64,000 nucleotides of DNA from Pseudobacter ginsenosidimutans (GTDB taxonomy: Bacteria > Bacteroidota > Bacteroidia > Chitinophagales > Chitinophagaceae), in the NCBI RefSeq assembly GCF_007970185.1, contig NZ_CP042431.1:5952001-6016000 (forward strand). The letters run 5' to 3'. The translations under genes and the position numbers were made by a program. Below are positions 1 through 64,000 of this stretch, piece by piece. Numbering within the stretch: the stretch's first letter is position 1; the number at the start of each line of letters is the position of its first letter. The notes under the pieces are model-generated. The model searched no databases and had not been told where the DNA came from. It saw only the letters and a program-made list of their open reading frames with translations.

Positions 1-218
1 ATCAATGCAAAAGCTCCTGCCATCCATTTGTCTGAGCCGGAATAACTCATCGCATAGCCAGGATTGACCTGAATTTGCGGCCCCATAATACCAATAAAGA
101 AACTACCGATCATCAAGGCCACGGAAAGGGAATATTCGGCTTTGAACATACCTGCCACGGCAATGGAGAATAAGGCAAGGGACAATAAGATCTTAATTAC
201 TCGTAGAAATGAATTCAT
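1..218 (-). CDS. Membrane protein, partial (3' end outside window)
   Basis: An open frame reads leftwards from an ATG at 216-218 and runs off the window edge, giving 72 residues. The first 25 residues (MNSFLRVIKILLSLALFSIA...) are hydrophobic, followed by a second hydrophobic stretch (about residues 31-47), so this is a membrane protein with at least two helices. It is divergent from the Crp-like regulator that starts at 322, so the 100 nt between them may carry promoters for both and the regulator may control it. I do not recognise the family from this fragment. Confidence 0.6.
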   Translation of the reverse strand, partial: MNSFLRVIKILLSLALFSIAVAGMFKAEYSLSVALMIGSFFIGIMGPQIQVNPGYAMSYSGSDKWMAGAFAL

Positions 219-321
219 GTTGTGAACGCATAGGATTGGGCTAAAGATAATAAATTGCTGCAATTGCAGGTATACTTCGGAATCCTCCGTCTTCTCTGTA
301 TATTTATAGTAAACCCGATCC

Positions 322-906
322 ATGCACCATTATCACGATATACTGTTTGATTATATCTCCCTGATAATCGATATTCCTGAGCACGACAGAGCACAATGCC
401 GCGAAACATTCAAGCCCTTAAGGGTGGCCAGGGATACCATGCTGGAAGTAGCCGGTAAGATCCCTGTGAATCATAATTTCATAGTCTCAGGATTCATGAG
501 GAAGTTTTATATCAATGATAAAGGGGAGGAGGTAACTGTTGACCTGAACAATGGCCCCAGGTTCTTTACTTCCTATTACCATTTTGTGAACCAGACCAGC
601 TCCCATGAATATCTCCATTGCATCACGGATTGCGAATTACTCCGGATCTCCAAAACCGATGCAGACCGTACAGCCAAAACCAGCATAACACAAAAGGACT
701 ACACCATCAGGTTGTTTGAGCAGATCCAGGAAGAAGACAGGCAACGGATGAATGACCTGGCCACGCTTACAGCTGAACAGCGGTATGTGAAACTCATGAA
801 AGGATCCCCGGAAATCATCAAACATGTTCCACTTAAATTCATTGCTTCCTATCTTGGAATAAAACCTGAAAGCCTTAGCAGGATCAGGCGAGAGATCATT
901 TCTTAA
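322..906 (+). CDS. Crp/Fnr family transcriptional regulator
   Basis: A 194-residue protein with the layout of Bacteroidota Crp/Fnr-like regulators: an N-terminal cyclic-nucleotide-binding-like beta roll (about residues 10-115, with FIVSGFMRKFYIND and the following acidic strand) and a C-terminal helix-turn-helix (about 145-194, ending HVPLKFIASYLGIKPESLSR, the recognition-helix pattern of this family). It presumably senses a small ligand and acts on nearby promoters. It lies divergent from a partial membrane gene and 58 nt before a DUF2306 membrane gene, both plausible targets. There are no cysteine clusters of the Fnr type, so an iron-sulfur sensor is unlikely. The ligand cannot be predicted. 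Confidence 0.85.
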   Translation: MHHYHDILFDYISLIIDIPEHDRAQCRETFKPLRVARDTMLEVAGKIPVNHNFIVSGFMRKFYINDKGEEVTVDLNNGPRFFTSYYHFVNQTSSHEYLHCITDCELLRISKTDADRTAKTSITQKDYTIRLFEQIQEEDRQRMNDLATLTAEQRYVKLMKGSPEIIKHVPLKFIASYLGIKPESLSRIRREIIS

Positions 907-964
907 CAATTGTTAGGTGGGAATCATATTGTTGAAATTAACTTTAAGCAATCACTTCAACGAT

Positions 965-1765
965 ATGAGAATACCCCGATCTGCAGCCTTACACCTGCTT
1001 AAGTATATTACACGATTTTGGTTTGTGGTAACTTTTCTGGGACAGTTGATGTTCGCCTGGTATATCCTGATGGTCTATTACAGATCTACTGCCCTGGGTA
1101 ATCTGGAAAAATGGAATTCCGTTAATCCTCATTTCTACATTAAAGGCGATATTACCGGGAATCTGATCTTTGGGGTCCATGTGGCCCTGGCCGCCATCAT
1201 CACCATCCTTGGACCACTGCAATTGATTGATCAGCTCCGGAGGAAAGCTCCCCGGTTTCACAGGATCAGCGGCAGGATCTATATTTTTTCAGCATTCCTG
1301 ATCAGTATTGCTGGTTTGTATCTCGCCTGGGTAAGAGGAACAGTTGGAGGATTGTTCAGCGCCATCACAATCTCCATCAATGCGCTGATCATTATTGTAT
1401 GCGCTTACTTTACGATCCGCTATGCCATACAAAGGAAGATCCATTTGCATAACCAATGGGCAGTACACCTTTTATTGGGAGTGAGCGGTGTTTGGCTGTT
1501 TCGTGTATTTTTCATGCTATGGATGCTTATTCACCAGGCCCCTGTGGGTTTTGATCCGGAAACCTTTACCGGGCCCTTCCTGTATGCACTGGGAATATTT
1601 GTTTATATTCTCCCACAGGGGATAGTGGCTTTATACTTCAGAGCGAAATTCTCAAAATGGTCCTATAAGAAATATGCTTTTTCGATTTTACTTTTTGTTC
1701 TTACGATCGGCATTGCAGCAGGTACAGCAGGTGCCATGATGGGAATGTGGCTTCCGAGGATTTGA
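965..1765 (+). CDS. DUF2306 domain membrane protein
   Basis: A polytopic membrane protein of 266 residues with about seven hydrophobic segments. The segment order and conserved histidines (GVHVALAAIITILGPLQ, FHRISGRIYIF, HLHNQWAVHLLLG) match the DUF2306 family, whose function is unknown. An upstream GTG at 917 would add 16 residues, but the ATG at 965 (MRIPRSAALHLLKY) starts directly before the first membrane segment and is preferred. It follows the Crp-like regulator by 58 nt on the same strand and may be cotranscribed with it or controlled by it (inference). Confidence 0.8.
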   Translation: MRIPRSAALHLLKYITRFWFVVTFLGQLMFAWYILMVYYRSTALGNLEKWNSVNPHFYIKGDITGNLIFGVHVALAAIITILGPLQLIDQLRRKAPRFHRISGRIYIFSAFLISIAGLYLAWVRGTVGGLFSAITISINALIIIVCAYFTIRYAIQRKIHLHNQWAVHLLLGVSGVWLFRVFFMLWMLIHQAPVGFDPETFTGPFLYALGIFVYILPQGIVALYFRAKFSKWSYKKYAFSILLFVLTIGIAAGTAGAMMGMWLPRI

Positions 1766-1825
1766 TATTGGATGAGTTTTGTATATTTGGAACTAAGGTC
1801 TAACAACCCCAAATCAACTTATTCC

Positions 1826-4393
1826 ATGAAAATCTTTTCCTTCCTCCTGCTCATCTTCCCATTCATCTTCTTTAGCTGTAATACACACTCTGTACCAAAA
1901 GGCATGCAGCGTACAGATCAACAGCATTATGCCGATGATAAATTCAGTGAAGCATTTTTGTGGAAAGATCAGGGAAAGGATATACTGGTATTTCACGAAT
2001 ACCTGAAAGGAACGGGAGACTCCATACTGCGTACCTCGTACTACCCGGCAAATGAATTGCTCGTAAAAATGAAAAAGGGGAAAACCCTGAATGACCTTAA
2101 TCAATTCAAGGATCTCATAAAAAAAGAAACAGGAAATGAGTTCACTGTCTTTGACAGTCTGACCAAAAGGGATCTGTATGCAATAAGATTTAATGGTGAT
2201 GATTTAGTAGACCTGAAAGGGCTGAAGACCTGGTTCAGCGATACAACTATTTTCCTGTATTCAGAGCCGAACTACCTGTATTTCAACCAGAGTAACCAGT
2301 TTGGCTGCCCGGTAGATATTACACAATGGGGGCTGCAAAACAAAGCCGTCATCATCAACTCGGTTACCGGCGCTTATGATGCGGATGCGGATGGGATTGA
2401 AGCCATTTCACGTTTCAAATATGGGAGAGAAACAAAAACTACTGTACTGGTGGGCGTTATAGATGGAGGCGCCAATATCTATCATCCCGCACTTACCGCA
2501 TCACTTTTTGTAAATGAAAAAGAAATTGCCGGCAACGGTAAAGATGATGATGGCAATGGATACAAAGATGATATTCACGGTTGGAATTTTGCCTCCAATA
2601 ATATGAGCCTGGTAGACAATAAAGGACATGGCACCCATGTAACAGGCATCATTACAGCCAATCCTACTTCCGTTTCATGGGTTACCGGGGCCTTCCCCGG
2701 AGTGAAAGTACTGATCTGTAAAACCACGGAAGATACTTCTCATTCCAATATGGCCCTGGTGAAAGCCCTGAACTATGCTGCCGAAATGAAATGTGATGTG
2801 ATCAATATGTCGCTCGGATCCTATTCCTTCAATCAGTCACTGGCGGATGAAGTGAAAGCAACAATAGCTAAAAACATTGTGGTGGTTGCAGCATCAGGCA
2901 ACGATGGAAAAGATATATTTCAATACCGCGTATACCCTGCAACGTTACCCAATGTGATCTCTGTATCTGCCAGTAATCACAAAGACGAGCTCGCTTATTT
3001 TTCGAATTATCATGCAGCAGAAGCTCACCTGGCGGCGCCGGGCGAAGCGATCTATTCAACAATACCCGGAGGATATGGATGGAAAAATGGCACTTCCATG
3101 GCAGCGCCTCTTGTTACTGCAACTGCTGCTATGATCCGAAGCCTTTATCCCAATGAGAAAGTATTATCGGTAAGACAAAGGCTGTATGGCGGAGCTGACC
3201 GGATACCCCAACTGGTGAATAAAGTACTGATGGGAAACAGGCTGAACATTTACAAATCGATCTTTCAACCATTGGAGACCTTTGATGCCAATGGTACACC
3301 ATACAGTCAGCAGGTTGTTAACGGAAGAATGCGTGAATCGTTAACCCCTTATGCCAATTCCGGAGACCCCGGCATCGATGGAAAAAGTTTCGAAACGGCT
3401 TATACCATCGCAAATATCAAGCAGCTGATGAACATCAGGGATGAAGACCTGAACGCGCATTTCAGGATCATGAATAATCTGGACTGGCATGGGTTACACC
3501 CCAATTACAGGGAACCATTTCAAAAAACCTTTAATGGTGTTATCTACGGTCAGGGTTATTCCATTGTGAACTTCGACTATCAAAGCGCATACCCTGCTGG
3601 CTTGTTCCTTCGCCTTGGCCGCAATGCAAGTATTTCAAACCTGAAACTTAGTGGCGTTGATCTTAAAGGCAGGGAAAATGTAGGCGCCCTTGCTTCAGTA
3701 ATGGAAGGCGGCATCATCAATAATGTGCAGGTGGAAGGGAAAATCACTGGCAATGAAAATGTAGGTGGCATCATCGGGAATTGTATGGGTGGTCAGATCC
3801 TCAACTCTTATTTTGAAGGAGTAATTGAAGTGGGTCGTTACGGAGGCGGCATTGCAGGGACTAACCGGGCGCAATTAAGCAGATGTCATGTACAGGCACG
3901 GATAAATGCCTTGCAATGGGCCGGAGGGATTGCAGGCAATACTTCAGGCAGTTTGCTTGAAGAATGTTTTGCGAATGTGCAATTGGCCGGCACACAAAAT
4001 TCAGAAGGTTTGGCTGGCCTGGTGGGCAACTGTGTCAATTCGGATATCCGTAATTGTTATTCAGAGGGTAACATAAAATCTTCAAAAACAGGTGCAGGAC
4101 TGATTGGTCATATCCGAAGAACGGCAGTAGTGAATTGTTATTCCTTATGTGAAGTATCGCTCACACCCGGTAGTGGCGGGCTTCTGGGTGATGGACTGGA
4201 ATTCAATATTCAAAAAAGCTATTTTGCACATGGTAACCTGTCCGGAATAGGTGGTATAGCCAAAAGCCAGAGCGAAATGAAAATGAAAGAAACTTTTGCA
4301 GGCTGGTGGGGGCCCGGAGTCAACTGGACGATGATCAATAATTTTAGTCCCGGCCTTGCGCTTATTCCAAGATCATTAACCTCTTCATACTAA
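1826..4393 (+). CDS. Subtilisin-like (S8) serine protease lipoprotein with GLUG repeats
   Basis: An 855-residue exported protease. The ATG at 1826 is chosen because it begins a lipoprotein signal (MKIFSFLLLIFPFIFFSC) with the lipobox cysteine at residue 18; the frame remains open upstream to 1772 without a signal. The catalytic triad is visible: Asp213 in VGVIDGGAN, His268 in GHGTHVTGI and Ser424 in NGTSMAAP, with the oxyanion Asn in AASGNDG. Residues of about 30-170 precede the catalytic domain as a propeptide-like region. The C-terminal third (about 590-800) has repeated glycine-rich units such as ENVGALASVMEGG and ENVGGIIGNCMGG, the GLUG motif of surface proteins, forming a probable beta helix for adhesion or substrate binding. 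It is probably anchored in the outer membrane; substrates are unknown. Confidence 0.88.
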   Translation: MKIFSFLLLIFPFIFFSCNTHSVPKGMQRTDQQHYADDKFSEAFLWKDQGKDILVFHEYLKGTGDSILRTSYYPANELLVKMKKGKTLNDLNQFKDLIKKETGNEFTVFDSLTKRDLYAIRFNGDDLVDLKGLKTWFSDTTIFLYSEPNYLYFNQSNQFGCPVDITQWGLQNKAVIINSVTGAYDADADGIEAISRFKYGRETKTTVLVGVIDGGANIYHPALTASLFVNEKEIAGNGKDDDGNGYKDDIHGWNFASNNMSLVDNKGHGTHVTGIITANPTSVSWVTGAFPGVKVLICKTTEDTSHSNMALVKALNYAAEMKCDVINMSLGSYSFNQSLADEVKATIAKNIVVVAASGNDGKDIFQYRVYPATLPNVISVSASNHKDELAYFSNYHAAEAHLAAPGEAIYSTIPGGYGWKNGTSMAAPLVTATAAMIRSLYPNEKVLSVRQRLYGGADRIPQLVNKVLMGNRLNIYKSIFQPLETFDANGTPYSQQVVNGRMRESLTPYANSGDPGIDGKSFETAYTIANIKQLMNIRDEDLNAHFRIMNNLDWHGLHPNYREPFQKTFNGVIYGQGYSIVNFDYQSAYPAGLFLRLGRNASISNLKLSGVDLKGRENVGALASVMEGGIINNVQVEGKITGNENVGGIIGNCMGGQILNSYFEGVIEVGRYGGGIAGTNRAQLSRCHVQARINALQWAGGIAGNTSGSLLEECFANVQLAGTQNSEGLAGLVGNCVNSDIRNCYSEGNIKSSKTGAGLIGHIRRTAVVNCYSLCEVSLTPGSGGLLGDGLEFNIQKSYFAHGNLSGIGGIAKSQSEMKMKETFAGWWGPGVNWTMINNFSPGLALIPRSLTSSY

Positions 4394-4430
4394 TGATGGA
4401 AAAAACTTACAATCAGAAGGCTGCAGTACC

Positions 4431-4796
4431 ATGGATCTGCAACCTGAACCAATGAATGCCGGTGATGAGCGGGTGATATGGAATTTTGGCACATTGACCG
4501 CTACCGGCTATTTTGAAGCACGTGATATCAAAGTAACCATTACTTCGGAAGGACTGGTAACGATCGCCTTTCAATTTGTGTCGTTGAATAAGCGATCGGT
4601 AACAAAACATCCGGGTTTCAAGGTCACCCTAAAAGACAGGCAGGGCGATGTGCTGGTGGACTGGTTATCGGGAACCCAGCCATTTACCTGTAATACCAAT
4701 ATCGCTTATTCCAAATCGGCCAGCTTTCCCGGAATTTATACCAGTATTTTTTATGGTAGTATATTAGCAACGCAGTTTGATTACAGGCCTTGTTGA
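4431..4796 (+). CDS. Hypothetical protein
   Basis: A 121-residue protein, not recognised. It follows the subtilase by 37 nt on the same strand. The start MDLQPEPMNAG is assumed; an ATG at 4396 in another frame hits a stop after 19 codons. The body is beta-strand-rich (VIWNFGTLTATGYFEA, KVTITSEGLVTIAFQFVSL) and has no signal peptide or membrane segment. The residues look like a small beta sandwich, but no family can be assigned. It ends 22 nt before the convergent nuclease-like gene. Confidence 0.55.
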   Translation: MDLQPEPMNAGDERVIWNFGTLTATGYFEARDIKVTITSEGLVTIAFQFVSLNKRSVTKHPGFKVTLKDRQGDVLVDWLSGTQPFTCNTNIAYSKSASFPGIYTSIFYGSILATQFDYRPC

Positions 4797-4817
4797 GCAG
4801 GTTACATCAATTGTAAG

Positions 4818-6011
4818 CTACTCCTTCAGATATTGTTTTATCTCTTTGATATTTACAGAGGGAATAAAATCCTGGCTTTCATATAAGGCAACAACATCAT
4901 CTGTGTTCACCAGGTCCAGCTCGGTAACATGAGTTGATCCTTTGCCCGCTTTCCATGCGCCTTCCCAGATGGAAGCGAGATAATACGCGCCATATACAAA
5001 TATTTCCGCCATGGCTTCTGCGCCAACTTTCTCCCACATTTTTTCCGCAGTGGCGGCATCGCCCATTCCCTGCTGATCCCTGAACTTATATACTACATCC
5101 ACCAGCTTCCGCGGAGGCACCAGTTTGAATGTTTTCTTCATCATTTCCACTGTTGCTCCGGCAGCTTCCTTTCCTTTTGTAATGGGAAGGATGGTTTTGA
5201 AACCGGTTTCCTTACTGCGGGTACGCGCCAACGGTAGTATGTCTCCAATGAACTTATTGATCATGGTGGTTTCGAAAATCGAGTGTACATGTTCCCCTTT
5301 TTTTGTGCCGTTTGGCAAAGGCTCACCATCGAACATGTAAGAAATATGGAGAGGCTGGCAGGCATCGCCAACATAGTGCGATAAAATACCCGCTGCTGTT
5401 ACAAAGCCGGTGGCATCTCCCAGTTCTGCATATTCTTTCATGGCATCGAAGAACTGCCAGATGCGGAAGGGTAGGATACCTTTGCTTTTATCCATTACTG
5501 CCGGATCGGTGTAATAACCCAACCATTCTTCCGGCGTCAGGAATTTCATATTATCATACTTGCCTTTACAATAGTCAAGCAGGGTTTTACCATCTGAATC
5601 TTTTTTGTCCATATCCGCAAAATGGTTGGGACTTTCCTTTCCTCTTTTGATCCCTGCAATTTTGCTTTTCCAGACAAGGTCCGGCACATCGGCCAGGGGT
5701 ACAAACCCGAATTCCTGTTTCATTCTTTTAAGGCCACTGTCGATGTCTTTGATGTTGAGATCATCGTAACCAAAAGTGATCACTTCAAGGTTGGCCAGGA
5801 GCAGGGATTTTAGTTTTTGATTCTTTACCATCTGGCAGGCGAGATGAGCGATAGAGAAATGTCCGAGTTTCCCCCAGGTATAATCATTGTCGAGGTTCCA
5901 GCCGCGGACCAGGTCCACTTCCAATGCCCTGAGCACATTGCTCAGACAGGTAGCCAGTCCGTAAGCTCCTTTGGTTACGCCATTGCCATCGATGAATGTA
6001 TGCTGACCCAC
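4818..6011 (-). CDS. S1/P1-nuclease-like domain; downstream half of a frameshifted protease-nuclease protein
   Basis: A 397-codon frame whose body resembles the S1/P1 nuclease and zinc phospholipase C fold. The pattern LSHYVGDACQPLHISYMFDG followed by GEHVHSIFE matches the zinc-ligand pattern (HxxGDxxQPLH, then a spaced HxH-type segment) of that family, and GKLGHFSIAHLACQ supplies an early histidine. The only start is a GTG at 6011 inside the upstream protease gene. Adding one G to a GGG run (6007-6009) joins the upstream frame smoothly as ...AVQW-GQHTFIDGNG..., so this is best read as the C-terminal half of one protein of about 760 residues. Without the correction it would lack a natural start. 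Activity (nuclease or lipase) is inferred from the fold only. Confidence 0.6.
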   Translation of the reverse strand: MGQHTFIDGNGVTKGAYGLATCLSNVLRALEVDLVRGWNLDNDYTWGKLGHFSIAHLACQMVKNQKLKSLLLANLEVITFGYDDLNIKDIDSGLKRMKQEFGFVPLADVPDLVWKSKIAGIKRGKESPNHFADMDKKDSDGKTLLDYCKGKYDNMKFLTPEEWLGYYTDPAVMDKSKGILPFRIWQFFDAMKEYAELGDATGFVTAAGILSHYVGDACQPLHISYMFDGEPLPNGTKKGEHVHSIFETTMINKFIGDILPLARTRSKETGFKTILPITKGKEAAGATVEMMKKTFKLVPPRKLVDVVYKFRDQQGMGDAATAEKMWEKVGAEAMAEIFVYGAYYLASIWEGAWKAGKGSTHVTELDLVNTDDVVALYESQDFIPSVNIKEIKQYLKE

Positions 6012-7108
6012 TGCACTGCAATGGGCATGAGTACCTTTGTATTTTCTTTTTTATCGCCATTGCTCTCTTCTGTTTCCAGCAACCAAAGCGCGCCTGAATC
6101 CCCCTGTTTGGTTTCGATGCCGGGCTGACCGCTGCCGGTTCTTGGACCGATCAGGAAATCAGAAGCATATTCATATCCGCCTACTGATTTGAAACGATAG
6201 AAGAGCGCTGCAATTTCTCCTTCCATTTTTCCTGATACCGCACCGAATCCAACAACGCGGCTGCCGATCAGTTTCAGTGTAAAGTTCTGTGAATTGAGAT
6301 CAGCAAGCTTGCCATACTGGCCGATCTTCTCCAGGCCAAAAACATCCGTCCTCCACATCCTGATATCATCTATCTCTATCAATCCAATATCGGAATTGAT
6401 GTACAGGTTCTTACTGCTCCATTCGGGGTACACTGCATCGAATGGCATATTCCCGAGATTCCTGCCGCTGCTTTTGCCGATAGGAGTCAATACTCCTTTT
6501 AATCGTGTATAGATCACCGTTCCTTCATCGCCGGCAACATGCCTGTTGGTGAGAGCGTAGTATTTATTTCCATTTGTTACTATGCAGGTGATGGTGGCAA
6601 TGCGCTGTACGCCCTGAGATTCCACTATCAGCGGAAATCCGCCGCTGATCAGGTTATTGGGGAAAGTGATCTCAGTGCCAATGGGAATGATTTCCACTCT
6701 TCCATCTTTGGGAGCTTCAACAACGCAGATGGGAACAATCTTGCCATCCGGCATATACACATTCTTCGGCACGATCTCATTCAGGTTCTCATACTTACTG
6801 AGCTCTTCATCTTTCATCCATTCTTTTACAAAGACGAGGATGCAGGGCCATGAATACTGCCTTACTTCCGAGTTCTGCAAAGTTTTGGGGCCACGGTTAG
6901 GCATATTCGAAACAGTATTATATGTCTTTTCCCAGGGCAGGGGATCAGTCTTCCTGATCCTGTACCTGCCAATTGCCGTGGCGATAACATTCTTTTTATT
7001 CAGCAGGTGGAAATGGAACATTTCCCTGGCCCGGATCAGGTCTGTAAGCGACAGATCATTGAAATCCCTGTCGGGCGATAACACTTCATTTTTGTTGATG
7101 ATGAACAT
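5975..7108 (-). CDS. Trypsin-like serine protease domain; upstream half of a frameshifted protein
   Basis: A 377-codon frame starting at an ATG at 7108. A trypsin-like triad is readable: His190 in ALTNRHVAGDEG, Asp240 in NSDIGLIEIDD and Ser338 in KQGDSGALW. There is no signal peptide, so it is likely cytoplasmic. The last 10 codons (after ...MPIAVQW) are out-of-frame sequence ending in a stop; the correct continuation is in the overlapping nuclease-like frame. See the frameshift finding. The first 130 residues are of unknown fold. A protease fused to a hydrolase domain without secretion signal suggests a regulated effector, which is inference. Confidence 0.65.
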   Translation of the reverse strand: MFIINKNEVLSPDRDFNDLSLTDLIRAREMFHFHLLNKKNVIATAIGRYRIRKTDPLPWEKTYNTVSNMPNRGPKTLQNSEVRQYSWPCILVFVKEWMKDEELSKYENLNEIVPKNVYMPDGKIVPICVVEAPKDGRVEIIPIGTEITFPNNLISGGFPLIVESQGVQRIATITCIVTNGNKYYALTNRHVAGDEGTVIYTRLKGVLTPIGKSSGRNLGNMPFDAVYPEWSSKNLYINSDIGLIEIDDIRMWRTDVFGLEKIGQYGKLADLNSQNFTLKLIGSRVVGFGAVSGKMEGEIAALFYRFKSVGGYEYASDFLIGPRTGSGQPGIETKQGDSGALWLLETEESNGDKKENTKVLMPIAVQWVSIHSSMAMA

Positions 7109-7256
7109 AGATGTTGGTTTAATGGACGGGAGGCTTCAATCAGGGAAGGATGTGATGAGGACAATACAAGTATAGCCATAATTTGTCCGCGGGGAAAGGG
7201 TGTTTTCCCGGTATGTTGGAGGTCTTAATACCCGGGTAACATTATTAAAGGTGTAC

Positions 7257-7817
7257 TCAGGGCATTACAGTGAGCAGGGAAAAGAAAAGATGGCTGAATT
7301 TCTTCACTTCGCCTCTCACCATTTTGTTGGCGAGATAGAGCTGCTTGATCACAACGGATTTGGAAAGCCCAAGCGCTGCGGCAATCTCATCCAGGGATCT
7401 GTCCTGGAACACACTCATTTCATAAATGATGCGCTGCCTTTCCGGAAGGCGTGCAATGGCGCGGAGCGCGTATTCATAGAATTCCTTGCTTTCGAGCGGG
7501 TTCATACCGGAAGGTTCAGGATCCGCGCTGGTGGCGGTTTCTCGCTCCTGCCTGGCGCGGTTGCTCTTGTGCAGGTCCAGCAACCTGTTGCGGGCCATAC
7601 GGAACAAATATTGAGGAAGGGAACGAACGGCTGTAAGCGATTCCCGTTTAGCCCAGAGTTTGAGGAAAATGTCCTGTATCACTTCATCGGGATCTTCCAC
7701 CATCCGGAAGGGCTGCAGATAACGATGCAGCAGTGGCTGGTATCTTTTGTACAGCAACTGGAAAGCAGTCATGCTGCCTGCTGCGAGCTGTTGTACCAGT
7801 TCTTCGTCCAGGGGCAT
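7257..7817 (-). CDS. ECF-type RNA polymerase sigma factor (FecI-like)
   Basis: A 186-residue sigma factor. The start at 7817 (MPLDEELVQQL) is preferred; the frame stays open to 7937 but the extra 40 residues do not look coding. Region 2 is residues about 20-85 (DPDEVIQDIFLKLW, FRMARNRLLDLHKSN) and region 4 is about 125-175 (LPERQRIIYEMSVFQDRSLDEIAAALGLS). Such factors redirect RNA polymerase to a small regulon, usually with a FecR anti-sigma and TonB receptor beside them in this phylum. None is adjacent here, so it is an orphan. It ends near a LytTR gene on the same strand, 148 nt away. Confidence 0.88.
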   Translation of the reverse strand: MPLDEELVQQLAAGSMTAFQLLYKRYQPLLHRYLQPFRMVEDPDEVIQDIFLKLWAKRESLTAVRSLPQYLFRMARNRLLDLHKSNRARQERETATSADPEPSGMNPLESKEFYEYALRAIARLPERQRIIYEMSVFQDRSLDEIAAALGLSKSVVIKQLYLANKMVRGEVKKFSHLFFSLLTVMP

Positions 7818-7965
7818 GGGGGCTTCATTGACCGTATGTGAACGTTCATGCTGCAATGCGTATCCGGTTTTACTTGAGTGTGAAAACAGGTGGTTTAATG
7901 GGCGGACAAGATCGTGATGGGCTGTAAACTTAATCAATACAGGTGTAACGTAAAACTTTTGTTCA

Positions 7966-8706
7966 TCAGGCTTTCAGCCTGTTCAGCTGCTTGAAAAAGT
8001 TCTCAGCATAAGTGCTTCCCACAGGAATGATGGTGCTGCCGATATGGATCTCCTGCCTTTCCACTGAATTGATCTTATCCATCGCTACCAGGTAGGATTT
8101 GTGTACACGCAGGAAACGATTGGGAGGCAATGCCTCTTCCAATTGTTTCATGCTTTGCAAAGTGATGATGCGCTGGGCGCGGGTGTGAATGGAAAGATAA
8201 TTCTTCAATCCTTCCACATACAAAATGTCATCCAGTTCCACTCTTACCATTTTCGTTTCCACTTTTACAAAAATGTAACCGCCTGTGCCAGGATACAGGT
8301 CCGGCGTGGCCGGCAGCCTGTCTGTAGGGTTGGCGATCTTCCAGGCTTTTTCCACGGCGCGATAGAATCTTTCAAAGGAGATAGGCTTCAGCAGATAGTC
8401 CACCACATTGTATTCGAATCCATCGAAAGCATATTCCTGGAAGGCGGATGTGATGATCACCTGCGCGCGATTCTGCAGCAGTTGCATGAATTGCACGCCA
8501 TTGAGCTGCGGCATCTGGATATCGAGAAAGATAAGGTCAACAGGCTGCTGATTGAACTGTATCAGGGCTTCCAGCGGATTCGTATTCACGCCTGCCAGTT
8601 TCAGGAAGGGCACACGGCTGATATGGTCTTCCAGCAGTTTAATGGCCAGTGGCTCATCGTCTATCACCAGGCAGTTCAGCATCCTTATCTCATTTGTTGG
8701 GCTCAT
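7966..8706 (-). CDS. LytTR family response regulator (pair 1)
   Basis: A 246-residue two-component regulator: receiver domain (about 9-125) with the acidic pocket LVIDDEPLA, phospho-acceptor Asp in FLDIQMPQLNG and TSAFQEYAFDGFE, then a LytTR DNA-binding domain (about 145-246, LYVEGLKNYLSIH, RFLRVHKSYLVAMDKI). The start overlaps the stop of the kinase by four bases (ATGA), implying translational coupling. An internal Met at residue 9 is an alternative start. It is likely phosphorylated by the adjacent kinase and controls genes with direct-repeat operators; targets are unknown. Confidence 0.88.
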   Translation of the reverse strand: MSPTNEIRMLNCLVIDDEPLAIKLLEDHISRVPFLKLAGVNTNPLEALIQFNQQPVDLIFLDIQMPQLNGVQFMQLLQNRAQVIITSAFQEYAFDGFEYNVVDYLLKPISFERFYRAVEKAWKIANPTDRLPATPDLYPGTGGYIFVKVETKMVRVELDDILYVEGLKNYLSIHTRAQRIITLQSMKQLEEALPPNRFLRVHKSYLVAMDKINSVERQEIHIGSTIIPVGSTYAENFFKQLNRLKA

Positions 8707-9824
8707 AAAGGTAAATCTAATTGTACTTGAAATTCCTTCCTGGTGTTCAGTATTTGCAAGAGGTCCTGTTGCGGATACAGCAGGCTCAGCCGCTTCTGCA
8801 CGTTCACCAGCCCGATTCCGCCGGTCTGGTCTTTGAGAAACTCGTGTTTGAAATTATGGATCGAAAAAGACAGTTTTTTATCTGTAACAGTCATCTGTAT
8901 GGTTACAGGTCTGTTGGGGTCCTGCAGGATGCCGTGCTTGCAGGCATTTTCGATCAGCGGGAAAAGCAGCAGTGGCGGGATCTTCTTGCCGGCAACATTG
9001 CCTTCGATGGTGAAGTGCAGGTAGAGATCGCCTTCATAGCGCAGCTTCTGCAGATCGATATAGTTATTGATATGGGTGATCTCCTTGTCCAGCGTTACAC
9101 GATACTGTTCATCTTCTTTTTCATATAGCATGTAGCGGATCATTTCGGAGAGCTTCATGATGCCGTTGCCGGTTTTCTGTGCCCTTTCCAAAACGGCCAT
9201 GCTGTAAATATTGTTGAGCGCATTGAAGAGGAAATGCGGATTGATCTGCATTTTGAGAAAAGACAACTCCGCCTGTAATTTCTGGTTCTCTAAATCTTTA
9301 CGCACTTTTTCATGACCGTACCAAACCAATAGCAGGCGGTAAGCGAACGCAATGATGATGATCAGGAAACTGAACCAGATATAGGCCCTGAGATAAGCGG
9401 GGAGCGGCATCGGGCTCATGGGTATGGCAGGGAATGCACGGTTGACCTTCACTGGCGGTGGTGTTTCAGTAACGGGCTGCGCCTCCATCATAGCCTTTAT
9501 TTCGGTAAACCTGATTTGAAAATTCCAGATTTCCAGTTTTTGCTTTACGATGGTGAACAGGAATGCCAGCGCAATGCATATGATCACCAGTAATAGTGTT
9601 TTCTTTTTTTTGATGAAGAGGGCAGGGATGAGCCAGAAAGCGCATCCGTAAAAAAGCAGGAAGTTCACTATTCCCAACAGTCCGTAATTGAAAAAGAAAT
9701 TGTCCCAGTTCTTATATTGCGCCGCCAGTATGGTGGGCAGTCCCATGATAAAATAAAGAGCTTCCCAGGCAAGCAGGTGTACCAGGAAAGAAACCGAAGG
9801 TCTTTTGAATAATTCCACTGTCAT
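8703..9824 (-). CDS. LytS-like sensor histidine kinase (pair 1)
   Basis: A 373-residue membrane kinase. Four hydrophobic segments lie in residues about 10-170 (LVHLLAWEALYFIMGL, LLGIVNFLLFYGCAFWLI, LLLVIICIALAFLFTIV, AYIWFSFLIIIIAFAYR). The His_kinase domain follows, with the conserved histidine in QINPHFLFNALNNIY, then the ATP-lid part PLLLFPLIENACKHG and TGGIGLVNVQKRL. It lacks a long periplasmic sensor loop, so the input is probably membrane-derived. It is encoded directly upstream of its regulator, overlapping by four bases. This arrangement is typical of Bacteroidota LytSR modules; stimulus unknown. Confidence 0.88.
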   Translation of the reverse strand: MTVELFKRPSVSFLVHLLAWEALYFIMGLPTILAAQYKNWDNFFFNYGLLGIVNFLLFYGCAFWLIPALFIKKKKTLLLVIICIALAFLFTIVKQKLEIWNFQIRFTEIKAMMEAQPVTETPPPVKVNRAFPAIPMSPMPLPAYLRAYIWFSFLIIIIAFAYRLLLVWYGHEKVRKDLENQKLQAELSFLKMQINPHFLFNALNNIYSMAVLERAQKTGNGIMKLSEMIRYMLYEKEDEQYRVTLDKEITHINNYIDLQKLRYEGDLYLHFTIEGNVAGKKIPPLLLFPLIENACKHGILQDPNRPVTIQMTVTDKKLSFSIHNFKHEFLKDQTGGIGLVNVQKRLSLLYPQQDLLQILNTRKEFQVQLDLPL

Positions 9825-10051
9825 CAGTTAATTCATCTTTTCTCTGTCTATGAAGTTTGCAAAAATATAGTTCTGTTGCCTGATTGTATGACCAGTTGCA
9901 GCAAACGAAGGATGAAACCGGGAAAATGCTTTACATCTTTTGGAGGCCTGCGGCAGTAGTTGGTCAACCGGAATCCGTAATTGGTGTAATGGCCGGGAAT
10001 GCGGACCGATTCACCATTACCTTTCGATCCAATTTAAATGCATTTACTCCA

Positions 10052-11214
10052 ATGAAGAAATTTTTTGTATTCGCTTTAGCCCTTACTGCTGCGGCAACAG
10101 CTGGGGCCCAGACCAAAGCAAAAAAGAAGAACATCGTGATAAAGGGACAGGTACAGTTCCTCAATCCCGAGAAATATGCCGCAAACAACAAGGTCTGGAT
10201 CGGTTTCAGGGATGGAAGGGAGTACAAAGCCATCGACTCCGTTGTAGTGAAGGAGGATGGCAAATGGCAGTTCACGGTAGATGCCAGCAGGCCCAGGTTC
10301 TATGACCTGGAGATCCTGAAATGGGACCGCATCACGGTCTGGGGCGATGCAGACGCCACCATCAACTGCCGCGGCTATGATACCGCCAAAATGAAGATCA
10401 AGAACAATCCCTATATCTTCATCGAAGGATCTGCCGATAACCAGTTCCTCAACCTGCTGAACCATATCGTTTACCGCGATTACCAAACGATGATCGCTGT
10501 GAGCAAGGAAATGTATTATGCCGGTAAATCCACAGATACTACTGGAGCGCTTATCTGAAAGGGCTCGATCCGTACAGGACACTGGGAGACGATTTCCGCG
10601 ACCGGCTCAAAGTGCTGATCCGTGCGTACCAGGACAGGCCCGTTGCCCTCGCAGGCATCAAGATGCTGAACTGGGAAAAGAACCAGGACTTCATCATGCC
10701 TATACTCACCAATCTCAAGGCAAAATATCCCTGGTTCACAGAGATTGCCGAGCATAAGAAAAAAGTGGAGGACAATATCGCGCAGGCCAAATTGCTGAAG
10801 CCTGGTATGCCTGTTCCGGTTGTGAGCTATCCTGATGTAAATGGAAAGAATATCGGCACAGCCGATTATAAAGGCAAGTACCTGCTCATCGATTTCTGGG
10901 CAAGCTGGTGCGGGCCCTGCCGCCAGGCCATCCCGAAGGTTCGTGCGTTGTATGATCTGTACAAAGAGAAAGGTTTCGATGTTCTCAGCATCAGTATCGA
11001 TACAGACCGCAAAGCCTGGATCAAAGCGATGGACGATGAACAAATGCCATGGGCTCAAACACTCAGCCCGGACAAAAATAAAACAATGGACAAGTTCCTG
11101 TTCAGCGGTATTCCTACACTGTATCTGATAGACAGGGAAGGGAAGATCGTTCAGAGCTATACAGGTTATTCAACCGATCTGGAAGCGAAACTGAAAGAAG
11201 CGTTTTCGAAATAG
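10052..11214 (+). pseudogene. DUF4369-thioredoxin (TlpA-like) protein, frameshifted
   Basis: The locus would encode about 387 residues: signal peptide (MKKFFVFALALTAAATAGAQ), an N-terminal DUF4369-like beta domain (about residues 25-130), a helical middle and a C-terminal thioredoxin domain with WASWCGPCRQ and the cis-Pro region SGIPTLYLID. The start at 10052 is chosen for the signal peptide. The frame shifts by one missing base between about 10525 and 10545; upstream reading ends in a stop after ...KSTDTTGALI, while YWSAYLKGLDPYR... continues in the next frame. Such proteins are periplasmic thiol-disulfide reductases. The gene may be intact in the cell if the base was lost in assembly. Confidence 0.7.
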
Positions 11215-11238
11215 AAATTGCTTGTTGTGTTTTAGTGC

Positions 11239-11271
11239 TGCCGTCTGCAATATGCAGGCGGCATTTTTTTT
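11239..11271 (+). terminator. Intrinsic terminator after thioredoxin gene
   Basis: Stem TGCCGTCTGCA / TGCAGGCGGCA (11239-11249 and 11253-11263) with a short loop, followed by a run of eight T. It lies between convergent genes and can also serve the GreA-like gene from the other side. Confidence 0.85.
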
Positions 11272-11278
11272 ACAGGAA

Positions 11279-11737
11279 CTAATACAATTCCATTATTCTA
11301 TTTTTCCCTTTGAATTCGAATTCATCGCCTGACTTTTTTTGCATCAATGATTTTGCGAGTGGGGAGATGGGGGAGAGGAATACAATTGTTTCCCCATTCA
11401 CTGATTGCTGCCCCAGCCCGGCAGCTATGAAGAAAGATATGGTAGCCGTGCGGATGAAAGCTCCCGGTAATGGAGAATCGAGAATAATGGAAACATTGAT
11501 GGCGCGCAATGCATTCAGGTCCTGCTGATGCGCCAGCAATTGCCGCGCATGCATGTCCTTTTCCAGGTGGCTCATAGCCCTGGAGGTTTCGTATTTATCG
11601 CCTGCGGAACTTTTCTCTTCCTGGTTGGCAGCGGCCTGTGCTTCGTTCATGGCCTGAATTGTGATTGCAATACGTTGAGTAATAACCTGCTCACCGAATT
11701 GTTTCAATTGTTGCTTATATGCTATTCTTTCATCCAT
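11279..11737 (-). CDS. GreA/GreB-like transcription elongation factor
   Basis: A 152-residue protein. The last 45 residues (SPISPLAKSLMQKKSGDEFE) match the C-terminal domain of GreA/GreB factors, with the SPI-x-LA signature and the closing loop; the N-terminal part is a predicted helical hairpin (KQQLKQFGEQVITQRIAITI, then a second helix) that would insert in the RNA polymerase secondary channel. It is shorter than canonical GreA (about 158) and lacks clear acidic tip residues. Bacteroidota proteins of this type are often misannotated as a 3-oxoacyl synthase. Cleavage stimulation is an inference. Confidence 0.65.
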   Translation of the reverse strand: MDERIAYKQQLKQFGEQVITQRIAITIQAMNEAQAAANQEEKSSAGDKYETSRAMSHLEKDMHARQLLAHQQDLNALRAINVSIILDSPLPGAFIRTATISFFIAAGLGQQSVNGETIVFLSPISPLAKSLMQKKSGDEFEFKGKNRIMELY

Positions 11738-11826
11738 AACTCATACAAATATCAAACATAAATAACAAATTGAAATTGCACAGGGCCGGATAACAGCCTG
11801 CTCATTTTTTATATAACTTGCGGGCG

Positions 11827-12483
11827 ATGAGAACCTACGAAGATTCATACAGGCACAAGGGATTACGGAAGCAATTGGTGGAATTATTGCGGACTAAAGG
11901 CATTACGGATGAACGCGTGCTGGCGGCGATCAATAATATCCCCCGGCATTATTTTCTCGACTCGGCATTTGACAAGGTAGCGTATGAAGACAGGGCTTTC
12001 CCTATCGAAGCGGATCAGACCATTTCTCAGCCCTACACAGTAGCGTACCAGACACAGCTCCTGGACCTCCGCACGTTTGAGAAGGTACTGGAGATCGGCA
12101 CCGGCAGCGGATACCAGAGCATGGTGCTGGCGGAGATGCAGGTGCAGGTATTCACTATCGAACGACAAAAGAAATTGTTTGAAGTGCACAAGAAATTTGA
12201 ACTGCGGAAGCGATATCCCGGTATCAAATATTTTTATGGCGATGGCTATGAAGGACTGCCAACCTATGGCCCTTTCGATAAAGTGATCGTTACGGCAGCA
12301 GCGCCATACATTCCCCCAAAACTGATAGAACAACTGAAACCCGGTGGAAAGATGGTGATACCGGTAGGTGCGGGCGATATCCAGCGGATGAAGAGGCTGA
12401 CCAAAAAATCAGACGGCAGCGTGCAGGAGGAATTGTTCGAGAACTTTTCCTTTGTTCCCATGCTGGATGGTAAGAACGGATAA
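11827..12483 (+). CDS. pcm: Protein-L-isoaspartate O-methyltransferase
   Basis: A 218-residue SAM-dependent methyltransferase that starts repair of isoaspartyl residues in aged proteins. The start ATG at 11827 (MRTYEDSYRHKG) is preferred over a TTG nine bases upstream. Visible features are the substrate motif DQTISQPYTVAYQTQLL, the SAM-binding motif VLEIGTGSGYQSMVLA and the post-motif GPFDKVIVTAAAPYIP, followed by LKPGGKMVIPVG. It is cytoplasmic and lies 17 nt upstream of the DUF2520 gene, probably in one transcript with it. Confidence 0.93.
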   Translation: MRTYEDSYRHKGLRKQLVELLRTKGITDERVLAAINNIPRHYFLDSAFDKVAYEDRAFPIEADQTISQPYTVAYQTQLLDLRTFEKVLEIGTGSGYQSMVLAEMQVQVFTIERQKKLFEVHKKFELRKRYPGIKYFYGDGYEGLPTYGPFDKVIVTAAAPYIPPKLIEQLKPGGKMVIPVGAGDIQRMKRLTKKSDGSVQEELFENFSFVPMLDGKNG

Positions 12484-12500
12484 CCGTTATTCAATAATAC

Positions 12501-13271
12501 ATGCGATACACACTGGTCATTATCGGTACCGGCAATGTAGCCACCGCGCTGAGTCTCCTGTTTGGAGAGGAAGGTCATACCATTGTGCAGGTGTATGGTC
12601 GTGACAGGGCAAAGGCCGTAGCATTGGCCAAACGCTGCAATGCAGAACCAGTCAGCGATCTGGCATTGCTGAGCAAAGATGCGGACCTGTACATTATTGC
12701 AGTTTCCGACAATGCTGTACCTGCTATTGCCGCTTCGTTGCAACTGGGCGATAAACTGCTGGTGCATACTGCGGGTTCAGTATCGCGCGAAGTGCTGAAG
12801 CACAGCAGCAAAAATTACGGTGTGCTCTATCCGCTGCAAAGCCTTCGTGCAGAACTTGATCATGTAACGGATATTCCTTTCCTGGTAGATGCCAACACTG
12901 CTGAAAAAACAGCCTGGCTGAAAGACATAGCCATGACGGTTTCCATGCAGGTGCAGACGGCAACGGATGAACAGCGCTTACACCTGCACGTTGCAGCAGT
13001 GGTGGTGAGCAATTTCACCAATCATCTGTATGCCCTGGCGGAATCTTATTGTAATAAAGAGAATGTGGATTTCAGGATGTTATTGCCGCTGATCAGTGAA
13101 GTGGCCAATAGGATTCAACATGTGTCTCCCCATGAAGTACAGACCGGACCGGCGGTCCGCAATGATCAAAGCACTATCGGCAAGCACCTGGAGTTATTGC
13201 AGGATTTTCCGGAGCTGCAGCAATTGTACGCTGCATTCAGTTCCAGTATAGAAAAAATGTACAGAAAATAA
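12501..13271 (+). CDS. DUF2520 / Rossmann-fold oxidoreductase-like protein
   Basis: A 256-residue protein with a Rossmann dinucleotide-binding start (LVIIGTGNVATALSLLFGEEG, the GxGxxA pattern) and a second part rich in helices (HLHVAAVVVSNFTNHLYALAE), as in the DUF2520 family related to ProC and prephenate dehydrogenase-like enzymes. The substrate is unknown. It is cytoplasmic and lies 17 nt after pcm. A hairpin at 13284-13311 follows it. Confidence 0.82.
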   Translation: MRYTLVIIGTGNVATALSLLFGEEGHTIVQVYGRDRAKAVALAKRCNAEPVSDLALLSKDADLYIIAVSDNAVPAIAASLQLGDKLLVHTAGSVSREVLKHSSKNYGVLYPLQSLRAELDHVTDIPFLVDANTAEKTAWLKDIAMTVSMQVQTATDEQRLHLHVAAVVVSNFTNHLYALAESYCNKENVDFRMLLPLISEVANRIQHVSPHEVQTGPAVRNDQSTIGKHLELLQDFPELQQLYAAFSSSIEKMYRK

Positions 13272-13283
13272 TTTCGCAGCTGG

Positions 13284-13311
13284 CAGTCGCTCGCCTCCCG
13301 GCGAGCGACTG
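13284..13311. repeat. Mini-hairpin repeat, family 2 (copy 1)
   Basis: A perfect 12-bp inverted repeat CAGTCGCTCGCC / GGCGAGCGACTG around the loop TCCC, followed by GGGCACA. It sits between two convergent genes. A close copy is at 19291-19326, so it is a dispersed small palindrome that may act as a bidirectional stop; no T run follows. Confidence 0.75.
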
Positions 13312-13324
13312 GGCACACACTGAG

Positions 13325-14104
13325 TTATTTCTTCTTTGCTGATTTCAAAGGAGCGTTTTTCTTTTTTGTTGTAACTGTTCCTTCCTTTTTGCCGGAGCCC
13401 TTTGCTTTCACAGATTTTCCTTTTACTGCTTTGCCCGGTGTGATAAAGCCAACATCTTTTTTCAGTACATCGGTTTTGGTTTTGGAAGCTTTGGCTGTAT
13501 TCTTCTTTGTAGTTTTTTTCTGAATTTCAGCTTTCTTTTTTCCTGCTTTCTTCCTGCTTTTGGTGGCGCTCTTATCAAGCGCAGCAGGATAGGGCTGCAG
13601 ATACCTGGTGAGGATTATATTCATATGATGGTCCAGGTGGCCTGCCGTTACAAAAGCAAGGGTAGCCACGCTTACCTGACTGTTATTGGCAACACCTGCA
13701 TGCTGGAGCTGCTGGTCATCCAGGGTGGAAAAAAGCATTTCATTGGCATTACGCACTGTAAAGAATTCCTCGATGAGATCTTTCCATTTTCTCGTATTGG
13801 CTTTGGAATTGTCAGCCCAGGAGTTCTCGTCGAAACCGGGAAGAGGATTGATATCCTTGCGTGCGATATGCAGGGCGCGGAAAGCGAAGACCCGCTCTGC
13901 ATCGATAATATGCTGCAACATTTCCTTGAGTGTCCATTTGCCTGGAGCGTAGGCGTAATCGGCTTTTTTGCCGGGAATATTTTTGAGCAGTTTGCGGAAT
14001 GCTTTGGTATTGCGGGAAACGGCTTTTGCCGGATCTTTTTCTTTGACACGATTTACATATCCTTCCATGGAAGGAGGAATGGCTAAATTCTCCCTGTTGA
14101 TCAT
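13325..14104 (-). CDS. DinB family protein with lysine-rich C-terminal tail
   Basis: A 259-residue protein. The start at 14104 (MINRENLAIPP) is used; the frame extends to 14203 without a convincing start. Residues about 25-180 form a DinB-type four-helix bundle with metal-ligand histidines (LQHIIDAERVF, GHLDHHMNIILTRY). The last 70 residues are a lysine- and alanine/threonine-rich low-complexity tail (KKAGKKKAEIQKKTTKKN and further) like histone H1 or bacterial DNA-compacting proteins. This suggests DNA or polyanion binding fused to a DinB domain, whose known members act on small thiols or metals. It lies 53 nt downstream of the large propeller gene on the same strand. Confidence 0.8.
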   Translation of the reverse strand: MINRENLAIPPSMEGYVNRVKEKDPAKAVSRNTKAFRKLLKNIPGKKADYAYAPGKWTLKEMLQHIIDAERVFAFRALHIARKDINPLPGFDENSWADNSKANTRKWKDLIEEFFTVRNANEMLFSTLDDQQLQHAGVANNSQVSVATLAFVTAGHLDHHMNIILTRYLQPYPAALDKSATKSRKKAGKKKAEIQKKTTKKNTAKASKTKTDVLKKDVGFITPGKAVKGKSVKAKGSGKKEGTVTTKKKNAPLKSAKKK

Positions 14105-14157
14105 GCGCTTTTCTTTTAAAGCTACGGAAATAAATGGTTGATCAATCAGTGTAAATA

Positions 14158-17106
14158 TTATCCGCCTGTTACCAACAATACAGGTTTGGTCTGACCTTCC
14201 CATAACCTGCCTGCAGCCTGCACTTTGTTACCGGGCTGAAGGTCCCAATCTCCCAGCTGCGCACCAAATGCATGGCCGGTATAGCACCTCGGCTGCATGT
14301 TTTCGTCAAAACCCATCAAACCGATACCCCATCCGCTCCGGATGATGAACACAGCTCCAGGCTGATCAGGATGGAGTTGTCCTGCCTGCTGTACGGTATT
14401 GAAGGCAGGCTCTACCAGCCATCCATCGATTCGTGAACGGCCAATGGAATAACGGAGCTTTAATACGCCATCAACCAGGGCCAGGAAACGAAGGCCTGTT
14501 CCATCATTCACAAGAATGGCTTTTGAAGCGGCACTGAAATAATGATCTGCAATGAAAGTATGACTGCTCTGCATGGGATAGCTTCCCACCAATTTGCCGT
14601 TGGGATAAATGCCAATAGGTTGTAGCTGACCGTTAGTAAGCCGGAAGATGCCGGTCTTATCTGCGGAAGCGAGTACAATCTCATCGATGCCATCTCCGTC
14701 GAGATCTGCGATCAGTTTTACGGCATCTTTCCCCGGAGCGGTATCCAGTGTCCAGGCGCCGATAGCGCTGCCGGATGGCACCATGCAAAGGGACTGGTTT
14801 TTCATCAATGAAAGTATGATAAGGCCATCGGCGCCCATCACCACGATACCTGTTCCTGACTCACTGCCGAATACACCTTTGCCGGCATATCGGTTATGGT
14901 TTGTATTTACACTCCAGTTGCCGATAGGGTGATTATTGTAGTAATGTGCTATCGTGGTGAGAACTCCGTTTTGCAATCCCAGTACCGCTAAGCCTGAGCT
15001 GTTCCACACCAGCATATCTTTTTGTGCCTGCCTTATAAAATCAGCAACGCCGAAAATGGGGTCGGTGACGCCAAGTGTCCAGGTGCCGGCGTTGCTGCCA
15101 TGTGCCAGACGGCTCAGCAGCTTGAATTTGCCATGATAGTATTTTACGATGGCAAGGCCGGTTGCAGATCGTATAAGTATCTCGTCTACGCCATCCCCAT
15201 CGAGATCTCCAGTACCTGCGATGTGCTGATCATTTATATTGTACAGCCAGTTGCCGATCATGGAATGATCAGGTACAATCGACAGTGGCTTCATCGCCGG
15301 CTCTGAAACAAAGATGCCGATGCCGTTACGGTTGCGCAGGCGGAGGGTCCAGTCGCCACAGATCCCCCAGAAATAAGCACGTTTCCTGCCCACATTCATA
15401 TGAGCGAGTGCAGCTGTACCGGACTCGGTTTTAAAATAATTGAGCCAGCAATCACCGAATGTTGTGGTGGGGCCATTCCTGAATGTGGGGGCAAAACTTT
15501 CAGGTGCGTCATTGAAAAATTTTGCCCGGGCCATCAGGGCAACACAATTGGTGAAAAAGAGGATGCCCTCAGCATTGTGCCAATGTCCGTAATGATGTTC
15601 CGTGTATCGGTGCGTGAATACTTCGGCTATACTGTTCACATTGCAACCACCGTGGATTACGAGGCTGCCAGCGGAATTTTCAAATTGTTTGTATTGCCAG
15701 AGTGGCCTGTACACGAACATGTCGGCAGCGCTGTCCTTTGTCTTGAAATTGGGCGTATAAGCCCCGTTCTCGTAGGTCCAGCGGAAAGGCGTTCCACCAA
15801 CAGCAGTTTCCAGCTGAGTATTCGTGTAGCCGGCAGCGTTGAACCAGGAGCAGCGGTTGAAAGAATGGGAAAGGATGTATTTCAATACTGCCGGTGTTTT
15901 CAGGAAATCAACATATTGCAGCAGGTTGGCATTATTCACTTTCAGTGTTGGTTTGAAATCAGTTGCTGCGTTGTTGATGAATTTTTCATAATACGCGGTA
16001 TTGAAGTCCGTTGATCCCGAAATAATCGCCGCTCTCCAGGATTGCGTTGCAAAAGCGCCCATTCGGAAACTGTGGTTCCTTTTGAAGTAGGAAACCAGCA
16101 ACTCTTTTTCCAATTCACTATCATGCCAGGTAAAAAGATTGTCTTCCTGCAAACCACCAAACAAGGGCGTTGCACTGGTAACGGTAACGGGAAGGCCATT
16201 GGCATCGAGGAAACGGTTACCATCACTGCCGGTGAAGGATGGATGCGGATTCACAGCTGCATGCCATGCGTTGATGCGGCACACAGCCAGCTCAGGCTTT
16301 GCCATTATGTTTGGGTAATTGTAATCAACTGCACTGATCTCCCTGTTCCGCTCATTTTGATGTAGCCGGATTCGCAGGAAGGATTCCGATTTTTCCATGG
16401 AGTAGATGGGATCGTCAATGAAGAACACATCCCTGAATGGTCCTTCACGTTTGATTTCAAAGGAGCTGGACGTGAATTCACAGTCTATCACATCTTCGCC
16501 TGCATACCATCCTCTCGCCGAGGTGTCAGCATCGGGGAGAGCGGCTATATCGTCCATCCAAAAATCATTTTGGACGTAAAGCTCTTCCCAGTTGCCGAAC
16601 ATATCACCAAGAATATGGTCAGCACGTTCACACATGATGCCGGTCTGCAGGGCCAGTTGTCTGGGTTGTACAAATCCCGGTGCCCAGGTAACCCTTCGCA
16701 CGATGGCGGCATCGGGAAACCTGCCGATGAGCACGAGTCCTTTCATTAGATTGAAATCATCGTATACGAAGCGTACGAACCTGCGAAGGGCCAGTATGAT
16801 CTGTCCATCTTTCTGAACAGGACCGTCGTACAATTTTGCACTGATGAAGCGAGCCTTGAATCCTGCCAGGGTCAGGTCATCGCGGTATTGTTGCAGGCTT
16901 GCACGTAATGCAGTGTCGCCGGCAGAGGTTGTGCCACTCTCTAACAGTCGCCATTCCACGAAAACCAGTATAAGCGGATCAGTTGCACCTAAAGGCGCAT
17001 GATCTTCTTCAAAACAAAATTTGAGCTGAATGATTTCGGGGAAGCCATCGCCTGTGATTCCATAATTGGCGAACTGCTCCACGAGGGTTGCAAGTTGATT
17101 TACCAT
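14158..17106 (-). CDS. Large FG-GAP/VCBS-repeat protein with possible C25-peptidase-like N-terminal region
   Basis: A 982-residue protein; the ATG at 17106 (MVNQLATLVEQF) is preferred. The C-terminal 380 residues contain at least three to four beta-propeller-like repeats with calcium-type loops (GDLDGDGVDEI, DLDGDGIDEIV), as in integrin/FG-GAP proteins. The N-terminal 600 residues have segments reminiscent of gingipain-type C25 caspase-fold peptidases (MKGLVLIGRFPDA, SLVIHGGCNVNS, ILFFTNCVALMAR), but the catalytic residues cannot be confirmed. No signal peptide is evident, which is odd for such domains. It is transcribed towards the DinB gene. Treat as hypothetical with repeats. Confidence 0.55.
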   Translation of the reverse strand: MVNQLATLVEQFANYGITGDGFPEIIQLKFCFEEDHAPLGATDPLILVFVEWRLLESGTTSAGDTALRASLQQYRDDLTLAGFKARFISAKLYDGPVQKDGQIILALRRFVRFVYDDFNLMKGLVLIGRFPDAAIVRRVTWAPGFVQPRQLALQTGIMCERADHILGDMFGNWEELYVQNDFWMDDIAALPDADTSARGWYAGEDVIDCEFTSSSFEIKREGPFRDVFFIDDPIYSMEKSESFLRIRLHQNERNREISAVDYNYPNIMAKPELAVCRINAWHAAVNPHPSFTGSDGNRFLDANGLPVTVTSATPLFGGLQEDNLFTWHDSELEKELLVSYFKRNHSFRMGAFATQSWRAAIISGSTDFNTAYYEKFINNAATDFKPTLKVNNANLLQYVDFLKTPAVLKYILSHSFNRCSWFNAAGYTNTQLETAVGGTPFRWTYENGAYTPNFKTKDSAADMFVYRPLWQYKQFENSAGSLVIHGGCNVNSIAEVFTHRYTEHHYGHWHNAEGILFFTNCVALMARAKFFNDAPESFAPTFRNGPTTTFGDCWLNYFKTESGTAALAHMNVGRKRAYFWGICGDWTLRLRNRNGIGIFVSEPAMKPLSIVPDHSMIGNWLYNINDQHIAGTGDLDGDGVDEILIRSATGLAIVKYYHGKFKLLSRLAHGSNAGTWTLGVTDPIFGVADFIRQAQKDMLVWNSSGLAVLGLQNGVLTTIAHYYNNHPIGNWSVNTNHNRYAGKGVFGSESGTGIVVMGADGLIILSLMKNQSLCMVPSGSAIGAWTLDTAPGKDAVKLIADLDGDGIDEIVLASADKTGIFRLTNGQLQPIGIYPNGKLVGSYPMQSSHTFIADHYFSAASKAILVNDGTGLRFLALVDGVLKLRYSIGRSRIDGWLVEPAFNTVQQAGQLHPDQPGAVFIIRSGWGIGLMGFDENMQPRCYTGHAFGAQLGDWDLQPGNKVQAAGRLWEGQTKPVLLVTGG

Positions 17107-17177
17107 ATGCACACAAAAGTATATTGCATACTTTCTGTCTGAAAGCTGCAACAGTGGCAGGGCATACCTAATAAAAG

Positions 17178-17213
17178 AAAAAGGTGTCCCAGCTGTAGCC
17201 GGAACACCTTTTT
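17178..17213 (-). terminator. Intrinsic terminator after subtilase 2
   Basis: Inverted repeat AAAAAGGTGT / ACACCTTTTT (17178-17187 and 17204-17213) downstream of the subtilase stop at 17236. T-runs on both sides make it potentially bidirectional. Confidence 0.8.
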
Positions 17214-17235
17214 CGATACAATATATTTCGTCAGA

Positions 17236-18936
17236 TCAACCTTTCTTATTCTTCATGGTTGGTTTCACTGAGGATTTTTTCTTCTCAGGAACTTTGCCAC
17301 CCTGAAGGGTAGAAGCGATCTTAGCCGCTTCATACACATTGATCACACCGCCGGTTACAGCCAGTTCGTTCATGGGAACCATTTCGTCTGTACCTGGTTT
17401 TCTCACCTGCTCTGTTGGAACCTGTGCTGACTTTTCGATGCAATATTTGATCTGCTGAGGGCTGAGCTTAGGGAAATAAGACTTCAGGAAAGCAGCAGTA
17501 CCGGCCACTACAGGAGAAGCCATACTGGTACCCTGAGCATCACCGTAAGTGTTGCCGCCGGGGATGGTGGAGTAGATCTTCACGCCGGGTGCAAATACGT
17601 CCACTTCTTTTTTACCGTAGTTGGAAAAAGAAGCAGTAAGGCCGCCTGCAGCTGCGTCGCCGCTGGCGCCAACAGTGATCCAGTTTGAAGCTTTACCTGA
17701 ACTGTCGCGGTAAATAGGGCTGGGGAAATTGTCCTTAACATCTACGTTCTTGGCGTCGTTACCTGCTGCATGCACCAGCAGCACACCTTTGCTGGCAGCG
17801 TATTGAACGGCTTCGTCAACCCATTTCTTCTGGGGAGAGTAGTCTTTGCCGAAGCTCATGTTGATGATCTGTGCGCCGTTGTCTACTGCATAGCGGATAG
17901 CAAGGGCAATATCTTTATCGTGCTCATCACCGTCAGGTACTGCGCGAACGGCCATGATGCGGACATTGTCTGCAACGCCATCCATTCCGATGCCGTTGTT
18001 ACGAACTGCGCCGATGATGCCGGCCACGTGCGTTCCGTGGAAAGGCGTGTTGGCCATCACATCTGGGTTACCGTAGTATTTGTCGTTGATATCATCTTCG
18101 TTATCGCCGGTGATGGCAGCGCGGAAGTTTTCAGGAGCTTTATCTTTTGCTTCAGCTTTTTTGGATTCCATGCCTACATATTCTCCAAAGCCTTCGATGA
18201 ATTCCTTGTTGGTGGTTTCCATCATTTTGTTGGCGCGGAAGAGATAGAGGAAGCCTGCCTTGGCATTTTTCTCAGCCTGTGAAACAGCAGTGAAAGTGTC
18301 CAGGTCATTGCCGGTATAAACATCTTTCTTCATGGCAACACGGATAACGCTGTCGCTTTTCTCTGCGTTCCTGAGGGCAGTTTTGAGCATGAACAGGTCT
18401 GCACCGCTGCCGCCATCGCTGTCGATCCTGGCTTTTGCTTTGGCCCACATCTCGTAGGTTATAGCATCATCACCGGTGAGGGTAGCAGGATCTGCGTTCT
18501 CGAATTTGCTTTTGTATTTGTGGTAAACGCGGGCGCCTTCGTAGCTGTCTTGTTTCAGATTGCGACCGTCTTTTCCGCCGATGAAGTTCCATCCATGTAC
18601 ATCATCCACATAACCGTTCTTGTCGTCATCGATGCCGTTGCCGGGGATCTCTTTGGGATTCACCCAGAGAACGGATTTCAAGTCTTCATGAAGGGTATCG
18701 ATACCGGAGTCGATTACTGCAACAACTACCGTTTTGCCTTTGATGTTCTTTGATTTTACGAATTCATAGGCTTTATCGAGGCTGATACCACTGTAGCCAT
18801 CTTTGGCTTTGTCCAGCAGATGCCAGCCTTTGGGTACGGAACCTTGTTTGGCTCCTTCCTGTTGTTGTGCCATGGCAAGCATACCAGTGATCACGAGGGC
18901 TGAAGTAAGCCCCATAGTCTTTCCCAATTTCATCAT
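17236..18936 (-). CDS. S8 family (subtilisin-like) serine protease
   Basis: A 566-residue exported protease beginning with a signal peptide (MKLGKTMGLTSALVITGMLAMA). The triad is Asp76 (VAVIDSGIDTLH), His300 (FHGTHVAGIIGA) and Ser471 (GTSMASPVVAG), with oxyanion Asn393 in AAGNDAKN. The Asp-to-His spacing is 224 residues, compared with a few dozen in typical subtilases, because of a helical, charged insertion at about residues 125-290. The tail (KKKSSVKPTMKNKKG) is basic. The protein may be periplasmic or secreted; the insertion may be a substrate-gating or regulatory domain (inference). Two ATGs (18936, 18933) are possible. Confidence 0.9.
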   Translation of the reverse strand: MMKLGKTMGLTSALVITGMLAMAQQQEGAKQGSVPKGWHLLDKAKDGYSGISLDKAYEFVKSKNIKGKTVVVAVIDSGIDTLHEDLKSVLWVNPKEIPGNGIDDDKNGYVDDVHGWNFIGGKDGRNLKQDSYEGARVYHKYKSKFENADPATLTGDDAITYEMWAKAKARIDSDGGSGADLFMLKTALRNAEKSDSVIRVAMKKDVYTGNDLDTFTAVSQAEKNAKAGFLYLFRANKMMETTNKEFIEGFGEYVGMESKKAEAKDKAPENFRAAITGDNEDDINDKYYGNPDVMANTPFHGTHVAGIIGAVRNNGIGMDGVADNVRIMAVRAVPDGDEHDKDIALAIRYAVDNGAQIINMSFGKDYSPQKKWVDEAVQYAASKGVLLVHAAGNDAKNVDVKDNFPSPIYRDSSGKASNWITVGASGDAAAGGLTASFSNYGKKEVDVFAPGVKIYSTIPGGNTYGDAQGTSMASPVVAGTAAFLKSYFPKLSPQQIKYCIEKSAQVPTEQVRKPGTDEMVPMNELAVTGGVINVYEAAKIASTLQGGKVPEKKKSSVKPTMKNKKG

Positions 18937-19230
18937 TTGTAATTGTTTTATTAGCTATGCAAACAGATGGAAATTAGCACGGATCCGTTTGCACAAAGGG
19001 GCAAATATCCCCATTTTTTGCTCTAGTTTAACGTTATTTTTCAACAGGCAGAGGGCCTGAATGTGCTTAAAATTATGCAATTCGGCTTCACCCTGCCTTC
19101 AAACTACATGAATGGCAATTTGATTGAGTAGAAATGCCACAGTTTCAGTTTGTTCCGAATGCCGGGTGTATGCGGAGTGCACCAAGGGTTGCCTGTTTAC
19201 CGGGGAAGAATGGCTGCCGGAGGTATGCGG

Positions 19231-19295
19231 GAGTGTAGTCAGAGTGCTGTGAGAGTGTAGTCGGAGTGCTGCAGGTGTGTAGTCGGGGGGGTGCC
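19231..19295. repeat. Short tandem repeat (three imperfect 20-23 bp units)
   Basis: Three adjacent units share GTGTAGTC followed by a GAGTGCTG-like end: units begin at 19231, 19251 and 19273. A further diverged unit may start near 19165. No coding frame runs through it. Confidence 0.65.
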
Positions 19296-19326
19296 GTCAC
19301 TCGCCGGGAGGCGAGCAACCGGGCAC
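19291..19326. repeat. Mini-hairpin repeat, family 2 (copy 2)
   Basis: Inner stem CTCGCC / GGCGAG around GGGA, nested inside GTGCC / GGGCAC. It shares the CTCGCC...GGCGAG core and the trailing GGGCACA with the copy at 13284-13311. Confidence 0.7.
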
Positions 19327-19344
19327 AGCGAAATGAAATCTAAA

Positions 19345-19372
19345 AGGGCTGACCTTGTTACGGGTCAGCCCT
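19345..19372 (-). terminator. Intrinsic terminator after OmpA-like gene
   Basis: Stem AGGGCTGACC / GGTCAGCCCT separated by eight bases; on the minus strand it is followed by TTTTAGATTT. It sits 36 nt downstream of the stop at 19408. Confidence 0.8.
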
Positions 19373-19407
19373 GGGTTTAGTTATGTTGGCGAAAAAGGGG
19401 AAAACAA

Positions 19408-20976
19408 TTATCGTGAGGCGGCACTGGCCTTCCAGCTGGCGGATGGGCGGATATAGCCCCAGTCGCTCGCCAGCCTGAGTTCCACACGGCGGTTCTTCGC
19501 TCTTCCTGCTTCCGTTTTATTGTCGGCTATCGGTTTCGTCTGACCGAATCCGCTGGCATCGAGACGGAGCTGGTTGATACCACGTTGCACCAGGTAAGAC
19601 TTCACTGCGTTGGCGCGTTTGGCGCTCAGGTTCAGGTTCCTTTGTGCATTACCGGTATTATCACTGTGACCATCGATGGCCATTACCAGGTGCGGGTTAT
19701 TGTTCATGATCGCCACTACTTCGTCCAGCGCTTTTTTGCTGGAAGGAGTGAGGCTTTCGCTGCCGTTATCGAAGAAGATCTGCTTGGCCACATAGTTCAC
19801 TTTATCGATCAGTTCTTTCTGCAGCTCAGGACAGCCTTTGTTGGATCTCGGACCTCTGACTGTGGGGCATTTGTCTTCTTTATCAGGGATGCCATCGCCA
19901 TCTGTATCGAGCAGCGGACAACCATTGTTCTCTTTGTTGCCGGCGAGGGTTGGACATTTATCTTCTTCATCGTTCACACCATCACGATCGGTATCGGGGA
20001 TGGGGCAACCTCTGTATTTCTGTGTGCCGGGAACATCCGGGCATTTGTCTTCCTCATCGGGAATACCATCACCATCGCGGTCAGGCGGCGGACAACCACC
20101 GTATTTTCTCAGTCCTGCAATATCCGGGCACTGGTCTACCTTGTCGGCAACACCATCACCATCGCGGTCAGGACAACCACCTGCGGCGAGTGTACCGGGC
20201 TCGGTTGGGCAGGCATCGTCCTTATCGATGATACCATCATTGTCCTTATCCTTTGGTTTGCCTTCGAAGATCGGAGCTTTGCCGAGCCAGATGCCAAGTG
20301 TGGCGCCCATCACCTGGTTATTGAATTTGGCTTCGTAGGGGGCAGTATAAAAATCGTTGAAGCCCTGGCTGAAGAAGCCGGATACGAATACATTGCCAAA
20401 TTCAAGTCCAGCCCTGGCATTCACACCGTAATCGATGGTCTTCACCTTCCAGGTCTCATTGCCTGATTCGATAGGTTGTTCGTTTGTTTTCAGTTTAACA
20501 ACATCATCCTGTTCAACGATTCGGGTTTCGGTTCTTTGCTTACCTGTATAGAAGAAACCGATATAAGGTCCCGCGCTGACGAAGAAGCTGGTCTTGCGTC
20601 CTAACGGTAACTTATAAGTGAGATTCACGGGGATGTCGATGTAATTGGGAGAGAACTGCTGCTTGTAGGAGAGGCTGTCTGTCTGAACAGATGCGGTATC
20701 ATATGTGTGGGAGAATTTTCTTCCCTTGGTCATATAAAAGATACCGGGCTGAATATGCCAGCGTTTGTTTTCGCTGATCGGGAACTCAGCCAGCACACCA
20801 AGGTGGAATCCGCTGCGTCCGGAATAACCTGGTTTGGTGAGATCAGTCCAGCCCGGGAGATTATTACTCTCCAGGATCTTGGATTGATGGGGGCCTCCTG
20901 CTAAGGCCAGGCGGAGCTGGCCGAAACATACAGAAGCAAGCACAGTAAAACACAACAGTGTAAACAGTTTTTTCAT
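19408..20976 (-). CDS. OmpA family outer-membrane protein with TSP3 calcium repeats
   Basis: A 522-residue protein whose start at 20976 is set by a signal peptide (MKKLFTLLCFTVLASVCFG). Residues about 20-260 are an outer-membrane beta-barrel (PorT/OmpW-like strand pattern). A linker of five thrombospondin type 3-like repeats follows (DRDGDGVADKVDQCP, DTDGDGIPDKEDKCP and others), predicted to bind calcium. The C-terminal 110 residues are an OmpA peptidoglycan-binding domain (IDGHSDNTGNAQRNLNLSAKRA). It links the outer membrane to the cell wall. A longer frame to 21063 lacks a start that would preserve the signal peptide. Confidence 0.9.
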   Translation of the reverse strand: MKKLFTLLCFTVLASVCFGQLRLALAGGPHQSKILESNNLPGWTDLTKPGYSGRSGFHLGVLAEFPISENKRWHIQPGIFYMTKGRKFSHTYDTASVQTDSLSYKQQFSPNYIDIPVNLTYKLPLGRKTSFFVSAGPYIGFFYTGKQRTETRIVEQDDVVKLKTNEQPIESGNETWKVKTIDYGVNARAGLEFGNVFVSGFFSQGFNDFYTAPYEAKFNNQVMGATLGIWLGKAPIFEGKPKDKDNDGIIDKDDACPTEPGTLAAGGCPDRDGDGVADKVDQCPDIAGLRKYGGCPPPDRDGDGIPDEEDKCPDVPGTQKYRGCPIPDTDRDGVNDEEDKCPTLAGNKENNGCPLLDTDGDGIPDKEDKCPTVRGPRSNKGCPELQKELIDKVNYVAKQIFFDNGSESLTPSSKKALDEVVAIMNNNPHLVMAIDGHSDNTGNAQRNLNLSAKRANAVKSYLVQRGINQLRLDASGFGQTKPIADNKTEAGRAKNRRVELRLASDWGYIRPSASWKASAASR

Positions 20977-21211
20977 CTGTAAAATTTTGTCTTGTATAAG
21001 GTCAGGATCGACAGAAAACTTCCAGACTAATAAACTGTTGGCATGTTCGTGTTTGGCATGCACTTTGCCTTACAGGGCAGGGGTTAGTTATTATAGTTTG
21101 GCCGTTTCAAACCGATATAGGATTTCCAATGCACTCTAACGCTTTGGAGGCCAATCTTATTTTGTGAGTTGGAAGGAAAGAGAAAGAAAGTGAGATATAT
21201 CAAAAAAAGGA

Positions 21212-21286
21212 ACCGGGATACAGTCCGTGGCGCATAATAACGATAAAAAGCGTATATCGATTGTGCGTTAGGGTTTGTATCCCGGT
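21212..21286 (-). terminator. Long bulged hairpin after ALDH gene
   Basis: Outer arms ACCGGGATAC (21212-21221) and GTATCCCGGT (21277-21286) are perfectly complementary and enclose a second, imperfect pair (GGCGCATAATAACGATA with TATCGATTGTGCG). It is nine bases downstream of the ALDH stop on the minus strand and has A/T-rich flanks, so it could terminate or stabilise that mRNA. The remaining 190 nt to the OmpA start show nothing else. Confidence 0.6.
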
Positions 21287-21294
21287 ATATTTAT

Positions 21295-22821
21295 TTAAAT
21301 GTCAAACTTAATACCCTGTGCCAATGGCAATTGAGTAGAATAATTGATGGTATTGGTTTGTCTGCGCATATAGGCTTTCCATGCATCGCTTCCGCTTTCG
21401 CGTCCACCGCCTGTTTCTTTTTCGCCTCCAAAAGCTCCTCCGATCTCAGCTCCTGATGTTCCGATATTCACGTTGGCAATACCGCAATCACTTCCTGCTG
21501 CAGAAAGGAATTGTTCTGCTTCGCGAAGGTTGAGGGTCATGATACTGGAGCTCAATCCCTGGGGCACGCCATTCTGGATAGCGATGGCCTCTTCCATGGT
21601 TGAATATTTTAATAAGTAGAGGATGGGAGCGAAGGTCTCATGCTGCACAATGGCATACTGCGGTTGCGCCTCGGCGATAGCTGGCTTCACATAGCAGCCG
21701 CTTTCAAATCCTGCACCTTCCAGAACACCGCCTTCCACAATAAAGCTGCCACCCTCTTTCTTACAGGCTTCTATAGCCGAAAGATACATTTTAACGGCAT
21801 CCTTATCTATCAAAGGTCCTACATGGTTCTTCTCATTGAGGGGATCACCGATCACCAGTTGTTTGTAAGCAGCTACCAGTTTGGATTTCACGGCATCGTA
21901 CACGGATTCATGAACAATCAGCCTGCGGGTGGTGGTGCAACGTTGCCCTGCTGTTCCCACCGCACCAAATACGGCTCCGCGAATGGCGATATCAATGTCG
22001 GCATCCCTTGAAATGATGATGGCATTGTTGCCTCCCAGTTCCAGCAGCGCCCTTCCAAGTCTGGCACCCAGAGCAGCACCCACAGCCTTGCCCATACGGG
22101 TAGAACCAGTAGCTGATACCAGAGGGATACGGGTATCGTTACTCATCCATTCGCCTACTTCCCGACCGCCCACTACCAGTCCACAAACGCCTTCAGGCAC
22201 ATTATTCTTCGCAAAAACCTCTGCAATGATATGCTGACAGGCGATAGCGCACAACGGTGTTTTCTCGGATGGCTTCCAGATACAAACATCGCCACAAACC
22301 CAGGCCAGCATCGTGTTCCAGCTCCATACAGCCACGGGGAAATTGAAAGCGGAGATGATGCCCACCAACCCAAGAGGATGGTATTGCTCATACATCCTGT
22401 GACCGGGACGCTCGCTGTGCATGGTGAATCCATGCAACTGACGGCTAAGCCCAACCGCAAAATCACATATATCGATCATTTCCTGTACTTCACCATAACC
22501 TTCCTGCAGGCTCTTACCCATTTCATAGGAAACGAGCTTGCCCAGGGGCTCCTTGTAAGCACGCAGCGCTTCACCGATCTGGCGGACCACTTCACCACGC
22601 CTGGGAGCCGGCCAGCTGCGCCATTCCAGGAAAGCGGATTGCGCTTTCGCGATCACTTCTTCATAGTTCTGCTTGTCGGCAGCTTTCACAGATCCGATCA
22701 GTTTGCCATCCACCGGGGAATAAGAACTGATCATTTCACCACCGGCTTTGAGCCATTGCTGGCCAGTGGCTGCGCCGGCATTCTCTGCCTGTATTTTGAG
22801 AGAGGAAAGAAAATCCATCAT
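21295..22821 (-). CDS. Aldehyde dehydrogenase, ALDH7 (antiquitin, alpha-aminoadipic semialdehyde) type
   Basis: A 508-residue NAD-dependent dehydrogenase. The start at 22821 (or 22818) is chosen because the preceding 49 codons look noncoding. Catalytic Cys lies in GTAGQRCTTTRRLIVH, the general-base Glu in ALLELGGNNAIIIS, and the NAD-binding loop in VSATGSTRMG. The GQRCTTTRR and LELGGNNA signatures are those of ALDH7A1, which oxidises alpha-aminoadipic semialdehyde in lysine breakdown. A saccharopine-dehydrogenase-like gene at 32712-34027 fits that route, although it is 10 kb away. Other semialdehydes are possible substrates. Confidence 0.88.
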   Translation of the reverse strand: MMDFLSSLKIQAENAGAATGQQWLKAGGEMISSYSPVDGKLIGSVKAADKQNYEEVIAKAQSAFLEWRSWPAPRRGEVVRQIGEALRAYKEPLGKLVSYEMGKSLQEGYGEVQEMIDICDFAVGLSRQLHGFTMHSERPGHRMYEQYHPLGLVGIISAFNFPVAVWSWNTMLAWVCGDVCIWKPSEKTPLCAIACQHIIAEVFAKNNVPEGVCGLVVGGREVGEWMSNDTRIPLVSATGSTRMGKAVGAALGARLGRALLELGGNNAIIISRDADIDIAIRGAVFGAVGTAGQRCTTTRRLIVHESVYDAVKSKLVAAYKQLVIGDPLNEKNHVGPLIDKDAVKMYLSAIEACKKEGGSFIVEGGVLEGAGFESGCYVKPAIAEAQPQYAIVQHETFAPILYLLKYSTMEEAIAIQNGVPQGLSSSIMTLNLREAEQFLSAAGSDCGIANVNIGTSGAEIGGAFGGEKETGGGRESGSDAWKAYMRRQTNTINYSTQLPLAQGIKFDI

Positions 22822-22925
22822 GAGGAATGCATTTAAGAGGGCGAATTTACGATAAATCTTTGTGGTGGTTGTTCTGGGTTGATTGATGGATGTTAAGTGA
22901 CGATAATCATTGTTGTGATCTTGGT

Positions 22926-23077
22926 GGCCCGTGGGGATATGTGAAGGGTGGCTGACGAAACGAACCAACGCTTATGTGGTTTTGATGGGCTGTGGGTAGT
23001 TTGATGGGACAGTGGTGCATAGCCAGGCTTCTTCGCTTACGTTTCGTAGGCCCGCCTTCACATATCCCGCACGGGCC
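22926..23077 (+). repeat. Repeat family 1, element A (152 nt hairpin)
   Basis: Long imperfect hairpin. The left arm (22926 on, GGCCCGTGGGGATATGTGAA) pairs with the right arm ending at 23077 (TTCACATATCCCGCACGGGC). Inside are the conserved left block (CGAAACGAACCAACGC) and right block (TCGCTTACGTTTCGTAGGCC), which also pair with each other. Three other elements share the blocks (B, C, D). The function is unknown. Confidence 0.85.
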
Positions 23078-23521
23078 CTGGCACCTCAAGGATGCATCAT
23101 TTTTTGATCACCCGGCAATGCATCCCATCACGATGGATTGGGGGGAGGGGAGGGTTGTCCTCTGTGCAGCAGCGGAAGTAAGCAGGTGCAGTGGATGCCT
23201 GAGCTAACAGGCTCTTGAATTGAAAAGTAACATGCTAACAATACAGCAGTCAAGAAAAGCAATGATGCCGTATTGAAAACAGTAATGAAATGGAATTTTG
23301 ATTGGACTTGAAATTGAAATTGGAAGGAAAATGGGAGTTGAAATAGAAATCTAAAATCTGTTTATAATGGATTATGGATTATGCTTTTGAAAGTGCCCTG
23401 CAACCATATATCAGCACTGATGTGAAGGTTAGCCCTTTGTTTTTTTAAACAGCATTATTACAAGATGGTAAAATCAAGTGCAAAATCAGGGAACTGATCT
23501 GCTGCACTATCAGGGAAATGA

Positions 23522-23668
23522 GGCAAAGGTGGTTGGGGCAGGTCGGCCTTCGAAACGTAAGCGAAAAAGCCCGGCCATATTCTACAGCCCCGTCACACCA
23601 ACTCAAAGCTCAGAAAAACCCAACTGCGTTGGTACGTTTCACAGCCGTCCTGCCCCAACCCCTTTGCC
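23522..23668 (-). repeat. Repeat family 1, element B (147 nt hairpin)
   Basis: Oriented opposite to A. Arms are GGCAAAGG-T-GGTTGGGGCAGG and CCTGCCCCAACC-C-CCTTTGCC. On the minus strand it contains the left block (GTGAAACGTACCAACGC) and the right block (TCGCTTACGTTTCGAAGGCC). The outer arm sequence is entirely different from A, yet complementary. Confidence 0.85.
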
Positions 23669-23677
23669 GGGAAAAAA

Positions 23678-24493
23678 CTAATACTGTTCCTGATCGTTCG
23701 GGAAATCATTTGATTTTACATCGCGGATATAATGCTGCACCGCCCCCGTGATTTGTTCGTTGAGATTGAGATACTGACGGAGGAATCTCGGTTTGAATTC
23801 TGTATTGATGCCGAGCATATCATGCATCACCAGCACCTGGCCATCGCAATGTTTTCCTGCGCCGATGCCGATGGTGGGGATGATCAGGCTTTCTGATACT
23901 TCTTTGGCCAGTTGCGCGGGGATCTTTTCCAGTACTGCGGCGAATGCGCCTGCCTGTTCCAGCAGTTTGGCGTCGTTACGGAGTTTGTTGGCTTCGGCTT
24001 CTTCGCGTGCGCGTACGGTATAGGTGCCGAATTTGTAAATGGATTGGGGAGTGAGGCCCAGGTGTCCCATCACCGGGATACCTGCTGCCACAATGCGTTT
24101 TACGGATTCCAGGATCTCTTCGCCGCCTTCGAGTTTCACGGCGTGGGCGCCGGTCTCTTTCATGATGCGAACGGCGGAGATAAGGGCTTCCTTTGAATTG
24201 CCCTGGTAGCAACCGAATGGAAGGTCCACTACCACCAGTGCACGAGAAACGCCGCGGATCACAGAAGAAGCATGATAGATCATCTGGTCCAGTGTGATAG
24301 GCAGGGTAGTTTCATGACCAGCCATTACATTGGAGGCAGAGTCGCCAACGAGGATCACGTCGATGCCTGCGCCATCAAAGGTTTTGGCGAATGAGAAATC
24401 GTAGGCAGTGAGCATGGAGATCTTCTCGCCCTGTGATTTCATTTTCTGGAGCGTGTTGGTAGTGATACGCTTGATTTCTTTGCTGATTGACAT
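23678..24493 (-). CDS. panB: 3-methyl-2-oxobutanoate hydroxymethyltransferase
   Basis: A 271-residue enzyme of pantothenate (coenzyme A) synthesis that transfers a methylene group from tetrahydrofolate to 2-oxoisovalerate to give ketopantoate. The start at 24493 ([13 protein letters not shown]) is preferred over an upstream ATG at 24553. Family landmarks are [15 protein letters not shown] (metal ligand region), [17 protein letters not shown] and [24 protein letters not shown]. It forms a decamer in other bacteria. It is followed 3' by repeat element B, and its neighbours (ppx, ppk) are unrelated. Confidence 0.95.
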
Positions 24494-24625
24494 AACTGGA
24501 GTTTTTAGCGCTGAGCGGGAGGGAATATGGCTCTGCATTAGAATAAAACACATTCATAATGCTCCTCGCAGTTTGTTAATAAGAATGGCGAAGGTAGGGG
24601 AAAACGATAAAACTGCGATTGCCGC

Positions 24626-25534
24626 TCAGAAAATCGCCTGGCGGCTCCTGACCAGCTCTTCGTAGAGATGCTGGATCAAACCGTCGGCCAGTCCGATCTT
24701 GGGCACATAGATCTCTTTGATATTGGCCCATCGCATGATGTTCACATAGATCTGCAGGGCAGGTACGATCACGTCTGCACGGTCTTCACGCAATTTGTAA
24801 AGCCTTTGTCTTTCCTGCACGGAGAAACTGCTGAATTCCTTGTAGTAGTCTTTCAGCATATCGAAGGTGAGGGGCTTGCCTTCCTTTCGTTTGGAGAGGG
24901 AGAAGATCTTATTGATATTACCGCCGGAGCCAATACCGATGATGTCTTCCATATGTCCACGCGTTTCACGGCGCAGCGCATCTTTCATATCGTCCCAATG
25001 CTTTTCCTCCACCTGTCTCTTGAGCAGGCGGATGGTTCCTATATTGAAGCTCTTGCGGAATTTGAGTTTGCCTTCGGCGAAGAAAGACAGCTCGGTGCTG
25101 CCGCCACCTACATCGATATAGAGATAAGTATGGTCCTTGTCCATATTCTCGGCCACATGGTTCTCATAGATGAGCGTGGCTTCAGTATCGCCGGTGATGA
25201 TCTCGATATCGATCCCTGTTTCTTCCTTCACGCGTGCAAGGATCTCCGTGCCGTTACCGGCATCGCGCATGGCGGAGGTAGCGGCGGCCTTCAGATGATG
25301 CAGGCCCACGCCATAAGCATCCAGCAGGAGCTTGTAAGCTTTGATGGTGCTGAGGATCATCGATTCTTTTTCAGGAGAGATTGTTTTCTTTTCAAAAACG
25401 TCGAAACCGAGCCGGAGCGGCACGCGTACGAGATTGATCTTCTGGAACTCAGGCTTGCCAGTGTCCGAATGGAATACATCGGAGATCAATAAACGCGCTG
25501 CATTACTTCCAATATCGATGGCCGCCAGTCTCAT
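24626..25534 (-). CDS. ppx: Exopolyphosphatase (Ppx/GppA family)
   Basis: A 302-residue member of the ASKHA phosphatase superfamily, starting MRLAAIDIGSNAARLL (phosphate-1 motif) with YLYIDVGGGSTELSFF (phosphate-2 motif) and IGIGSGGNINKIFSL (adenosine-like motif). It corresponds to the two N-terminal subdomains only, lacking the C-terminal HD region of longer Ppx proteins. It lies six bases after ppk, so the two are clearly an operon. It likely degrades polyphosphate or pppGpp; which is not decidable from sequence. Confidence 0.87.
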   Translation of the reverse strand: MRLAAIDIGSNAARLLISDVFHSDTGKPEFQKINLVRVPLRLGFDVFEKKTISPEKESMILSTIKAYKLLLDAYGVGLHHLKAAATSAMRDAGNGTEILARVKEETGIDIEIITGDTEATLIYENHVAENMDKDHTYLYIDVGGGSTELSFFAEGKLKFRKSFNIGTIRLLKRQVEEKHWDDMKDALRRETRGHMEDIIGIGSGGNINKIFSLSKRKEGKPLTFDMLKDYYKEFSSFSVQERQRLYKLREDRADVIVPALQIYVNIMRWANIKEIYVPKIGLADGLIQHLYEELVRSRQAIF

Positions 25535-25540
25535 GGGTAA

Positions 25541-27658
25541 TTAGGCATCCGATGCAGCGAGCGATTCCATCGAAGGCGAATGCGCGGGATCTGCATGGAT
25601 GATGGTTTTTTGATGTAAATATTGATAGGTCTCTACCTGACTCCGGACCTTCTTCTGCTTTCTGTCGCGCACATACCGGTTGCTCAGTTCATTGTCCAAA
25701 ATTCTGGCTTTTACATTATCCCGCAACTGAATTTCCAGTATATTTTTCAACACACGCCTGATCTTGTCGTCCAATATCGGGCAAGTGGCTTCCACACGGT
25801 GATCCAGGTTGCGCACCATCCAGTCGGCAGATGAAATATAAACCTTTTCATCGCCTCCATTGTGGAAAATAAATACCCTTGCATGTTCCAGGTACTCGTC
25901 AATTATACTGACTGCTTTCACGGGAATCTTGAATTTCTTGCTCTCGGAATACATGCAGAAGATACCGCGGATGATCAGGCGGATTTCCACACCGGCCCTT
26001 GCGGCATCATACAATTTATTGATCAGGTCCTCATCTGAGAGGGAGTTCATCTTGAGTGTGATGGATGCGGGCTTTTTGGCGCGCGCATTGCGGATCTCCT
26101 TATTCACGAGCTTGTACAGTTCCCGCCTGAGGCTGGTAGGGCAGGGGATCAGGGTTTTGCAGGCTTTGAGGAATTTATCGCCGTCTTTGGGGTTCTCCAG
26201 GTAATTGAAGATGCGGTTCACATCGGCCATGATGAACCGGTCAGAAGTGAGCAGGCAGTGATCGCCGTATACATGCGCTGTTTTCTCGTTGAGATTGCCG
26301 GTGCTCACGAAGCCGTAGTGAATGGTATGGTTGTTCACGCGCTTCTTGATCATGAGCAGTTTCGCGTGTACTTTCATGTTAGGTATGCCGATCAGTACTT
26401 TCACACCTTCTTCCTCCAGTCTTTCTTTCCATTCCAGGTTGGCTTCTTCATCAAAGCGGGCGCGGAGCTCCAGCATAACGGTCACCTGTTTGCCGTTGCG
26501 CACGGCATTGATGAGGGCGTTGATCACTTTGGAATTGGAAGCGAGGCGGTAGGCGGTGATCTTGATGGCCGTCACTTCCGGATCGATGGCGGCTTCACGC
26601 AGCAGATCGATCACGGGGTTGAAAGAGTGATATGGGAAATTGAGCATGATGTCTTTTTCCAGTACCACATCGGTCACACGCATGGTATGCTTCAGCAGCT
26701 GGTGCTGGAAGGGCTTCTTCCGCGCGCTCTTTTTCTGGAACACATCGGGGAAGTCCATAAAGTGACGGAAATTATGGATACGTCCGCCGGGGATCACGCT
26801 TTCCTTACGGCTGAGATTGAGTTTGCGGATGAGGAAGTCCAGCAGGCCATCGTCCATTTCCTTATCGTACACGAAGCGCACGGGCTTGCCTTTGCGTCGG
26901 TTGCGGAGGCCTTTTTCGATCTTCTGGATCATGGTAGTGCTCACATCATTGTCCAGGTCAATTTCAGCATCCTTGGTGATCTTGAATACCCAGGAGCCAA
27001 AACGATCGTAACCGAAATAGGAGAAGATGCTTTTGAGATTGAAGCGGATCACATCTTCCAATAAAATAATATGTTGTTCTCCTTCCGGTGAAGGCAACTT
27101 GCAGAAGCGGCCCACGGACTTGGAAGGAACTTCAATGAGCGAGTATTTGCGGCGCAGGCTCTGGTCGCGGCGGCTCAGCACCACACCGAGATACAATGAT
27201 TTCTCGCGCAGGTAGGGGAGCTGCGGAACGTTCTCCACCATGATGGGGATGATATTGGAACGGACCTCTTCTTCGAAATAGGTCTGTACGAATTTCTGCT
27301 GCTCTTTGTTGAGCTGTTTTTCGTTAACGAGGAAGATCTTTTCCTTTTCCAGTTCGCGGCGAACACTTTCCCAGATGGTGTTGAAAGATTGTTGCTGTTC
27401 CAGCACAACCTGCTGGATCTCGTCCAGGATCTTGCCGGGCGCCTGTTCCAGGTGCATATTTTTGAGCTTGCGGCCGAACTCGTTCATTCTTTTGAGGGTA
27501 GCTACACGAACACGAAAGAATTCATCCATATTGTTGGAGAAGATACCGAGGAACTTGATCCGTTCCCGGAGCGGTACAGTTGGGTCGGCGGCTTCCTGGA
27601 GCACACGGCCATTGAAGCTGAGCCAGCTGATATCTCTTGCGATTGTTTTGCGTTTCAT
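25541..27658 (-). CDS. ppk: Polyphosphate kinase 1
   Basis: A protein of 705 residues (start at the ATG at 27658; an ATG at 27667 would add three). It makes inorganic polyphosphate from ATP. It has the N-terminal domain (ISWLSFNGRVLQEAADPTVPL, FSNNMDEFFRVRVATLK), head domain and two C-terminal PLD-like domains with the autophosphorylated histidine in MKVHAKLLMI and the second catalytic histidine in NLDHRVEATCPI. The length is normal. It overlaps nothing and is followed by ppx after six bases. Confidence 0.95.
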   Translation of the reverse strand: MKRKTIARDISWLSFNGRVLQEAADPTVPLRERIKFLGIFSNNMDEFFRVRVATLKRMNEFGRKLKNMHLEQAPGKILDEIQQVVLEQQQSFNTIWESVRRELEKEKIFLVNEKQLNKEQQKFVQTYFEEEVRSNIIPIMVENVPQLPYLREKSLYLGVVLSRRDQSLRRKYSLIEVPSKSVGRFCKLPSPEGEQHIILLEDVIRFNLKSIFSYFGYDRFGSWVFKITKDAEIDLDNDVSTTMIQKIEKGLRNRRKGKPVRFVYDKEMDDGLLDFLIRKLNLSRKESVIPGGRIHNFRHFMDFPDVFQKKSARKKPFQHQLLKHTMRVTDVVLEKDIMLNFPYHSFNPVIDLLREAAIDPEVTAIKITAYRLASNSKVINALINAVRNGKQVTVMLELRARFDEEANLEWKERLEEEGVKVLIGIPNMKVHAKLLMIKKRVNNHTIHYGFVSTGNLNEKTAHVYGDHCLLTSDRFIMADVNRIFNYLENPKDGDKFLKACKTLIPCPTSLRRELYKLVNKEIRNARAKKPASITLKMNSLSDEDLINKLYDAARAGVEIRLIIRGIFCMYSESKKFKIPVKAVSIIDEYLEHARVFIFHNGGDEKVYISSADWMVRNLDHRVEATCPILDDKIRRVLKNILEIQLRDNVKARILDNELSNRYVRDRKQKKVRSQVETYQYLHQKTIIHADPAHSPSMESLAASDA

Positions 27659-27995
27659 GCTGAGCATTGGGTCAGGCGATTTTTGTCAAAGTTGGTGCGC
27701 CTGAAATCAACTTTAAATTAAGTAATTATTAATTATTTGCCTCAGAATCATGCAAGTAAGTTTCTGAGCGGGATAGGCAATCCCTAATGAAAAACGGAGA
27801 ATTCAGGAGTATTCGGCAAATGTACGTTGCGCCTCCTGCATTTTTGTGTATATTTGCGCCTTTGGCACTGGGAGTTAGGTGATTGAAAAGAGCGGGTTAT
27901 CCACAATGTTGATAATCATTATTTGAAAAATCAGCATTTTCTTTTTGATTATTAATTGCATTTACCGACCTTTGCCGTCCCAAAATTTTTAAGTC
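27659..27995. promoter_or_regulatory. Divergent promoter region ppk / rpmB
   Basis: A 337-nt AT-rich intergenic stretch between divergent genes. It holds the rpmB promoter at 27827-27856 and a perfect single DnaA-box-like word TTATCCACA at 27897-27905. No promoter was recognised for ppk on the minus strand. Confidence 0.6.
27827..27856 (+). promoter_or_regulatory. Bacteroidota-type promoter upstream of rpmB
   Basis: TTG at 27827-27829, 19 bases, then TATATTTG at 27849-27856, matching the -33/-7 consensus TTG and TAnnTTTG of this phylum. The start would be near 27862, leaving a leader of about 130 nt before rpmB. Confidence 0.75.
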
Positions 27996-28232
27996 ATGGC
28001 AAGAGTATGTCAGGTGACAGGTAAAGTTCCGGTAACCGGAAATCGTGTATCACACTCAAATATCAAGACAAAGCGCCGGTTTTTACCAAACCTGCAAGTG
28101 AAACGCTATTACCTCGCCGAAGAAGAAAAATGGATTACTTTGAAGCTCTCTACTGAGGCTATCCGCACAATCAACAAGAATGGTCTGATGAGTGTGGTGA
28201 AAGAACTGAGAGCAAGAGGAGAGAAGATCTAA
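27996..28232 (+). CDS. rpmB: 50S ribosomal protein L28
   Basis: A 78-residue basic protein starting [16 protein letters not shown], with the L28 features [14 protein letters not shown] and the C-terminal [10 protein letters not shown]. It has only one cysteine and so is the zinc-independent form. It begins the typical Bacteroidota run L28, L33, DUF4295, FtsY. Confidence 0.97.
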
Positions 28233-28261
28233 TTAATTAGTCAAATTTTCAATGTTCATAT

Positions 28262-28444
28262 ATGGCAAAGAAAGGTAACAGGGTACAGGTGATTCTGGAA
28301 TGTACCGAGCACAAGACCAGCGGTCAGCCCGGAACCAGCCGGTATATCACTACCAAAAACAAAAAGAACAATCCTGAGCGTATGGAGCTCAAGAAGTTCA
28401 ACCCGATCCTGAAGAAGGTTACGGTTCACAAAGAGATTAAATAA
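28262..28444 (+). CDS. rpmG: 50S ribosomal protein L33
   Basis: A 60-residue protein ([20 protein letters not shown], then [19 protein letters not shown]). It has a single cysteine, so it is the non-zinc form. It is 29 nt after rpmB, in the same transcript. Confidence 0.97.
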
Positions 28445-28463
28445 TATCTTCAATTAAATAATC

Positions 28464-28637
28464 ATGGCAAAAGCAGCTTCCAAGAACGCGAAAGTGAAAG
28501 ATGCGAAAGCATCTGCTGAAGCGAAGAACTATACCAAAGTGATCCGTGCTGTTCGCAGTCCAAAGACCGGCGCCTATACTTTTAAAGAGGCGATCGTTCA
28601 CAAGGACAAGATCAAGGATTTCATGGCAAAAAAATAA
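28464..28637 (+). CDS. DUF4295 small ribosome-associated protein
   Basis: A 57-residue lysine/alanine-rich protein (MAKAASKNAKVKDAKASAEA, then YTKVIRAVRSPKTGAYTFKE and DFMAKK). This family is found next to L28 and L33 across Bacteroidota; it may be a ribosome-associated protein (inference). It follows rpmG by 19 nt in the same operon. The length is below common ORF cut-offs. Confidence 0.9.
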   Translation: MAKAASKNAKVKDAKASAEAKNYTKVIRAVRSPKTGAYTFKEAIVHKDKIKDFMAKK

Positions 28638-28658
28638 GTGGATAGTAAGTACAATATT

Positions 28659-28689
28659 AAAAGCTGTTCTCCGGCGAGGACGGCTTTTT
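28659..28689 (+). terminator. Terminator-like hairpin before ftsY
   Basis: AAAAGC...GGCTTTTT arms with the internal pair GTTCTC/GAGGAC, followed by a T run, 22 nt after the DUF4295 stop. It separates ftsY from the ribosomal genes, although partial read-through is likely. TATATTTG at 28696-28703 may be a weak -7 box for ftsY. Confidence 0.6.
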
Positions 28690-28717
28690 GTATTTTATAT
28701 TTGCACAAATTCTGAGT

Positions 28718-29683
28718 ATGGGATTTTTCGGAAAACTATTCGGTAAGAAGGAAAAAGAATCGCTCGACCAGGGATTGCAAAAAACCAAGGAAGGCTTTCT
28801 TTCCAAGATAACGAAGGCGATAGCAGGCAAAAGTACTGTTGATGATGAAGTGCTCGATAACCTCGAAGAAGCGCTCGTTAGCGCGGATGTAGGCATCGAC
28901 ACTACTGTTCAGATCATCAGCCGCATCGAGAAGCGCGTAGCCAAAGACAAATATCTTAATACCAGTGAGCTCAACGGGCTGCTGCAGCAGGAGATCGAAG
29001 CCGTACTGGTGGATGCCGACCAGGCCTCTTCCTACACCTTCGAATCAGAAATGCCAGCCAAACCCTATGTGATCCTGGTTGTAGGCGTGAATGGAGTAGG
29101 GAAGACCACAACTATCGGCAAACTGGCCTATAATTTCAAGAAGGCCGGTAAGTCGGTTTTGCTCGGCGCTGCTGACACTTTCCGTGCAGCTGCTGTTGAC
29201 CAGCTCACTATCTGGAGTGAGCGCGTGGGCGTTCCCATCGTAAAGCAGGCCATGGGCTCAGATCCCGCCTCTGTTGCTTTTGATACCGTTCAAAGCGGTG
29301 TGGCCAAAGGCTCGGATGTGGTGATCATCGATACCGCCGGCCGTTTGCACAACAAGGCGCACCTGATGGACGAGCTCAGCAAGATCAAACGCGTTATCCA
29401 GAAACATATCCCCGAAGCGCCACATGAAGTGCTGCTGGTACTGGATGGATCTACCGGACAGAACGCGCTGGAACAGGCCAAACATTTTACCGCTGCCACA
29501 GATGTATCTGCTCTCGCTATCACCAAGCTTGACGGCACTGCCAAAGGCGGCGTGGTATTGGCCATCGCCAACCAGTTCAAGATCCCCGTGAAATTCATCG
29601 GAGTGGGAGAGAAGATGGAAGACCTGCTGGTATTCGATAAACATGAGTTTGTTGACAGTCTGTTCAATCTCGATAAGAAGTAA
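28718..29683 (+). CDS. ftsY: Signal recognition particle receptor FtsY
   Basis: A 321-residue SRP-GTPase that docks ribosome-nascent chain complexes at the membrane. The start at 28718 ([14 protein letters not shown]) is preferred over 28688. The N domain is about residues 1-100; the G domain has [15 protein letters not shown] (P-loop), [30 protein letters not shown] and [10 protein letters not shown]. It lacks the long acidic A domain of E. coli, as is usual here. The amphipathic basic N-terminus may bind lipids. Confidence 0.96.
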
Positions 29684-29704
29684 TCTTTCAATAAATATTT
29701 TTGC

Positions 29705-29734
29705 AAGGGCCGGCCTTATCAGGTTGGCCCTTTT
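29705..29734 (+). terminator. Intrinsic terminator after ftsY
   Basis: Stem AAGGGCCGGCC / GGTTGGCCCTT around TTATCA, followed by TTTT, 21 nt downstream of the ftsY stop. Confidence 0.8.
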
Positions 29735-29841
29735 ACTTTCGCAGCCGCCAGTTATTCGGCTCCGGGGAGTGATGGATATTTGTTCGCCTCCGGTGAGCGG
29801 CTGCCTTACCCTAACAGTGTCGCCTATACGCAATAAAAAAG

Positions 29842-29865
29842 GAAGACCGGTAAATGCCGGTCTTC
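29842..29865. terminator. Hairpin between ftsY and EVE gene
   Basis: Stem GAAGACCGG / CCGGTCTTC with the loop TAAATG, flanked by A runs at the left and TTTTTT 16 bases to the right. It may terminate transcription in either direction. Confidence 0.5.
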
Positions 29866-30072
29866 GATAGTGAGCTTTTTTAGCTCCTGGGTAACACCAC
29901 ATGATCGGTTAGGTAATTTCTTACCTGAATAGTTTTTTGACGGGGAAATGATTGGTTGGGGAGTTGGCAGTAATACTTACGGCCGGCAGGCCCTGGTTGG
30001 ATTTTTTATGGATAAATTTTTTCCCGGTACATTTGCTGTACATACTATTCATATTACCGCAATTGCTTTATT

Positions 30073-30486
30073 ATGGCTTACTGGCTGGTGAAATCGGAAC
30101 CATTCAAATATTCATGGGATCAGTTTGTAAAAGACAAAAAGACCTTCTGGGATGGGGTGCGCAACTATGCTGCCCGAAATTTTCTCAGGGACATGAAAAA
30201 AGGGGATCAGGTATTTTTCTACCACAGCAATGAAGGACTGGAGATTGTAGGCATTGCCCGCGTTGCCAAAGAGTCTTACCAGGATCCCACCACCGATGAG
30301 GATGCATGGGTAGTGGTTGACCTGGAACCGGTAAAGCGATTAGCCCACCCCGTTAGCCTGAAACAGATCAAGGCTGAGCCCCGTCTGGCCTCCATGGCGC
30401 TCATCAAACTCAGCCGTCTTTCCGTTAGTCCCGTCACCCCGGCGGAATGGAAAGTGATCCTTGAACTGGCAGGCGACAAGGGTTAA
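30073..30486 (+). CDS. EVE domain protein
   Basis: A 137-residue protein that starts MAYWLVKSEPFKYSWDQF, the hallmark start of EVE domain proteins, with WDGVRNYAARNFLRDMKKGD and HSNEGLEIVGIARV. EVE is a PUA-fold module that binds modified nucleic acid bases; stand-alone versions may act in RNA or methylated-DNA recognition. It has no close operon partner. Another possible PUA-like reader lies in the McrB at 42306-44867 (inference). Confidence 0.9.
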   Translation: MAYWLVKSEPFKYSWDQFVKDKKTFWDGVRNYAARNFLRDMKKGDQVFFYHSNEGLEIVGIARVAKESYQDPTTDEDAWVVVDLEPVKRLAHPVSLKQIKAEPRLASMALIKLSRLSVSPVTPAEWKVILELAGDKG

Positions 30487-30593
30487 ACCCTTTTTAACAA
30501 GTTTACCGGGTTACATGCTGCGGGTAACTGGAATCAATTTGTGTAAAATCACTTACACAGGCATCTCAGTTATACCACTTTAAAAATTGCAGT

Positions 30594-31568
30594 ATGAAAA
30601 CCTTCCTTACTGTATCAGCGTTCGCGCTGGTACTGGCATCATCTTGCCAAAACGCAGCTGAAAAAGCACCTGCTGACACGGTAATGTCCATCGCGCCGCA
30701 AAAAGCTGAAGAAGCATCCCCTGAGCTTTTTGATGCAGCATCAGACACCATTGCAGAGCGGGCTCCCTCTCCGGAGCAAGAGTCCGGCAATCAAACCGGT
30801 CAGCAACCCGGACAAAAACAAAAGCCAGCTCCCGCACCTCCCGCACCTGTGCGATCCGACTGGAACAAAAAGATCATCAAGAACGCCAGCCTGGAACTGG
30901 AAATAAAGAATTTCAAGGAATTCGAAAGACTTGTAAGCGCCATTACGGGTAAGTATGCAGGTTATATCGCCGAAGAGAACCAGGAAAGCTCCGATTACAA
31001 GCTGCAGTCCAAAGTCAATATCCGTGTGCCGGTGGATTTGTTCGAACAGGCAGTGAATGAATTCACCGGTAATGCAGAAAAGATCCTTACCAAAAATATT
31101 ACCAGTAAAGATGTGACAGGTGAAGTGGTGGATGTTCGCTCCCGGCTGGAAGCCAAGCGCCAGGCTCGTTTGCGTTACCTGGAACTGATGAAGCAGGCAA
31201 AGAATATGGAAGAGGTTTTCCAGGTACAGAAAGAAGTGGACGAGATCCAGGAAGAGATCGAAGCGGCTGCCGGCAGGATGGGGTATCTCAATCATTCATC
31301 TGCCTACAGTACCATCCAGCTTGTTTATTTCCAGATCCTGAACCCTGACCTGGTGAATAACAACAACCATGAGCCTTCTTTTGGAACCCGTGTTCTGGAT
31401 GCATTCGGAGCAGGATTCAAATGGCTGGGCGATGTAATGGTGGCATTGATCACACTATGGCCTATGATCCTGGGTGTGGGACTGGTAGTGTACGCTGTGA
31501 GGAAGACAATCAGGCGGAATCGAACCAAACCCACTGCCAGTGCAGTTGTGGACCCGGTGAATGTTTGA
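30594..31568 (+). CDS. DUF4349 lipoprotein
   Basis: A 324-residue lipoprotein (MKTFLTVSAFALVLASSC, lipobox Cys at residue 18). A proline/glutamine-rich linker (about 60-85) leads to the DUF4349 domain with a coiled-coil-like helical middle (LEAKRQARLRYLELMKQAK, EIQEEIEAAAGRMGYL). A C-terminal membrane helix (LITLWPMILGVGLVVYAV) ends in a basic tail, so it could span the envelope. Function unknown in this family. Confidence 0.85.
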   Translation: MKTFLTVSAFALVLASSCQNAAEKAPADTVMSIAPQKAEEASPELFDAASDTIAERAPSPEQESGNQTGQQPGQKQKPAPAPPAPVRSDWNKKIIKNASLELEIKNFKEFERLVSAITGKYAGYIAEENQESSDYKLQSKVNIRVPVDLFEQAVNEFTGNAEKILTKNITSKDVTGEVVDVRSRLEAKRQARLRYLELMKQAKNMEEVFQVQKEVDEIQEEIEAAAGRMGYLNHSSAYSTIQLVYFQILNPDLVNNNNHEPSFGTRVLDAFGAGFKWLGDVMVALITLWPMILGVGLVVYAVRKTIRRNRTKPTASAVVDPVNV

Positions 31569-31602
31569 TGGGCGCAGTTGGCATATGGTAATAAGAATTT
31601 TG

Positions 31603-31653
31603 TCGCCCCAACAGATCAGACAGGTATTGAATCCTCTGATCTGTTGGAGGCGA
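31603..31653 (+). terminator. Strong intrinsic terminator
   Basis: Stem TCGCCCCAACAGATCAGA (31603-31620) with TCTGATCTGTTGGAGGCGA (31635-31653), followed by a T6 run. It stops transcription after the DUF4349 gene. Confidence 0.9.
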
Positions 31654-31793
31654 TTTTTTGGGCAGGCAATCAGTTCAATTTCCTGTAAATTAAAACTTAC
31701 CTTAACCATCACTGTTAGCAGTGGACTGTTGCCAGATACAAGTTCCACAGGCCGCTGAAATTTCGTAAATTGAAGTCTGATAACACAAGCTTC

Positions 31794-32483
31794 ATGTCAA
31801 AGAAAAAATTAGTGGTACTTACCGGCGCCGGCATCAGCGCGGAGAGCGGATTGAAAACATTCAGGGACAGTGATGGCCTCTGGGAAGGATATGATGTAAG
31901 GGAAGTGGCTACGCCCCGCGCCTGGAGGAAGAACCCATCGCTGGTGCTCGACTTCTACAATATGCGCCGCAAGAACGTGATCGATGCAAAACCCAATGCA
32001 GCGCATTTCGGTCTGGCTGATCTGCAGAATGATTTCGATGTACAGATCATCACCCAAAACATAGACGACCTGCATGAACGTGCCGGCTCTGAAAAAATAC
32101 TTCACCTCCATGGCGAGATCCTCAAAATGCGCAGCGTGGGCGATGAATCGCTGATCTATCCCATTACCGGTGATATCAATATCGGCGATCTGGCGGAAGA
32201 TGGCGAACAGCTTCGTCCGCATATCGTTTGGTTTGAAGAACCTGTGCCAATGATCGCTGAGGCTGTACCGTTAGTGAAGGCTGCCGATATCTTTGTGGTG
32301 GTTGGCACTTCGCTGGTGGTGTATCCTGCAGCGGGACTGGTGGACTTTGTTCAACCGAGGGTTCCGAAATATATCGTTGATAAGAAGATCCCTTCAACGG
32401 AAGGCTTCTATGGCGTTCATCCTATTGAAATGCCGGCAACAACCGGGGTTGAGGAATTGATGCGGATACTTCGTGGAGAATAA
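31794..32483 (+). CDS. cobB: Sirtuin-type NAD-dependent protein deacylase (CobB-like)
   Basis: A 229-residue sirtuin; the start at 31794 (MSKKKLVVLTGAG) is set by the family start. It has the NAD pocket GAGISAESGLKTFRD, the catalytic His in LHLHGEILK, the TQNIDDLHERAG motif and VVGTSLVVYPAAGL. The Y-x-x-R pair in FYNMRRK is the one linked with desuccinylase/deacylase activity. The two CxxC zinc-binding pairs of most sirtuins are absent: the region after HGEILKMR lacks cysteines. Zinc-less sirtuins occur in this phylum. It removes acyl groups from lysines in the cytoplasm (inference). Confidence 0.92.
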   Translation: MSKKKLVVLTGAGISAESGLKTFRDSDGLWEGYDVREVATPRAWRKNPSLVLDFYNMRRKNVIDAKPNAAHFGLADLQNDFDVQIITQNIDDLHERAGSEKILHLHGEILKMRSVGDESLIYPITGDINIGDLAEDGEQLRPHIVWFEEPVPMIAEAVPLVKAADIFVVVGTSLVVYPAAGLVDFVQPRVPKYIVDKKIPSTEGFYGVHPIEMPATTGVEELMRILRGE

Positions 32484-32502
32484 TATTCCATTTGATTTTG
32501 TT

Positions 32503-32651
32503 TGTTTGAGAGGGTATGAAATGCCGGTTGGAAAACGAACCGGCGCTTGGGTGGCTTTGATCAACTGTTGTTGGTTGGATGGAACAGGGGAATGCTAATG
32601 AGCTTTTTCGCTTACGTTTTCAAGGCCTCCATTTCAGACCCCGCTCAAACA
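32503..32651 (+). repeat. Repeat family 1, element C (149 nt hairpin)
   Basis: Arms TGTTTGAG-A-GGGTATGAAATG and CATTTCAGACCCCGCTCAAACA are complementary with a few bulges. The left block (GAAAACGAACCGGCGC) and right block (TCGCTTACGTTTTCAAGGCC) correspond to those of A, B and D. It lies between convergent genes. Confidence 0.85.
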
Positions 32652-32711
32652 ATGGGCTGCGGAACTGTGCCGGAGTTAATTATTTCAAGATTTAGATTTC
32701 TTCACTTCATA

Positions 32712-34027
32712 TCAGGCTTCTTCTTCGTGGAAGATGATACCGTTCTGGTACAATTCTTTCAGCACAGGTTCATAGATCTCCGGCAGGATAGGAATGTGGA
32801 GACCTGTGAGTTTTATTTCATTTAGAAGAATTAGTTTGGCGGCAATACCTAGTGGCAGTCCAACCGTTTTTGCCATGGCCGTGCGAAGCTGGTCTTCTCC
32901 TTTCACTAACAGACAGCTTTTAATGTGCTGGATCTGACCGTTAAGAAGATAGTCTATTTCATGTAACATCACGATCATGTCTTTGTCGTGCGAAGCCAAT
33001 ACCAGCTTTTGTTCCAGGGCAAACTGAAGTACGTCGGCGGCAGTGCAGAGGCCCTTGTTGATACGTGTTGCTTCATCATTCAGTCCAAGAAAATCGAGTT
33101 GCTGATAGAATGGATCTTCTTTGGAGAGAGCGGCAATCACATCTGTTGTATCGTGTACCCTGAAATGTTCACGGAAGAATGCGGAAAGCGGGAGACCATC
33201 TGTATTGTACATGACTGTTTCATCTGTAAGGTGCAGCCAGATGATCTGCTTCCAGCCTGCATTGAAAGCTGGGTAACGGAGCGTGGTGCGGAGAAAGGTG
33301 AGCGATTCCTCAAGTCCGTATATGGGGATGTAACTTAACGAGTCGCGGTTCGCATACCAGGCAAGCTCTCCAAGACCAGGCGTTTGCACAGTATTGTTGA
33401 CATTGAATAAAGCCGTGTAAGGGATTTCCACTTTTTCATTATTCTCCTTGTATACAGCGCCTGCCTTACCAGCCATTACCACGTTGCGCGGGTTCCAGCT
33501 GATCTTGTAATGCCAGGGGTTGTTATCGCTTTCAGGAGCTACCAGTCCCCGCAATGCGATTTGAAAGAAGTGATGGCGCCGCCTTTGGCGCGGATGGCAC
33601 TGATCAGTTGCATCGCACTCATATGATCAATGCCGGGATCCAGGCCCATCTCACAGAGAAAGAACAATCCTTTTGCTGCGATCTCATCTTTCAGCGCTTT
33701 TATCTTTTCATCCACATAAGAAGCTGTGAGCAGGTGCTTACCATACTGAACACAATCCTTGGCTACCAGGTAATGCAGGAATGGCGGCAACAGCGAGATC
33801 ACGATATCTGCGGAGTATACCAGCGCGCGCCTGGCTTCGTCCTGCTCCACATTGATGGCAACGGCTTTCACGTGTGGCGCACCGGCCGTTTTTGAGCTGG
33901 CAAGTTCAAGGTTTCCATCCACAACGGTAAGCGCCCAACGATGCGTATCCGTTTCCTTTATGAGGTAATCGATCAGGCATGTAGCTGACTTTCCTGCACC
34001 GAAGACGAGAATATGCTTCATTGGCAC
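32712..34027 (-). pseudogene. Saccharopine-dehydrogenase-like gene, frameshifted
   Basis: Two overlapping frames encode one protein of about 440 residues. The N-terminal half (34027 down to about 33550) starts MPMKHILVFGAGKSATCLIDYL, a Rossmann NAD(P) motif, and ends SFKSHCG before a stop. The other half (from 33546 down) continues GLVAPESDNNPWHYKISWNP in the next frame, typical of saccharopine dehydrogenases. The break is at CCCC (33547-33550; GGGG on the coding strand), where a fifth G restores the frame. The family makes or splits saccharopine between lysine and 2-oxoglutarate. Probably intact in the cell. Confidence 0.75.
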
Positions 34028-34121
34028 AAGATAGTAAAAACGGTAATAGGGGGAAATGGGAGCAATCGCAGGAATGGCAGCTATTGTTGAAGTGTGGATA
34101 TTGCAGCGCTGCCTGTAACAA

Positions 34122-34433
34122 TTATTGGTGGAGTGTGATCACACCAATATCAGTGGTCTGACGGTCTTGAACCTGCACCTCCACATCCCTATCTTTTAAT
34201 GGAGATCTGGCATCGATACGGAGTTTCCAGGTGCCTGGTTTGAGATTGCAGGTGAAGGCTCCATTATCTGAGAAAATCCTTGTAGTATCATTACCCTGAA
34301 TGGCCCAGATGGTCTTGGCTCCATAGCTCGGCTGAATACTACCGGTAACGGATGCGTGTTGCATGGCCCTGAAGGCATGCAGACTGGCTACCGCTATGAT
34401 GATGGCAATAAGCGTGGCAAGAGTATTCTTCAT
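34122..34433 (-). CDS. Small exported carboxypeptidase-regulatory-like protein
   Basis: A 103-residue protein with a hydrophobic N-terminus (MKNTLATLIAIIIAVASLHA) and a beta-sandwich-like body (VTGSIQPSYGAKTIWAIQGN, GTWKLRIDARSPLKD) resembling the carboxypeptidase regulatory-like or DUF2012-type fold. Periplasmic or surface location is likely. It follows the saccharopine gene by 94 nt upstream on the same strand. No partner is clear. Confidence 0.7.
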   Translation of the reverse strand: MKNTLATLIAIIIAVASLHAFRAMQHASVTGSIQPSYGAKTIWAIQGNDTTRIFSDNGAFTCNLKPGTWKLRIDARSPLKDRDVEVQVQDRQTTDIGVITLHQ

Positions 34434-34599
34434 GGCGTACGTGTTTTTATTTAGAGAAGAATAAACTATTCATTTATCAGCAAGTTACTGAAGGTCAGGA
34501 TGAAATGGGTTGGTTTTAATACGTTTTTAATCCTTACCGGGGTGTTCGGGTAGTCTGCATCGTGATAATGCAGGATATAGCGGGAAGGGGCATACGCAA

Positions 34600-36213
34600 T
34601 CAGAAGCCTGTACGGGCGATACCCAGCGCTCTTGAATTGATTTTGGTTATAACATAATCGATCGATACGCCACGTGAAGTGCGTGGGGCTTCCAGCGTTT
34701 TTTGTGCGCCGGCCCCAACATCGTTGAAGAGTAAACGCTGCACTTTTACCACTCTGTTTTCTGGACCGAGGTATTTTATCTCCAGTTCGATCTGGTCCAG
34801 TGGAAATGAACTGGTATTGGAAACAGTGAAGTATAAATTGGAAATGCCTCCCAGTACGCCGGTGCGGAATGGACTGGCAGCCACCTGAACCATCTGGTAG
34901 ATCTTTTCACGGGCTGCGGCCACATCTGCTTCCCGAACGGGCCTGGGCTCGTCCTTCCTGGTAATCACTGCCTGGGTGACTTTCATTTCCTGCGGGTCTT
35001 TTTCCTGGAAGGTAACCGCAGCATCATTATTGTTCACAACAGGAGGGAGCTGCTTATCTTTTTCAGCCAGTTGCCGGCCGGAATTGTTATCCTGGATATG
35101 GCTTTGCTCCCCATCAGGAGGCGTACTTTCTTCTGCATATTCTGCATTGTTTGGAGCGGTAGTTTCACCGGCTTTTTGCTCCGGCTGAATTCCAGCCTGA
35201 CGCTGGGCTTCCCTTTCCTGCAGGCGCTGCACCAGCTGGTCGAGCGCTTTCTGGTTCTCACTGCCGCTCTTGCTGTACGTCAGCGCCATCCCAATGACGA
35301 TACCACCCAGCAACAGACATGCAGCAACGATGCTGCGCATGAGCAGAAGATGTTTCCTTCCTGACTGATTGCGCATAGGGATCACCGGAACAGTCTCTTC
35401 CTGTTGCTTATTGATAAGGGACGAGAAATTGGCGGGTTGCTCAACAGGAGTTTTGGCCTGTTGGGTTTTTGAAGTATTGGATTGCTGGTTCCATTGCTGA
35501 ATGGCCTGCTGTGCTGTTTGTTTTTTGGAAGCAGCAGCGGCAGCGGCCTGAATGGATTCTGCCAATGCAGCGGCACGGGCTTCCAGTGCTTTGGCGGCTT
35601 CCTGAGATACACGCGCTTCTTCCTGTTTATCGGATTCCATATTGCCGGAGAAAGCCTGCGTTACCGGAACGGTAGTTTCTTTTTTTGCCTGAACAGGTTG
35701 AGTCTTTACAATTTCCTCAGAGCCTGTCTGCTGAACAGCCTGCTTTTGCCTGAATCCAGCAGGCAGCGTTACATATACTTTTCCGGTACCGGTTTTCACC
35801 ACAGGTTTGGAAACGGGAATATTTTCGCTGGTTTCTTTGGGGCTGTTCACTGCAGCAGCGATCGTCTGTTCAGTATTGCCCTGGACAGCTGTATTTGTTT
35901 GTGCAGTGAAAGCGGGAGTGGAAGTATGTTCAACGGCGGGCAGGGATTGTTCCTGTTTGCCGAGTTGTTGCTGTGCTGCATGGATGGCATGCTGCTGAGC
36001 GGAACTGCTGCGTTTGTAGAACCTGTCGTACGGCTGCTCTTCCACCACCGGGGCGAAGGCCTTGAGTTCATCAATTTCACTGGGATACCGCCAGGCTGCG
36101 CTCCTGCCTTCGAGCCATACGAGGTCGTAAGGCTTGATTCCCTTCTTCACCAGTTCCTCAACCGTGTAAGGCCCGGTCTGTTTATTATCTCGCAGCAATA
36201 AATACTTGTTCAT
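34600..36213 (-). CDS. GYF-domain membrane protein
   Basis: A 537-residue protein. Residues 1-65 are a GYF_2 (DUF4339) domain (LLRDNKQTGPYTVEELVKKG, then YDLVWLEGRSAAWRYPS), a peptide-binding module common in Bacteroidota membrane proteins. A long glutamine/alanine-rich linker (about 70-285) is followed by one membrane helix (SIVAACLLLGGIVIGMALTY, about 290-310), a charged stalk, and a C-terminal beta domain (about 420-537, ISNLYFTVSNTSSFPLDQIE). The C-terminal part would be periplasmic. It is divergent from gyrA. Function unknown. Confidence 0.8.
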   Translation of the reverse strand: MNKYLLLRDNKQTGPYTVEELVKKGIKPYDLVWLEGRSAAWRYPSEIDELKAFAPVVEEQPYDRFYKRSSSAQQHAIHAAQQQLGKQEQSLPAVEHTSTPAFTAQTNTAVQGNTEQTIAAAVNSPKETSENIPVSKPVVKTGTGKVYVTLPAGFRQKQAVQQTGSEEIVKTQPVQAKKETTVPVTQAFSGNMESDKQEEARVSQEAAKALEARAAALAESIQAAAAAASKKQTAQQAIQQWNQQSNTSKTQQAKTPVEQPANFSSLINKQQEETVPVIPMRNQSGRKHLLLMRSIVAACLLLGGIVIGMALTYSKSGSENQKALDQLVQRLQEREAQRQAGIQPEQKAGETTAPNNAEYAEESTPPDGEQSHIQDNNSGRQLAEKDKQLPPVVNNNDAAVTFQEKDPQEMKVTQAVITRKDEPRPVREADVAAAREKIYQMVQVAASPFRTGVLGGISNLYFTVSNTSSFPLDQIELEIKYLGPENRVVKVQRLLFNDVGAGAQKTLEAPRTSRGVSIDYVITKINSRALGIARTGF

Positions 36214-36604
36214 AGATCACCGATAAGCGTGCAAAAATAGTTTTACCACAGGGGGATCATGGCGCAAAACGCTGACTGATGGCTTATTCCACAGCAGGGT
36301 AGGATCAATAGAGGATATTGGAGGGTATTGGAGTTTTGTAAGGTAATTGCAAGTTAACTGTTGAGTAGGGTTAAACCAAAAACCAGGCCACTTAAATTAT
36401 GAAAGCGACGTTAAAAAACGTGGCGGAATTTCCCCTTCAAAACCCATTGAAAATCTGCATAAGTTGCTCACATCAGTGGATAAAATAGGAGGGTAAAAAC
36501 AGGCTTTATTCCGCGGTTTTACGATGCAAATAAGGTAAATTTGCGCCTTCACGTTCCGCCTTCCGGGCGGAAAAAAAACGGATCAAAAAATACAGGAAGC
36601 AAGT
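36214..36604. promoter_or_regulatory. gyrA upstream region
   Basis: The 391 nt between divergent genes hold no ORF. A -7 box TAAATTTG (36536-36543) without a clear TTG partner precedes a leader hairpin at 36554-36572, about 30-50 nt before the gyrA start. Repressor sites were not recognised. Confidence 0.55.
36536..36572 (+). promoter_or_regulatory. gyrA -7 box and 5' leader hairpin
   Basis: TAAATTTG at 36536-36543 fits the Bacteroidota -7 consensus. The predicted transcript then begins with a GC-rich hairpin TTCCGCC / GGCGGAA (36554-36560 and 36566-36572) followed by eight A. This could tune gyrA mRNA stability or translation (inference). Confidence 0.5.
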
Positions 36605-39238
36605 ATGGAAGAGAATCTTATACCACAAGAAACGAATGACCAGAACCGGATCGTTCCTGTGAACATCGAAGAGCAGATGAAAACGGCTTATATCGATTAC
36701 TCCATGAGCGTGATCGTAGGCCGTGCATTACCGGATGCGCGCGACGGATTCAAACCTGTTCACCGCCGCATTCTGTTTGCCATGAATGAACTGGGTGTGC
36801 ATTTCAATAAACCCCACAAGAAATCCGCCCGTATCGTGGGTGAGGTGTTGGGGAAATACCACCCGCACGGTGACAGTTCTGTATACGATGCCATGGTGAG
36901 AATGGCCCAGGAATGGAGCATGCGTTATACACTGGTAGACGGTCAGGGTAACTTCGGTAGCCAGGATGGTGATCAGCCGGCTGCCATGCGTTATACCGAG
37001 GTGCGCCTGCAACGTGCAGCAGAAAGCATGCTGATGGATATCGATAAGGACACTGTGGACTTCCAGCTCAACTTCGACGACTCCCTTGAAGAACCAACTG
37101 TATTGCCTACACGCTTACCCAACCTGCTCCTCAACGGATCAAGTGGTATTGCGGTGGGTATGGCCACCAATATGATGCCCCATAACCTTTCCGAGGTGAT
37201 CGACGGCTGTGTGGCGTATATTGATAAACGTGATATCACCGTAGATGAGATGATGCATTATATCAAGGCTCCTGACTTCCCAACAGGTGGCATCATCTAC
37301 GGTATGGAAGGTATCAAATCCGGTTATCATACCGGCCGGGGCAGGGTTGTACTCCGCGGACGTGTTCATGTTGACACCAAAAGCAGCGGACGCGAACAGA
37401 TCATCATTACAGAAGTGCCTTTCCAGGTGAACCGTGACGCGCTCTGCGATCGCATCGGTCAACTGGTGAACGAAAAAGTACTGGAAGGCATCGCCCATAT
37501 CAATAACGAATCCAACAATAAGGAAGGTACCCGTATTGTGGTAGACCTGAAAAGGGATGCGATCTCCAATGTGGTGATCAACCAGCTCTACAAATTCACC
37601 GAGCTGCAGACTTCATACGGTATTAACAACGTAGCACTCGTAAAAGGCCGCCCACGTACCCTGAACGTTATTGAAATTATTGCTGAGTTCATCGAATTCC
37701 GCCACGAAGTGGTAGTCCGCCGTACTAAATTCGAACTGAAGGAAGCTCAGAAGAAAGCGCATATCCTGCAGGGTTATCTTATCGCACTGGACCACCTGGA
37801 CGAAGTGATCGCCCTGATCCGCGCATCCGCTACGCCGGAGATCGCAAAGGAAAGTCTCGTGAACGCAGGCTGGGGACTGGACGAGATCCAGGCCAAAGCC
37901 ATCCTCGAATTACGTCTCCAGCGTTTGACAGGCATGGAACGTGAGAAGATCAAAGAAGAATATGATGAATTGATGAAATTGATCAACTATCTCACAGAAC
38001 TGCTTAGCAACGAAGGAATGAGGTATGATGTGATCAAGAACGAGCTCCTCGAGGTGAAAGACAAATTCGGTGATGAACGCAAAACCGAGATCACTTTCCT
38101 GGACGATGAAGTGAGCATCAAAGACCTGATCAAGGAAGAAGATGTGGTGATCACCATCTCACATCTCGGTTATATCAAACGTACACCCGCATCCGAATTC
38201 CGCGCACAACGCCGTGGAGGTCGTGGCGTACAGGGAGGCAAAACCCGCGAGGAAGATTATATCGAACATCTCTTCGTGGCCAGCACCCACCACACTATGC
38301 TCTTCTTCACAGAAAAGGGAAGGGTTTACTGGCTTAACGTTTACCAGATCCCCGATGGTGAGAAAACCGGCAAGGGACGCGCCATCCAGAACATGATCCA
38401 GATCGCTCCGGACGATAAGGTCCGCGCCATCATCGATGTGAAGGACTTCGCCGACAAGGATTATGTGAATGGCCATAATATTGTACTTTGTACGAAGAAG
38501 GGTATCATCAAAAAGACAGCGCTGGAAGATTTCAGCCGCCCGCGTCAAACCGGTGTGAATGCCATCACCATCAATGAAGGCGATGAACTGCTGGAAGCCA
38601 GACTGACTGACGGTAACAGCGAGATCATGATGGCTGTGAAAAGTGGAAGGGCCATCCGTTTCCCTGAAGAAAAAGTAAGGGCTACCGGCCGTGGCGCCAT
38701 CGGTGTAACTGGTATTGAAGTGGATGACAATAATGATGAAGTAATTGGCATGATATGTGTCAACAGTGGAGATACAACTCGTACAGTGTTGGTAGTGAGC
38801 GAAAAAGGATATGGAAAGAGAACGCAGGTTGAAGAATATCGCGTTACCAACCGCGGTGGTAAAGGGGTGAAAACCATCAGTGTTACTGATAAGACCGGAT
38901 CCCTGGTAGGAATCCTGGATGTTACCGAAAAGGAAGACCTCATGATCACCTGTAAGAGTGGTATCATCATCCGTATGCCGGTTGGCGGCATCAGTGAGCT
39001 GGGCCGCGCAACACAGGGTGTGAAACTGATCCGTGTGGAAGATGGAGACGAAATTGCCGCCATCACCAAACTGGACGAATCTGAAGATGATGAAACCCCT
39101 GTTATCGAGGGAGCGGTTGTTGAAGGTGCGGAAGGTGTTGAAGCTGCCGGCGAAACAACTGGTGAAGCAGGTAATAATGAAGATGCTGCAACCGGAGAAG
39201 CCGCAGAAGCATCTGAAGAAGGACCTGACAATAACTAA
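36605..39238 (+). CDS. gyrA: DNA gyrase subunit A
   Basis: An 877-residue topoisomerase subunit that cleaves and reseals DNA during supercoiling. It starts [20 protein letters not shown]. The catalytic tyrosine is Tyr130 in [11 protein letters not shown]. In the quinolone region [10 protein letters not shown], Ser91 and Asp95 sit at the positions of E. coli Ser83 and Asp87, so the wild-type residues are present. The GyrA box QRRGGRG begins the C-terminal beta-pinwheel (about residues 540-830). The last 50 residues are an acidic, low-complexity tail ([19 protein letters not shown]). Confidence 0.97.
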
Positions 39239-39281
39239 GGCAGATAAAAACCTCTTATACTATTAAATAAATAAGCAAACA

Positions 39282-40664
39282 ATGAAAAAAGTATTGCTGT
39301 TAGCGTTGCTCGCCGCACCAGGGTTGGGTTTGTATGCGCAGAAGCTGGACAAAGCGAAAGACTTACTGGGCAAGAAGAAGATCACTGAAGCAAAAACGGA
39401 GATCGACAACGTGCTGGCCGTAGAAAAGAACCAGTCTAATCCAGAGGCCTGGTACACAAAAGCTAAAGTATATGTTGCCGTTGCAGGTGATTCTGTACTC
39501 CGCAGCTCCGTGCCCGATGCACGCGAAGTAGCGTTCGAGTCACTGAAAAAATATATGGCGATGGAAGAAACACGTGAGAAGGACGCAGCCAAAAGGAACG
39601 TTCTGCTGACGCTGGATAACAGCCAGCCTTTGCTGGACCTGTATTCCGGTTATTCTTCTGCAGGCGCTACCTATTATAACGCAGGCAATTTCAACGAAGC
39701 GCTCAACAACTTCAAGAAATGTCTCGGCATCTTCGAATTCATGAGTGGCAAAAATCTCACCACGCTGAAACTGGATACTACTACAACACTGTATGCAGGT
39801 ATCTCTGCTGAAAAAGCCAGCAAGCCCGATGAAGCTGCGGTTTACTACGGTATGATCGCTGATCAGAAAGCAAAAGGTGAAGGTTTTGCAGAATTATACA
39901 AATGGCTGGCTGATTACTATCGTCAGAAGAACGATGTAACCAAGGCCCAGCATTATTCACAGCTCGGCAGGGAAGTGTATCCGCAGGATCCGTTCTGGAC
40001 CGGCTTCGAGCTGGAACTGATGCGTGAAAAAGGTTCCAAGGAAGAGCTATTCAAAAAATACGACCAGGTTCTGGCAGAGAATCCCAATAACCACCTGTTC
40101 CTCTTCAACTATGCAGTAGAAGTGTACCAGGTCGGATACAATCAGGATGCTGCACAGCGCCCGGCCAATTCCAAAGAGCTGATCGCCAAAGCAACCGAAC
40201 TGATCAAAAAATGCCTGGAGATCCAGCCTGATTATCCTAATGCCAATATGGTACTCGGACAGATCATCTATAACCAGGGTGTAGATATCAACAATGAGAA
40301 CAAAGCGATCCGTCCTCAGGGTGGTGTAAAACTCACTGCTGATCAACTGAAAAAGAAAGAAGAGCTCCGTGCCCAGGTGGTTACGAAGTTCGATGAAGCT
40401 GCTCCTTATTTTGAGAAAGTAGCCAGCAAACTGGAATCAGAAGGCAAATTGAAAATGGACGACAAAGACATTCTGAAAAACTCACTCGATCTGCTGATCA
40501 CGATCAACGAAGAGAAAGTGAGCCAGCTGGAGCAAAAGAAGAATGCTGCTGAAGCCAAGAAGAACGCTGCCGAAGTGAAAAGCCTGGAAGCCGATATCAA
40601 AAAACTCTCCGATAAAACTACCGAGTACACTGAAAAATTCAACAACGTAGACCGGAAACACTAA
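39282..40664 (+). CDS. Exported tetratricopeptide-repeat protein
   Basis: A 460-residue protein with a signal peptide (MKKVLLLALLAAPGLGLYAQ) followed by repeated helix pairs (DLLGKKKITEAKTEIDNVLA, YYNAGNFNEALNNFKKCL, AVYYGMIADQKAKGEG, AQHYSQLGREVYPQDP), i.e. TPR repeats, and a charged coiled-coil tail (about 400-455). It follows gyrA by 43 nt; a terminator at 40694-40715 follows. Role unknown; TPR proteins scaffold envelope complexes. Confidence 0.85.
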   Translation: MKKVLLLALLAAPGLGLYAQKLDKAKDLLGKKKITEAKTEIDNVLAVEKNQSNPEAWYTKAKVYVAVAGDSVLRSSVPDAREVAFESLKKYMAMEETREKDAAKRNVLLTLDNSQPLLDLYSGYSSAGATYYNAGNFNEALNNFKKCLGIFEFMSGKNLTTLKLDTTTTLYAGISAEKASKPDEAAVYYGMIADQKAKGEGFAELYKWLADYYRQKNDVTKAQHYSQLGREVYPQDPFWTGFELELMREKGSKEELFKKYDQVLAENPNNHLFLFNYAVEVYQVGYNQDAAQRPANSKELIAKATELIKKCLEIQPDYPNANMVLGQIIYNQGVDINNENKAIRPQGGVKLTADQLKKKEELRAQVVTKFDEAAPYFEKVASKLESEGKLKMDDKDILKNSLDLLITINEEKVSQLEQKKNAAEAKKNAAEVKSLEADIKKLSDKTTEYTEKFNNVDRKH

Positions 40665-40693
40665 TAAGATATAGTGGTAAAATTTAATGAGGA

Positions 40694-40720
40694 AACCCCT
40701 GAAGTGTCAGGGGTTTTTTC
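40694..40720 (+). terminator. Intrinsic terminator after TPR gene
   Basis: Stem AACCCCTGA / TCAGGGGTT (40694-40702, 40707-40715) followed by TTTTTC; it is 30 nt after the stop of the TPR gene. Confidence 0.88.
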
Positions 40721-40773
40721 TATTTTAGAGTTGTAACCCCGTTTTTTTACCCAACAACCTTTTGCCATACCAA

Positions 40774-40935
40774 ATGTCAGTGAACTCTAACGATCTGCTG
40801 CTGATTCTTTTTGTACTGGTGACCGTACCTTGTTTTTGTTACTGGATGGGCTACAGAAGTGGCGAGAAGTCCGGCGAGCTAAAAGTTTACAAGAACATGC
40901 AAGAAAAAGAAGATGCACAAGTAAGCCCTGAATAG
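40774..40935 (+). CDS. Small membrane protein, 53 residues
   Basis: An ATG at 40774 opens a 53-codon frame (MSVNSNDLLLILFVLVTVPC, then FCYWMGYRSGEKSGEL) ending with a TAG at 40933-40935. One clear membrane helix (residues 8-26) is followed by a charged tail of about 25 residues (KVYKNMQEKEDAQVSPE). It has its own terminator (40961-40993). It is too short for standard ORF cut-offs, so may be missed; translation is unproven. Confidence 0.6.
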   Translation: MSVNSNDLLLILFVLVTVPCFCYWMGYRSGEKSGELKVYKNMQEKEDAQVSPE

Positions 40936-40960
40936 GGGTGCAGTCTTGATAAAATAATTG

Positions 40961-40998
40961 AAGGCTGAACGTGATTGGATCACGCTCAGCCTTTTTTA
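40961..40998 (+). terminator. Terminator after small membrane ORF
   Basis: Stem AAGGCTGAACGTGAT / ATCACGCTCAGCCTT (40961-40975, 40979-40993) followed by a T run. It separates the region from the convergent mcrC. Confidence 0.88.
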
Positions 40999-41029
40999 TG
41001 AGGTTCTGAAAACAGCGAGCATTGCCAAT

Positions 41030-42313
41030 CTATTTGGACTGAATCCAGTTAATAAGGTATTCATGAATACAGTTTTGCCAGGTTCTGATGGTTAGGATTT
41101 GCTCAGAATATTCATCATACGGGACATGAATGAAAATTACACTACACTCCTTGTCCATTTTATCATAGGATGGTGTACGATGAAAATGGCCACTGCTTTT
41201 GTGACTTACGGAACCAGGGTAAATCAAAGCAACTTTACTTGCTCCCAAAAACTCATGGTAAGCATACATCTGTCTTAAATCTTCAGAGGAAGGGTGGAGG
41301 CCATTCAGATTTTTCCATTTCGTATCTATTACTATATTGGTACCTTCCAAATTCTTTATTAAGATATCGGGCCTGATATTGCTGCTTGAACCTTTTTCTG
41401 GCTTCCAGAAATTGACAGTATGCTGTGCGGTGATGGTTGTTCCGTTAATTTTATGCTTACGCAAACTCACATATACGAACTGCTCCCATAAATTATTCAT
41501 ATCAAACATCAGGGCCAGTACATGATTTCGTCCCCGACTTACATCAGGATGATATTGCAATAACAGGTGTTTGGAAATTTCAATGGCTTTCTTATAGAAT
41601 TGGTTCTTTCGCGAAAATTCCAGTTTTGCAAAAGTTGACTCAGTGACTTTTATATCCGCCATTTCCGGAAAAGAGAGGAGCAGCGCTCCAATCCGGCTTT
41701 GGAGTACACTATTAGTATTAATTTGCTTTAAGAGGCAAATGGTTTTGTAAAGGATCTGGTTCAATAGATGTTGCACGTTATAGGCAGTGTGCTTTACAAA
41801 AAACCTTTCCTGATGTATAAGATTATGTTGGATTTGCTTTGCGAAAAGTAGCCTTCCTTTCAATGCGGAGACATTGCCCTGCTTATGGTTATATTTCTTT
41901 ATCAATCCCAGATGTAACATTGATTCTATTTCAGTAACAAACAGTTCAAAGTACAGATCCAGAATAGTATTTGACTTTATTCTTAAATTACTGCTGCTGG
42001 TTGAATAAATATCAATAATGCCTGAAGTCCTTAACATGCCAATCAGAAGGTTCCTCCATTTGGTAACAGACCTGTCTGCTTTATCAGCTTTGGGCAAAAC
42101 TTCAATCAAAGTATTTCCTATCTGAATTACCCCAACATGCTCATTGAATCGCACGCCATTTTTAATGAGGGAGTAATAAGGGACACCTTCTTTTCCGTAG
42201 TAGTTTTCCAGGGCCTGCAAAGTATCTGCCTGAAAAGTGATACCATTTATTATTTGGCCAAGCTGAAGGATTTCATGCTCGAAAACGCTAATATGTACTG
42301 AAGGTTTAGTCAA
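41030..42313 (-). CDS. mcrC: McrC-type restriction endonuclease subunit
   Basis: A 427-residue protein. The C-terminal part has a PD-(D/E)xK nuclease core (RPDILIKNLEGTNIVIDTKW: Asp, then Asp-x-Lys) that cuts DNA in type IV (modification-dependent) restriction. The N-terminal part is the McrC dimerisation/McrB-binding region. The start is a TTG at 42313 that overlaps the mcrB stop (TTGACTAA on the minus strand); no early ATG exists, and translational coupling is likely. The sequence is visibly more AT-rich than its neighbours, suggesting horizontal acquisition. Confidence 0.88.
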   Translation of the reverse strand: MTKPSVHISVFEHEILQLGQIINGITFQADTLQALENYYGKEGVPYYSLIKNGVRFNEHVGVIQIGNTLIEVLPKADKADRSVTKWRNLLIGMLRTSGIIDIYSTSSSNLRIKSNTILDLYFELFVTEIESMLHLGLIKKYNHKQGNVSALKGRLLFAKQIQHNLIHQERFFVKHTAYNVQHLLNQILYKTICLLKQINTNSVLQSRIGALLLSFPEMADIKVTESTFAKLEFSRKNQFYKKAIEISKHLLLQYHPDVSRGRNHVLALMFDMNNLWEQFVYVSLRKHKINGTTITAQHTVNFWKPEKGSSSNIRPDILIKNLEGTNIVIDTKWKNLNGLHPSSEDLRQMYAYHEFLGASKVALIYPGSVSHKSSGHFHRTPSYDKMDKECSVIFIHVPYDEYSEQILTIRTWQNCIHEYLINWIQSK

Positions 42314-44867
42314 AATTTTCTTTCATTAAGCGATTTAATGCTTTTTCAAATGTCATCCTTATCTTATTGATTTCATAGAAATGATCCGGGTTCCGAAAAT
42401 CTATAATTTCATATAATACCTTATCATCAAATTCACTGGCAATATCCGAGTCGAAGTCTGCAAATATGTTGTTATCTATTTTTACATTTTTAGCTCTTAC
42501 AAATCCATCACCCAACACTAATCCTATTTTTTCGTAGCTGCTGAAGAAATATTCCTGAAGTAAGGGAATGATCTTATTGTAAAAAACCGATTCCAAAACA
42601 TTCATATTTGCATGATCAAATATTAAGTAACTATGACCGATAAGATGATCTTTGTCTAACAGCTTTTCTATTCTATTATTGATAGTGCTCAGGAGTTTTT
42701 GCAAGTTGACAGAGCCAATGAATGCAGGTAGCTTTTTATCATCAATAATCAATTCAGGACGTGGCGGCATTTCTTCAAAACTAAAACGTCGGCGCAATGC
42801 AGTGTCAAGAGCTTCTGCACTACGGTCCGCGGTGTTCATAGTTCCAATAATATAAAGATTATTAGGAACACCAAATGTTTCCTTACTATACGGAAGCAGA
42901 ACTTCCAGTGCGTCTTTTGCACCAAGCCTTTTATCTTCTTCAATTAGTGTGATTAGTTCTCCAAAAATCTCAGATATATTGCCTCGATTAATTTCGTCGA
43001 TTATCAGGACGTATTTCTGGGGGACCACCTTTTGGGCCTCTTCCTTGATTTCCGATTCCCATTTTTTCATTTGTTCTACAAGCGCTTTGTAATAAGTGCG
43101 CATCCCCCCGGTAATAATTTGACTGAGAATTTGAGGGGCTTCATAAATCCGTTGCAGGGTAGACTTTGTCATTGAAAGATCTCTATTTCCTGTCCTTGTC
43201 ATCATTCTGATTGAGCTTCCATTGATTCCTGTTATACTAAAAAAGGAAGTTGTAAGCTTTATCTCAAGGCCTTCCCTTTTTTCATTCGAAGGTTGTTCAA
43301 TAGCATTGATCTCTGACTCAGTTGAAGCGGTCAGGGAGTCCTCAATTTCTCTTTTTAATCTTTCAAATACAATATCAAAAGAGGGCTTTATATCATGGCT
43401 TGCATTTAAAAGGGAATACTCATTGTTCGCCTTTGCCCGTGCTGCAATGGTTTTGAAAATACCATCTTCAATTCCATAACCAACTCCCATTCCTTCCTGC
43501 TTTGGAGCAATCGGTTTGAGGCCCTCTACGAAATCCTCATAGCTCATGCTTTGATGAAATGTGGTGAATATGATTTGGCCTTCCTGTACTTTCTTATCAA
43601 ATATTTTTCTGATTTCCTTCCGTTCTTTACCAGCGATGTTTTCATCAATTGCTTCCAAAGCTCTATTTACTGTATGATAGGTTTTCCCTGTACCAGGAGG
43701 TCCAAACAATATTTGATTTAAAGGAGGCATAACCAAGTTTAGATGATTAGGTGTAGTTAATTGATTCGACAATGAGATTTTCTCAGTTTCAGGTTCAGCT
43801 TTCAGCGGCGCCAGATTGTCGTGCCTTGGATAATCATAATCACTATATAGCTTAAAGTCAGTAATAGGGAGGGGGATTATTTTATCAAACTCACTTACAA
43901 GAAAAATTATTCTGGCTGTTTTTCCATCTTCATATTCCTCAAAACGGGGGGAATATCCCATTATTCTGAGTTGGTCTTCCCAGTTTTTTTTGTCTAATTC
44001 CTCTTGATTTGTTGCAAAATCGATTACAGTAGCCTTGTAGTTTACATATCCACCAGACGAATAATAAAGGTTGAAAGATCGGTTTTCATCAATAATTTTA
44101 GTGAGAAATTCTATTGTTTCGGCTCCGCCACTGGGGCGCTTACTGTTCCAGACTATACTGGCATCGAAATCGTCGGAAAAGGATTCTATGTGCTCATCCT
44201 GCCACATTGTAGAATCAGACGCCATTAAAGCAATTACTTCTTCCTGCCATTTATCTGTAATAGAATAAATGATGCGGGAAAGAAGATGAGTATAATTGAT
44301 TGGATTGGTTATCGAAAGTTGAAATTCTTCAAAGAATGATTTAATATCCTTTACAAAATTTTCAGGATTATAATCCATTCCCAATAAATTCCTGGCAATC
44401 AGATTGCGATGCCCCTCACTTAATATTGTCAGATTATTTTCGGGGTCCAAAAGATATTTGAAGGCATTTAAGGTTGACCCTGAATTATTGTCCATCCGAG
44501 AAAACTTAAAAAGAATCAGATGCTTTATCCAGGCATTCATTCTAACATTAGCCCTGGCAAGGACTCTTTTGTCTGGGTATAGATTTCTATTGCTTTTCTC
44601 TTTTGCTTTTGAATCACAATATGATGTGATTTCCAGCAGCAGGTTAAACAGATTTTGGATGTCCTTATCAACTGCGGCTTCCTCTTTGAATTGTTGATAG
44701 TTGTCAGATAAACGAGAGATTCTCTGTATTAATTCTTCAGGAACATCCATTTCGATCCAGCTTCTCAAGGCATCGGTTCCTTTCTGAAAATAGAAATCCT
44801 CCGATTTTATGATAGCCTGTTCATTTTTGATTATAAGGTCTAATTGGTCTCGCTCAATCTTTGGCAT
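42306..44867 (-). CDS. mcrB: McrB-type AAA+ GTPase restriction subunit
   Basis: An 853-residue motor. The central-to-C-terminal AAA+ domain has Walker A (FGPPGTGKTYHTV), Walker B (LIIDEINRGNISEIF), the McrB signature MNTADRSAEALDTALRRR (arginine finger region) and an inserted beta region. The first 380 residues are not a standard McrB N-terminal domain; a segment around 265-345 (YYSSGGYVNYKATVIDFATN, ARIIFLVSEFDKI) resembles PUA/EVE-like modified-base readers (inference). It would bind modified DNA, hydrolyse GTP and recruit McrC. The start at 44867 (MPKIERDQLDLI) is the first ATG. Confidence 0.88.
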   Translation of the reverse strand: MPKIERDQLDLIIKNEQAIIKSEDFYFQKGTDALRSWIEMDVPEELIQRISRLSDNYQQFKEEAAVDKDIQNLFNLLLEITSYCDSKAKEKSNRNLYPDKRVLARANVRMNAWIKHLILFKFSRMDNNSGSTLNAFKYLLDPENNLTILSEGHRNLIARNLLGMDYNPENFVKDIKSFFEEFQLSITNPINYTHLLSRIIYSITDKWQEEVIALMASDSTMWQDEHIESFSDDFDASIVWNSKRPSGGAETIEFLTKIIDENRSFNLYYSSGGYVNYKATVIDFATNQEELDKKNWEDQLRIMGYSPRFEEYEDGKTARIIFLVSEFDKIIPLPITDFKLYSDYDYPRHDNLAPLKAEPETEKISLSNQLTTPNHLNLVMPPLNQILFGPPGTGKTYHTVNRALEAIDENIAGKERKEIRKIFDKKVQEGQIIFTTFHQSMSYEDFVEGLKPIAPKQEGMGVGYGIEDGIFKTIAARAKANNEYSLLNASHDIKPSFDIVFERLKREIEDSLTASTESEINAIEQPSNEKREGLEIKLTTSFFSITGINGSSIRMMTRTGNRDLSMTKSTLQRIYEAPQILSQIITGGMRTYYKALVEQMKKWESEIKEEAQKVVPQKYVLIIDEINRGNISEIFGELITLIEEDKRLGAKDALEVLLPYSKETFGVPNNLYIIGTMNTADRSAEALDTALRRRFSFEEMPPRPELIIDDKKLPAFIGSVNLQKLLSTINNRIEKLLDKDHLIGHSYLIFDHANMNVLESVFYNKIIPLLQEYFFSSYEKIGLVLGDGFVRAKNVKIDNNIFADFDSDIASEFDDKVLYEIIDFRNPDHFYEINKIRMTFEKALNRLMKENFD

Positions 44868-45583
44868 TAATATTAATTTTCATTGGAATCGGCAGCAGCT
44901 ATCACTGGCCAGTTTAAGGTTTAATGAAGCATACAAAAGTATTAATTTAAGTGAGATGATTGAATTGGTGAAAGAAGCTTTGATATCTATTTTATGTCTA
45001 TAATTTATGTTATGTTAAATAGAGTAGAAATGAAAAAGAGAGCTTATTAGCTCTCCCTTTTTCTTGATAATTAATCGTTTATTGCAGAACAGTAAAATGA
45101 TTGCTCTTTTACTAATTATCTAATCCCCCTCTTTCAGTCGCCAGAAATTATTGATTTCAACTCTTTCTTTTTAAGCTTCTGTATCGCCAAAATCGCGTGA
45201 TCATTTCTGATATTTTTTGCTCCCCGGCAACCGTACGCTCCAGCCTGTTAAAGCCAGTTCTTACACCAATAAAACCGCCACCGGCCCCAGGCCAATGACG
45301 GTTAAGAAACCCCGTACTTAACTGTGGCAACCTTCAGCCACATTCTTCAACGGAATTGATTCCGAAATGACCTCGCGGTGCCCTTTTTATCTGCCCTTCG
45401 GAGAGCGTGTTTGTGAATAGATAACCATTACTGGTATCAACATCCAAAGTATGGTCAGGAACGTTTTCATATATGCATTTACACTATATGTTATTATCAA
45501 AAACGAAGGATAATAAATTCTGTGGACACCAATTGTATTACCATATTGATCTGTTTATGTTACAGATACAAGGGTTACCTCTT
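44868..45583. other. Degenerate intergenic stretch upstream of mcrB
   Basis: The 716 nt contain no intact gene. On the minus strand an ATG at about 45472 starts a clean signal peptide (MKTFLTILWMLIPVMVIYSQ) that ends after 27 codons; frames with plausible coding bias continue downstream to about 45156 (e.g. WPGAGGGFIGVRTGFNRLE) but with stops and shifts. This may be a remnant of an exported gene. A hairpin terminator lies at 45033-45062. The rest is AT-rich. Confidence 0.4.
45033..45062 (-). terminator. Hairpin terminator upstream of mcrB
   Basis: Stem AAAAAGAGAGCT / AGCTCTCCCTTTTT around TATT. It follows the degenerate stretch on the minus strand, supporting a past gene there, and it can also act on + strand transcripts. 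Confidence 0.75.
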
Positions 45584-47965
45584 TTAAAATTGAATCCGAT
45601 ACAATATATCCGGGAAGAAGCCGATCTGGTTTACTATCCCAACTTTGCCCAAGGCCCTATTGTACCGCTGAATGAATACATTATCCCTGGCAGTTACATT
45701 CTGGAGGTCCAGGTAAATGGTTTGAGAGATTTTCTTATTCGAGTTATTCAGTCGGAAACCGAACCGAACATCAGCCCGGAAATAGTTATCGAACCTGAGA
45801 GAATTATAATGCTGCTCATCGAGTTTTTCTACCCCGGCGGCAATGCTTGCGGGCAGGTCCACGGGTGTGTAGTATCGCCCACCGGCGGTAGCAAGTTTGA
45901 AATCTATTGTGAAAGCGTTCTTGCCGCCACGTCCCATTTTCCATTCTTTACCCGCCAGAATGTTCCCTACCAGCTTGTTGTTAAAGGTTGAGTTTCTTTC
46001 TACTCCATCGCTTCCTTTGTATTTCGCACTAAAGATGGACGCTGTAGTGAGCAGGTAAAAACCGCGACTAAAAAACTTCTCCAGGGTCAGCTCAACCCCT
46101 GTATTTGTTCCTGTCCCCTTGCTCACAAGTCCGGCTTTGTCAGGAAAACTGAAGTCCGCTCCTGCATTCAAAATGGAAAATCCACTGGGAGTTGATTCCA
46201 CCGGGGCATCGTAAATATATTGGTGGTAAGCCTCAGCCTTGAGACGCCAGTCCTTCGCGAAATTCCAGTCGTAACCAAGCACGTAGTGCTGGGCCTTGGT
46301 TAGGTCGAGGTCCCTGTTGGATTGATCATAAGTGCCGTCGGGTTTCAGTTGCTGGAAGAGATATACCGGAAGCGGTTGCTGCTGACTGTGAATTCCGTAA
46401 CTGAAAGTAATGGTCTTTGTTGGGTCGATGGCATAGCTGATGGATGCCCGGGGCTCGATATTGGAGGTTTCATTGAGATCGTAATAAATGCCATGAACAC
46501 CTGCATTGAGCGACAGCTTTTCGCTGAACCGGTACCTGCCCTGCACAAAGGGTTGCACCAGGAGAGCACTTCCATCATAGTCGCGGAGACGACGCCAGTC
46601 AGGGTATTCTTCGCGGCTGTCCCTAACGGTGTTGAGTGATTGCATTTCTGCCATTATACCTCCCCGTAAGGTAAACCGCGCATTGATTTTGGAATTGAGA
46701 AATGAAGAGATCCTGAAGTCGCCGGTAGTGGTGCTTTGTTGCGAAACATGTTTCCTATCTGTCATGTTTTCATTATACTTATACATCTCACCTTCATTAT
46801 TAGTGTAAGCATATGAAATGATGGAACGGAGATAGGATTTCGATCCGATATCGATCGTGTGCTTAAGTCCGATCACACCCAGGCGACTCTTGAAATAAGT
46901 GTCCTCATCCATATTGGCGAACATATCTGTAGAGTCCAGGTCCTTCCCGATCATATCGATACTACTGATCCCGCCCATGCCGAACAGGTTGAACTTACCG
47001 AGTTTTGATGGCGCGAAATTGAGATTGAAGATAAGGTCCTGATATTTGGGAACTGCTTCGGTGCCGATATTGAATCCAAGCGACTGCCCTATCTGCGCAA
47101 AAGAATACCGGTAACCGACAAGAAAAGAGCTTCCATTTTTCTTCTTGCTCATCGGGCCTTCGATCATTGCCTCCAGGCCGGAAAACATATTGAGCTGGAT
47201 TGTCTTTTCCAGTTTATCTTTATTTCCATTCCTCAGCGAGAGGTCGAACACGGCTCCCGTGGCATTACCGTACTCTGCGGAAAAAGCGCCTGTGTAGAAG
47301 TCAGATGTTTTCAGCGCGTTCGTATTGAGGGCGCTCACTGGTCCGCCGGTGGTGCCGAGCGTTGAAAAGTGATTGGGGTTTGGGATGGGAATGCCTTCCA
47401 TTCTCCAGAGAACTGCCGTGGGAGCATTGCCTCTTACAACGATATCATTACGGGAGTCATTGGTGGTAGCAACGCCTGCAAAATTGCTGACGAGTCGGGA
47501 CGGATCATTGCGCCCACCAGCATAGCGGGTGACTTCATCCATGGAAAAGGAACGGGCACTGCTGCCGGCAAACTCGTTAGAGGCCATCCCTTTCCGGGTG
47601 CGTCTGCTGGTGACCGTTACTTCCGCCAGGGAACTGATCTGTTGTTCCAGTGGTATATCCAGTACCACCTGCTTACCGGCAGTGATCAGGATCTCAGGGA
47701 TAACGATTGTTTTATAACCGATACAGGTAAACGAAATCTGTTGCCTGCCGAGCGGGACATTATGCAATACAAATCTACCCGTTGAATCCGTTCGCCCGCC
47801 AATGGCACTGCCCATCAGCTGCACTGATACATTGGATAATGGCCGCTCGGAAGCTTTATCGATAACCATACCCGTTACCGTTTGGGTATTGGTTTGCGCT
47901 GAAGCCCCGGCGAGCATCAGCAGGTTCAGGAAGAAGAGCCAGAACAGTAAGGGGAATCTTTTCAT
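45584..47965 (-). CDS. TonB-dependent receptor with carboxypeptidase-regulatory domain
   Basis: A 793-residue outer-membrane protein. The start at 47965 is chosen for the signal peptide (MKRFPLLFWLFFLNLLMLAG, then SAQ). Residues 25-110 are a carboxypeptidase-regulatory-like domain (VTGMVIDKASERPLSNVSVQ), followed by a plug (about 125-230, NDIVVRGNAPTAVLWRMEGI) and a 22-strand-type barrel to the C-terminal RIQF. No SusD-type partner is adjacent, so carbohydrate uptake is not supported; the ligand is unknown. LytSR pair 2 lies upstream on the same strand and may regulate it. Confidence 0.9.
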   Translation of the reverse strand: MKRFPLLFWLFFLNLLMLAGASAQTNTQTVTGMVIDKASERPLSNVSVQLMGSAIGGRTDSTGRFVLHNVPLGRQQISFTCIGYKTIVIPEILITAGKQVVLDIPLEQQISSLAEVTVTSRRTRKGMASNEFAGSSARSFSMDEVTRYAGGRNDPSRLVSNFAGVATTNDSRNDIVVRGNAPTAVLWRMEGIPIPNPNHFSTLGTTGGPVSALNTNALKTSDFYTGAFSAEYGNATGAVFDLSLRNGNKDKLEKTIQLNMFSGLEAMIEGPMSKKKNGSSFLVGYRYSFAQIGQSLGFNIGTEAVPKYQDLIFNLNFAPSKLGKFNLFGMGGISSIDMIGKDLDSTDMFANMDEDTYFKSRLGVIGLKHTIDIGSKSYLRSIISYAYTNNEGEMYKYNENMTDRKHVSQQSTTTGDFRISSFLNSKINARFTLRGGIMAEMQSLNTVRDSREEYPDWRRLRDYDGSALLVQPFVQGRYRFSEKLSLNAGVHGIYYDLNETSNIEPRASISYAIDPTKTITFSYGIHSQQQPLPVYLFQQLKPDGTYDQSNRDLDLTKAQHYVLGYDWNFAKDWRLKAEAYHQYIYDAPVESTPSGFSILNAGADFSFPDKAGLVSKGTGTNTGVELTLEKFFSRGFYLLTTASIFSAKYKGSDGVERNSTFNNKLVGNILAGKEWKMGRGGKNAFTIDFKLATAGGRYYTPVDLPASIAAGVEKLDEQHYNSLRFDNYFRADVRFGFRLNNSNKKISQTIYLDLQNVTARDNVFIQRYNRALGKVGIVNQIGFFPDILYRIQF

Positions 47966-48202
47966 AGCAAAGATGTTTGATGGTTTGTTCCTCAAAATTG
48001 CCCTGCTATGAAAACTGTAAAAACTGAAGTATATCAGTAAAGAAAACACCGCGACCAGTACAGCAATTTTGTAGACAAATGGATGGTCGACACCTTCAAT
48101 TTAAATTTAAGTTGCAACGCTGAAGTAAAGACCTGTGGCGGGTTTAAGGCAATGAAGAAAATCCAGAAAAACTGTATTCCAGACTTTATGAACTATAAAT
48201 GA

Positions 48203-49027
48203 TCACAGCTCTCCCCTTTGCTCCGGCGTGATCCTTTTGTAAAACTCATCTTTATAAGAATCACTCACCGGGATCACAAACTGTCCGATATAGATCCGGT
48301 TCTTTCTGATGGAACTGATCTTATCCATCGAAATGATATAGGATTTATGCACCCTCATAAATTGCTTCACCGGTAATTTATCCGTGATGGATTTCATGCT
48401 CATCCTCGTGATAACGGGTTTCGGTTGTTGGTGAAGGTGAATCTTGATATAGTCTTTCAACCCTTCAATATAACTGATCTCTCTAAACGAAATCCTCACC
48501 AGGTTATACTCCACATTCACGAAGAAATGCTCAGCCGCAGGATCTGCAATGGTTTGAGAATCAGTATTGGGTGCAGCTTGTTGTTGATTTTCTATTGAAC
48601 TGCCGGCGCTTAGTGATGACTGTTGTACCTGCTCGTGGAGGGCGGGTATTACCGGCGTTCCCATTTTCATGGTATGATATGCAGCAGCCTTGTTCACGGC
48701 TTTCACGAACCGCTCGAACGGAACGGGTTTCACGAGGTAATCCAACACATCCAGATCAAACCCGTCGAGTGCATATTTCTTATAGGCTGTAACGAAGATC
48801 ACCATGGGACGATGGGAAGCAAGACTTTCCAGGAACTGCACCCCGGTAAGACCGGGCATCTGTATATCGAGAAAGATCAGGTCCACCCGCTCACGCTGCA
48901 TCAGGCTCAACGCTTCGAATGCATTGGAGCATTTTCCCATCAGCTGTAAAAAAGGGATCCGCCGGATATTGTCTTCCAACAGATCCAGCGATAACATTTC
49001 ATCATCTACGGCCAGGCACCTAAGCAT
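48203..49027 (-). CDS. LytTR family response regulator (pair 2)
   Basis: A 274-residue response regulator. The receiver (1-125) has CLAVDDEMLSLDLLED, the phospho-Asp in IFLDIQMPGLTGVQ and VTAYKKYALDGFDLDV; the LytTR domain (about 175-270) has YIEGLKDYIKIHLHQQ and RVHKSYIISMDKI. A linker of about 45 residues, rich in Q/S (EQVQQSSLSAGSSIENQQQA), separates them, longer than in pair 1. It overlaps the kinase gene by eight bases. Confidence 0.9.
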   Translation of the reverse strand: MLRCLAVDDEMLSLDLLEDNIRRIPFLQLMGKCSNAFEALSLMQRERVDLIFLDIQMPGLTGVQFLESLASHRPMVIFVTAYKKYALDGFDLDVLDYLVKPVPFERFVKAVNKAAAYHTMKMGTPVIPALHEQVQQSSLSAGSSIENQQQAAPNTDSQTIADPAAEHFFVNVEYNLVRISFREISYIEGLKDYIKIHLHQQPKPVITRMSMKSITDKLPVKQFMRVHKSYIISMDKISSIRKNRIYIGQFVIPVSDSYKDEFYKRITPEQRGEL

Positions 49028-50024
49028 GCATTTGAATTTTTAAGCTTGCGTTGTAGTAAGTTCCGTTTGAAGCCATTTGCAGGACATGGCGATTGGGATA
49101 CAGCAATTTCAGTCTGCGGTCGAGGTTGGTGAGACCGATTCCGGAGGTCTTATCTTTTGTTTCGCCCGAGCCGCGATTGAATTTGTTCTGCACCATCAGC
49201 AGCACTTCGTCTTCGATCACTTTGAGCTGAACAATGATCTCGGGATCTTCGATCATACCTATCCCGTGCTTGAAAGCGTTTTCGATCAGGGGGATCAGTA
49301 ACATCGGTTCGATATTGAAATCATCCTGCGGCTTTACTGCCTCGAAACTGATCCGGACATGGTGACCGAACCGAAGTGTCTGCAGATCGATATAACTCTG
49401 GATATAATCAATCTCCTTGCTGATGCTCACTTTCTCTTCATCGGATTCATACAACATATAATGCAGCAGGTTGGAAAGCTCCAGTAGTGCGGGTTCCAGC
49501 TTGTCGGATTTTTTTCGCGCCAGCGATACCAGGCTGTTGAGAGTATTGAACATGAAATGTGGGCTTACCTGTGAACGGAGAAACCCCAGTTCTGTCCGGA
49601 GGTTTTCGGATTGCAGTCGCTGTTCCTGAATTACATAAGTGATCAAAAGGAATGCAGTACCTGTTGCCATAACGGCAATGGATATGAGAAATTTAACCGA
49701 TATGCCTGCAATGAAATTCGGGTATTCGAACTTACCATCGATCCATGTATGAATATATGCACTGAATATGGCGATAAAAAGGCAAAGCGCTATGATTGTC
49801 AACAGGTAGGTCTTGATCCTGCGCTTTAAAAAAAACTTCGGATACAGGTAGTAGATCATAATATAGAACACTCCTATCTGCATCAGGGTAAAAGGGATCT
49901 TACCAAAGGAATAGGTATCGGGTTTGAGTCCGTCTTTCAAAGGCATCAGCACCAATGGAACCAGGATACTTGGCACCCACAGTATCGTATGCATCAATAT
50001 ATTGATCCGTTTATTCGACAGCAT
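49020..50024 (-). CDS. LytS-like sensor histidine kinase (pair 2)
   Basis: A 334-residue kinase with about four membrane helices in residues 5-135 (INILMHTILWVPSILVPLVL, LLTIIALCLFIAIFSAYI, FLISIAVMATGTAFLLITYV) and the His_kinase core (SQVSPHFMFNTLNSLVSLAR, with the phospho-acceptor His) followed by IPLIENAFKHGIGMIE and SGIGLTNLDRRLKLLYP. It overlaps the following regulator by eight bases (translational coupling). The stimulus is unknown. Confidence 0.9.
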   Translation of the reverse strand: MLSNKRINILMHTILWVPSILVPLVLMPLKDGLKPDTYSFGKIPFTLMQIGVFYIMIYYLYPKFFLKRRIKTYLLTIIALCLFIAIFSAYIHTWIDGKFEYPNFIAGISVKFLISIAVMATGTAFLLITYVIQEQRLQSENLRTELGFLRSQVSPHFMFNTLNSLVSLARKKSDKLEPALLELSNLLHYMLYESDEEKVSISKEIDYIQSYIDLQTLRFGHHVRISFEAVKPQDDFNIEPMLLIPLIENAFKHGIGMIEDPEIIVQLKVIEDEVLLMVQNKFNRGSGETKDKTSGIGLTNLDRRLKLLYPNRHVLQMASNGTYYNASLKIQMHA

Positions 50025-50389
50025 CGCAGAAGTATATTGATTAAAATTACTGCTTCCCTTTCATCCTTAACAGCCTTTCCTCCCACTCCTTTTATATGTT
50101 GCGACGAACAGGCGGAATGTGCCGACAACTCATGGTGTGCCCGGTAGTAAAAGTGTGTCGGGGCAAAGCAACGAGTTTGTGGTGCACCAGCGCGTGTCTT
50201 GCCGGAGCAGTGTGTGACCAGCCGCCCGCCTCCGGGCGAGAGGCTGCTAAGTAGTTCGCCTCCGGCAAACCGACCCGGTGCTGCACCTGATCGGTCGCCG
50301 GAGGCGACAATTATATTTCTCAATCGCCGAAGGCGAGCGAGTAAGCTCTCAGAAACGCGGAGAGCCGTTAATTAATCAACAGAAATCTT
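50025..50389. other. Intergenic region with mini-hairpins
   Basis: No credible gene in 365 nt. It contains a run of short GC-rich inverted repeats (see 50223-50336). The left part is unremarkable. Confidence 0.6.
50223..50336. repeat. Cluster of GC-rich mini-hairpins, family 2-like
   Basis: Four short palindromes share a CGCC-nnn-GGCG core: CGCCCG/CGGGCG (50223-50238), TTCGCC-TCC-GGC (near 50255-50265), GTCGCC-GGA-GGCGAC (50294-50308) and TCGCC-GAA-GGCGA (50324-50336). Confidence 0.6.
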
Positions 50390-50989
50390 CTACTCCCTCA
50401 CCCAGGTAATCTTTTCCATCACCGGCTTAGGCGTACGTGGCGCAGAAGGCACGCGCACATAACCCAGGTAAAAGAATCCCATCAGCTTATCATCCGGGCC
50501 GAGATCAAACATAGCTTTCGCCTGCTCGAAGAATGTAATACCACCAGTGCTCCAATAACCGCCAATGCCATACGCAGTAGCGCTGAGATAGATATTCTGC
50601 ACAGCGCAAGCCACGGCCGCAATTTCTTCGATCTCCGGAATATCTGCATGCCGCTTCATACCTATAGCAATAACATGGCTGCAGAGCATCGGTGTGATCA
50701 GCAGTGAATCGTATTTGCCCTGTTTGAATTTTTGTCCTGCATGCGCTTTGTAGATCGCTGCCTGGCGGTCGGCCAGCGATTGCAATCCGTTACCACTGTA
50801 TACGGTGAAGCGCCAGGGCTCGGTGAGTTTATGATTGGGCGCCTGGTTGGCGTTTTCCAGTAATTGAAGAATGATCTCGTCCGGGATCGTCTTTCCTGGT
50901 TCAAACTGTGATGTGAATACGCTTCTGCGTTGCCTGATTACTTCGTTGATCATCTGTGCCTGGGGCGTCAATTCCATGGAGCCGTTCAT
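50390..50989 (-). CDS. Nitroreductase family protein
   Basis: A 199-residue FMN enzyme. The start at 50989 (MNGSMELTPQAQMINEVI) is set by family length. Visible features: RRSVFTSQFEPGKTIPDEII (FMN phosphate region), QAPNHKLTEPWRFTVYSG and ICGGYWSTGG-like AYGIGGYWSTGG near the C-terminal part. It is one of the smaller nitroreductase-fold proteins (YdjA-like) that reduce nitro or quinone compounds with NAD(P)H. It is divergent from purK, with a 57-nt promoter region. Confidence 0.87.
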   Translation of the reverse strand: MNGSMELTPQAQMINEVIRQRRSVFTSQFEPGKTIPDEIILQLLENANQAPNHKLTEPWRFTVYSGNGLQSLADRQAAIYKAHAGQKFKQGKYDSLLITPMLCSHVIAIGMKRHADIPEIEEIAAVACAVQNIYLSATAYGIGGYWSTGGITFFEQAKAMFDLGPDDKLMGFFYLGYVRVPSAPRTPKPVMEKITWVRE

Positions 50990-50998
50990 ATTTTCTAT

Positions 50999-51027
50999 TT
51001 GACCGCAAATATATAGGATTATCTTTG
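50999..51027 (+). promoter_or_regulatory. Bacteroidota-type promoter of purK
   Basis: TTG at 50999-51001, 18 bases, then TATCTTTG at 51020-51027 (TAnnTTTG). It is 19 nt before the purK ATG, giving a short leader. Confidence 0.72.
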
Positions 51028-51046
51028 GCGCCTTAACCACCAATCA

Positions 51047-52171
51047 ATGATGAAAAAAGTAGGTATCCTGGGCGGCGGACAGTTAGGAAGAATGTTGCTC
51101 CAGGCAGCAGCCAATTATCCGGTTGAAACCTTTGTGATGGAAAATGACTCCGAATGCCCATCAGCCCATCTCTGTCATCATTTTACAAAAGGAGATATCA
51201 GGAATTATGACGATGTGTTCAATTTTGGGAAAGACCTCGATGCCATCACCATCGAAATAGAATCGGTTAATGAAGATGCCCTCGAAGCGCTGGAACAAAA
51301 AGGTGTAAAAGTATATCCCAGTCCTGCTGCCCTTCGTATCATCAAAAACAAGATCACGCAAAAGCAATATTATAAAGACAATCAAATCCCCAGTCCGGAG
51401 TTTGCCGTAACGCAGAATTTGTCAGAGCTCAATCAACATACCGGTCTCCTTCCCGCAGTTCACAAGATCGGACAGGGTGGATACGACGGCAAAGGTGTAC
51501 AGGTACTCAAAACCGCTTCGGATCTCAATAAAGGATTCGACGCTCCCGGCGTTCTGGAAAAAATGGTGAACATCCACAAAGAGATCGCGCAGATCGTAGC
51601 CATTAATGAAAAAGGAGAAACCGCACTCTATCCTCCCGTGGATATGGTGATGGACCCAATGCTCAATCTGCTCGACTACCAGATAAGTCCCGCCGAGATC
51701 CCGCAGCAAACGCTCTGGAAGATCGAAGCCATTGCACTTGCAGTGGTGAAAGGATTGAAAAGCGCCGGCATCTTTGCCGTGGAAATGTTCATCGATAAGA
51801 ACGGAGATGTGCTGGTCAACGAAACTGCTCCGCGCGTTCACAACAGCGGCCATCACACCATTGAAGCCAATTATAGTTCCCAGTTCGATATGTTATGGAG
51901 AGTGATGCTCGGTTACCCGCTCGGTAATACAGATCATATCCTGCCCGCCAGTATCGTGAACCTGGTAGGCGCAGAAGGATTCAGCGGTCCCGCCGTTTAT
52001 GAAGGCCTCGATGAAGTATTGAAAATGGAAAATGTTTTCGTTCACATCTATGGGAAAAAAGAAACAAAGCCAGGCCGCAAGATGGGACATATCACCATCG
52101 TCTCAAAAGACAGGCAGGAATTGAGTTTCAAGGCTCACCGGATTAAAAACATATTAAAAGTGATTGCTTAG
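51047..52171 (+). CDS. purK: 5-(carboxyamino)imidazole ribonucleotide synthase
   Basis: A 374-residue ATP-grasp enzyme that carboxylates AIR to N5-CAIR in purine synthesis. The start is MMKKVGILGGGQLGRMLLQA (a second ATG three bases on is possible). It has the N-terminal Rossmann-like domain, the ATP-grasp core (KIGQGGYDGKGVQVL, VNETAPRVHNSGHHTIEANY, the metal/ATP-binding end) and a small C-terminal domain (FVHIYGKKETKPGRKMGHIT). Its functional partner purE is 5.7 kb downstream, separated by an efflux operon. Confidence 0.95.
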   Translation: MMKKVGILGGGQLGRMLLQAAANYPVETFVMENDSECPSAHLCHHFTKGDIRNYDDVFNFGKDLDAITIEIESVNEDALEALEQKGVKVYPSPAALRIIKNKITQKQYYKDNQIPSPEFAVTQNLSELNQHTGLLPAVHKIGQGGYDGKGVQVLKTASDLNKGFDAPGVLEKMVNIHKEIAQIVAINEKGETALYPPVDMVMDPMLNLLDYQISPAEIPQQTLWKIEAIALAVVKGLKSAGIFAVEMFIDKNGDVLVNETAPRVHNSGHHTIEANYSSQFDMLWRVMLGYPLGNTDHILPASIVNLVGAEGFSGPAVYEGLDEVLKMENVFVHIYGKKETKPGRKMGHITIVSKDRQELSFKAHRIKNILKVIA

Positions 52172-52272
52172 CTGAGTTCCTGCTGCCGTTCATAACCTTT
52201 TTACTGTCTGCTGTCTTGAAAAGATTAATTTTAGCAGCCCGTAATTTTTAAACTACTATTCCATAGATTCCA

Positions 52273-53322
52273 ATGAAAGGTTTACGCTGGATAGCAACAG
52301 GATTACTACTCAGTACTTCTATTATTGCGTGTAAAGAAGAAAAGAAAGATGAAAAACCTGCGGGTCCTGCACGTGGCAATGCCAATCTGCAGGCAGACGG
52401 TTTCGTTGTAAGGACCACTTCCCTGAGCGAGAACCTGGAAGTCCCAGGCACCATCCTGCCCTACGAGCAAACAGAGATCAGACCAGAAATTTCAGGTAGA
52501 GTTGTGCAACTCAATATCAATGAAGGCAATTTCGTGCAGAAAGGAAGTTTGCTGGTGAAGCTTTTCGATGCTGACCTTCAGGCACAGCTGAAGAAATTAC
52601 AGGTGCAGTTGCAGATAGCAGAAAAAACTGCAGAACGTTACCAGGCCCTGCTCAAGATCAATGGCGTGAGCCAGCAGGAATATGATCTCAGCGAGCTCGA
52701 TGCCAACAATCTCCGCGCTGATATCGATCTTGTAAAGGTCAATATCGCCAAAACTGAGATCCGCGCCCCCTTCAATGGCCGCATGGGCCTTCGCCAGATC
52801 AGTCTGGGGGCTTATATCACTCCTACCACTCTCATTTCAACCATTAGTCAGGTAGGACAATTGAAAATGGAATTTGCTGTACCCGAAAAATACAGCGATG
52901 AAATGCGTAAAGGCCGCACTGTTACTTTCACAGTGGCCGGCGCCAACCAAAAATTCAATGCCAGCATTCTCGCAACCGAATCACTGATCGAAGCCAATAC
53001 ACGTACGCTGAAAGTGAGAACGGTAGTCGGCGGCAATAATCCCCTGCTTGTGCCCGGCGCCTTCGCCAAAGTGGCCCTGCAACTGGGAGAGAACGATGAA
53101 GCGCTGATCATTCCCACACAAGCCGTGATCCCCCAGGCCCGCAACAAACGCGTGATCCTGTACAGAGGCGGCGTTGCACAATTCCAGGAAGTGAAAACAG
53201 GAATTCGCGACTCATCGTTTGTACAGATCACAGAAGGATTGCAGAAAGGTGATACTGTTGTTACCACTGCCCTGCTCTCCATCCGCGAAAACAGCAAAAT
53301 CAAATTAGCCAAAGTTCAATAA
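52273..53322 (+). CDS. RND efflux periplasmic adaptor lipoprotein
   Basis: A 349-residue membrane-fusion protein. It has a lipoprotein signal (MKGLRWIATGLLLSTSIIAC), lipoyl and hairpin regions (EISGRVVQLNINEGNFVQKG, then a helical hairpin, then PFNGRMGLRQISLGAYIT), and beta-barrel (MRKGRTVTFTVAGANQ). It bridges the inner-membrane pump and outer-membrane channel. The pump gene follows by nine bases. Confidence 0.93.
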   Translation: MKGLRWIATGLLLSTSIIACKEEKKDEKPAGPARGNANLQADGFVVRTTSLSENLEVPGTILPYEQTEIRPEISGRVVQLNINEGNFVQKGSLLVKLFDADLQAQLKKLQVQLQIAEKTAERYQALLKINGVSQQEYDLSELDANNLRADIDLVKVNIAKTEIRAPFNGRMGLRQISLGAYITPTTLISTISQVGQLKMEFAVPEKYSDEMRKGRTVTFTVAGANQKFNASILATESLIEANTRTLKVRTVVGGNNPLLVPGAFAKVALQLGENDEALIIPTQAVIPQARNKRVILYRGGVAQFQEVKTGIRDSSFVQITEGLQKGDTVVTTALLSIRENSKIKLAKVQ

Positions 53323-53331
53323 TAACCGGTT

Positions 53332-56300
53332 ATGAATATCTCTGAACTGAGTTTACGCAGGCCGGTACTGGCAACGGTACTGAACATCATGATCGTGCTG
53401 TTCGGTATCATCGGTTTCACGTTCCTGGGTATACGCGATTATCCCGCCATCGATCCGCCGAACGTGAGTGTGAGTACGTCCTATCCCGGCGCCAACGCAG
53501 AGATCGTGGAATCACAGATCACCGAACCGCTGGAAAAAGCCATCAACGGTATCGCAGGTGTAAAGAATATCACCAGCACCAGCAGCCAGGGCACCAGCCG
53601 TATCAACGTGGAATTCGATCTCAGCATCGACCTGGAAGCTGCGGCTAATGATGTACGTGATAAGGTGTCGCAGGCATCACGTTCACTGCCTGACGATCTT
53701 CCCGCCCCACCCGTAGTATCCAAGGCAGACGCCAGCTCGGACGCCATCATCTCCATGACCGTGCAGAGCAATACCCGCAACCAGTTGCAGGTAACGGAAT
53801 ATGCCAACAACGTGCTCGTTGAAAGATTGCAGACCATTCCCGGTGTAAGCGCCATCCAGATCTGGGGTGAAAAAAGATATGCCATGCGTATCTGGTTCAA
53901 TCCCGCCAGGCTCAGCGCCTACAGCCTCACGCCTACCGATGTGCAAACCGCCCTCGCCCGCGAGAACGTGGAACTGCCTTCCGGTAAGATCGCCGGTAAC
54001 GCAACGGAACTTTCCATCCGCACCTTCGGCCGCCTTTTCACCGAAGAGGATTTCAATAATGTGATCATCAAGAATGTGGGTGGGAATGATATCCGCCTCA
54101 AGGATGTTGCCGAAGCAGTACTGGGCCCGGAGAATGAAGAGACCATCCTGAAAGAATCCGGCGTGCCCATGATCGCACTGGCGCTGGTGCCGCAGCCGGG
54201 CTCCAATTATGTATCCATCTCCGATGAATTCTATAAACGCTACGACCAATTAAAGAAAGAAGTTCCCGCAGATATTTCGCTCAATATCGCGATGGACCAG
54301 ACCAGGTTCATCAAGCAGTCCATTTCCGAAGTAGAAGAAACCCTCATCATCGCCCTCATCCTGGTGGTATTGATCATCTACCTCTTCTTCAGAAGCTGGC
54401 TGATTGCCGTGCGCCCGCTGATAGATATCCCCGTGGCATTGATCGGCGCCTTCTTCATCATGTACCTGAGCGGCTTCACCATCAACGTACTCTCATTGCT
54501 CGGAATCGTACTGGCAACAGGACTTGTGGTGGACGATGGTATCGTGGTAACGGAAAATATCTTCAAGAAAATGGAACAGGGCATGGATAAATACCGTGCT
54601 GCCAAAGAAGGTTCCAAGGAAATATACTTTGCCGTAATCTCCACCAGTATCACACTGGCGGTGGTATTCCTGCCGATCATCTTCCTGGAAGGTTTTGTAG
54701 GACGCTTGTTCCGCGAGTTCGGCATCGTGGTGGCCGGTGCGGTACTGATCTCCGCCCTGGTATCACTCACACTCACACCTGTACTCAACGTGAAGCTCAC
54801 ACGAAATGTACATCAGCATGGCTGGTTCTATCGTGTTACCGAACCGCTTTTCCAGGGAATGGAGCGAGGCTACTACAATTCACTGAAAGGCTTCATGAAA
54901 GTGAGATGGATAGCCTTCCTGATCATCGCCGGCTGTCTGGCTATCATTTTCGGCATCGGAAGTCAATTGCAATCCGAGCTGGCGCCGCTCGAAGACAGAA
55001 GCCAGTTCCGTTTATCGCTCACCGCACCGGAGGGCACGTCCTTCGACTATATGGACAATTACGTTGACCAGATCGGTCAGCTGATGATCGATTCCGTTCC
55101 TGAAAAAAGGATCGTGCTCACCATTACCGCTCCGGGCTTCAGTGGCGCAGGTTCCGTGAACTCAGGCACTGTGCGTGTAACCCTGGTGGATCCGAAAGAT
55201 CGTACCCGCTCGCAGGACGAGATCGTAGCGATGGTGAACCGCAATCTTCCCAAATACACTGCAGGCCGCGCTTTCACCGTACAGGAGCAAACCATCTCCG
55301 TGAACCGCCGCGCCGGTCAGCCCGTGCAGTTCGTAATCCAGAACAACGATTTTGAAAAGATAAAAGCCATCCTTCCCAAATTCCTCGAAGAAGCACACAA
55401 AAGCAATGTGCTTACTAACGTGGATGCAGACCTGAAATTCAATAAACCCGAATTGCAGATCGATGTGGACCGGATCAAGGCCAGCCAGCTGGGCGTGAGC
55501 ATTGCCGATGTGAGCCAAACCCTGCAACTGGCGCTCAGTAACCTTCGCCTCGGTTATTTCTACCGCGAAGGAAAACAATACCAGGTGATCGGACAGGTGG
55601 CAAGAAGCGACCGCGATGATCCCACCGACCTCAAGAATATCTATGTGCGCAATAACAGGGGCGAGATCATTTCCATGGACAACCTCGTATCTATCCGGGA
55701 AGAGACCACGCCTCCCACCCTCTACCATTTCAACCGTTACAAATCGGCTACCATTTCTGCCGGTACAGCGCCTGGTAAGACTTTGGGCGATGGTATCAAG
55801 GTAATGGAAGAGATCGCGCAAAAACTGCTGGACGATACTTTCGCCACTTCGCTTTCAGGTCCTTCGCGCGATTTTGCCGAAAGCTCCGGTAATATCCTCT
55901 TTGCGTTTGTGCTGGCCGTAGTGCTGATCTACCTGGTACTGGCGGCGCAATTCGAAAGCTTCATCGATCCATTCGTGATCCTGATCACCATGGCCCTGGC
56001 CATTGCCGGCGCCGTGCTCAGTCTCTGGATCTTCAACCAGACACTCAATATCTTTTCGCAGATCGGTATGATCATGCTGATTGGTCTGGTTACCAAGAAT
56101 GGTATCCTGATTGTGGAGTTCGCCAACCAGAAACAAATGGCTGGCCTGCCGAAGAAACAGGCCGTAACAGAAGCGGCGCAGGCGCGTCTGAGGCCGATCC
56201 TCATGACCAACCTCGCGATGGCGCTTGGAGCATTGCCCATTGCATTATCGCTTGGTGCGGCAGCCACCAGCCGGATCCCGCTCGGTATCGTGATCGTAGG

Positions 56301-56460
56301 CGGTATCCTCTTTGCGTTGATACTGACCCTGTATGTGATCCCGGCCATGTATACTTATATGGTGGGCACCAAAAAGAAAAGTGCCATGGAGCTCGCCGAA
56401 GAAGCATTCGCTGAAAACGGAACTGAGCATACGCCGCATCAGGATGCAACACATGCATAA
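53332..56460 (+). CDS. RND efflux inner-membrane transporter (AcrB/HAE1-like)
   Basis: A 1042-residue proton-driven pump with 12 membrane helices and two large periplasmic loops. The start is MNISELSLRRPVLATVLNIM. The proton-relay aspartates lie in ATGLVVDDGIVVTENIFKK (TM4), and NVSVSTSYPGANAEIVE and GIAGVKNITSTSSQGTSRIN are typical. The second half has TNLAMALGALPIALSLGAA and IGLVTKNGILIVEFANQ. The length and motifs fit the hydrophobe/amphiphile efflux family; substrates are unknown. It is sandwiched between the adaptor and the TolC gene. Confidence 0.96.
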   Translation: MNISELSLRRPVLATVLNIMIVLFGIIGFTFLGIRDYPAIDPPNVSVSTSYPGANAEIVESQITEPLEKAINGIAGVKNITSTSSQGTSRINVEFDLSIDLEAAANDVRDKVSQASRSLPDDLPAPPVVSKADASSDAIISMTVQSNTRNQLQVTEYANNVLVERLQTIPGVSAIQIWGEKRYAMRIWFNPARLSAYSLTPTDVQTALARENVELPSGKIAGNATELSIRTFGRLFTEEDFNNVIIKNVGGNDIRLKDVAEAVLGPENEETILKESGVPMIALALVPQPGSNYVSISDEFYKRYDQLKKEVPADISLNIAMDQTRFIKQSISEVEETLIIALILVVLIIYLFFRSWLIAVRPLIDIPVALIGAFFIMYLSGFTINVLSLLGIVLATGLVVDDGIVVTENIFKKMEQGMDKYRAAKEGSKEIYFAVISTSITLAVVFLPIIFLEGFVGRLFREFGIVVAGAVLISALVSLTLTPVLNVKLTRNVHQHGWFYRVTEPLFQGMERGYYNSLKGFMKVRWIAFLIIAGCLAIIFGIGSQLQSELAPLEDRSQFRLSLTAPEGTSFDYMDNYVDQIGQLMIDSVPEKRIVLTITAPGFSGAGSVNSGTVRVTLVDPKDRTRSQDEIVAMVNRNLPKYTAGRAFTVQEQTISVNRRAGQPVQFVIQNNDFEKIKAILPKFLEEAHKSNVLTNVDADLKFNKPELQIDVDRIKASQLGVSIADVSQTLQLALSNLRLGYFYREGKQYQVIGQVARSDRDDPTDLKNIYVRNNRGEIISMDNLVSIREETTPPTLYHFNRYKSATISAGTAPGKTLGDGIKVMEEIAQKLLDDTFATSLSGPSRDFAESSGNILFAFVLAVVLIYLVLAAQFESFIDPFVILITMALAIAGAVLSLWIFNQTLNIFSQIGMIMLIGLVTKNGILIVEFANQKQMAGLPKKQAVTEAAQARLRPILMTNLAMALGALPIALSLGAAATSRIPLGIVIVGGILFALILTLYVIPAMYTYMVGTKKKSAMELAEEAFAENGTEHTPHQDATHA

Positions 56461-56471
56461 ATGAATTTAAA

Positions 56472-57785
56472 ATGATGAGATCCCTTTGTTTGATAGTTTC
56501 TTTCTTCACCATCACCGCTGTTCAGGCGCAGGACATCATGAGCCTGCAGGATGCCGTCGCGCTGGCGCTGAAGAACAATTACGATATACGCATGAGCCGG
56601 AACGACTCCGCATCTTATGCACTGGATAACGATTATGCCTACGCGGCATTCCTGCCAAAGCTAAACGCCACGGCCACCAAAGTATGGAACAACAATGCGC
56701 AAAAACAGGAATTGCAGAATGGCAACAAACCCTCCGCTACCGGTATCCGCAGCAATAACCTGCAGGCATCGGTGAACCTGCAATGGACCTTGTTCGATGG
56801 TCTCAAAATGTTTGTGACCCGCGATAAACTGGAAGAGTTCGAACGCCTCGGTTCCCTTGGCGTAAAAACACAGGTGGTGAATACCGTAGCCTCAGTAGTA
56901 AATGGTTATTTCGATATCGTTCGCCAGAAACAACAACTGAAAGCCATCGAAGAGCAGATCAGCATCAATGAAGAGAGAGTGAAACTGGCTGATAAGAAAT
57001 TATCGGTTGGCCTTGGCAGTAAGCCCGAGCTGCTGCAGGCGCGAGTAGACCTCAATGCGCAACGCGCGCAGCGATTGACACAGCAAACACTCATCGCACA
57101 GCTTCGCGATAACCTCAACCAGCTGATCGGTTTCAAGTCCGGTTCCGTGTACGAAGTGAATGATAGCATCCCTATCAATACAACATTGCAATACGGCGAC
57201 CTGAAGAACAACCTGGAGCAAAGCAATCCGGGACTGCTCTTCGCCAAAAAGAACATCGATATCGCACAACTCACAGTAAAGGAAAGAAAGGCTGAATTGT
57301 TTCCCACTCTCAATTTCAATTCGGCCTATAACTTCTCCCAGACCCGCAATACAACGGTGATCAATACCTTCACCGCCCTCTTCAACCAGAACAAAGGCTT
57401 CAACTATGGTTTCGGTATCAATGTACCCATCCTGAACGGCTTCAATACCAACCGCCTGATCAAACAGGCAAAGCTGGATGTACAGTATCAGCAACTGGTA
57501 TACGAGAACGAGTTCACCAAAGTGGATGTTGGTCTCAGTAACGCTTTCAAAGATTATGAACTCCAGAAACAGTTGCTGGTACTGGAGGAAGACAATATCA
57601 CGCTCGCCAAGGAAAATGTTTTCATTGCTTTGGAGAGGTTCCGTCAGGGTGTTAGCACCTGGCTGGAGCTCCGGGATGCCCAGCAGAGCCTGGAACTTAG
57701 CTACAACCGCCTGATCGCGGCCCGCTACAATACCAAGCTGGCGGAGACAGAATTACTGCGTCTCAAAGGCGATCTGGTACATTAA
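56472..57785 (+). CDS. TolC-like outer-membrane efflux protein
   Basis: A 437-residue channel protein with a signal peptide ([20 protein letters not shown]) and two repeated OEP units ([20 protein letters not shown], then helical hairpins, [15 protein letters not shown], and the second [19 protein letters not shown]). It completes the tripartite RND pump and lies 11 nt after the transporter gene. The operon order adaptor-pump-channel is canonical. A short inverted repeat (GGTGG/CCACC) followed by T8 at 57798-57818 may terminate it. Confidence 0.94.
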
Positions 57786-57871
57786 TATTATTTCTAAGGT
57801 GGTTCCACCGTTTTTTTTCTTTTCTTTGCGGTTCAAACCACGCTATACATGAGTCCCAGGTAGGAATAATA

Positions 57872-58360
57872 ATGGGAAGTGACAGTGATCTGAACATTAT
57901 GCAGGCAGCTGCGGATGTGCTGAAGAGCTTTGGCATATCCTTTGAGTTGACTGTGGTATCAGCACACCGGACCCCCATGCGCATGGTGAAATACGCCGCT
58001 GCGGCCAAAGAGAGAGGATTGAAAGTGATCATTGCCGGCGCCGGTGGCGCTGCGCATTTGCCCGGGATGGTAGCATCCATCACTCCCCTTCCTGTGATTG
58101 GCGTTCCGATCAAATCTTCCAACTCAATCGACGGATGGGACTCTGTATTGTCGATCCTTCAAATGCCTAATGGCATCCCCGTTGCTACTGTAGCCCTCAA
58201 TGCTGCAAAAAATGCAGGCATCCTGGCAGCCAGTATCATCGGCGCCTTCGATGCAGACCTCGGCGAAAAAGTAACCGCATACAAACAACAACTGGAAAGC
58301 GAAGTTTTACATAAGGTAGATAAGCTAAAATCGGAAGGCTGGTCCAACAGCTTTGATTAA
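57872..58360 (+). CDS. purE: N5-CAIR mutase, N-terminal start disrupted
   Basis: A 162-residue reading ([20 protein letters not shown]) of the PurE family that converts N5-CAIR to CAIR. It has [14 protein letters not shown] and [16 protein letters not shown], the phosphate-binding and catalytic motifs. Normally the protein begins [14 protein letters not shown]. Here an ATG at 57849 reads ATG AGT CCC AGG TAG; one extra C in the CCC run (57855-57857) restores MSPQVGII in frame. So the N-terminal strand is lost through a probable base-calling error and the ATG at 57872 is only a fallback start. It follows the efflux operon by about 60 nt. Confidence 0.85.
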
Positions 58361-58370
58361 CAGGTGAAGT

Positions 58371-59249
58371 ATGAAAATTAAATTGATCGAATACAAGGAA
58401 GTTCCTTCATTTCCTTCCGGATCTGGTATTGAGTTTTATGACGACAAGGTTTTTCTTGTAGGTGATGATTCCAGGGAAGTGATGGTGCTGAACAAAAGGT
58501 GGAAGGAAATTGAACGCGTCCCCCTGCTCCCGGGTACGGAAGCGCGCGTACCCAAAGCAGTAAAATCCGACCTCGAAGCCACCACCGTAGTTACGGTCAA
58601 CCGGATCCCGCGACTCCTCATCCTCGGCTCAGGATCGCTCGATAAGAACCGCAACAAAGCCATCCTCTTCAATCTCGACAGCTATCTCAAAGACGAATTC
58701 GATCTCACTCCTTTCTATAACCGAATTGCCAAAGCGGGCGTAAAGAATATGAATATCGAAGCGGCTGCTCTGGTAGAAGATCATATCATCCTGGGTAACC
58801 GCGGCAATCGCAAGAATCCCGTAAACCAGCTGATCATCACCCGCAACGCTTTCTGGAAACACCAGCAACAGGCCGAGATCACACTCATCGATCTCGAACT
58901 GCCGGTAAAAGACAGCAAAGGCATCGGCATCTCCGGAATGGCTTACTCCCTCCTCAACGACACACTCATCTTCACTGCTTCCACAGAACAAACCGACAAT
59001 GCAGTAGATGACGGCTCCATCGGCGACAGCTACATGGGCATCATCGAAAATGCATCCCGCAAGATCGGAAGAAAAAGCCTCAAAGTAAATGAACTGATCA
59101 ATCTCGGAGAAGTGCATGAGCTCTTCAAGGGATTCAAGATCGAATCTGTTTGTATACAGTCTGAGAAATCAAACAGAATGAAATTGCATTTGGTGGCGGA
59201 TAATGATACCGGGAAGAGCTACTTGTTCAAAGTGCGTGTAAAATGGTAG
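58371..59249 (+). CDS. DUF6929-like beta-propeller protein
   Basis: A 292-residue protein without a signal peptide (MKIKLIEYKEVPSFPSGSGI). The repeated four-strand pattern with GSGSLDKNRNKAILFNLDSY and IILGNRGNRKNPVNQLIITR suggests a beta-propeller of the DUF6929 type, not assigned with certainty. It follows purE by ten bases on the same strand. Function unknown. Confidence 0.7.
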   Translation: MKIKLIEYKEVPSFPSGSGIEFYDDKVFLVGDDSREVMVLNKRWKEIERVPLLPGTEARVPKAVKSDLEATTVVTVNRIPRLLILGSGSLDKNRNKAILFNLDSYLKDEFDLTPFYNRIAKAGVKNMNIEAAALVEDHIILGNRGNRKNPVNQLIITRNAFWKHQQQAEITLIDLELPVKDSKGIGISGMAYSLLNDTLIFTASTEQTDNAVDDGSIGDSYMGIIENASRKIGRKSLKVNELINLGEVHELFKGFKIESVCIQSEKSNRMKLHLVADNDTGKSYLFKVRVKW

Positions 59250-59275
59250 ATTTTTCTCTTGAAGTTTTTTTTCTC

Positions 59276-59418
59276 GCGAAGGGATATGAAACGCCGGCTG
59301 TAAAACATACCGCCGCGGGAGAATATATTTGAGCTATTGATGGTTGGATTGAGCTATGGTTATGCTATTGAGCTTTATCGCTTATGTTTTGAAGGCCGGG
59401 GTTTCATATCCCGTTCGC
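59276..59418 (+). repeat. Repeat family 1, element D (143 nt hairpin)
   Basis: Arms GCGAAGGGATATGAAAC and GTTTCATATCCCGTTCGC are complementary with one bulge. The left block (TAAAACATACCGCCGC) and right block (TCGCTTATGTTTTGAAGGCC) are as in A, B and C, except that both carry an A-to-G type compensating change (ACAT with ATGT). It is between two genes on the same strand, with 26 nt before and about 70 after. Confidence 0.85.
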
Positions 59419-59491
59419 TCAATGCGATGACAGGGCGAGAGGCGGTAGACTAACTTCTGGCAACTCTTCTAAATACTCTCAATTTACTGAT

Positions 59492-59899
59492 ATGCCAAAT
59501 ATTTCAGATCAACAGTATCAGCAATTACTTGACTCTCTTATTGGGCAGGCTAAATACTTTCTTGAAGAAGCCGGCGAATTCTATCCATACGGCTCTGTAC
59601 TGGATGCAGACATGCAAGTACGGCCGGTCGGTTTCTATTCTGAAAACGAATACCCGGAATCAAATGAAGTACTGAAACAATTGGAAACAGCAATAAAAGA
59701 TGGCCTGAAGAATGGAAAATACCTGCTGGCAATGATTGGTGTGGATGTTATGATCCCTGCACCTGCCAGAGGAACCACAGAAAAAAGATCAGCGCTGCAA
59801 ATACGCATTTATAGAGATAGTGAGGATGTTACAATAATGTATTCAATCTATGAGCAGACTGCTGATGGTTTTGTTTTCAGCGAGCTGTTTGAACTTTAG
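59492..59899 (+). CDS. Hypothetical protein
   Basis: A 135-residue acidic protein (MPNISDQQYQQLLDSLIGQA). It has no signal or membrane segment. The pattern is helix (YFLEEAGEFYPYGSVLDADM) then a mixed alpha/beta region (IGVDVMIPAPARGTTEKRSA, RIYRDSEDVTIMYSIYEQ). It is similar in size to immunity-type or SMI1-like proteins but no motif supports that. It ends about 30 nt before the convergent bshC. Confidence 0.55.
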   Translation: MPNISDQQYQQLLDSLIGQAKYFLEEAGEFYPYGSVLDADMQVRPVGFYSENEYPESNEVLKQLETAIKDGLKNGKYLLAMIGVDVMIPAPARGTTEKRSALQIRIYRDSEDVTIMYSIYEQTADGFVFSELFEL

Positions 59900-59928
59900 C
59901 ATCATATCACTTTGCCGCCCCCAAAAGC

Positions 59929-61524
59929 TCAGCTTTCTTTGATGATCACAAACTCCTGCTCCAACGACAGACTGCTTTTATAGATGCAGTCAATGAACTG
60001 TCTTCCCCATTTCGCATAATAAGGCATGAAATTCTCTACGCGCTCCTGCAATCCGCCGGTTGGGAATAATGCCTGCCTGATCTGCTGGATCTGCTGTTGC
60101 TCGGCTTCGTATTTTCTTTTTTCTGCCCGAAGCATTTTCTTCTCCAGCTCTTGCAAAGGCTTTACCGTACGGGCTTTCAGCGCTTCGATATGCGCAACCA
60201 GGGTTTCATCCACCTGTGAGGCTTTTACGCGGATGGCTTCATAGAGTTGCGAAGTGGCTTCCAATTCCTGCGCCAGCTTCAGGTGACCATTCGCCTGGCG
60301 GGTGACCAGTGACGTTAGCAATTGCTGCTCGCCCTGGAAAAAATCACTGATCTGCAATCCCATCCTTTCGATCTTTTCTTCCCATTTCTTCTCCACCATC
60401 AAAAAAGAATTACGCACTACCAGTACCGGATAAGGCACTTTGTAATGATGGAAGAGGTCCTTCAGTTCCAGCCAGTAACTTGTTTCGCCGCCACCACCGA
60501 TGAAAGCGATATTCGGCAGCAATGTTTCCTGGTAGAGACCGCGAAGGATCACATTCGGACTGAAACGGTCAGGATGCTCATTCAGTTCCACGGCAAGTTC
60601 CGCCTTTGTGAATCGGAGCTGCGTGTTACGTACTTCGTAATGATCGTTCTTCCATTCGATCAGTTCACGAATACCATCTTTCAGGTAAAAAAGATTGATG
60701 GCGCGGGGATTGGCCTGTACTTTATAATGTTCGCCCAGTTTGGCGATCGTTTTTTCAACGATGGTGCCGGGCGTCTGGTGATAAAGATCATCTTCAAACA
60801 CAGATACCATCAGCCTTTTGAGCAGGGCAGTGTCAGGAATGATGGTAACCAGTCCATATTCGGCAAACAGCTCATGGATCAGTTTGAAAGTGGCAGTTTG
60901 GATATCAGGACTGTTGAGATAAGCCTCCCTGATCATTTTGATCAGCTCTTCTCCATGTGGTAATACAGACAATTCACCGGAGATGCGGTGAATCATTTGA
61001 TCCAGGCCCTTTGTGTTCATGCGGCCAACGGCGCCGGTCTGGCGTGTATTCCAAACGAGTTTGTCGCCACTCAGCCAGATATTGCCGAGCTCGTCCAGAT
61101 CAGCATCTTCACTACCCATCCAGAAAACAGGCACGAAATTGTATTCGGGCAGTTCCTTTTTTAGCTGGTCTGCCAGCCGGATAGTGTGAACGATCTTATA
61201 AATGAAATACAAATGACCAGTAAAGATAGCGGGCTGATGCGCTGTGGTAATGGTAAATGTATTATCGAGAAGAAGAGATTGAATGTTCCGCTGCACTTTC
61301 TCTGCGGGCGATAGAGATTTGTATTGCTCCTGCAGTCCTTCTACCAGCAGTTTCCTTTCCTGGATGAATTGCTGACGCTGCCCGATGGCCGCTTTGATGC
61401 CTTCGATATTGGGCAGATGCTCATAGAACGGGCGTAATTCCGGCGATCCATTCAGATAATCGATCACCACTTTGGAAAAGTATCCCGTATTGCTGTAAGG
61501 TAGTTGTGTAGTGCTACAATTCAT
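59929..61524 (-). CDS. bshC: Bacillithiol biosynthesis cysteine-adding enzyme BshC
   Basis: A 531-residue cytosolic ligase that adds cysteine to glucosaminyl-malate in the last step of bacillithiol synthesis. The start at 61524 (MNCSTTQLPYSNTGYFSKVV) is preferred over 61584. It has the Rossmann-like core (TTAHQPAIFTGHLYFIYKIV, VFWMGSEDADLDELGNIW) and a C-terminal coiled coil (VAHIEALKARTVKPLQELEK, RAEKRKYEAEQQQIQQIRQ). This indicates that the organism probably uses bacillithiol as its thiol buffer; bshA and bshB are not in the window. Confidence 0.9.
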   Translation of the reverse strand: MNCSTTQLPYSNTGYFSKVVIDYLNGSPELRPFYEHLPNIEGIKAAIGQRQQFIQERKLLVEGLQEQYKSLSPAEKVQRNIQSLLLDNTFTITTAHQPAIFTGHLYFIYKIVHTIRLADQLKKELPEYNFVPVFWMGSEDADLDELGNIWLSGDKLVWNTRQTGAVGRMNTKGLDQMIHRISGELSVLPHGEELIKMIREAYLNSPDIQTATFKLIHELFAEYGLVTIIPDTALLKRLMVSVFEDDLYHQTPGTIVEKTIAKLGEHYKVQANPRAINLFYLKDGIRELIEWKNDHYEVRNTQLRFTKAELAVELNEHPDRFSPNVILRGLYQETLLPNIAFIGGGGETSYWLELKDLFHHYKVPYPVLVVRNSFLMVEKKWEEKIERMGLQISDFFQGEQQLLTSLVTRQANGHLKLAQELEATSQLYEAIRVKASQVDETLVAHIEALKARTVKPLQELEKKMLRAEKRKYEAEQQQIQQIRQALFPTGGLQERVENFMPYYAKWGRQFIDCIYKSSLSLEQEFVIIKES

Positions 61525-61610
61525 AAGCGGACATAAAAGTACGACTTGCCTATCTTTAAAAAATCCTTTGGCCATATTTAACAAAGACTAAGAGAATTTT
61601 GTTCGGCCGC

Positions 61611-62858
61611 TTATTTCCTTTCTACGCTAAAAGCGCTGTAATTGATACTGGGCGTGGCTCCTGTGATGATCTCCTCCACCAGCTTGCCTGTTCCCGCAGC
61701 CAATGAGAGCCCCAGCATGGCATGACCGCAGGCGATCACGAGGTTGCTGTACCGGCTGTGACGCCCGATATAGGGAAGCCCGTCCGGCGTCAATGGACGG
61801 TAACCATGCCATATTCTTTCGGTGGACGGGAATTGAACAGGCAGATCGGGATAATACAGTTTGGCGGCATTGTAAATGGCCTGCGCGCGTTTCACCAGTG
61901 TAGGCGAGCCAAGCCCGCTGATCTCCATGGTGCCGCCCATACGGAGGTCTGCCCCCATCGGGGTCATGGCGGTGCGATGATCTACCAGGATGGCGGGATA
62001 TTGTAAATTACGTTCCACTTTTTCGAAGGTCATACTATATCCTTTGCCTCCCTGCAATAATAAATGGATGCCGAGTTCTTTATTGAGAATCGGCAGCCAG
62101 GATCCCGGGGCCAGCACCAGTTCATCACAATCGAATTTACCTTTATCAGTGATCACTGCCGTTACCTTACTGCCTTGTTTTTCAAAACCGGTGATATTGG
62201 TATTGAGCTGGAATCTCACGCCGGCTTTTACCAGGGCTTCATGCAGTGTGCGCATGAAATCACCGGGATGTAAATGGCAATCGATGGGATACAATACTCC
62301 TCCCCTCACATTGATCTCCACTTCGGTCTCCATATCCTGCACTTCTTTTCCGTTGCAGATAATGGTTTCCAGTCCGAGTGCATTGGCTTCCTTCGCCAAC
62401 TCGTGTTCATGTTTTTCGGTAGCCGGACTCTTGTACATCATGAAGATACCTTTCTCCTCCATGCGAAAACGGTTTCCCAGTTCTTCTTTCATGTCGCTGG
62501 TGAGCTCGCGGCTCAGCATCAGGATGTCGAAGAGTGGCGGGATATTCCTGTTCATGGTTGTATGATTGGCATTGCGCCAGAAAGCGAGACACCACCTGAT
62601 CAGGTCTGCATTCAATCTTGGTTTGATATAGAACGGGCTGGTGGAACTAAGCATCCAGCGGAGCCCTTTGGCAATGATGCCCGGCGATGACAGTGGAATG
62701 ATATGACTGGGAGAAACATAACCTGCATTACCAAACGAAGTTCCTTTGGTAATATCGTTACGGTCTATAACAGTTACCTGTAGTCCTTTTTTCTGAAGAT
62801 ACCAGGCGCAGCATAAGCCGATCACACCACCGCCTGCAATTGTTACTTGTTGGGTCAT
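61611..62858 (-). CDS. FAD-dependent D-amino-acid dehydrogenase-like oxidoreductase
   Basis: A 415-residue DAO-family enzyme. The start at 62858 (MTQQVTIAGGGVIGLCCAWY) includes the FAD GxGxxG-type motif. It has IDRNDITKGTSFGNAGYVSP and GGVLYPIDCHLHPGDFMRTL. The following gene is a semialdehyde dehydrogenase, which fits the bacterial hydroxyproline route (D-hydroxyproline dehydrogenase, then 2-oxoglutarate semialdehyde dehydrogenase), although the substrate is not proven. It is transcribed in the same direction, with 41 nt between them. Confidence 0.85.
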   Translation of the reverse strand: MTQQVTIAGGGVIGLCCAWYLQKKGLQVTVIDRNDITKGTSFGNAGYVSPSHIIPLSSPGIIAKGLRWMLSSTSPFYIKPRLNADLIRWCLAFWRNANHTTMNRNIPPLFDILMLSRELTSDMKEELGNRFRMEEKGIFMMYKSPATEKHEHELAKEANALGLETIICNGKEVQDMETEVEINVRGGVLYPIDCHLHPGDFMRTLHEALVKAGVRFQLNTNITGFEKQGSKVTAVITDKGKFDCDELVLAPGSWLPILNKELGIHLLLQGGKGYSMTFEKVERNLQYPAILVDHRTAMTPMGADLRMGGTMEISGLGSPTLVKRAQAIYNAAKLYYPDLPVQFPSTERIWHGYRPLTPDGLPYIGRHSRYSNLVIACGHAMLGLSLAAGTGKLVEEIITGATPSINYSAFSVERK

Positions 62859-62899
62859 GGAAGAAAGGGATAGTCCCAACAATATACAAAAAAAGTGGA

Positions 62900-64000
62900 C
62901 TATTGAATGGCCTCTCTTGTAAGAACATCGTTCACGGTTCTCCAGATGCCGAGTGGATTGGCGTTCTTCAGTTCATCGGGCAGCAGGCTGTCCGGCCAGC
63001 CCTGGTAGCAAACGGGTCTGGCGAATCTTTTGATGCCATCCGCGCCCACAGCGGAAAAGCGGCTGTCTGTAGTTGCAGGGAAAGGTCCGCCGTGCTGCAT
63101 ACTAAGTGCAACGGTAACGCCTGTAGGCACACCATTCATGATGAATCTTCCTGCAATATTTTTTATGGATTCCACCAATGCGGGATTATGCAGGATGTCC
63201 TGCTCCGTTGCCATCAGTGATGCAGTAAGCTGACCTTCCAGTTTCAAAACCAGCAGGTGCATCTCCGTTAGATCGGCACATCTTACTACAATCGAGTAAG
63301 GACCAAAAACTTCCTGATGCAGTACGGGATTGCTTAGAAAGGCCGATGCCGGTGCAGTAGCGATGGTGGCAATGCCCTGGGCGCCTTCTGATGTATTGCG
63401 GCTTTCTGCCACTTCGGTTACTGATTGCTGGGAGAGTGCAGTCTGACGCTTCTCTGCATAGGCTTTGGCAATGCCCGGGTGCAGCATGGCTGCAGGGGGT
63501 GTTTGGGCGATGCCTTCGCCGAGTAATTCGATGAACTGGTCCAGTTCCTTGCTTTCCACTCCCACGATCAGTCCGGGATTGGTGCAGAATTGCCCAACAC
63601 TGGTAGTAACGGATGCCGCATACATCTCCGCAATCTCCTTTGTTGCGTTTTTCAGTTTTTCAGGAAAAAGAAAAACAGGATTGATGCTTCCCATTTCCGA
63701 GAAAACAGGAATGGGCTCGGGCCTTGCATTGGCCCAGTCCCAAAGCTGCTTCCCACCAGCAAAAGAACCTGTGAAGCCAACAGCTTTCACGCGCGGATGT
63801 TCCACCAGGGCCTTCCCCACTTCGAAGGAACTGCCATGCACATGCGCAAAGACATGTTCAGGCATATTTGTTTCGCGGGCTGCTTCAAGGATGATATCTG
63901 CCACCATCTGTGAAGTGGCGGCATGCGCAGGATGCCCTTTCACGATCACCGGGCAACCGGCAGCAAAAGCGCAAGCAGTATCACCTCCTGCCGTACTATA
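62900..64000 (-). CDS. Aldehyde dehydrogenase (2,5-dioxovalerate-type), partial at window edge
   Basis: The 3' end of a dehydrogenase gene; at least 366 residues are present and the frame runs off the right edge. Signature segments are ACAFAAGCPVIVKGHPAHAA, VGFTGSFAGGKQLWDWANAR and SVTTSVGQFCTNPGLIVGVE (catalytic Cys), and the Glu region PVFSEMGSINPVFLFP. The NADP-dependent 2-oxoglutarate semialdehyde dehydrogenase group has this form. With the DAO-type neighbour it suggests hydroxyproline or sugar-acid breakdown. The start is outside the window. Confidence 0.88.
   Translation of the reverse strand, partial: YSTAGGDTACAFAAGCPVIVKGHPAHAATSQMVADIILEAARETNMPEHVFAHVHGSSFEVGKALVEHPRVKAVGFTGSFAGGKQLWDWANARPEPIPVFSEMGSINPVFLFPEKLKNATKEIAEMYAASVTTSVGQFCTNPGLIVGVESKELDQFIELLGEGIAQTPPAAMLHPGIAKAYAEKRQTALSQQSVTEVAESRNTSEGAQGIATIATAPASAFLSNPVLHQEVFGPYSIVVRCADLTEMHLLVLKLEGQLTASLMATEQDILHNPALVESIKNIAGRFIMNGVPTGVTVALSMQHGGPFPATTDSRFSAVGADGIKRFARPVCYQGWPDSLLPDELKNANPLGIWRTVNDVLTREAIQ

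Follow-up and report, generated by a model that had tools for sequence, protein, structure and literature searches.

Four hairpins in a 64-kb window

The window that we analysed is a stretch of 64,000 nucleotides of the Pseudobacter ginsenosidimutans chromosome (G000; contig NZ_CP042431.1, positions 5,952,001 to 6,016,000), and it holds four copies of a hairpin element. Copy A (22926..23077, + strand) adjoins the 5' end of an aldehyde dehydrogenase gene and scores 116.8 bits with a covariance model. Copy B (23522..23668, − strand; 123.7 bits) follows a ketopantoate hydroxymethyltransferase (panB-like) gene, about 10 nt past its stop codon. The two are the left and right members of a pair, and the 444 bp between them (23078..23521) contain no ORF of 100 aa. 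This interior carries a perfect GTGCAGCAG, read on the strand of B, on the inner side of B and a weaker ATGCATCAT on the inner side of A. The A/B interior of P. rhizosphaerae (G004) is 1901 bp long and contains two ORFs (L107 17260-18652), one of 346 aa and one of 124 aa that includes an ASCH domain. At the site of the pair in the congener G005 (L117 about 12737) we observed an unrelated hairpin with ~30-bp arms of TTTGTGGTTTGTTG-like sequence.

Copies C and D are single. Copy C (32503..32651, +; 116 bits) lies about 20 nt past the stop codon of a Sir2-family gene and has orthologous copies in G004 and in the congener G002, where the arms differ from those of copy C yet pair, as judged by eye. 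The corresponding site in G003 (L115 about 15250-15740, −) holds, again by eye, about three tandem copies of a ~100-bp unit. Copy D (59276..59418, +; 120.3 bits) lies about 27 nt past the stop codon of a DUF6929-family gene. No copy was found at site D in G003 or G005, where 88 and 14 bp, respectively, separate the anchors that align in the genes on either side.

All four hairpins named by the original prediction lie at the positions given there. They can be aligned with each other (mean column identity 73%), and each folds better than 200 of 200 dinucleotide shuffles (z = −6.17, −7.24, −3.90 and −5.43 for A to D; copy A trimmed to 150 nt). The outer arms had been described as completely different but complementary. 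They are self-complementary; complete difference is too strong, as many copies keep a GGGATATG/CATATCCC consensus. That all copies are intergenic holds for copy A only if the aldehyde dehydrogenase starts at ATG 22818 and not at the in-frame TTG 22968 inside A.

Long palindromic hairpins of a different kind, based on CGCCTCCGGCG-type sequence, are present in P. rhizosphaerae; 80 kb contain five, four of them very alike (L107 about 7042 and 13093, L108 about 5093, L109 about 7231, L110 about 4838). A hairpin scan of our window found none as strong as these apart from copies A, B and D.

Family size and inward-facing pairs

The hairpin family is real and larger than the four copies first noted. 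With copy A as query, blastn gave 42 matches in the genome. A covariance model built from 35 copies gave at least 114 matches in the 7.8-Mb chromosome at E ≤ 0.01, a lower bound because 150 of 2123 candidates were scored. The last of the 114 (288170) is partial, and a model of a second core type, described below, adds one place (5820518, 50.2 bits). Two congeners have similar copy numbers. The expectation that no named RNA family would match was borne out in Rfam: nothing in the window reached the gathering score (0 matches), and three loci searched leniently yielded three sub-threshold microRNA matches, two of them over copies. IMG/VR, searched by exact pattern, and phage and plasmid records, searched by blastn, gave no match to the family. 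No description of it was found in the literature searched, most subscription journals being outside the reach of that search.

Close neighbours face inward without exception. Taking as a close pair consecutive copies less than 2 kb apart in G000 and less than 3 kb apart in G004, G001 and G002, we observed this orientation in 122 of 122 pairs (38/38, 37/37, 11/11 and 36/36, respectively). The rule is scarcely visible in the window, which contains a single close pair (A and B). The gap between G000 partners is 115-889 (median 361.5). Two thirds of G000 copies are paired and 38 of 114 are single; a lenient search of loci covering 36 of these 38 found a single inward remnant at E < 0.01 (L173). 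Three G004 pairs are represented in G000 by one copy each; pairing can therefore be lost. Single copies have weaker stems than paired ones (−37.5 vs −44.1 kcal/mol).

The GTGCAGCAG motif recurs on the 3' side of the hairpin. At least 7 of its 9 letters are present within 60 nt 3' of the model match in 68 of 114 copies, and in 53 of those the motif lies at 18-26 nt. Controls gave 17/114 for the 5' flank and 16/114 for the reverse strand.

Pair partners have cores more alike than chance (0.714 vs 0.674; 0 of 5000 permutations), but their arms (P = 0.53 and 0.92) and 3' flanks (P = 0.14) are no more alike than chance; for the outer arms, partners and strangers gave 0.585 vs 0.586 and 0.595 vs 0.610. 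Partner cores were closer within than across genomes in 21 of 34 comparisons, which is not significant (P = 0.20). Interiors of different sites share remnants (73 matches, 49 colinear), and a predicted gene lies inside 2 of 38 G000 interiors. Orthologous G004 interiors measure 80-1901 bp; their ends align and the middle often differs. An invertible interior was rejected, since 0 of 34 orthologous G004 interiors were mainly inverted; four G001 interiors could not be aligned.

A covarying stem capped by a core of nearly constant length

In each copy a core of ~91 nt sits on top of a stem of roughly 25-40 bp. Core length is 88-94 nt in 113 of 114 aligned copies. The loop, ~77 nt long, contains 9% C, a strand asymmetry that marks one strand as special. 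A G-quadruplex pattern occurs in 72 of 113 loops compared to 48 in shuffles, which is suggestive only of such a fold.

The predicted covariation was evident on most measures. Paired cells made up 94.2% of the alignment's stem cells, compared to 66.1% in shuffles and 32-54% with the partner slid by 1-3 columns, and the covariation score was 0.717 vs 0.198 in shuffles; the alignment behind these counts was fitted to the covariance model and so leans towards the model structure. One of five measures, the number of further pair types, showed no excess (46 vs 45.5 in shuffles). A structure-free ranking by mutual information over 132 columns of the same alignment placed nested stem pairs in all top 17 positions and revealed no conserved helix inside the loop. 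A 22-copy alignment spanning all three core types had double changes at 16 of 16 predicted pairs. Duplex energies agree with these data: an arm pairs with its own partner at −42.6 kcal/mol compared to −22.6 with foreign arms, and the own arm was best in 78 of 114 copies (32 of 37 in a smaller test).

Core types differ between lineages

Three core types were distinguished, with type I dominant in G000, type II in G001 and type III in G179, a genome of another genus. Dominance is not exclusive. By eye, 2 of 31 G001 copies examined are type I in a mostly type II genome, and the G000/G004 site 5573136 (C41:235605 in G004) scores higher with the type II model. That model, built from 29 G001 copies, matched G001 at 59 places, of which 54 scored at least 74 bits, and had no match in G003 or G005. 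We assigned 15 of the 31 G001 copies to G000 copy sites, some of which may be chance given the 80-bp tolerance used. Four sites correspond between G000 and G001 as whole pairs.

Among 394 genomes of the family, five matched: four of the six genus genomes, our own included, and G179. Eight candidates were scored per genome in that search, so weak relatives would be missed. A search of 59 relatives with 57 candidates each returned the identical four genus genomes. A general model run over 34 genomes matched two of them, G001 (59 times) and G179 (8 times), and none of the other 32. The G179 assembly is 84% complete, in 420 contigs, and by eye 6 of its 8 matches have the type III core. Each of these six has 27-37 matched arm bases and no more than two mismatches or gaps, and the arms differ from copy to copy; two of the six form an inward pair 84 bp apart. 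A search by exact pattern hit 26 stretches, which belong to two genomes: P. rhizosphaerae KACC 18655 and Chitinophagaceae MAG BIN25.

Gene context and a possible RNA function

We assessed intergenic context in G000 with gene calls that are codon-usage predictions made in this analysis. The outer side of the copy faces a gene 3' end in 75 cases and a gene 5' end in 37, with no gene call in 2. Half of the 75 lie within 35 nt of the gene end, and the middle half at 23-80 nt. Among 36 pairs with both neighbours called, 17 lie between convergent genes, 17 between tandem genes and 2 between divergent genes. The convergent share (17/36) exceeds that of copy-free control gaps of 100 bp or more (4/52; P = 3e-5); among all copy-free control gaps it was 12/123. 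This enrichment could reflect insertion tolerance.

The closeness to gene 3' ends, the strong stem covariation and the strand-asymmetric loop would suit a structured non-coding RNA, or part of an mRNA leader or tail, that acts after transcription, for example in protecting mRNA ends or as a site for an RNA-binding protein. Such an RNA was one of two candidates in the original prediction; a covarying helix is present, but gene context, identity in the 5' flank and mismatch types disfavour this reading. Copies next to gene 3' ends (n = 57) and those next to 5' ends (n = 25) hardly differ in arm identity, at 0.922 and 0.924 (P = 0.81; 82 of 91 copies used), and a copy beside a gene start would not be read in sense from that gene. 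Identity between G000 and G004 was 0.77-0.79 at −30 to −10 on the 5' side of the hairpin (10-nt bins), where no conserved promoter is evident. Sense-strand G.U pairs were not in excess. Counts of G.T vs A.C mismatches were 16:22 in G000 (107 copies), 16:25 in G004 (89) and 2:14 in G001 (28), or 34 vs 61 pooled (P = 0.007 towards A.C), and the commoner A.C would if anything fit the opposite strand. Arm identity by gene context and these mismatch counts both argue, indirectly, against selection on the sense RNA. The lack of a conserved helix within the loop also counts against an RNA. We consider an RNA function unlikely. Because stem conservation is independent of gene context and G.U is not in excess, we favour a domesticated, REP-dimer-like element that acts at the DNA level over a non-coding RNA.

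Stems are conserved at orthologous sites

Vertical stability was assessed against G004 for 97 of 108 listed copies, and 93 of the 97 were at sites orthologous to G000 copies. Across these 93 ortholog pairs, 2823 of 3056 stem pairs were unchanged, and 1072 differences fell in 5553 loop positions. The changed stem pairs comprised 150 broken, 54 one-sided and 29 compensated. In the 57 of 91 copies whose arms align gap-free at 75% or more, double changes that restore a Watson-Crick pair numbered 10, compared to 0.9 expected, beside 69 single changes. Stem changes are thus mostly single, with restoring doubles few but above chance, a pattern that we read as purifying selection on pairing. Arm identity did not depend on pairing of the copies (0.923 in singles, 0.922 in paired copies).

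Identity in 5-nt bins was 0.87-0.98 in the stem and 0.77 in the loop, and the same alignment procedure gave about 0.70-0.77 in the interior at 30-120 nt (10-nt bins). The difference between stem and interior suggests selection on pairing, although the neutral yardstick is uncertain because the alignable part of the remaining intergenic DNA of the window (5074 of 10321 positions) has an identity of 0.889, close to the 0.880 of window coding DNA; blast-aligned parts of interiors range from about 70 to 100% identity. The original prediction of selection on folding is supported by these data, as stems are better kept than loop and interior and compensated changes exceed chance.

The same observations bear on a neutral reading, under which a mobile element left these copies behind and arm-templated repair (palindrome-perfecting template switching) keeps their arms complementary, with no part played by selection. 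The excess of restoring double changes would be expected from such repair, as would the near-perfect, copy-specific arms of the six type III copies in G179. Copying from arm to arm alone should, we argue, leave the arms at the neutral rate, but the stem bins stand well above the interior, as far as the weak yardstick allows. The uncertainty of that yardstick led us to weight this reading slightly higher, and our preferred explanation of selected DNA hairpins slightly lower; we nevertheless regard relics repaired in this way as quite unlikely.

Genome-wide homogenisation of cores by gene conversion was rejected for G000 and G004, as paralogs within and across the genomes are equally alike (0.667 and 0.667). 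In a comparison that left out 15 of the 93 copies, whose core ends were off pattern, 29 of 78 G004 cores were nearer a G000 paralog than their own ortholog; the best paralog of a G000 core averages 0.81 anyway. One of the 29 (0.92 vs 0.67) looks like a real replacement.

Mobility and Y1 transposases

The other candidate in the original prediction was a REP/MITE-like element mobilised in trans, which fits past dispersal of the family. Y1_Tnp matches occur in all six genomes searched (G000 and five congeners), including G003 and G005, where no copy was found. The intact G000 gene (RAYT-like; L009 1435-1863, −) lies between DAHP synthase-like and aroB-like genes, named by eye from their translations. 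No hairpin copy lies in the stretches examined around either G000 Y1_Tnp match, and we rejected a RAYT/Y1 transposase as linked mobiliser. There was no target-site duplication signal in 38 pairs, the longest shared outer string being 5.32 nt compared to 5.29 for mismatched ends; old copies could have lost it. REP tags were not enriched in 114 copies: GTAG occurred at 12 5' feet (19.9 in shuffles) and 0 3' feet (7.0), and CGTC at 5 (7.7) and 5 (16.8).

These data weigh on the view that the hairpins are the ends of, or small elements mobilised by, an HUH (Y1/RAYT-like) transposase acting on single-stranded hairpins, and that transposition still shapes them. The intergenic inverted doublets do resemble REPINs (PMC3116915). 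The hairpin followed at near-fixed distance by a conserved motif may likewise recall a cleavage-site arrangement, and the transposase itself is present in all six genomes. With its genes unlinked to copies and found in copy-free genomes, no tag or target-site duplication, and 93 of 97 copies unmoved in G004, ongoing transposition of this kind is quite improbable.

A DNA-level interpretation

The family is apparently kept by selection. We tentatively favour, as the most plausible single account but at less than even confidence, a family of DNA hairpins of old origin, dispersed and two-thirds paired in inward orientation, that spread in an ancestor of part of the genus and has since been kept by selection, its stem acting as a clamp that presents the core to a trans-acting factor and its pairs serving the chromosome locally. 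Transposition in trans probably drove the first spread, with vertical inheritance in G000 and G004 thereafter. The stem would be a structural clamp from which the core is displayed, the DNA hairpin being extruded or single-stranded. The core would be read by a sequence-specific factor, probably a protein, that coevolves with core type. Two facing hairpins would probably be brought together by this putative factor, as in a REP dimer or transposon synapse, and the joined pair may serve a local function such as insulation of the neighbouring, often convergent, genes. The interior of a pair gains and loses its middle, and the stems change slowly and in part by compensation.

A more specific version is possible but rather doubtful. 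It envisages a DNA-hairpin recognition system of two separately evolving modules, a sequence-free self-complementary stem and a lineage-specific core read by the putative trans-acting factor. Most sites of a genome would have changed core type together between species, and inward pairs would be synapsed, organising or insulating chromosome segments.

In these relatives of Pseudoflavitalea, about a hundred sites per genome combine a strict facing-pair rule with stems in which pairing, more than sequence, appears to be kept. If the DNA-level reading is true, they form a natural test set for the role of hairpin DNA in bacterial chromosomes, and the trans-acting factor could be approached through the concerted switch of core type from one species to another.

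Comparison with known systems

The family resembles REP dimers in organisation and fails REP membership. As described in PMC3116915 and PMC3733652, REP dimers, REPINs and BIMEs share with it high copy number, intergenic hairpins, inverted doublets beside singlets, compensatory changes, and a location mostly between convergent or unidirectional genes, near gene 3' ends. REP elements are described in PMC3733652 as having stems of 5-13 bp, loops no longer than 20 bp and a tag (GTAG or CGTC); here, the stem is roughly 25-40 bp, the loop is about 77 nt and the tags are not enriched. REPINs, as described in PMC3116915, have conserved ends, a variable spacer, and singlets described as decaying remnants. 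In our family it is the inner core that is conserved and the outer arms that vary, and the arms of single copies are as conserved as those of doublets. The REP/REPIN hallmark of a RAYT gene flanked by repeats was not seen in the stretches examined around the two Y1_Tnp matches of G000, and the gene also occurs in genomes where no repeat was found.

Bcr1 of Bacillus is likewise an intergenic hairpin repeat of ~150 nt in tens of copies, as described in PMC2267715. Inward pairing, site-specific arms and lineage-specific cores set our family apart from Bcr1-type stem-loop repeats as far as that description extends.

Like MITEs, the copies are short, dispersed and non-coding, with remnants shared between the interiors of different sites. 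Unlike MITEs, they show no target-site duplication signal, outer arms resemble each other no more between partners than between strangers, and constraint has acted after dispersal.

The attC sites of integrons act as a folded single strand whose arms are variable but paired, with conserved outer R boxes, and are recombined by the integron integrase. The hairpins described here are like attC in that their arms vary yet stay paired, and unlike attC in that their conserved parts lie inside and not at the outer ends.
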